DNA of 25,336 nt from a virus: positions 1 to 25,336 of IMG/VR virus record IMGVR_UViG_3300027906_000142; one strand, given 5' to 3'. The notes below the pieces were generated by a model. The model saw nothing but the letters and a program-made list of their open reading frames with translations, had not been told where the DNA came from and ran no database searches. Both the position numbers and the translations under genes were made by a program. Shown piece by piece: positions 1 to 25,336 of this stretch; position 1 is the stretch's first letter, and each line of letters starts with the position of its first letter.

Positions 1-641
1 GTGAAGTTGTACGTACTGTTTACCGTGGTGCTAAGCCAGGTGCTCAGGCAAACGTAGCAAACCAAGGTGTATTCGACCTTGACGTTGACAGTAATGGTAG
101 ATGGTCTGTTGAGAAATTCAAAGGTCTTCTATTCCAGATCGAAAGAGATGCCAACGCAATCGCGCAGGAAACTCGTCGCGGGAAGGGCAACATCATCGTA
201 ACATCCGCTGACGTTGCATCTGCTCTTGCTATGAGTGGAACTCTTGACTACGATTCAGGTATCACTGGTGCTACTGGTGGACTTGGAGAAGTTGATGACA
301 CTGGAAACACATTCGTTGGAACACTCAACGGACGTTACAAGGTCTACATCGACCCATATTCTGCAAACGTAAGTTCTGATCAGTACTACGTTGTAGGTTA
401 TAAAGGATCCAATGCATACGATGCTGGATTATTCTACTGTCCTTATGTACCTCTCCAGATGTACAGAGCGATTGGTCAGGATTCATTCCAACCACGTATC
501 GGGTTTAAGACTCGTTACGGAATGGTTCTTAACCCATTTGCTAAGGGACTTGCTGCTCTATCTGATTCAGATCCACAGGCAGCTGGTAACCTCAACGCTA
601 ACGCTTACTACAGAAGAGTTAAAGTTGCAAACCTCATGTAA
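1..641 (+). CDS. 23: Major capsid protein gp23, C-terminal part (5' truncated by window edge)
   Basis: The reading frame is open from base 3, giving 213 residues that end at TAA 639-641. gp23 is the main shell protein of T4-like heads, a HK97-fold protein that is cut by the prohead protease during maturation. The text matches the end of T4 gp23 closely. It has 'ERDANAIA' followed by a Gly/Arg-rich turn, 'YKVYIDPYS', 'YYVVGYKGSNAYDAGLFYCPYVPL', 'FQPRIGFKTRYGMVLNPFA', and a close 'NANAYYRRVKV' before the stop. The N-terminal half and the start lie outside the window. A strong terminator follows, as expected for a very highly expressed late gene. The call is near certain. Confidence 0.97.
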   Translation, partial: EVVRTVYRGAKPGAQANVANQGVFDLDVDSNGRWSVEKFKGLLFQIERDANAIAQETRRGKGNIIVTSADVASALAMSGTLDYDSGITGATGGLGEVDDTGNTFVGTLNGRYKVYIDPYSANVSSDQYYVVGYKGSNAYDAGLFYCPYVPLQMYRAIGQDSFQPRIGFKTRYGMVLNPFAKGLAALSDSDPQAAGNLNANAYYRRVKVANLM

Positions 642-663
642 TCCACGGGATATACATACTTCC

Positions 664-692
664 AAAGAGACCCCACAAGGGTCTCTTTTTTT
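664..692 (+). terminator. Intrinsic terminator after gp23
   Basis: An 8-bp stem AGAGACCC/GGGTCTCT (666-673 with 679-686) closes a CACAA-type loop and runs into seven T residues (686-692). Two A-T pairs extend the stem. This is a textbook rho-independent terminator directly behind the capsid gene. Confidence 0.93.
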
Positions 693-718
693 GTCTATAT
701 AAAGAAAGGGATAGAACT

Positions 719-1105
719 ATGGCACAGGATGGTACAAGCAATGAATACCATGCTCTACAGAGAGAACAGAATGAAAGGATTAAGTCTCTAGAGACAAAGG
801 TAGATGACCTTGAAGAGGACAACAAACGCCTCATGGGAGAAGAGAACGAACGATTGAAGGGAAGAATACGTAAACTTGAGAAGTGGGTTGCTGGTGCCGC
901 TGCTGTGATCGCTGCTGCTGTTGCAGGACTAGGGTTGATAGAAGCAACTGACTTTGGTATGGCAAAGACTGCTAAACAAGCACAAGAGCATAGAGATTAC
1001 TTTGTGGATATACTACATCCCGCAATGGAGAGATCTAATTGGTTGGGTAAAGACTACTCTAATTTGGAAGGAGAGAAACCACCTGAATGGATTAAAAAGA
1101 GATAG
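719..1105 (+). CDS. Coiled-coil protein with one transmembrane segment
   Basis: A 128-residue protein of unknown function. Residues about 10-53 are a highly charged heptad-like coiled coil rich in Glu, Lys and Arg. They are followed by one hydrophobic Ala/Val/Ile/Gly stretch (about 56-74) that should span a membrane, then an amphipathic tail ending PPEWIKKR. An AAAGGGA ribosome site sits about 9 bases before the ATG. The coiled-coil-then-membrane layout resembles XhlA-type holin/hemolysin accessory proteins, but that is only an architectural comparison. It sits alone between the gp23 terminator and a stretch with small ORFs, so it could be cargo specific to this phage. A structural or lysis-related role would fit equally well. 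Confidence 0.75.
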   Translation: MAQDGTSNEYHALQREQNERIKSLETKVDDLEEDNKRLMGEENERLKGRIRKLEKWVAGAAAVIAAAVAGLGLIEATDFGMAKTAKQAQEHRDYFVDILHPAMERSNWLGKDYSNLEGEKPPEWIKKR

Positions 1106-1244
1106 GTATAAACTCGTAGGCATTTCTTTTTATTAAAATGTATCGGTAAATACGGTCCTTATTTGCATACATAATAGTAGAATTGGAGAACAAGATGAAA
1201 CCAAACGGTTTTATTATGAAGTTCAATTTTAATGGAGGTGCACA

Positions 1245-1424
1245 ATGCACAACATAGTCTCACAAAATCAACTAGGCAGTTGGAATCGTATCGATAGTAG
1301 TATGACAACTTTAAGCGAACACGACGCTGATATAAATTTGATCGATGATTATTTTGAATGCCTTATCGAATGTGAAGACTTGCCGAACTCGTGTAAATCA
1401 ATCTGTAAAAACGTATTTGATTAA
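1245..1424 (+). CDS. Small protein with twin CX3C motif
   Basis: A 59-residue ORF with a strong ribosome site (GGAGGTG about 5 bases before the ATG) that stops just before a terminator. The N-terminal part is polar and the C-terminal third carries four cysteines, C39-x3-C43 and C50-x3-C54, around an acidic helix. Twin CX3C spacing is known from disulfide-linked helical hairpins and from metal-binding peptides. No function can be assigned. A 20-residue ORF (1195-1257) in another frame precedes and overlaps it and might act as a leader. Apart from this gene and the terminator, I see nothing certain in the 1106-1512 gap. A GTAAATA box at 1146-1152 is a weak late-promoter candidate. Confidence 0.6.
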   Translation: MHNIVSQNQLGSWNRIDSSMTTLSEHDADINLIDDYFECLIECEDLPNSCKSICKNVFD

Positions 1425-1452
1425 AACTATGCACTGAAAACTTAATGTTTGG

Positions 1453-1477
1453 GAGGGTCGAAAGACCCTCTTTTTTT
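1453..1477 (+). terminator. Intrinsic terminator before gp3
   Basis: A perfect 7-bp stem GAGGGTC/GACCCTC (1453-1459 with 1464-1470) closes a GAAA tetraloop and is followed by seven T residues (1471-1477). GNRA loops make such hairpins especially stable. It isolates the accessory slot from the gp3 operon. Confidence 0.93.
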
Positions 1478-1483
1478 ACGTCT

Positions 1484-1490
1484 CTAAATA
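1484..1490 (+). promoter_or_regulatory. Late promoter box CTAAATA
   Basis: CTAAATA lies 22 bases before the gp3 start and directly after a terminator. It matches the late-promoter motif reported for T4-like cyanophages (CTAAATA/ATAAATA, equivalent to T4 TATAAATA), which gp55 recognises. The intergenic position after a terminator makes it more credible than the same heptamer inside genes. Confidence 0.7.
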
Positions 1491-1512
1491 ATACGGAGAC
1501 CTGCGTGAACTA

Positions 1513-2070
1513 ATGGCATACGATCAATCCCTATTCTCTCCTGCTAATAAAAACTTTCTATCTCCCGTAGGTTTTAAATTTGTTATTGGTAGGACACCTA
1601 ATGTAGATTACTTTTGTCAATCTGCTTCTATACCTGAAGTTAGTATTGGTGTAAGGGATATACAGACACCAGTAAAAGACTATACAGTTCCTGGTGATAA
1701 GATGACATTTGGAGATTTGAATCTAAGTTTCTTAGTTAATGAAGATCTTGATAATTATTATGAAATATATAAATGGTTAAAGGGTCTTACTAACCCCAAG
1801 CACCAGCAAGAATTTTTTGATTATATCGATCAGGTTGACGAGAGGGGTAGACCAAATAATTTTGAGAAGCAAATGAGTGATGCTCGTTTATTGATTCTGA
1901 ATAGTAACTACAATACAATATCTGCAATTAACTTCTTCAATATATTTCCAACAAGTTTAACCACTCTGGAGTTTGATGCATCAGCAACTGACATCAATTA
2001 CTTCACTGCTAATGTTAACTTCAAGTATACACTGTACGAAATCACTGATAAGGCTGGCGTGAAAGTATGA
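1513..2070 (+). CDS. 3: Tail completion and sheath stabilizer protein gp3
   Basis: A 185-residue protein close in size to T4 gp3 (176). In T4, gp3 caps the end of the tail tube and helps lock the sheath. The N-terminal region has strand-rich 'GFKFVIGRTPNVDYFCQSASIPEV' followed by 'PGDKMTFGDLNLSFLVNEDLDNYYEIYKWLKGL', the pattern of the tube-protein/gp3 fold. The gene order gp23-gp3-uvsY-uvsW is the usual one in cyanomyoviruses and is the main reason for choosing gp3 over gp19 tail tube. It starts at an ATG about 22 bases after a late-promoter box and overlaps uvsY by four bases. Confidence 0.8.
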   Translation: MAYDQSLFSPANKNFLSPVGFKFVIGRTPNVDYFCQSASIPEVSIGVRDIQTPVKDYTVPGDKMTFGDLNLSFLVNEDLDNYYEIYKWLKGLTNPKHQQEFFDYIDQVDERGRPNNFEKQMSDARLLILNSNYNTISAINFFNIFPTSLTTLEFDASATDINYFTANVNFKYTLYEITDKAGVKV

Positions 2071-2480
2071 ACCTAGACACTTTGAATGACATGTGGGAGA
2101 AAGACTCACAATTAAACGATGAAAAATTAGACCATGACAGTTTAGAGATCCCCAGATTACATGCTAAATATTTAAGACTTTACAACACATTCACCACCCT
2201 TCGGGATCAAGGTGAGTTGGATTGTAAACGTACCTACCGAGAGAGGTGGGAGTACTATACTGGTAAAGCGGAGAAACCTTTTCACCTTAAACTCATCAAG
2301 ACAGATGTTCCAATCTATCTGGAATCTGATGAAGAATATTCTAAATCCGTTCTTAAGCTGAAGTACTATAACCAAATGGTCGAGGCATTGAAAGCAATTC
2401 TACAAGCGATCAATAACCGTTCATTCTATATCAAAAATGCAATTGAGTTTGCTAAGTTCCTGAAAGGTTATGAAATCTAA
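2067..2480 (+). CDS. uvsY: UvsY recombination mediator
   Basis: At 137 residues it has exactly the length of T4 UvsY. UvsY loads UvsX recombinase onto single-stranded DNA coated with gp32. The sequence shows the family layout: an acidic N-terminus with 'MWEKDSQLNDEKLDHDSLEIPRLHAKY', a central 'ERWEYYTGKA' segment corresponding to the T4 LDYYSG region, and a C-terminal helix 'ALKAILQAINNRSFYIKNAIEF' like the T4 end. The start ATGA overlaps the gp3 stop, and the 3' end overlaps uvsW by 11 bases, so the three genes are probably translationally coupled. Confidence 0.93.
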   Translation: MNLDTLNDMWEKDSQLNDEKLDHDSLEIPRLHAKYLRLYNTFTTLRDQGELDCKRTYRERWEYYTGKAEKPFHLKLIKTDVPIYLESDEEYSKSVLKLKYYNQMVEALKAILQAINNRSFYIKNAIEFAKFLKGYEI

Positions 2481-3945
2481 TGTTATTATTCAGAAGAAGA
2501 ACGAAGTCTATCTAACAATTGAATGTGAACCTCATGTAGGTCACGAGCTAGCAGACGAGTTTACTTTTGAGGTGCCTCAAGCCAAGTTCATGTCAGCGTA
2601 CAAGAAGAGGTTTTGGGATGGGAAAATTAAATTATTCTCCCCAGGTACAGGCGAGATTTATGTTGGTCTTCTCCCTTATATTATTGCGTTTTGCGAGCAA
2701 AGGGGGTATGAAGTCATCCATAGGGACAACGAATTTTATGGACTTCCATCGACGGTGGATGAGTTCATTACGCCCCAAGGAATAGGGGAATTCGTAAAGT
2801 CACTCAACCTACCATTCAAAGTTAGAGACTATCAGTACAAAGGTATCTACGAAGCCTTACGTCACAAACGTAAACTGTTACTGTCACCTACAGGTTCTGG
2901 TAAATCATTAATGATCTATGCTCTCGCACGTTTTTGGGAGAGAAAGAATCTAAGAACACTTATAGTTGTTCCAACTACATCACTCGTTGAGCAGATGTAT
3001 AAAGACTTTGAGAAGTATGGTTGGAATTCAGAGCATCATTGCCACAGAGTATATGCTGGTAATGATCCTAGGTCTGACAAGGATGTGATAATAACCACAT
3101 GGCAGTCAGTATATAAATTACCCAAATCATACTTTGAAAAGTTCGGTGCTATAATAGGAGATGAGGCTCACCTGTTTAAGGCAAAATCTCTGACTAGTAT
3201 AATGAACAAACTTTATGATTGTAAGTACCGTGTGGGGTTCACAGGCACCTTAGACGGGACACAAACCAATCGCTTGGTGTTGGAGGGTGTGTTTGGTACT
3301 GTTGATAAAATTACTAGGACAGAGACGCTTATTAAGGAAGGACATCTTTCTGAATTTGAGATTAAAGTTTTAATACTCAAGCATGATGATAAAGACTTTG
3401 ATTCATATCAACAGGAAATGGATTACCTTGTTGAGCATGAGGGTAGAAATAAATTTATACGTAACTTAGTTTGTCAGTTGGATGGAAACACACTCGTCCT
3501 GTTCAACTACGTTGAACGGCATGGGATGCCTTTATTTGAGATGATAAATAATAAGGTAGGGAAAGACCGTCAAGTCTTTCTAGTCCATGGAGGAGTGGAA
3601 GTTGAAGATCGAGAAAAAGCAAGAGAGATCGCAGAGACGACAAATGATTCCATCATTGTTGCCAGCTATGGGACTTTTAGTACTGGTATCAACATTAGGA
3701 ATCTTAACAACGTCGTGTTCGCAAGCCCCAGTAAGTCCCGAATTAGAAATCTCCAATCCATTGGCAGAGTCCTCAGAAGGGGAGTAGATAACCGTAAGGC
3801 AATCCTCTATGATATAGCAGACAATATATCTAAGGGGTCTAAAAGGAACTATACCTTGAACCATCTTGTTGAACGTGTGAAAATATACAATGAAGAGAGT
3901 TTTGATTATGAGTTCATTGATGTACGAATTAGAAGCAATGGATAA
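2470..3945 (+). CDS. uvsW: UvsW RNA-DNA and DNA helicase
   Basis: A superfamily 2 helicase of 491 residues (T4 UvsW 503). UvsW unwinds R-loops, shutting down origin replication, and remodels stalled forks and branched recombination intermediates. Residues about 1-95 form the UvsW N-terminal DNA-binding domain. Walker A is SPTGSGKS (139-146), the DEAH box is at 231-234, the TGT motif III at 258-260, and motif V 'STGIN' near 404-408. Motif VI QSIGRVLRR (429-437) carries the arginine finger. All catalytic motifs are intact. It lies in the usual place after uvsY and overlaps it. Confidence 0.96.
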   Translation: MKSNVIIQKKNEVYLTIECEPHVGHELADEFTFEVPQAKFMSAYKKRFWDGKIKLFSPGTGEIYVGLLPYIIAFCEQRGYEVIHRDNEFYGLPSTVDEFITPQGIGEFVKSLNLPFKVRDYQYKGIYEALRHKRKLLLSPTGSGKSLMIYALARFWERKNLRTLIVVPTTSLVEQMYKDFEKYGWNSEHHCHRVYAGNDPRSDKDVIITTWQSVYKLPKSYFEKFGAIIGDEAHLFKAKSLTSIMNKLYDCKYRVGFTGTLDGTQTNRLVLEGVFGTVDKITRTETLIKEGHLSEFEIKVLILKHDDKDFDSYQQEMDYLVEHEGRNKFIRNLVCQLDGNTLVLFNYVERHGMPLFEMINNKVGKDRQVFLVHGGVEVEDREKAREIAETTNDSIIVASYGTFSTGINIRNLNNVVFASPSKSRIRNLQSIGRVLRRGVDNRKAILYDIADNISKGSKRNYTLNHLVERVKIYNEESFDYEFIDVRIRSNG

Positions 3946-4333
3946 CCCAGAGGTTAAACCAGAAGACAGATCAGATTTTCTCGCCGCACTAAAATTAGTG
4001 TCTGGTGAAGAAATTCTTTCTGTAGTATCTCATGTGCATGACGAGAATGGAGACTATCTCATTGTAGAGAATCCTATTCAGATCGAAGAGGTTACTTTAC
4101 CTAACAAGTCACAAGGTGCTAAGGTTTCGCCGTGGATGAAATTTTCTAAAGAAGAAGAATTTATTATTCCTAAAGATAAAATTATTACTATCGTTGAAGT
4201 AGATACTGAGGTTCAAATATTTTATGCAATGTCTTTAAGGAGACTTAACGGTGACACTATAACTGATGCTACTGGTAGGATCTCCACTGTAGAGGAAGCT
4301 CGTATTAAACTAGATAAGCTATTTGGTATATAA
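3908..4333 (+). CDS. Small beta-rich (Sm/LSm-like?) protein, paralog A
   Basis: Unknown function, 141 residues from ATG 3908, which has GAGAG upstream. ATGs at 3890, 3920 and 3938 are in the same frame, so the start is uncertain. The core 'LKLVSGEEILSVVSHV' then 'ENPIQIEE' then 'VSPWMKFSKEEEFIIPKDKIITIVEV' alternates short strands. It aligns by eye with the genes at 18920, 19306 and 19718. Shared positions are SG-E-x-I near the start, a P-hydrophobic-x-hydrophobic strand, a central PW, and a hydrophobic strand before a Tyr-containing tail. A small beta-barrel of the Sm/LSm type is my guess. The gene overlaps the uvsW end and precedes the gp55 promoter. Confidence 0.8.
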   Translation: MSSLMYELEAMDNPEVKPEDRSDFLAALKLVSGEEILSVVSHVHDENGDYLIVENPIQIEEVTLPNKSQGAKVSPWMKFSKEEEFIIPKDKIITIVEVDTEVQIFYAMSLRRLNGDTITDATGRISTVEEARIKLDKLFGI

Positions 4334-4393
4334 CCCTTTCTGAACTCGCACACTCATATTCTACAGATGGAATACTGGTTTGTCAAGCCCCCA

Positions 4394-4422
4394 TTGACAT
4401 TGTGATCGTTTTGTTATAAAAT
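4394..4422 (+). promoter_or_regulatory. Sigma-70 early promoter for gp55
   Basis: Consensus -35 TTGACA (4394-4399), a 17-bp spacer and -10 TAAAAT (4417-4422), with an alternative TATAAA two bases upstream. It lies 25 bases before the gp55 ATG in the only real gap between uvsW and gp46. Host RNA polymerase could therefore start late-sigma expression independently of upstream genes. The 11 bases ATTGACATTGT around the -35 box recur at 11451. Confidence 0.8.
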
Positions 4423-4446
4423 ATATGTACTCACCCATACAAATAT

Positions 4447-4920
4447 ATGGCAGTTAGAAAGAAAGTAGTTAGTGAGCATTATGTAAATAACAAAGAATTC
4501 CTTGAGGCACTTGTTATTTTTAAAAAAGCATGTGCTGTAGCAAAGGAAGCGGGTGAACCCCGACCACCCATCAGTAATTATATTGGGGAATGTTTTTTAA
4601 AGATTGCTACACATCTATCATATAAACCAAACTTTGTCAACTACATGTTCCGAGAGGACATGATATGTGATGGCATTGAGAACTGTGTACAATACATACA
4701 GAATTTTAATCCAGCAAAGTCGAACAACCCCTTTGCATACTTTACTCAGATTATATACTACGCATTCCTTAGACGGATTCAGAAAGAGAAGCGTCAGTTG
4801 GAGATTAAGAATAAGATTTTAACTAAGTCTGGATACGATCAAGTATTCCATACGGATGACAAGACAGGACATTCAGACTATAATACCATTAAGGAGAATG
4901 TAGAGATAAAGATTAAGTGA
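4447..4920 (+). CDS. 55: Late transcription sigma factor gp55
   Basis: A 157-residue divergent sigma-70 family protein (T4 gp55 185). gp55 directs RNA polymerase to late promoters and works with gp45 clamp and gp33. The family signature is clear: 'VNNKEFLEALVIFKK' at the N-terminus, 'NYMFREDMICDGIENCVQYIQNF' (region 2.1-like), and 'NNPFAYFTQIIYYAFLRRIQKEKR' (region 2.2-2.4, core binding and promoter melting). The T4 C-terminal tail is shortened, ending in 'NTIKENVEIKIK'. There is no obvious ribosome site before the ATG. It overlaps the next gene by GTGA. Confidence 0.95.
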   Translation: MAVRKKVVSEHYVNNKEFLEALVIFKKACAVAKEAGEPRPPISNYIGECFLKIATHLSYKPNFVNYMFREDMICDGIENCVQYIQNFNPAKSNNPFAYFTQIIYYAFLRRIQKEKRQLEIKNKILTKSGYDQVFHTDDKTGHSDYNTIKENVEIKIK

Positions 4921-5570
4921 CATATCCTATTACTATTGTTGACAACTTCTTTGAGGATCCTGATGAGGTTGTTAAATTAACCAAGGATATTAAATGGTAT
5001 AAACCTGATATTGGTAATTGGCCAGGTGAAAGGACAAAGCAAATTCATCACGAGTTACCTAGGTTCTTTAAGTATTTTGGTGAGAGGATCCATTGGTTAT
5101 TCCATGATCAGATACCTGACTACTGGAATTTACAAGCTCACTTTCAAAGGATCAAACCATTTGGAGATGACCAATGGGATAAAAGGAATCAGGGATGGAT
5201 CCATCAAGACATTGACACATGGTTTGGTGGTATAGTATACTTAAATCCTGATCCCAGTCCAAACTCAGGTACATCCATCTACTCCACTAAGCAGGGATAT
5301 TCTCTGCAGTATAAAGAAGAGATGGGTATGAAAGAGAAATTATATCTGGGTAAGGATTTTGATATGGATGAGTACAACAAAGCATTTGATTCTATGCGTG
5401 AGCAGTATGTTGAAACATGTTCTGTTGAAAATGTCTATAATAGATTTGTTCTATTCAATGGACAGACACATCATGGGGTTAAGACCTTTGGCACTAAGGA
5501 ACGATTAACGTTGAATTTTTTTGGTATGGAGATGACAGGTAAGAAACCGCCATTGGTTCGTGCAAGATGA
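4917..5570 (+). CDS. 2-oxoglutarate/Fe(II) oxygenase-like protein
   Basis: A 217-residue protein starting at GTG 4917 (GTGA overlap with gp55). The sequence shows the double-stranded beta-helix pattern. HQD (H96-x-D98) sits in 'GWIHQDIDTWFGGIVYLNPDPSPNSGTSIY', a distal His is in 'NGQTHHGV' (185/186), and an Arg in 'ERLTLNFF' (R196) could bind 2-oxoglutarate. This is the arrangement of cyanophage DUF6445-type proteins. Substrates are unknown, and nucleic acid, protein or capsule hydroxylation are all possible. All expected ligands are present, so activity is plausible. It sits between gp55 and gp47. Confidence 0.78.
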   Translation: MTYPITIVDNFFEDPDEVVKLTKDIKWYKPDIGNWPGERTKQIHHELPRFFKYFGERIHWLFHDQIPDYWNLQAHFQRIKPFGDDQWDKRNQGWIHQDIDTWFGGIVYLNPDPSPNSGTSIYSTKQGYSLQYKEEMGMKEKLYLGKDFDMDEYNKAFDSMREQYVETCSVENVYNRFVLFNGQTHHGVKTFGTKERLTLNFFGMEMTGKKPPLVRAR

Positions 5571-6613
5571 AGGTAGCAATTATAACTGATCAGCACTTCG
5601 GTGCAAGGAAATCTAGTCGTATCTTCCATGAATTCTTCAAGAAGTTTTATGATAATATATTCTTTCCTACCCTAAAAAAACGCGGGATCGATACCGTTCT
5701 TGATCTAGGAGATACCTTTGACAACCGTAGGAACTTAGATCTATGGGCTGCTCAGTGGAGTACAAATAATTATTTCTCTCGTCTTAAGGATATGGGTGTG
5801 ACAGTCCATTCTTTAGTTGGGAATCATACTGCATATTTTAAGGATACTAATAAGGTCAATACTCTTGAGAGTGTTCTTGGTGAGTATGATAATATTAAAA
5901 TATATGACAGTGCTACTGAGGTTATGATAGGTGGTCTACCTATCCTATTCATCCCATGGATAAATGCTGAGAACCATGATGAGACCTATGCTCTCATCGA
6001 ACAGAGTGATTGTCCAGTAGCAATGGGTCACTTAGAACTTAATGGGTTCGAGGCACATAGAGGATACATCATGGATCATGGCCATGCTACTTCTCCTTAT
6101 AAGAAATTTGATAAGGTATTCTCAGGACACTATCATCAGAAGAGTACTAGAGAGAATATAACATACCTAGGAAATCCATATCAAATCTATTGGAATGATT
6201 ATAATTCCAAGCGTGGGTTCCATATATTTGATACTAATACTAAGAAGTTGGAGTTTATACCGAACCCTTATGAGATTTATAGTAAGATATATTACAACGA
6301 AGAACAGTTAAATAGTAGTAGATTTGATTATACAGATTACACTAATAATTTTATTAAGGTTATAGTTGAAAAGAAAACAGATTCAGATAAGTTTGAATTT
6401 TTTATCAGTCAACTATATGCTGCTGGTGTACATGATATAAAGATAATTGAAGATCCTTCCTTTGAGCAAGACTTGAATGAAGAGATTGATTTAGATAAAG
6501 AAGATACTCTTACCATACTTGAAAGGTATGTGGATGATATGGAACACTCAGATAAACCTGCACTTAAATCTATTTTAAAAACTCTTTATGTTGAAGCATT
6601 GGAGATTGCATAA
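5567..6613 (+). CDS. 47: Recombination nuclease subunit gp47 (Mre11/SbcD family)
   Basis: A 348-residue metallophosphoesterase (T4 gp47 339). With gp46 it resects DNA ends for recombination-dependent replication and degrades host DNA. The five phosphoesterase motifs are intact: D8-x-H10, G48-D49, GNH (85-87), GH (154-155) and GHYH (187-190). A C-terminal tail should bind the gp46 coiled coil. The ATG overlaps the previous stop (ATGA) and the stop overlaps the next ATG (TAATG). Confidence 0.96.
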   Translation: MKVAIITDQHFGARKSSRIFHEFFKKFYDNIFFPTLKKRGIDTVLDLGDTFDNRRNLDLWAAQWSTNNYFSRLKDMGVTVHSLVGNHTAYFKDTNKVNTLESVLGEYDNIKIYDSATEVMIGGLPILFIPWINAENHDETYALIEQSDCPVAMGHLELNGFEAHRGYIMDHGHATSPYKKFDKVFSGHYHQKSTRENITYLGNPYQIYWNDYNSKRGFHIFDTNTKKLEFIPNPYEIYSKIYYNEEQLNSSRFDYTDYTNNFIKVIVEKKTDSDKFEFFISQLYAAGVHDIKIIEDPSFEQDLNEEIDLDKEDTLTILERYVDDMEHSDKPALKSILKTLYVEALEIA

Positions 6614-6870
6614 TGTTTATACTATCACTCCAAGGAAAAGAAAATGAGGGTGCTTACGCTGTCGATGGAGACCAAGGAAAGCAATTAGTATATATGTTCC
6701 TTGACAAAGACGACGCAGTACGCTATGCTGGACTTCTGGAAGCTGATGACTTCCCAGACATGTCAGTGGTAGAAGTTGATGATCGAGAGATTATTCATGC
6801 TTGCGTAACACACGGTCATGAATATTATGTTGTCACTCCTGATGATATAGTAGTACCGCCTAGGGTCTAA
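6613..6870 (+). CDS. DUF3110-like small protein
   Basis: An 85-residue protein. 'FILSLQGKENEGAYAVD' at the N-terminus, 'MFLDKDDAVRYAGLLEADDFPDMSVVEVD' in the middle and 'HGHEYYVVTPDDIVVPP' at the end match the pattern I know for DUF3110, a family found in cyanobacteria and plastids. Its role is unknown. It sits between gp47 and gp46, linked to gp47 by a TAATG overlap, so it is co-expressed with the resection nuclease. It probably came from a cyanobacterial host. Confidence 0.72.
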   Translation: MFILSLQGKENEGAYAVDGDQGKQLVYMFLDKDDAVRYAGLLEADDFPDMSVVEVDDREIIHACVTHGHEYYVVTPDDIVVPPRV

Positions 6871-6880
6871 TTTTTGTCGA

Positions 6881-8596
6881 ATGATTCAATTCAAGTCTGT
6901 CAGATGGAAGAACTTTCTTTCAACTGGTAATGCATTTAGTGAGATACGTCTTGACGCAAGCCCTGCCACTCTGATAGTTGGTACAAACGGTGCTGGTAAA
7001 TCCACATTCTTGGATGCCATGTGCTTTGCTTTGTTCAACAAACCCTTTCGTAAGATAACAAAAGGCCAATTGGTCAATGCTGTCAATGAGAGGGATCTGC
7101 TTGTTGAGATAGAATTTAGTATTGGTTCTCGTGACTATATGATACGCAGAGGTGCAAAGCCTAATGTGTTTGAAATCTATCTTAATGGTGAGATGCTTAA
7201 CCAAGAAGCATCTGTACAAGAACAGCAGAAGCATCTGGAACAGAGTATTCTGAGACTGAATTATAAATCATTCACTCAGGTGGTGATCTTAGGATCGTCA
7301 TGCTTTGTTCCATTCATGCAACTTACACCCCCTAACCGTAGAGAAGTTATTGAAGATCTTTTAGATATTCGTATCTTCTCTACAATGAACACTCTTCTTA
7401 AAGAGAAGGTGAAGGGAGTTAAAGAAACTCTTAGGGAATGTGATCATCAATATGAATTGGTGAAGCAGAAGGTTCAGATGCAGCAAAGGTTTATTGCTGA
7501 CCTTAAGGAACAATCCTCTGCAAATAATGCTAGACGTTCAAAGGATATAGAATCATTAGAGAGTGAAATAACCTTTCTTATGACTGATGTTGCAGAAGGA
7601 TTAGAAGTTTCTGCATCTCATGATAAGAGCCTAGATAGCTATGGAAATGTAGAAGAGGAATTGTCACAACTTCGTTTGTATGAATCGAGGTTTGATGATA
7701 AGAAGAAAGCATTTAAAAAAGAGTTTAAGTTTTTTGATAAGAATGATAGTTGTCCGACTTGCAAGTCCGTCATCACAGAAGACGTTAGAGCTAATAAGAA
7801 AGCTGAAATTACTGCGTCAATAGATGAGATTGATGAGGCATCAATTGCACTACAGAAAAAATTAAAGAGTATTGTACAACAGGTATCTGATAAACAGATT
7901 GTTATATCTGATCTTATGGAGGTACAACAGAAGATTAGTAATTGTAATAAAGAGATACAGTGGAAGAAGAAAGAGATTAAGAAGATAGAAGAGAAGATAA
8001 AGAACGCAGACAATAATAATCTCACTAGAGAGAAGGAGAAGTTACAGGAGATAGCAAGTACTGGTATGAAAGTGGAGAAGGAATTGTCCACTAATAGAAA
8101 GGTACGTAACGATTATGATACTGTAACAAATATGCTACGTGATACTGGTATTAAAGCTGGTATCATTAAGAGGTATCTACCTGTTATGAATCAATTGATC
8201 AATAGGTACCTTAAGGAACTAGACTTCTATGTTTCCTTTGATCTTGATGAGAATTTTGAGGAGACTATTAAGTCTAGGTTCCGAGATGAGTTTTCATATG
8301 CTTCGTTCTCTGAAGGAGAGAAGATGAGGATTGACCTTGCCTTACTCTTCACTTGGAGGACTATTGCTAAGATGAAGAACAGTGCTAATACTAATCTGTT
8401 GATCCTAGACGAGATCTTTGACAGTAGTTTAGATGTATCTGGTACTGATGACTTCCTTAAGATCTTACATACGGTTGCTGACAATACTAATGTATTTGTT
8501 ATTTCCCATAAGACAGAAACTCTTCAAGACAAATTTGCTTCCACTCTAGTTGTAGAAAAGAAACAAAACTTCTCTATAATTACTAAGGAAGAATAA
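6881..8596 (+). CDS. 46: Recombination nuclease ATPase subunit gp46 (Rad50/SbcC family)
   Basis: A 571-residue SMC-like ATPase (T4 gp46 560). Walker A is GTNGAGKST (34-42). Long coiled coils flank a zinc hook CPTC (C291, C294). The ABC signature 'FSEGEKMRIDLALLF' begins near residue 476, followed by Walker B 'LLILDEIFDSSLD' and a His switch in 'FVISHK'. It dimerises through the hook and drives gp47 resection of double-strand ends. The start at 6881 lacks a clear ribosome site (TTTTTGTCGA precedes it), which might lower its expression relative to gp47. Confidence 0.96.
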   Translation: MIQFKSVRWKNFLSTGNAFSEIRLDASPATLIVGTNGAGKSTFLDAMCFALFNKPFRKITKGQLVNAVNERDLLVEIEFSIGSRDYMIRRGAKPNVFEIYLNGEMLNQEASVQEQQKHLEQSILRLNYKSFTQVVILGSSCFVPFMQLTPPNRREVIEDLLDIRIFSTMNTLLKEKVKGVKETLRECDHQYELVKQKVQMQQRFIADLKEQSSANNARRSKDIESLESEITFLMTDVAEGLEVSASHDKSLDSYGNVEEELSQLRLYESRFDDKKKAFKKEFKFFDKNDSCPTCKSVITEDVRANKKAEITASIDEIDEASIALQKKLKSIVQQVSDKQIVISDLMEVQQKISNCNKEIQWKKKEIKKIEEKIKNADNNNLTREKEKLQEIASTGMKVEKELSTNRKVRNDYDTVTNMLRDTGIKAGIIKRYLPVMNQLINRYLKELDFYVSFDLDENFEETIKSRFRDEFSYASFSEGEKMRIDLALLFTWRTIAKMKNSANTNLLILDEIFDSSLDVSGTDDFLKILHTVADNTNVFVISHKTETLQDKFASTLVVEKKQNFSIITKEE

Positions 8597-8599
8597 ATA
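8593..8599 (+). promoter_or_regulatory. Late promoter box ATAAATA
   Basis: ATAAATA overlaps the gp46 stop codon and lies 22 bases before the next ATG, the same distance as the box before gp3. It matches the cyanophage late-promoter motif. This suggests the 8621 gene is a late gene inserted after early/middle genes. Confidence 0.6.
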
Positions 8600-8620
8600 T
8601 TCACCAAACCCTTTAAACAT

Positions 8621-8920
8621 ATGACATACTCAGGCGGCATAGACGGGAACTTCGTACCAAACGGAGGTATCGGCACAGGATCAGCAATTCCAGGAATTGA
8701 TATTTCAACTGAAGGTCCAGGATTATATCCAGAAACAACTACTGTACCAACAGGTGACATCACTATCACTACAGGTAGTACTTACGAGCATGATGAGATC
8801 CAATCAAAATTGGATGAGGTCAATGCTAAGCTTGATCATATCCTAGAGCATCTCCACCAACCCCTTACAGGGACTGTCCACTTAGAATGCCCACCTAAAG
8901 TACCTTCAGGACAGACATGA
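8621..8920 (+). CDS. Gly/Thr-rich small protein, probably late-expressed
   Basis: 99 residues, unknown function. The first 60 residues are rich in Gly, Pro, Thr and Ile ('GGIDGNFVPNGGIGTGSAIPGIDIS'), typical of extended virion or fibre-associated segments. A short amphipathic helix 'SKLDEVNAKLDHILEHLHQPL' (about 61-81) could form a coiled coil, and the tail is Pro-rich. The late-type promoter directly upstream agrees with a structural protein. It has no cysteine pair or membrane segment. Similar small proteins are common beside gp46 in cyanophages as far as I recall, but none has a known role. Confidence 0.65.
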   Translation: MTYSGGIDGNFVPNGGIGTGSAIPGIDISTEGPGLYPETTTVPTGDITITTGSTYEHDEIQSKLDEVNAKLDHILEHLHQPLTGTVHLECPPKVPSGQT

Positions 8921-8922
8921 TA

Positions 8923-8929
8923 ATAAATA
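8923..8929 (+). promoter_or_regulatory. Candidate late promoter box ATAAATA
   Basis: A second ATAAATA lies just after the 8621 gene. If used, transcription would start near 8936 and carry the 8997 ORF and the VWA gene. The evidence is a motif match plus intergenic position only. Confidence 0.4.
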
Positions 8930-9000
8930 TGACACTGGTGCTACTTGACACATTGTTGACAGGTGGTGTAGTATGGTATGTAATTGCTCGTACCCTATGA
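8929..9000 (+). CDS. Possible 23-residue transmembrane microprotein
   Basis: ATG 8929 opens a 23-residue, almost wholly hydrophobic peptide (MTLVLLDTLLTGGVVWYVIA...) that could span a membrane once. Its stop TGA overlaps the ATG of the next ORF (ATGA, 8997-9000), the junction used between many real genes in this window. Against it, no ribosome site is visible, and the ATAAATA box at 8923-8929 covers its start codon. A transcript from that box would lack the start. Tentative. Confidence 0.3.
   Translation: MTLVLLDTLLTGGVVWYVIARTL
8945..8984 (+). promoter_or_regulatory. Tandem sigma-70-like promoter elements
   Basis: Two TTGACA hexamers (8945-8950 and 8956-8961) lie in one short stretch. The first is 18 bp from TAGTAT (8969-8974). 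The second is 17 bp from TGTAAT (8979-8984). Either could direct early transcription of the 8997 ORF and the VWA gene. The -10 boxes are imperfect. Confidence 0.45.
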
Positions 9001-9185
9001 CCACAAGGACACATACAATCGAGAAGAAGAACCCTCAACACAATCAGGAATGGTCGTGGGAGGAAACACCTGAACTGCTAACCGCATTGGAGAAACTCAG
9101 TGAAAGTTCCGAATTGGCAGCATCACTCAAAAAAGGATGCCAAACGAAAACTCAAACCCCAAGCGTTGCGCCAAGCAAGGGCTAG
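8997..9185 (+). CDS. Small hydrophilic protein of unknown function
   Basis: 62 residues from ATG 8997; an in-frame ATG at 8973 would add 8. The middle, 'WSWEETPELLTALEKLSESSELAASLKK', is a plausible acidic amphipathic helix. The tail after an A6 run at 9129-9134 turns into low-complexity Gln/Thr/Pro/Ser. In the +1 frame the same DNA reads as a basic helix 'KKDAKRKLKPQALRQARARRN', which looks more protein-like. The real product may therefore involve a frameshift, or the A run may be miscounted. No known family is recognised. Confidence 0.45.
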   Translation: MTTRTHTIEKKNPQHNQEWSWEETPELLTALEKLSESSELAASLKKGCQTKTQTPSVAPSKG

Positions 9186-9213
9186 ACGCAACCAGTTGAT
9201 AAAGTGTCTACTC

Positions 9214-9246
9214 AAGACCTCTTCCCCACGGAAGGGGTCTTATACT
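9214..9246 (+). promoter_or_regulatory. Hairpin followed by TATACT -10 box before the VWA gene
   Basis: A 12-bp stem AAGACCTCTTCC/GGAAGGGGTCTT (9214-9225 with 9230-9241, one G-U pair) closes a CCAC loop. It is not followed by a T tract, so termination would be weak. TATACT (9241-9246) begins at the last base of the stem, and 9241-9258 nearly repeats 12707-12724. No good -35 hexamer is present at 16-18 bp. Confidence 0.5.
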
Positions 9247-9268
9247 ATGTACATACACGAGGAACCCA

Positions 9269-11428
9269 ATGAACTTAGTCAAGGAATCACTAGCAAAGTT
9301 ACTTGCCCAAGAGGACTTGATTGTAGAGCATCGTCAGGTTGAGACTGCACAGTTTGATGTAGATAACAGGGTACTTACTCTTCCTATCTGGAAGCACGAT
9401 GAGAACATTGTAATAGATTCTTTAATTGCCCATGAGGTTGGACATGCTCTCTTCACTCCTAATATAGATCCCCCAAGTGATATTCCACATCAGTTTGTTA
9501 ACATCACAGAGGATGTAAGAATTGAGAAGTTGATGAAGCGTAGATACGCTGGCATCCCTAAGACATTCTATGCTGGATATAAAATTCTTCATGATGAGGA
9601 TTTCTTCCAACTTGATGGTATCAATCTATGTGATCTTAATCTTGGAGATAGAATAAACTTACACTTTAAGATTGGTAACTATACTGATATTCCTTTCCAA
9701 GATGGAGAGCAAGTATATATTGATGAAGCAAATAAGATAGAGACTTTTGAAGATGCATGTGACCTTGCTAGAAAGATCCATGCATACTGTCAAGCAGAAG
9801 CAGAGAAGCAGCAGAAGGAAGAGGTAGAAGCAAAGGGTGTACAGCAAGAGTTAGATTTAGATGGTGGTGAAGGTCAAAATGAACAGGAGGAGAAGCCTGA
9901 AGCACCAGCACAACCAGAACCAAAGAATGAGGCACAGGATCATCTTGAAGATCATCTTGAGGAGCAAGAGAAGAACCAACCTAATCAAGCAGGTGGTAAT
10001 GAGGTAGGTCGCAATGATGGATCACCAGTAGAGACTAAAGTTAATTGTAAGACAGTAGACAGTCTTGATAAAGCATTGAGAAATATGGTTGATACTAATG
10101 GATCACCGATCACTTATATTGAACTTCCTAAGACAACAAATTCTATCGTACCATTTGATGAAACATATCAGATACTAGATAGTTTCTACACTGCAAAAGA
10201 AATTCTTGAGAAGCAGCAGGATTATTCTGATGAGTATGAGTTGCTGCTTGCTAGACAGTACACAAGAAATTTGAAGGAGATTGATGAAAAGTATAGAAAG
10301 TTCAAATCATCAAACGCTAAGGAAGTCAGTTACTTGGTTAAGGAGTTTGAGTGTAAGAAAGCAGCTGACGGTTATGCTCGTACTACTGTTAATCGCACTG
10401 GGGTTCTCGATACAACGAAGCTTCACACTTACAAATATAACGAAGATCTTTTCAGAAAAGTAAGTACTGTTGCTGATTCAAAGAACCATGGATTGATCTT
10501 TAATATAGATTGGTCAGGTTCTATGCACCATTCCATAGAAGCAACTATGAAGCAGGTACTTACATTAGTATCATTCTGTCGCAAGGTTGGTATTCAATAT
10601 GATGTTTATCTATTCAGTGATTCATTTGCACGACAAGAGCAACGTGTAGAACAGGATTGGGAACTAGAGAATAAAGTTCTTTGCAGAAACTTTAACATGG
10701 TTAATGTATTAACTAGTAGAAGTAACAATCGTCAGCATGATAGGCAAGCAAAGAATCTATTCCGTGTAGTAAATGCATTCCACTCTTACAATGCAGGTGC
10801 ACCATTTCAATTCTCATTAGGTGGAACTCCATTGAATGAAGCAATGGTTGCTATGAATGAAATCATTCCTCAGTTCAAGAAGAGAACAGGTGTTCAGAAA
10901 CTTCATGTTATTAACTTAACTGATGGTGAAGGATATCCTATTGGTTATGCTAAGAGAGTTAAGAAGTATCATGAGGATGGTGAGATGATAATCAATGGTA
11001 GAGTTGATCATAATACTGTTCTACGTGATCGTCAGACTGGTCATAATCATAAGTTCTGTAGTGAGTATGATATGACTGGAACATTCGTTGAGCAACTTAG
11101 AACTCGTTTCCCTGAGTGTGAGTTCATGAACATCCGTCTTATCGGTAAGAATGACTGGAGGATGTTTAAGCGTCAGTGCTTAGGTTCAGACTTTAATGCA
11201 TGGGAAACAGCAGATGCTGAGTGGAAGAAAACAAGATCTTTCATATGCACTAGTTCATATTACACAGTACAGTATGCACTTCATGTTGGTGCACTTGATA
11301 GTGAGACTGAGTTTGATGTTGATGAGGGTGCAAACAAGACCCAGATCAAGAGAGCATTTGCTAAGTCACTTAAGTCTAAGGCTATGAATAAGAAGATCTT
11401 ATCTTCATTCATTGAGAGAATAGCATGA
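9269..11428 (+). CDS. CobT-like VWA protein with N-terminal HEXXH zinc motif
   Basis: 719 residues. The N-terminal domain has a zinc-protease motif HEVGH (55-59) followed by 'EDVRIE' (81-86), a possible third-ligand region. Residues about 175-245 are an acidic Glu/Gln/Pro linker, including a 12-bp tandem repeat encoding DHLEDHLEE. The C-terminal part is a von Willebrand A domain with an intact metal site: DWSGS (from about 414), a Thr in 'GGTPLNEAM' (about 520) and 'TDGEG' (D about 552). Cyanophage copies are often labelled CobT because of the acidic linker plus VWA layout and the nearby CobS-like ATPase. A MoxR-VWA chaperone or peptidase role is equally plausible. Ribosome site AGGA, start ATG 9269. 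Confidence 0.8.
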   Translation: MNLVKESLAKLLAQEDLIVEHRQVETAQFDVDNRVLTLPIWKHDENIVIDSLIAHEVGHALFTPNIDPPSDIPHQFVNITEDVRIEKLMKRRYAGIPKTFYAGYKILHDEDFFQLDGINLCDLNLGDRINLHFKIGNYTDIPFQDGEQVYIDEANKIETFEDACDLARKIHAYCQAEAEKQQKEEVEAKGVQQELDLDGGEGQNEQEEKPEAPAQPEPKNEAQDHLEDHLEEQEKNQPNQAGGNEVGRNDGSPVETKVNCKTVDSLDKALRNMVDTNGSPITYIELPKTTNSIVPFDETYQILDSFYTAKEILEKQQDYSDEYELLLARQYTRNLKEIDEKYRKFKSSNAKEVSYLVKEFECKKAADGYARTTVNRTGVLDTTKLHTYKYNEDLFRKVSTVADSKNHGLIFNIDWSGSMHHSIEATMKQVLTLVSFCRKVGIQYDVYLFSDSFARQEQRVEQDWELENKVLCRNFNMVNVLTSRSNNRQHDRQAKNLFRVVNAFHSYNAGAPFQFSLGGTPLNEAMVAMNEIIPQFKKRTGVQKLHVINLTDGEGYPIGYAKRVKKYHEDGEMIINGRVDHNTVLRDRQTGHNHKFCSEYDMTGTFVEQLRTRFPECEFMNIRLIGKNDWRMFKRQCLGSDFNAWETADAEWKKTRSFICTSSYYTVQYALHVGALDSETEFDVDEGANKTQIKRAFAKSLKSKAMNKKILSSFIERIA

Positions 11429-11446
11429 TGTTAAGAGATCTTAACA
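11429..11446 (+). repeat. Inverted repeat, possible operator
   Basis: TGTTAAGAGATCTTAACA is an 8-bp perfect inverted repeat around GA, starting right after the VWA stop codon and ending six bases before the -35 box of the 11452 promoter. Its position suits an operator, and it could also act as an mRNA 3' hairpin. There is no T tract. Confidence 0.55.
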
Positions 11447-11451
11447 TTTAA

Positions 11452-11481
11452 TTGACATTGTATTGCCATTTGATATATACT
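11452..11481 (+). promoter_or_regulatory. Sigma-70 early promoter
   Basis: Consensus TTGACA (11452-11457) with TATATA after 16 bp (11474-11479) or TATACT after 18 bp (11476-11481). The surrounding ATTGACATTGT is identical to that before gp55. The expected start, near 11488, lies only about 11 bases before a terminator. Confidence 0.75.
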
Positions 11482-11498
11482 ATTGATTGAGGAAAACT

Positions 11499-11523
11499 GA
11501 AATCCTTACGGATTTCTTTTTTT
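11499..11523 (+). terminator. Intrinsic terminator just downstream of a promoter
   Basis: A 7-bp stem GAAATCC/GGATTTC (11499-11505 with 11510-11516) closes a TTAC loop and is followed by seven T residues (11517-11523). It would end both read-through from the VWA gene and most transcripts begun at the 11452 promoter. Confidence 0.88.
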
Positions 11524-11627
11524 CTACATCACTACGTTCCGTTAAGTCGTGCAACATCGATAGGAACGCTAAGAAGATACATTAACATCTTCACATTCGA
11601 TCCAATTCACACATAGGAGAATAGCTC

Positions 11628-12656
11628 ATGGCTACGCTAACTAAGCCGCTAACTGCGGTTGTCAATGTCTTATCTGTTGCAGCAAGCTTCATTGCAGATA
11701 GAATTATTCCACAAGGAATAAGAAAAGTATTTAAAAACGAAGGGGATAGTCCCTTCATTCCAGTTACATATATTCCACTTAGGGAACTGACAGTTGATCC
11801 TAAGTATCAGAGATTAATAAACCATACATTTATAAGGAAAGCTCAGGAGTTTAAACCTGAGTTTGTAAAGCCCCTATCAGTCTTTCAAAGACCTGATGGG
11901 ACTTCAGTTGTTGTTGATGGTCAACACACTTCAGTCCTTGCAGCGACTTACGTTCAAAATCCTGAAGAATTTAAACTACCTTGCCAGATTCAGTACCACC
12001 CAGATCATTTCACTATCGATCAGTGTGAGAAGGCAGAAGCAAAGTACTTCAAAGAGTTCAATACTCTTAGGAACAAAGTAACTTCAGTTGCTAAGTTGCG
12101 TGCTGACGTTGCTCAAGGTGCAGAGTATGCACTAGATCTTGAGGAGAAATTCAAGTCACTCAATATTCATGTTGAGCTTATTGGTGCTCCTGATGATGGT
12201 ACAAATGGTGTAATAGGTTATGATAAACTGAGAGTTGCTCTTGGTAAATATGGTACTACCTTTGTTAGAAGGGCAGTTGAAACATACAAGGGTCATAACA
12301 GAGACACTTCAAAAGTATGTAAGTGGTCTAAACCTCTTAACGGTGGTTTGATTTTTGGCCTTGCTGCAGCATATAGTTTCCTTGATAGTATCTCGGTTAC
12401 AAACACTGGTGCTAAGTATGAGAACTTTAATACGTTCCTTAATACTTCGATCAAAAATCGTCCTGTTGAGAAGTTTACTATTAACACCGCTGGTCCTATT
12501 CAAGACATCTTAATCCTTGAAAAATTTCTTGATGTATATGATGTATTGGCACCTGATAATGGTTGGGTTGGTATAGGTGATAAAACTTGGTCTGCCTGGA
12601 GAACTGATACAGGTATCCATGGTAAGTCTGCTGCCGAAGATTTGGACGAAGATTAG
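11628..12656 (+). CDS. ParB/sulfiredoxin-fold-like 'DGQH' protein
   Basis: 342 residues, function not established. After a hydrophobic N-terminus (about 7-24) comes 'IPLRELTVDPKYQRLINHTFIRKAQEFKPEFVKPLSVFQRPDGTSVVVDGQHTSVLAA' (about 50-105). That is the ParB/Srx-like pattern, with a DGQH box in place of the usual DGxHR. The rest is mostly helical, with 'GVIGYDKLRVALGKYGTTFVRRAVETY' and a C-terminal acidic tail. ParB-like domains bind DNA, hydrolyse CTP or act as nucleases; which applies here cannot be told. It lies between the VWA and AAA+ genes. The start is supported by AGGAG 9 bases upstream. Confidence 0.7.
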   Translation: MATLTKPLTAVVNVLSVAASFIADRIIPQGIRKVFKNEGDSPFIPVTYIPLRELTVDPKYQRLINHTFIRKAQEFKPEFVKPLSVFQRPDGTSVVVDGQHTSVLAATYVQNPEEFKLPCQIQYHPDHFTIDQCEKAEAKYFKEFNTLRNKVTSVAKLRADVAQGAEYALDLEEKFKSLNIHVELIGAPDDGTNGVIGYDKLRVALGKYGTTFVRRAVETYKGHNRDTSKVCKWSKPLNGGLIFGLAAAYSFLDSISVTNTGAKYENFNTFLNTSIKNRPVEKFTINTAGPIQDILILEKFLDVYDVLAPDNGWVGIGDKTWSAWRTDTGIHGKSAAEDLDED

Positions 12657-12678
12657 ACCAACCAACAAACTGTCACAC

Positions 12679-12712
12679 ACCCCCTTAACAGGGGGTTTTT
12701 TATTGCTATACT
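12679..12712 (+). terminator. Terminator with a nested promoter
   Basis: CCCCC/GGGGG (12680-12684 with 12691-12695) plus one A-T pair closes the loop TTAACA and runs into six T residues (12696-12701): a strong terminator for the ParB-like gene. The loop TTAACA (12685-12690) is also a one-mismatch -35 box, 16 bp from TATACT (12707-12712), giving a promoter for the AAA+ gene at 12741. The two functions share the same bases. Confidence 0.8.
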
Positions 12713-12740
12713 ACGTACATACACAAAAACATTTATCATT

Positions 12741-13805
12741 ATGCCTTTCGAGAGAAAACTATCAGTCAACTTCGTTGATGAAATTCGTGAAGAATTTGGT
12801 AATGAGATAGATGCCTCTCATGTAAAGAAGTTTGCAACTGCTCAGGGTGTAGCATATCCCACAGTGGCACGTAAGTTAAAAGAGTATCAGGTTAAGCGTG
12901 GATCATGGAACCTTACTGTACAAGAAGGACGTGAGATCTTAGAGAAGTCAATTGCTCAACCAACTGTTCTACCTAACGTGGAGCAGAATTTAGTTCCAGC
13001 ACTGGATTCTACTTTCATCAAGTTTGGAAACTTCAATGATGTTAAGAAGATAATTCAGTCTAACTTATTCTATCCTACTTTCATTACTGGATTATCAGGT
13101 AACGGTAAGACCTTCTCTGTAGAGCAAGCATGTGCTCAAGCAAAGAGAGAATTGATCCGAGTAAACATTACTATCGAAACTGATGAAGATGATCTCATTG
13201 GCGGCTTCCGTCTTGTTGACGGCGCAACCGTATGGCACAACGGACCTGTTGTGGAAGCTCTCCAGCGAGGAGCTATCTTGCTCCTTGACGAGATCGACCT
13301 TGCCTCAAACAAAATCCTCTGTCTCCAGTCAATCCTTGAAGGTAAAGGAGTTTTCCTTAAGAAGATTGGAAAGTACATCAGACCAACAGCAGGGTTCAAC
13401 GTCATCGCTACCGCAAACACTAAAGGTAAAGGTTCAGACGACGGACGTTTTGTTGGAACTAACGTGCTTAATGAAGCCTTCCTTGAGCGATTCCCAGTAA
13501 CCTTTGAGCAAGAGTATCCAACACCTGCTAATGAGATTAAGATCCTTGATGCTGTATGTACTGAGACTGATTTCAATAAGAGGTTAGTAGACTGGGCAGA
13601 CATCATCCGTAAGACTTTCTTTGATGGTGGTATAGATGAGGTTATTAGTACTCGTCGTTTGGTGCACATCGTTAAAGCATATAGTATCTTTGGTACTCGT
13701 GCTAAGGCAATCACCACTTGCATCAACCGTTTTGATGATGAAACTAAGCAAGCGTTTCAGGAATTATACGACAAGGTTGACGCGGACGTGGACTTTGAGG
13801 TATAA
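12741..13805 (+). CDS. cobS: MoxR/CobS-like AAA+ ATPase
   Basis: 354 residues, the protein usually called CobS in cyanophages. Walker A is GLSGNGKT (117-124) and Walker B LLLDEID (180-186). Sensor 1 lies in 'NVIATANT' and an arginine-finger region in 'NEAFLERFPVTFE'. Residues about 27-50 ('VKKFATAQGVAYPTVARKLKEY') look like a helix-turn-helix, which bacterial CobS would not need. In bacteria CobS and CobT form the ATPase of cobaltochelatase. Without a visible CobN-like subunit, a general AAA+/VWA remodelling role is just as likely. The middle (about 13190-13460) uses more C/G-ending codons than its flanks. Confidence 0.88.
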   Translation: MPFERKLSVNFVDEIREEFGNEIDASHVKKFATAQGVAYPTVARKLKEYQVKRGSWNLTVQEGREILEKSIAQPTVLPNVEQNLVPALDSTFIKFGNFNDVKKIIQSNLFYPTFITGLSGNGKTFSVEQACAQAKRELIRVNITIETDEDDLIGGFRLVDGATVWHNGPVVEALQRGAILLLDEIDLASNKILCLQSILEGKGVFLKKIGKYIRPTAGFNVIATANTKGKGSDDGRFVGTNVLNEAFLERFPVTFEQEYPTPANEIKILDAVCTETDFNKRLVDWADIIRKTFFDGGIDEVISTRRLVHIVKAYSIFGTRAKAITTCINRFDDETKQAFQELYDKVDADVDFEV

Positions 13806-13807
13806 TA

Positions 13808-14203
13808 ATGGCATGGTGGCTTTTACATGATGTTTTAGAGGAAATGGAACAAGACAAATTAATCGTCAAACCCGCAGCACCTGCGGGTATTGACAATCCA
13901 ACAATAAGGTGCAAGTATGAGGAAGATGAGATCCTTCAGAAAGCTGGTGAGTATATCAGCACCACGTATAGAGGACACTATACTACTGAAGGATCTAATA
14001 TCCAAACACTTGATCTTATTGAATCAGTTGGTGACGCAGAATCATTTTGTAGATCTAATGCTATAAAGTACCTAAGTCGCTATGATAAGAAGGGTCGTCC
14101 ACAACATGATATACTAAAGGCAATACACTATTGTGTGTTACTATATCATTTTACATCCAAACCAGTAGAAATTGAACCTGATCAACGTTATGAAACTTTC
14201 TAA
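13808..14203 (+). CDS. DUF3310-containing protein
   Basis: 131 residues. The C-terminal half, 'HYTTEGSNIQTLDLIESVGDAESFCRSNAIKYLSRYDKKGRPQHDILKAIHYCVLL', is a clear DUF3310 domain (core NAIKYLxRYxxKG...DxxKAxxY). The related T7 gp1.7 is a nucleotide kinase. The N-terminal 55 residues are extra and unassigned. A link to nucleotide supply would fit its place immediately before the clamp gene, but is inference. It begins 2 bases after the AAA+ stop and overlaps gp45 by 14 bases. Confidence 0.8.
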   Translation: MAWWLLHDVLEEMEQDKLIVKPAAPAGIDNPTIRCKYEEDEILQKAGEYISTTYRGHYTTEGSNIQTLDLIESVGDAESFCRSNAIKYLSRYDKKGRPQHDILKAIHYCVLLYHFTSKPVEIEPDQRYETF

Positions 14204-14858
14204 GAGTACTCTTGATATCCTCAAGAACTTCTCTAATATCAACCAGTCCATTTGCTTCAAGAAAGGCACAGAGTTATCTACTCTATCCATTCAGAAGAAT
14301 ATATTATCTCGTGCTGAAGTTGAGGAGACCTTCCCAAAGAATTTTGCAATCTATGATTTGAGTGAGTTCTTATCTGGTCTTACTTTATTTGAAGATCCTG
14401 AGTTTGATTTTTCAAATGATAACTTTGTGACTATCAAGGATAGAAGGAATACTTCAAGGTATTTCTTTGCTGATCCTTCTACTATTGTACAACCACCTGA
14501 GAATAGAGTGGAACTTCCTAGTAGGGATGTTTCTTTTACAGTAGCATGGAGTGATATCTCTAACATTATTAAAGCTGCATCGATCTATCAGATTGAGGAT
14601 CTAGCAGTTGTTGGAGAGAATGGTGTTGTTAATCTTGTTGTTCGTGACAAGAAGAATGATACTTCTAATTCATATGCTGTTAAAGTTGGAGAGACTGATA
14701 GTAGTTTCACTTTCAACTTCAAGGTAGAGAACCTCAAGTTGCTACCTGGTGATTATGATGTTACTATTAGTCAACAGAATGCATCTCTCTTTAGAGATGT
14801 GAACAGAGACCTAGAGTACCTTATCGCACTGGAGCCAGATAGTAAGTATGAAGGATGA
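14190..14858 (+). CDS. 45: Sliding clamp gp45
   Basis: 222 residues from ATG 14190 (T4 gp45 228). gp45 forms the trimeric ring that tethers gp43 and, with gp55 and gp33, activates late promoters. The N-terminus MKLSKSTLDILKNFSNIN matches T4 MKLSKDTTALLKNFATIN almost position by position, which fixes the start; an upstream TTG at 14172 is not needed. Further matches are 'FAIYDLSEFLSGLTLF', 'RYFFADPSTIVQPP', 'FNFKVENLKLLPGDYDV' and the end 'YLIALEPDSKYEG'. The start lies within the DUF3310 gene, so translation is probably coupled. Confidence 0.96.
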   Translation: MKLSKSTLDILKNFSNINQSICFKKGTELSTLSIQKNILSRAEVEETFPKNFAIYDLSEFLSGLTLFEDPEFDFSNDNFVTIKDRRNTSRYFFADPSTIVQPPENRVELPSRDVSFTVAWSDISNIIKAASIYQIEDLAVVGENGVVNLVVRDKKNDTSNSYAVKVGETDSSFTFNFKVENLKLLPGDYDVTISQQNASLFRDVNRDLEYLIALEPDSKYEG

Positions 14859-15792
14859 ATTTCTGTGGGTGGAGAAATACCGTCCACAAACCATTGAGGA
14901 TTGTATTCTATCATCCGATATTAAGAATACATTTCAATCTTTTGTTAGTAATGGAGAGATCCCAAATCTCCTGCTATGTGGTACTGCTGGTATAGGCAAG
15001 ACCACTGTAGCGAAAGCACTATGTAAACAACTAGGAGTAGATTCTTATGTCATTAATGGATCAGATGAGGGAAGGTTTCTTGATACAGTTCGGAATAGTG
15101 CCAAGAGCTTTGCGTCTACCGTATCTCTCACAAGTAGCTCGAGACACAAGGTTATCATCATCGACGAGGCAGACAATACCACTCCCGACGTACAACTCCT
15201 TCTTAGAGCGAGTATTGAGGAGTTCTCCAGAAACTGCAGATTCATTTTTACCTGCAATTTCAAGAACAAAATCATCGAACCACTCCACTCCAGAACAACA
15301 GTAATTGATTGCAATGTCAGAGGAAAGAACAAACAACAGATCGCTGCTAAGTTCTTTGAGCGATGCCGTGATATTCTTACCAGAGAAAATGTACGGTTTG
15401 ATAATGCGGTGGTCGCTGAGGTCGTCCAGAAATATTTCCCAGACTTCAGAAGAACGATCAACGAACTTCAGCGGTATAGCTCCACGGGATCAATCGATAC
15501 GGGGATCTTGGCAGTCCTCAACGAAGTCAGACTTGGAGAATTGGTATCAGCGTTAAAGAGGAAAGAGTTTTCTGTAGCACGTAAGTGGATTGTTTCTAAC
15601 CTAGATAATGATCCTAATGCTATACTAAGAACAGTTTACGACAGTCTTTATGATGCCCTTAAACCTTCTAGTGTACCTCAAGCAGTATTGATTATTGCAA
15701 AGTATCAGTATCAGTCTGCTTTTGTAGCAGATCAGGAGATAAATCTATTAGCAGCTCTTACTGAAATTATGGTGGAGTGTGAATTCAAATGA
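14848..15792 (+). CDS. 44: Clamp loader large subunit gp44
   Basis: 314 residues (T4 gp44 319), an AAA+ ATPase. Four gp44 and one gp62 open and load the gp45 ring at primer ends. Walker A is GTAGIGKT (45-52) and Walker B IIIDEAD (103-109). The arginine-finger motif reads SRT (148-150) where most loaders have SRC; the essential Arg is kept. The start overlaps the gp45 stop by 11 bases. Bases about 15090-15560 have visibly higher GC and C-ending codons than the gene ends, suggesting a mosaic origin. Confidence 0.95.
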   Translation: MKDEFLWVEKYRPQTIEDCILSSDIKNTFQSFVSNGEIPNLLLCGTAGIGKTTVAKALCKQLGVDSYVINGSDEGRFLDTVRNSAKSFASTVSLTSSSRHKVIIIDEADNTTPDVQLLLRASIEEFSRNCRFIFTCNFKNKIIEPLHSRTTVIDCNVRGKNKQQIAAKFFERCRDILTRENVRFDNAVVAEVVQKYFPDFRRTINELQRYSSTGSIDTGILAVLNEVRLGELVSALKRKEFSVARKWIVSNLDNDPNAILRTVYDSLYDALKPSSVPQAVLIIAKYQYQSAFVADQEINLLAALTEIMVECEFK

Positions 15793-15980
15793 CAATCATG
15801 AGTAAAAAAACAAAACTAAGAGCACAAGTTAAGTCTAGATTTTATTATCTGTTCTGGGGTGCTGCCACTGTATCAGTATTTGCTGGTCAGTTATATGTTG
15901 GTACAGGTTATCGTCAGTTATCAAATAGTCTCAATGAGATTTTTGATGCTGTAACTGTAGAGAGACAGAGGTTCTATTAA
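15789..15980 (+). CDS. Small single-pass membrane protein
   Basis: 63 residues from ATG 15789 (ATGA overlap with gp44), or 59 from ATG 15801. A basic N-terminus (KKTKLRAQVKSR) precedes one hydrophobic segment (about 19-37, 'YYLFWGAATVSVFAGQLYV') and a polar tail. By the positive-inside rule the N-terminus should face the cytoplasm. Unknown function. Its embedding in the clamp-loader operon, with overlaps on both sides, argues that it is a real, co-translated gene. Confidence 0.7.
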   Translation: MTIMSKKTKLRAQVKSRFYYLFWGAATVSVFAGQLYVGTGYRQLSNSLNEIFDAVTVERQRFY

Positions 15981-16834
15981 TGAAGTCCCTGAAGACCCCT
16001 CTACGGTACCCAGGTGGCAAGTCTAGGGCAGTTGCTAAACTATGTCAGTGGTTGCCTAGTAGAGAGATTACAGAGTATCGTGAACCCTTTTTGGGGGGTG
16101 GTAGTATGGCCATTGAAATGACCAAGAGACTGCCAGAAGATGTACCTATTTGGGTTAGTGATCTGTATGAACCATTAGTTAACTTTTGGATTCAGTTAAG
16201 AGATGAAGGTGAGTATCTACATAAAGAACTAGTCGAACTAAAGAAAGAATATGACACCCCTGATAAGGCAAGAGTTTTATTTAACAAAGCAAAGGAGAAA
16301 TTAAATGAAAGAGATACCGATAACAAGGACAGAGCGATTTATTTTTATATCGTTAATAAGTGTTCTTTCAGTGGCCTTACTGAGAGCTCCTCGTTCTCAG
16401 CCTCAGCCTCAGATTCTAACTTCTCCATGCGTGGCATCGACAAACTCACAGGATACAGCGGGATCATTGAGCGTTGGCGCATTACAAATGGATCATATGA
16501 ATCCCTTACCTCAGATGACACCTTAACATTCATCTATGCTGATCCCCCTTATGATATTAAGGATGCACTTTATGGACATAAAGGTGATATGCATAAAGGT
16601 TTCGACCATGCTAAGTTTGCTGATGTCATGGACAATTGCTTATGCAATGTTATGATATCATATAACAACCACCCTGATATCGTTATGCGATTTCTTGAGT
16701 GGTGCCAGTATGACTTTGCTCATACCTACACCATGCGATCCACTGGTGACTACATGAAGGATCAAACAAAACGTCGTGAATTAGTATTAACAAATTATGG
16801 GAAGTTTGGGGGTTCGTGTACTGCCAAGCGGTAG
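15980..16834 (+). CDS. dam: DNA adenine methyltransferase (D12/Dam class)
   Basis: 284 residues, joined to the previous gene by TAATG. Opening 'LRYPGGKSR' (8-16), the SAM-binding motif PFLGGGS (36-42) and the catalytic DPPY (188-191) define an N6-adenine methylase of the D12 (alpha-class, Dam-like) group. The likely target is GATC, as for T4 Dam, but specificity cannot be read from sequence. The Ser-rich 'SGLTESSSFSASASDSNFSMRG' is the family's target-recognition neighbourhood. Methylation could protect phage DNA from host restriction. It splits the gp44-gp62 pair, which is adjacent in T4. Confidence 0.92.
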   Translation: MKSLKTPLRYPGGKSRAVAKLCQWLPSREITEYREPFLGGGSMAIEMTKRLPEDVPIWVSDLYEPLVNFWIQLRDEGEYLHKELVELKKEYDTPDKARVLFNKAKEKLNERDTDNKDRAIYFYIVNKCSFSGLTESSSFSASASDSNFSMRGIDKLTGYSGIIERWRITNGSYESLTSDDTLTFIYADPPYDIKDALYGHKGDMHKGFDHAKFADVMDNCLCNVMISYNNHPDIVMRFLEWCQYDFAHTYTMRSTGDYMKDQTKRRELVLTNYGKFGGSCTAKR

Positions 16835-17009
16835 TGCACAGTTATATCACACACGTAAAGGTGTGTTGTCAAATTTCGGTGGACAGAGTATTGTGTCTGC
16901 AATCATCCAAGGTGGCGAAGTCCATTGTCAGATGAAGACTGGTCGTACTCAGATCTACAGAATCAATAATAATGAGACTGGTGTGGTTGGACCTATCAGG
17001 ACTTTCTAA
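16797..17009 (+). CDS. Small beta-rich protein of unknown function
   Basis: 70 residues from ATG 16797, overlapping the methylase by 38 bases; a shorter start near GTA/GTG codons cannot be excluded. The protein is rich in Val, Ser, Gly and Gln, with alternating strands ('GVRVLPSGSAQLYHTRKGV', 'SIVSAIIQGGEVHCQMKTGRTQIYRI') and ends GVVGPIRTF. That looks like a small barrel. No family recognised. It is coupled to gp62 through TAATG, so it belongs to the same operon. Confidence 0.65.
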   Translation: MGSLGVRVLPSGSAQLYHTRKGVLSNFGGQSIVSAIIQGGEVHCQMKTGRTQIYRINNNETGVVGPIRTF

Positions 17010-17395
17010 TGAAGTATGAACTTAAGGATTGGCTCAATTCAATCAATTACAATAAGCAGGATCTCACTCATGATGACCCTGATGCGATATCTTCTTACCC
17101 TGCTTATATCGTTAATAGATGTTTGTCTGGTAATATTGATAGCATTTTATTTTCTAATGAGATGAATCTAAATGCTCATCTTGATCCTGATATGCAATAC
17201 TCTTTCTTGCTAAATACATTGAGAAAACGGAAAAGGTTTTCTCCTTGGTTGAAGAAAGAACAGGTTGAAGATCTGGATCTGGTCAAAAAACACTATGGAT
17301 ATAGTAACGAAAAAGCGAAGGTCGCATTAACTCTTCTCACCAAAACCCAAATTGAATCATTACGACATAAACATGACATGGGAGGAAAGAGATGA
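17009..17395 (+). CDS. 62: Clamp loader small subunit gp62
   Basis: 128 residues, notably shorter than T4 gp62 (187). It is assigned from 'YPAYIVNRCLSGNIDSILFSNEMN' and 'YSFLLNTLRKRKRFSPWLKKE', which correspond to the T4 segments around 'FPECMPAVYAMNLIGSG' and 'FNYLMAAVPRGKRYGKWAK', and from its place directly before regA. gp62 holds the gp44 ring and contacts DNA and clamp. T4's N-terminal portion is what appears reduced. TAATG start overlap and 4-base overlap with regA. Confidence 0.88.
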   Translation: MKYELKDWLNSINYNKQDLTHDDPDAISSYPAYIVNRCLSGNIDSILFSNEMNLNAHLDPDMQYSFLLNTLRKRKRFSPWLKKEQVEDLDLVKKHYGYSNEKAKVALTLLTKTQIESLRHKHDMGGKR

Positions 17396-17814
17396 ACTCG
17401 GTCTCAGAAGAGGTTAAGTGGTCTGCTGACAGTATGGTGGAAGTTGGTTTGAAAGAACCAGATGACTTCCTTAAGGTAAGAGAAACATTGACACGTATTG
17501 GTGTAGCTTCTAGGAAAGAAAAGAAACTATATCAGTCATGCCATATACTACACAAACAAGGAAGGTACTTCATAGTACATTTTAAAGAATTATTTGCTCT
17601 CGATGGTAAGAAAGCAAACTTAAGTTTGAATGATGTGCAACGTAGAAATCGCATTGTTCAATTGCTTAGTGATTGGGGTCTTGTATCCATTAATGCTAAG
17701 GAAACTATTGCTGATGTTGCACCTCTAAGTCAAATCAAAGTTCTCGCTTATAAAGAGAAGGGTGATTGGACTTTAGAGAGTAAGTACAACATTGGTAAGA
17801 AGAAAGAAGACTAG
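17392..17814 (+). CDS. regA: RegA translational repressor
   Basis: 140 residues (T4 RegA 122). The match is strong: 'VGLKEPDDFLKVRETLTRIGVASRKEKKLYQSCHILHKQGRYFIVHFKELFALDGK' against the T4 'LKKPEDFLKVKETLTRMGIANNKDKVLYQSCHILQKKGLYYIVHFKEML'. RegA binds ribosome-binding regions of early mRNAs, including gp44 and gp45 in T4, and represses itself. About 10 extra N-terminal residues are present; a start at an internal GTG would remove them. The ATGA overlap with gp62 supports 17392. Confidence 0.96.
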   Translation: MNSVSEEVKWSADSMVEVGLKEPDDFLKVRETLTRIGVASRKEKKLYQSCHILHKQGRYFIVHFKELFALDGKKANLSLNDVQRRNRIVQLLSDWGLVSINAKETIADVAPLSQIKVLAYKEKGDWTLESKYNIGKKKED

Positions 17815-18014
17815 TGCAGAGAATTATATTTCGTATTGACCAGGATGGTAACGTCACTGAAGAGGTTGACGGTGTATCAAATGGTACATGCCTAGATATA
17901 ACTAAGCACATAGAAGAAAAGCTCGGTAAGGTCGAGAATAGATCTTTAAAGCCAGAGTTTTACCAACAACAAAATGTCACACTTCACCAGAATCAAAACC
18001 AAGATTACGGATAA
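17814..18014 (+). CDS. DUF2997 protein
   Basis: 66 residues from GTG 17814, whose G is the last base of the regA stop (TAGTG). 'RIIFRIDQDGNVTEEVDGVSNGTCLDITKHIEEKLGKV' is the DUF2997 pattern (I-x-I-x-x-DG-x-V...G-x-x-C-x-x-x-T). The family occurs next to DUF1257 in cyanobacteria and their phages, exactly as here. Function unknown. Overlaps the DUF1257 gene by 41 bases. Confidence 0.8.
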   Translation: MQRIIFRIDQDGNVTEEVDGVSNGTCLDITKHIEEKLGKVENRSLKPEFYQQQNVTLHQNQNQDYG

Positions 18015-18357
18015 GGATTTTCTTATCAAGGCATTGAATTTATTAGGGTATTCTACCCAAGAGAATGTAATGCTTAGGATTAGAGGTGATCATGGAGTAG
18101 GTCATGTGGATGAGCACGTTGAGGTAGCCATCACATATGATATTGGATTTAGAAAGGTTAAAGATGGAACATTTCATTTGGTTGCCGAGTTGGACACATG
18201 GGAAGAACCGTTCCCTATTGAAAGATTTTTACAAAAAGTTACTCAAGCATATGCCAAATGTATTGTACAGGAAACCGTACAAGAGCAAGGATTTGAAGTA
18301 GTAACCGAATCAAAAAGTGTTGATAACACTATTGAGTTAGTAGCAGAGAAGTGGTAA
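17974..18357 (+). CDS. DUF1257/Ycf35 protein
   Basis: 127 residues. 'MSHFTRIKTKITDKDFLIKALNLLGY' is the hallmark N-terminus of DUF1257, encoded as ycf35 in some algal plastids and widespread in cyanobacteria. The C-terminal half ('FLQKVTQAYAKCIVQETVQEQGFEVV') also fits. Function unknown. It is paired with DUF2997 and ends the clamp operon. Its stop codon is part of a GTAAATA box (18354-18360). Confidence 0.85.
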   Translation: MSHFTRIKTKITDKDFLIKALNLLGYSTQENVMLRIRGDHGVGHVDEHVEVAITYDIGFRKVKDGTFHLVAELDTWEEPFPIERFLQKVTQAYAKCIVQETVQEQGFEVVTESKSVDNTIELVAEKW

Positions 18358-18384
18358 ATAATAGTGATTGCCTTCGGGGATCAC
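18354..18384 (+). promoter_or_regulatory. GTAAATA box and hairpin upstream of hsp20
   Basis: GTAAATA (18354-18360) is one base off the late-promoter motif. It is followed by an imperfect hairpin 18364-18384 (GTGAT/ATCAC plus CC/GG around a TTC loop, with one G-G mismatch). No T tract follows, so it is not a terminator on this strand. It may be a late promoter with a structured leader for hsp20. Confidence 0.4.
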
Positions 18385-18419
18385 AAAACACAAACTCGCT
18401 TATTTAAGGAGCTACTAAG

Positions 18420-18854
18420 ATGACTAATCTAGCAAGATTTCATGCTGAGAACCTTCCAGAATTGATGGAAAGGATACACAGAAACAGCATAGGAATGGAT
18501 GAATACCTCAACAAATTCTGGGATGGTGTAGAGACCTCTTCAAACTACCCACCTTATAACATAGTTGAAGTAAGTAATGTCGAATCGAGACTTGAAGTCG
18601 CCCTTGCGGGGTTTAAGAAAGATGAAGTATCAGTCTTTACGGAGTTTGGAAAACTACATGTACAAGGCAAAAAAGAAGAATCAGAGGATGCTGGAACGTT
18701 TAGACATAAAGGATTGGCCAACAGGTCTTTCAGTAGGGTCTGGACAATCTCAGATGATACCGAAGTACGAGAGGTTGAATTCAGCGACGGATTACTTGTG
18801 GTACGACTAGGAAAAATAGTTCCTGATCATCACGCACGTAAGGATTATATCTAA
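18420..18854 (+). CDS. hsp20: Small heat-shock protein Hsp20
   Basis: 144 residues with an alpha-crystallin domain at about 43-130: 'YNIVEVSNVESRLEVALAGFKKDEVSVFTEFGKLHVQGKKEE' and 'FSRVWTISDDTEVREVEFSDGLLVVRL'. The closing A-x-x-DG-x-L-x-V motif of the fold is present. Hsp20 genes are a near-constant feature of T4-like cyanophages and should act as ATP-independent holdases, perhaps for photosystem or virion proteins. The usual C-terminal I-x-I dimer anchor is not obvious. Ribosome site AAGGAG 7 bases upstream of the ATG. Confidence 0.93.
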   Translation: MTNLARFHAENLPELMERIHRNSIGMDEYLNKFWDGVETSSNYPPYNIVEVSNVESRLEVALAGFKKDEVSVFTEFGKLHVQGKKEESEDAGTFRHKGLANRSFSRVWTISDDTEVREVEFSDGLLVVRLGKIVPDHHARKDYI

Positions 18855-18860
18855 CATACA

Positions 18861-18897
18861 TAGGGGGATTGACAAAGTTCAGTCTCCCTATTATAAT
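18861..18897 (+). promoter_or_regulatory. Perfect sigma-70 promoter overlapping a hairpin
   Basis: TTGACA (18869-18874), 17 bp, TATAAT (18892-18897): full consensus with ideal spacing, 23 bases before the 18920 ATG. It is the strongest host-type promoter in the window and should drive the operon through gp43, uvsX and gp41. The -35 box and spacer are folded into a 12-bp hairpin (18861-18872 with 18879-18890, two wobble pairs) that may end hsp20 transcripts. Confidence 0.92.
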
Positions 18898-18919
18898 ATT
18901 AACTAACTAACCTAAAAGC

Positions 18920-19309
18920 ATGGCCAAGAAGAAGGAACCTATAAATGTAACTCCTAAAGAGACTAAGGGTGCCATAGTCAATAGCGATAGAGTAAAGGTT
19001 GTCATCATGTTCAATGGTGATAATGTTATCTGCGATTTACAGGAAGCTGTAGATAAGGATAGTGGTGCTCGTCAAGCATATATTATGAACTATCCTTATA
19101 AGGTTGAGTATCAACAACCCCAATTGGATGGTACAGGTATTGTAGAAGATCCAGAAGTAAGAGTTAATTACTCACCATGGTGTCCTCTTACACCAGAGAC
19201 TAGAATCCCAGTCAATCATAACATGGTTGTTACCATACTAGAACCAGTCCCAACACTTCGTGATACATACATTACTAATGTACAGAAGATGGGTGGTAGT
19301 GTAGCATGA
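18920..19309 (+). CDS. Small beta-rich (Sm/LSm-like?) protein, paralog B
   Basis: 129 residues. After a basic, disordered N-terminus (to about residue 24) comes 'VKVVIMFNGDNVICDLQEAVDKDSG', a strand 'YPYKVEY', then 'VRVNYSPWCPLTPETRIPVNHNMVVTILEP' and a C-terminal helix 'LRDTYITNVQKM'. The spacing of NGD-x-V-I, PY-x-V, the central SPW and the VVTI-x-EP strand aligns with the genes at 3908, 19306 and 19718. Function unknown. First gene of the gp43 operon, read from a perfect sigma-70 promoter, with ATGA overlap to paralog C. Confidence 0.82.
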   Translation: MAKKKEPINVTPKETKGAIVNSDRVKVVIMFNGDNVICDLQEAVDKDSGARQAYIMNYPYKVEYQQPQLDGTGIVEDPEVRVNYSPWCPLTPETRIPVNHNMVVTILEPVPTLRDTYITNVQKMGGSVA

Positions 19310-19830
19310 GTGTAAAACTTTTATTATTAAAATCTGGTGAGGAAATTATTACTGAGGTAAAGGAGATAACTGATCCTGATACTAAGGATCCTATAGGATT
19401 TCATTTACATAAACCCTTTAGATTGGATATTGTATCTAATGATAATGGTATTGTTATCAATCAAGAGAAGGGTTATCAAGTATCATGGTTTCCATGGGCA
19501 CCTTTGAGTAAGGATAGAGATTTCTATCTACCAGGTCATCATGTTCTTACAGCATATGATCCACTGGATGCTATAACTGAGCAGTATCTCTCTGCTATAC
19601 AAGAAGAGAACTATGATAAGAGCTTCCAAAGGCATGAAGATATGATTGCTGGTAAGGATGCTGACGTTGATATGGAGCAGCTATTTGCTGACGCAGAAAA
19701 ATTATTGGAGGATGAAGATGGAAGTGATGGTAGTGATCTTGAGGTCGGGGATACACCTGATCAGTCAAGTGGAACAACTGGAGGAGGAACCGAATTGCCA
19801 CCTACAGCATCCGTACCTAATCAAGGATGA
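19306..19830 (+). CDS. Small beta-rich (Sm/LSm-like?) protein, paralog C, with overprinted tail
   Basis: 174 residues. The first about 100 form the family core: 'VKLLLLKSGEEIITEVKEITD', 'KPFRLDIV', 'VSWFPWAPLSKDRDFYLPGHHVLTAYDPLDAITEQYL'. The remaining 75 residues are an acidic, then Gly/Ser/Thr/Pro-rich tail ('DEDGSDGSDLEVGDTPDQSSG...') with no fold signal. The last 113 bases also encode the start of paralog D in another frame, which probably explains the tail's odd composition. Function unknown. ATGA overlap with paralog B. Confidence 0.82.
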   Translation: MSVKLLLLKSGEEIITEVKEITDPDTKDPIGFHLHKPFRLDIVSNDNGIVINQEKGYQVSWFPWAPLSKDRDFYLPGHHVLTAYDPLDAITEQYLSAIQEENYDKSFQRHEDMIAGKDADVDMEQLFADAEKLLEDEDGSDGSDLEVGDTPDQSSGTTGGGTELPPTASVPNQG

Positions 19831-19960
19831 TGGTACACTAGAGCCATGGCCCAGTTGGACAACTGACACAGACGTATTGATTTATTCCGAAACTCTTGCT
19901 ACAATAGTAGAACCTACGGAGACTATCCGTAATAAGTACGACTTAGTTACTAAAGAATGA
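19718..19960 (+). CDS. Small beta-rich protein, paralog D, starting inside paralog C
   Basis: 80 residues from ATG 19718, preceded at six bases by GGAGG (19707-19711); ATGs at 19712 and 19727 are alternatives. The protein is a compact, complete family member. 'VVILRSGIHLISQVEQLEEEP' matches 'LLLLKSGEEIITEVKEITDPD' of C. 'HPYLI' matches the KPF strand, 'LEPWPSWTTDTDVLIYSETLATIVEPTETIRNKYDL' matches the PWAPLSKDRDFYLPGHHVLTAYDPLDAITEQYL segment. Its first 113 bases lie out of frame inside C, and its stop overlaps the gp43 start (ATGA). The family match in this frame is strong evidence that it is a real gene. Confidence 0.78.
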   Translation: MEVMVVILRSGIHLISQVEQLEEEPNCHLQHPYLIKDDGTLEPWPSWTTDTDVLIYSETLATIVEPTETIRNKYDLVTKE

Positions 19961-22443
19961 GTTTCTATACAAATGTTCAGATGGTCGGGGATAACCTGCT
20001 TTATCTTGGATACGAGAACGGACAACGTATTCAGAGAAAGTTCAAGTTCTCTCCGACCCTTTTTGTCGTTACTGATAAGAAGACTAAACATAGGACACTT
20101 GATGGTAGATACGCAAAGCCTATCAAGTTTGAATCAATAAGAGAAGCTAGGGCATTTAGAGACAAGTACAAAGACATAGACAATTTTGAGGTGCATGGGT
20201 ATGACAGATATCTCTACCAATTCATATCAAAAGAGTTTCCAGCAGAAGTTGACTATGACCTTAAGAGTCTTAAGGTTACATCTCTTGATATCGAGGTGGC
20301 ATGTGAAAATGGCTTTCCTAACGTGCAGGAATGCGCGGAACCTCTTCTCAGCATTACAGTCCAAGACTATATCAGCCGTAAGATCAAAGTATGGGGTACC
20401 AAACCTTATAGGACGGATCGCAAGGACGTTGAATATATCTTATGTGACAGCGAGGAACATTTGCTCCGTGGTTTTCTTCACTATTGGACTACTAATTTCC
20501 CAGATATTCTCACGGGGTGGAATGTAGAACTGTATGACGTACCATATATCTGTGGACGTATGGAACGGTTGTTTGGTGAGAAGGAGATGAAGCAGATGTC
20601 TCCATGGGGCATTGTTCATCGTGAAGAGATGGAGATCAAAGGTCGCCAACAGATTATATACAACATGTTTGGTATCAATGTGGTAGACTATCTTGACTTG
20701 TATAAGAAGTTTACTTATACCAATCAAGAATCATATAGGTTAGACCATATTGCCTTTGTTGAACTAGGAGAGAAGAAGTTAGACCACAGTGAGTTTGAAA
20801 ACTTCAAAGATTTCTACACGAAGGACTGGCAGAAGTTCATTGATTACAACATCAAGGACGTGGAACTGGTAGTTCGTCTTGAAGATAAGATGAAGTTAAT
20901 AGAACTTGCTATTGCTCTAGCATATGATGCTAAAGTCAACATAAGAGATGTGTATTTTCAAGTACGCATGTGGGATACTATCATATATAATTTTCTAAAG
21001 AACAAAAATCTTGTTGTACCACCAGCAAAACGATCAGACAAAAACGAGAAGTATGAAGGTGCTTATGTCAAGGAACCGAAACCAGGACGCTATGATTGGG
21101 TTGTTAATTTTGACCTCAATAGCCTTTATCCTCACCTTATTATGCAGTACAATATCTCACCAGAAACCCTCTGGGAGACTAGACATGCCAGCGCGAGCGT
21201 TGAAAGGCTTTTAAAGAAAGAGGTTGTTATTGATGGTGAGTTTTGTGTAGCACCTAATGGTGCACAGTACAGGAAGGACATCCATGGATTCCTTCCAGAA
21301 ATAATGCAGAAGATCTATGATGAACGCACGTTATATAAGAAAAAAATGCTTCAGGCAAAGAGGGATTATGAAAAAAGTCCCACTGCTCAGCTACAAAAGG
21401 ATATTAGTAAATTCAATAACATCCAAATGGCTCGAAAGATCCAACTCAATTCAGCTTATGGTGCCATCGGAAATCAGTACTTTAGATATTACAACCTACG
21501 CAATGCTGAGGCGATTACTTACGGTGGGCAGTTTAGCATCCGTTGGATTGAAAACAAAGTAAACGAGTATCTTAATAGAGTATTAAAAACAGAGGAGGTT
21601 GATTATGTTATTGCTTCAGATACTGATTCCATTTATCTTAATATGGGGCCTTTGGTCGAAACTGTATACAAGGGGAGAGAGAAAACTGATGAAAGCGTTG
21701 TCACGTTCCTTGATAAGGTCTGTGAGGTGGAACTTGAACCTTATATTGAAAGTTGCTACCAAGAACTGGCCGACTACGTAAACGCATACGATCAGAAGAT
21801 GTTCATGAAGCGTGAGAACATTGCTTCTAGTGGTATATGGACTGCTAAGAAGAGATATATTCTTAACGTATGGGACAGTGAGGGTGTCAGATATAATGAA
21901 CCTAAACTTAAGATCATGGGTCTAGAGGCAGTGAAGTCTTCTACTCCTATGCCATGTCGTACTGCTATTAAAAAAGCACTAAAGCTCATGGTGACGGGTA
22001 CAGAAGACGAACTTATTTCCTTTATAGATACCTTCAGGAATGAGTTTGACTCATTACCACCTGAAGACATAGCATTTCCGAGGTCAGTCAATGGCTTACG
22101 CAAATTCAAAGCGTCAGGAACCGTGTATTCAAAGGGATGCCCTCTACATGTTCGTGGAACTTTGCTTTATAATTTTTATATCGCAAAAAACAAACTCGAA
22201 TTCAAATATCCGTTAGTTCAAGAGGGTGAGAAGATCAAGTATCTGTACTTAAGAGTTCCAAACAAAATGAATGAGAACGTTATCTCTTTCCTTAACACCT
22301 TCCCTAGGGAGTTGGACTTGGAGAAGAGTATAGATCGTGATGCCCAATTTAAAAAATCTTTTCTTGACCCTTTACGAATCATCACAAACGTGATAGGATG
22401 GGAAACGGAGAGAGTATCTAACCTTGAATTTTTATTTGCATGA
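19957..22443 (+). CDS. 43: DNA polymerase gp43 (family B)
   Basis: 828 residues (T4 gp43 898). It replicates phage DNA with proofreading, tethered by gp45. The exonuclease is intact: Exo I DIE (111-113) in '[12 protein letters not shown]', Exo II '[15 protein letters not shown]', Exo III '[12 protein letters not shown]'. Polymerase motif A is '[12 protein letters not shown]' (D386), motif B '[13 protein letters not shown]', and motif C DTDS (555-558). Motif A has His where many relatives have Ser (SLYPH). No intein or split is present. T4 gp43 represses its own mRNA; here the start lies within paralog D, so any such operator would be inside coding sequence. Confidence 0.98.
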
Positions 22444-23465
22444 CTTCATCATTTTTAAACGAAATAGTAAAAACAATTGACAATGAATATGCTGGTCTCC
22501 TTTCTGAAGGTGGCGTGGGAGATATTGAATCTTTCGTTGACACTGGTTCTTATATTTTTAATGCTCTCTGTAGTGGTTCAATTCACGGAGGTGTTCCAAG
22601 CAATAAGATCACTGCCTTAGCAGGTGAAAGTGGTACTGGTAAGACCTTCTTTTGTATGGGTATTGTCCAGAACTATTTGAAAGAGAACCCTGATGCTGGT
22701 GTAGTTTACTTTGAAAGTGAAGCTGCTATTACAAAGGACATGATAGATGAACGTGGCATAGATGGATCACGTATGATTCTATGTCCTGTCACTACAGTTC
22801 AGGAATTCAGAACACAAGCTATACAAATCCTAGACAAATACTTAAAACTTCCTAAAGAAGAACGCAAACCTATGATGTTTGTGTTAGACTCATTAGGAAT
22901 GCTTTCAACTTCCAAAGAACTAGCAGACAGTGCAGAGGGTAAAGATACCCGTGACATGACTAGAGCACAGGTAGTTAAAGCAATCTTTAGAATACTTACC
23001 TTAAAATTAGGAAAAGCCAATGTCCCCTTACTTGTCACAAATCACACCTATGATGTTGTCGGTGCTTACGTTCCCACAAAGGAAATGGGTGGGGGTAGTG
23101 GTCTTAAGTATGCTGCTTCTACGATCATATACCTCTCGAAAAAGAAAGAGAAAGACGGTAAAGATGTCATCGGAAATATTGTCAAAGCTAAGGCAGCAAA
23201 GTCTCGTTTGACAGTAGAAAATTCACAAGTAGAAACCAGATTGTATTATGACGCACGAGGTCTTGACAAGTACTACGGATTATTGGAACTGGGTGAGAAG
23301 TATGGAGTCTTTACCCGTAAGGGCAATCGTGTCGCTGTTGGGGATACCTCTGTGTATCCTTCAGCTATCCTCAAAGACCCCGAAAAGTACTTCACTCCAG
23401 AAATAATGGAGAAGTTAGACTGGGCTGCTAGTCAGGAGTATAAGTATGGTACTGATAAGTCATGA
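22440..23465 (+). CDS. uvsX: UvsX recombinase (RecA family)
   Basis: 341 residues (T4 UvsX 391). It forms filaments on single-stranded DNA and carries out strand invasion for recombination-dependent replication, assisted by UvsY. Walker A is GESGTGKT (62-69) and Walker B VLDSLG (148-153). A catalytic-Glu region 'YFESEAAI' lies at about 90-97. The loop region '[22 protein letters not shown]' is in place. The C-terminal domain is somewhat shorter than in T4. ATGA overlaps on both sides couple it to gp43 and the next gene. Confidence 0.96.
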
Positions 23466-24007
23466 GAGTAGATCTATTTACCACACCCATTCGTAAGTAT
23501 GCCATTGAAGATAACCAAATATTCTTAGACCATTGGCAACAAGAGTATAAGACTGAGAGATTCACTGAGGTATCACCTGTTATTATGGGGTATAATCAGA
23601 TACCCCATCCACAGTACGAAAAGTATAGTGATATTATGGATCAGTTTATGTCTGACATTGGATGTTCTGATACTCATTCATGGAATTTTGAGGCATATAT
23701 TTTTAAAGCATTTGAAAAGGGTGAAAGTACTGATAGACTTGATACTTTACCCAGTCACTATACATTTACTCATTACATAAGTGATTGTAAGAGATCAGAT
23801 ATGTACTGGCATCCACTACAGAGTACTATCCGTACCTTTGATCCTGGTGTAGAAGAGTGGACTGATACTAGTGGGGTTTACGTGAACCAAGGGGATGTTA
23901 TAATACATCCATCGTGGATTGAGACTAACGTTCCTATGAATGAAAGTTCAGATCTCAGATTAACAATGACAATTCCAGTGACACTTACACGCAATGAGCA
24001 AGGTTGA
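23462..24007 (+). CDS. Degenerate 2OG-Fe(II) oxygenase-like protein
   Basis: 181 residues. The C-terminal part '[37 protein letters not shown]' (137-173) resembles the end of the phage 2OG-oxygenase family in which 'GDLVLFPSWLWHGV...RISISFN' is typical. At the position of the iron-binding His the residue appears to be Thr155, while an Arg (R166) remains. Histidines at 99, 104 and 117 might serve as the other ligands. It may be inactive or use different chemistry. It lies between uvsX and gp41, with ATGA and 14-base overlaps. Confidence 0.6.
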
Positions 24008-25336
24008 GAATCTAATACTAAAGAACCTTCTTCTTGAGGAAGATTATGTTCGTAAAACTTTGCCTTTCATTAAGTCAGAGTACTTTTCGGAGATACTTGA
24101 GAGGAATTTATTCGGGGTAATATCTAAATACTTCACTGCATACAATGCTTTACCTACTAAGGAGGCATTGGAGATTGAAGTAGGGCATCTTGATACTATA
24201 TCTGATGATCAGCACACTCAGATTGTGCAACTCATTAGAGATATCGATGCTGAAAAATCTGATCCTGAATGGATATTAGATACTACTGAGAAGTGGTGTA
24301 AGGAACGTGCTATCTACCTTGCACTCATGGAGAGTATAAAGATTGCAGAAGGTAATGATGAGAAGAGAGCTACAGGTGCTATACCTAATATCCTTTCTGA
24401 TGCATTAGCAGTGGGATTTGACACTAATGTAGGTCATGATTATCTACAAGACTACGAGCAGAGATACGACTTCTACCATACCACTGAGGAAAAGATACCT
24501 TTCGATTTGGAATACTTCAACAAGATCACAAAAGGTGGACTTCCTAATAAAACTCTCAACATTGCTCTTGCAGGTACTGGTGTGGGTAAGTCTCTCTTTA
24601 TGTGTCATGTTGCTAGTGGTGCTCTTCTCCAGAATAAGAATGTACTCTACATTACTTTGGAGATGGCTGAAGAAAAGATTGCGGAACGTATTGATGAAAA
24701 TCTTTTAAACCTTGATACAGAATCACTTCACCAGTTACCTAAGATGATGTTTGAATCTAAGGTAACGAAGCTTGCTCAGAAGACACAGGGTAAGTTAATT
24801 ATTAAAGAATATCCTACTGCGTCTGCACATTCTGGACACTTTAGATCATTGATCAATGAGTTAGCACTGAAGAAAGATTTTAGACCTGATATTATATTCA
24901 TAGATTACTTAAACATATGTGCATCTAGTCGTTATTCTAAGGTAGGCAATGTCAACTCTTACTCATACATCAAAGCGATTGCGGAGGAACTTCGTGGATT
25001 GGCTGTGGAAGCAAACGTCCCGATTGTTAGTGCTACTCAAACTACTCGTTCTGGTTTCGCTTCTAGCGACGTTGACCTTACTGACACGTCAGAATCTTTC
25101 GGACTCCCTGCTACTGCTGACCTTATGTTCGCTCTCATATCTACTGAGGAGTTGGAAGCAATGAATCAGATCATGGTTAAGCAGTTGAAGAATAGGTACA
25201 ATGATCCTACAATGAATAAGAGATTTGTAGTTGGTCTTGATCGTTCTAAGATGAGATTATATGACGTAGAACAGTCAGCACAGGATGGTCTTACAGATGC
25301 TGGTCAAGATGAGATTGAAAATGTTAAGGAAGATTT
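23994..25336 (+). CDS. 41: Replicative helicase gp41 (3' end beyond window)
   Basis: Open from ATG 23994 to the window edge, 447 residues; T4 gp41 has 475, so about 20-30 residues are missing. It is a DnaB-family hexameric helicase that unwinds the fork and works with the primase. The N-terminal domain (about 1-150) is helical ('LLLEEDYVRKTLPFIKSEYFSEILERNLF'). The RecA-like domain has Walker A GTGVGKS (194-200), 'LYITLEMAEEKIAERI', and Walker B 'IIFIDYLNI' (D304). 'IVSATQTTRSG' and 'ESFGLPATADLMFAL' follow. The start overlaps the previous gene by 14 bases. Confidence 0.95.
   Translation, partial: MSKVENLILKNLLLEEDYVRKTLPFIKSEYFSEILERNLFGVISKYFTAYNALPTKEALEIEVGHLDTISDDQHTQIVQLIRDIDAEKSDPEWILDTTEKWCKERAIYLALMESIKIAEGNDEKRATGAIPNILSDALAVGFDTNVGHDYLQDYEQRYDFYHTTEEKIPFDLEYFNKITKGGLPNKTLNIALAGTGVGKSLFMCHVASGALLQNKNVLYITLEMAEEKIAERIDENLLNLDTESLHQLPKMMFESKVTKLAQKTQGKLIIKEYPTASAHSGHFRSLINELALKKDFRPDIIFIDYLNICASSRYSKVGNVNSYSYIKAIAEELRGLAVEANVPIVSATQTTRSGFASSDVDLTDTSESFGLPATADLMFALISTEELEAMNQIMVKQLKNRYNDPTMNKRFVVGLDRSKMRLYDVEQSAQDGLTDAGQDEIENVKED

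Follow-up and report, generated by a model that had tools for sequence, protein, structure and literature searches.

Two near-identical 18-mers before a VWA 'peptidase' gene and a cobS-like AAA+ gene as probable members of a genome-wide promoter class of T4-like cyanophages

We find that two 18-nt segments differing at a single base, one upstream of a VWA 'peptidase' gene and the other upstream of a cobS-like AAA+ gene, are likely the -10/start-site halves of two members of a promoter class that is distributed genome-wide in T4-like cyanophages and is probably early. Each member carries an imperfect palindrome (approximately GNCAGTTnnnnAACTGNCACA) whose centre lies near -53. There is no conserved -35, and the -10, TATAAT, begins 50±1 nt after the first base of the palindrome; the predicted start is usually a CA in a short tail rich in A and C. 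Where the promoter lies between genes, the gap usually also houses a hairpin able to terminate the preceding transcript, and the spacing is unchanged.

The stretch analysed, hereafter the window, is a 25,336-base viral fragment that makes up its entire IMG/VR record. Its gene set is of the T4-like cyanophage type and comprises a tail-tube-related protein, a UvsW-like helicase, gp55, gp47, gp46, the VWA 'peptidase', the cobS-like AAA+ protein, gp45, gp44, a DNA adenine methylase, gp43, UvsX and gp41, and the best named match is to the Prochlorococcus MED4 phages P-HM1 and P-HM2, which align to half of the query at ~70% nucleotide identity. In the window the VWA and cobS genes are separated by a phrog_2558 gene, which is missing between them in both P-HM1 and P-HM2 (Table 1). 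The interval between VWA and this intervening gene also holds, at 11452–11524, a near-consensus promoter (TTGACA-18-TATACT, 11/12) that is followed within ~20 nt by a hairpin resembling a terminator, its U-run being long, and lies ~100 nt before the ParB-like gene; its predicted transcript would be ~40 nt long.

Table 1. Coordinates of the two promoters and the adjoining genes in the window
Feature	Positions	Strand	Basis
P (upstream palindromic) element of the VWA promoter, ACCAGTTGATAAAGTGTCTAC	9191–9211	+	PWM match, 50 nt before -10
Hairpin with 12-bp stem, between P element and -10 of VWA	9214–9241	+	RNA fold
VWA -10 box TATACT (9241–9246), discriminator, predicted start A9253 and first transcribed bases	9241–9258	+	
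VWA protein (phrog_459 'peptidase') containing the motifs HEVGH and DWSGS	9269–11428	+	
Intervening gene, phrog_2558, weakly ParB-like/DUF6551	11628–12656	+	
P (upstream palindromic) element at cobS, ACCAACCAACAAACTGTCACA	12657–12677	+	PWM match, 50 nt before -10
Terminator-like hairpin, then TTTTTT	12679–12696	+	
cobS -10 box TATACT (12707–12712), discriminator, predicted start A12719 and first transcribed bases	12707–12724	+	
CobS-like MoxR-type AAA+ ATPase, phrog_249, AAA_5 plus CbbQ_C	12741–13805	+	

The preliminary description had reported the two 18-mers (TATACTATGTACATACAC before VWA and TATACTACGTACATACAC before cobS) as differing at one base and lying about 30 bases before their genes, and both the coordinates and the single difference agree with the letters of the window, the distance from 18-mer start to ATG being 28 nt for VWA and 34 nt for cobS. 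It had further proposed a search for additional copies: within the window no third copy is found at up to three mismatches, and in related phages the segment is kept before both VWA and cobS. Shuffles of the window give a chance expectation of 0.16 matches to the given 18-mer at that tolerance. For any 18-mer pair with at most one mismatch, order-1 Markov simulations give 0.93 expected pairs per window and at least one pair in 29 of 60 simulated windows, and the window itself holds a second such pair, at 21294/23396. Since ~0.9 pairs are thus expected by chance, the repeat by itself is weak evidence and not significant; the weight of the case, as we read the comparisons, rests on position and conservation.

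In relatives, the 18-mer site forms the 3′ portion of a promoter with three parts: the GNCAGTTnnnnAACTGNCACA-like palindrome, the TATAAT box and a start-site tail of about nGTnCATAC. We collected the sequences upstream of cobS at 80 loci, together with those at the loci carrying the 18-mer, located the palindrome and the -10 independently, and found both in 137 of 139 distinct regions (cobS 84/86, VWA 53/53). The -10 lies 50±1 nt downstream of the palindrome in 130 of these 137, with the palindrome starting 49–51 nt before it in 78 cobS and 52 VWA regions. A stable hairpin occupies the gap in 117 of 132 regions; 12 others have no hairpin or a very weak one, the spacing remaining unchanged, and a -35-like TTG is present in only 7 of the 132. 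Base counts of the aligned promoters give a TATANT box, a -1 position that is usually C, and a purine at +1 in 130/131. The 18-mer is thereby placed at about -12 to +6, where it covers a discriminator as well as the -10 box and likely start of its earlier description. P-HM1 and P-HM2 keep the promoter layout but not the 18-mer itself. Among contigs of the window's lineage, the VWA copies vary at a few positions and retain GTACATACA; the perfect conservation of the 18-mer before cobS in the same lineage is subject to ascertainment bias, because that set was gathered partly by means of the 18-mer.

Both window sites conform to this layout, each having a GNCAGTTnnnnAACTGNCACA-like palindrome (ACCAGTTGATAAAGTGTC from 9191, ACCAACCAACAAACTGTC from 12657) that starts exactly 50 nt upstream of a TATAAT-like -10 (TATACT), and a purine 7 nt after the -10 as the predicted start. 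The shared palindrome contradicts the initial impression that the flanks differ outside the 18-mers. The P-element PWM scores are 23.1 for VWA and 19.0 for cobS, the latter being a weaker copy (ACCAACCAAC...). Each 18-mer had also been said to follow a hairpin directly, which is accurate for the first copy but not for the second, where the hairpin ends 10 nt before the 18-mer. RNA folding of 9187–9245 gives -21.1 kcal/mol (z -4.0), and the 3′ foot of the VWA hairpin overlaps the first T of the VWA -10; as this hairpin has no U-run, it would act as a weak terminator at best. Several other candidate signals were discarded: an NtcA box (GTA-N8-TAC) in the 18-mer has the wrong spacing by inspection; a T4 late promoter would require TATAAATA rather than TATACT; TATGTACATA, considered as an operator palindrome, loses its symmetry at cobS (TACGTACATA) and also in the majority of relatives; and a possible further class member upstream of gp43, at 19850, was taken as chance, since P-HM1/P-HM2 do not keep its palindrome in the same place and the stretch looks coding.

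The same architecture recurs throughout T4-like cyanophage genomes. The spacing and the PWM were derived from the VWA and cobS regions, and the genome scans are independent of those regions; on the forward strand we obtained 13 PWM matches in Syn9, 9 in P-HM1, 19 in S-SSM7, 38 in ACG-2014f, 15 in P-TIM40, 19 in P-SSM2 and 15 in the parts of S-PM2 scanned, that is, ~9–38 copies per genome, as against 0–1 in shuffled sequence at the same threshold. The spacings of these matches peak at 50 and 51. The copies stand mostly before small early-type ORFs, clustering where small ORFs are grouped and near VWA and cobS, and the PWM scan of Syn9 detected no class site in the stretches of annotated virion genes at 3–43 kb and 58–119 kb. 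Across viral contigs, the exact three-part pattern is found at 52 sites, 9 before VWA, 6 before cobS and 37 before other genes. Some of these last sites match the 18-mer at 16 positions, one example being TATAATAAGTACATACAC, upstream of an ORF of 83 aa on contig L231. In ACG-2014f, TATACTATATTCATAC occurs 13 times between 40 and 56 kb, and the start-site tail is therefore a class feature as well. A search of 84,980 prokaryote genomes (257 billion bases) with the strict spaced pattern returned 13 contigs, against a rough chance estimate of 20, and none of the 13 is picocyanobacterial. On the outcome of this strict scan we reject a host origin of the element, and the scarcity of such matches hints against a host regulator with the usual targets on the chromosome as the cognate factor.

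We propose that host RNA polymerase carrying its main sigma factor would contact the -10 and that, with no -35 available, it would be recruited or stabilised by a DNA-binding protein seated on the palindrome at a fixed distance. That the spacing is fixed regardless of the hairpin points to a contact on DNA rather than a signal in RNA. An RNA-level role, in which palindrome, hairpin and tail would serve as a terminator, processing site or leader element in the transcript, could draw on the usual position of the palindrome after a stop codon and of the hairpin after the palindrome; it appears very unlikely, as an RNA role would not need the distance between palindrome and -10 that is held even where there is no hairpin, and the hairpin sequence varies freely while the P element and the -10 stay. 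Less likely still, to the point of being hardly credible, is a chance repeat of A/T-rich promoter-like letters. The number of such pairs expected per window would allow it, as would the presence of the 18-mer in the canonical -35/-10 promoter of an unrelated phage and once inside an ORF, but many relatives conserve the segment upstream of both genes, at homologous positions, and a second conserved element lies at a fixed distance from it, which contradicts chance. Under the preferred reading of a genome-wide promoter class, gene position suggests early timing, and the timing of VWA and cobS would be that of the whole class rather than the product of private co-regulation. The activator would then have to act at or soon after injection, and the factor on the palindrome may be phage-specific. 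The class also offers a compact and testable description of an early-type T4-like cyanophage promoter: a palindrome, rigid 50-nt spacing, no -35 and a nested terminator.

A further alternative is the one originally put forward, namely that the module is specific to the VWA and cobS genes, marks them as a pair and matches expression of the AAA+ subunit to that of the VWA subunit. In its favour, an IMG/VR scan of 2.9 million viral contigs gave 37 exact 18-mer sites on 33 contigs, 34 of them immediately ahead of the start of VWA or cobS; the remaining sites are in a different phage (L007), in which the same 18 letters lie inside a canonical TTGACA-17-TATACT promoter, and in one sequence present in two copies (L009/L022), where the match falls within a reverse-strand ORF. 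Moreover, the 12-letter tails of VWA and cobS covary within genomes, agreeing at 6.43 positions compared with 5.58±0.17 when shuffled across genomes (5.93 compared with 5.16 without the GTACATAC lineage), in a permutation test that is inflated by shared ancestry, and the S-SSM7 pair agrees at 11/12 positions while neither tail exceeds 8 with any other class promoter. Against it, each T4-like cyanophage genome scanned has the same three-part promoter upstream of numerous small genes unrelated to the pair, the two tails differ in many relatives, and in ACG-2014f, P-SSM2, Syn9 and P-TIM40 no outstanding agreement of the VWA/cobS pair was seen. The preliminary description had named occurrence at many unrelated sites as the finding that would overturn it, and this is the case for the module but not for the exact 18 letters. 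We therefore consider pair specificity improbable. A weaker claim survives, in that the VWA and cobS tails of one genome are more alike than expected, and the sequences make a VWA/cobS promoter sub-type possible in some lineages, the window's included. Another scenario, which we deem rather unlikely although less so than pair specificity, would combine a -35-independent, phage-specific promoter type (palindrome near -53, rigid 50 nt), served by an unnamed and perhaps virion-borne factor, with co-evolution of the VWA and cobS tails in each genome that tunes both subunits together.

Doron et al. 2016 (ISME J 10:1437) reportedly described, in work on Syn9 and P-TIM40, a novel element controlling the early genes of Syn9 and conserved among T4-like cyanophages. 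Members of the present palindrome/-10 class occur in both phages, for the most part where small ORFs are grouped. The two may well be the same class, in which case the VWA and cobS promoters would be new members of one that is probably already known. The TATAAT -10, the purine start and the upstream palindrome at fixed spacing resemble bacterial sigma-70 promoters with an upstream activator of the class I/II type, from which the phage sites differ in having a palindrome centred near -53 and no conserved -35. CRP-type sites are usually centred at -41.5 or -61.5. The early, middle (MotA) and late (TATAAATA) promoters of T4 belong to the same phage family and likewise have a role in a temporal programme, although the class -10 is not the late-promoter TATAAATA. 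Cyanomyoviruses lack motA, asiA and alt/mod genes, and in S-PM2 and Syn9 sigma-70-like motifs are reported for homologues of early genes (PMC2984593). The main texts of PMC5082946 and PMC7238727 give no timing for VWA or cobS.

The earlier suggestion of a functional AAA+/VWA pair is plausible on family grounds, to which the shared promoter adds little: it does not prove such a partnership, and the partnership does not depend on it. Among solved structures, the AAA+ protein is closest in sequence to Midasin, CobS and NorQ. Its score against the CobS equivalog TIGR01650 is 71.8 bits, far below the cut-off of 558.55, and the label 'cobalt chelatase subunit' is thus unsupported here. Likewise, the common annotation 'cobS, porphyrin/cobalamin biosynthesis' for this gene rests on weak similarity, Midasin AAA+ modules being the closest of the solved structures. 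In the VWA protein, the HExxH histidines and glutamate and the DWSGS motif are invariant across 28 diverse homologues. Searches of Pfam and NCBIfam gave no match to it, and a family profile search against solved sequences gave nothing at E ≤1; its AlphaFold model (mean pLDDT 75.9) matches the MDN1 MIDAS domain at E 9e-5 and, at E 2e-4, the VWA domain of NorD from a NorQ-NorD complex, among other VWA domains. The two proteins thereby show the features of a MoxR-type pair, an AAA_5/CbbQ_C ATPase beside a VWA protein with a DWSGS MIDAS motif and a MIDAS-domain fold match, and these family and model matches make a MoxR-type partnership plausible and likely. Known systems of this type include CobS-CobT, NorQ-NorD and Midasin, from which the phage VWA protein is set apart by its HEVGH motif. 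Through its promoter class, this conserved and unexplained pair is grouped with small early-type genes rather than with virion genes.

Further observations were made on individual contigs. In ACG-2014f (KJ019103), the region at 28–56 kb contains ~30 near-identical class promoters, many of which have one of two tails, either TATACTATATTCATACC or TATACTAAACACATACC, a pattern that resembles homogenisation inside this genome. A different phage, G002 (L131, L132), carries on the minus strand at 32–40 kb promoters of the form TTGACA-17-TATAAT with tails like ACATACAC; they include the exact 18-mer and have similar start-site tails without the palindrome. Finally, two contigs from the Flavobacteriales metagenome bin TMED113 (L211 and L218; NHFO01000063 and NHFO01000061) bear two class promoters each and are thus probably misbinned cyanophage DNA.
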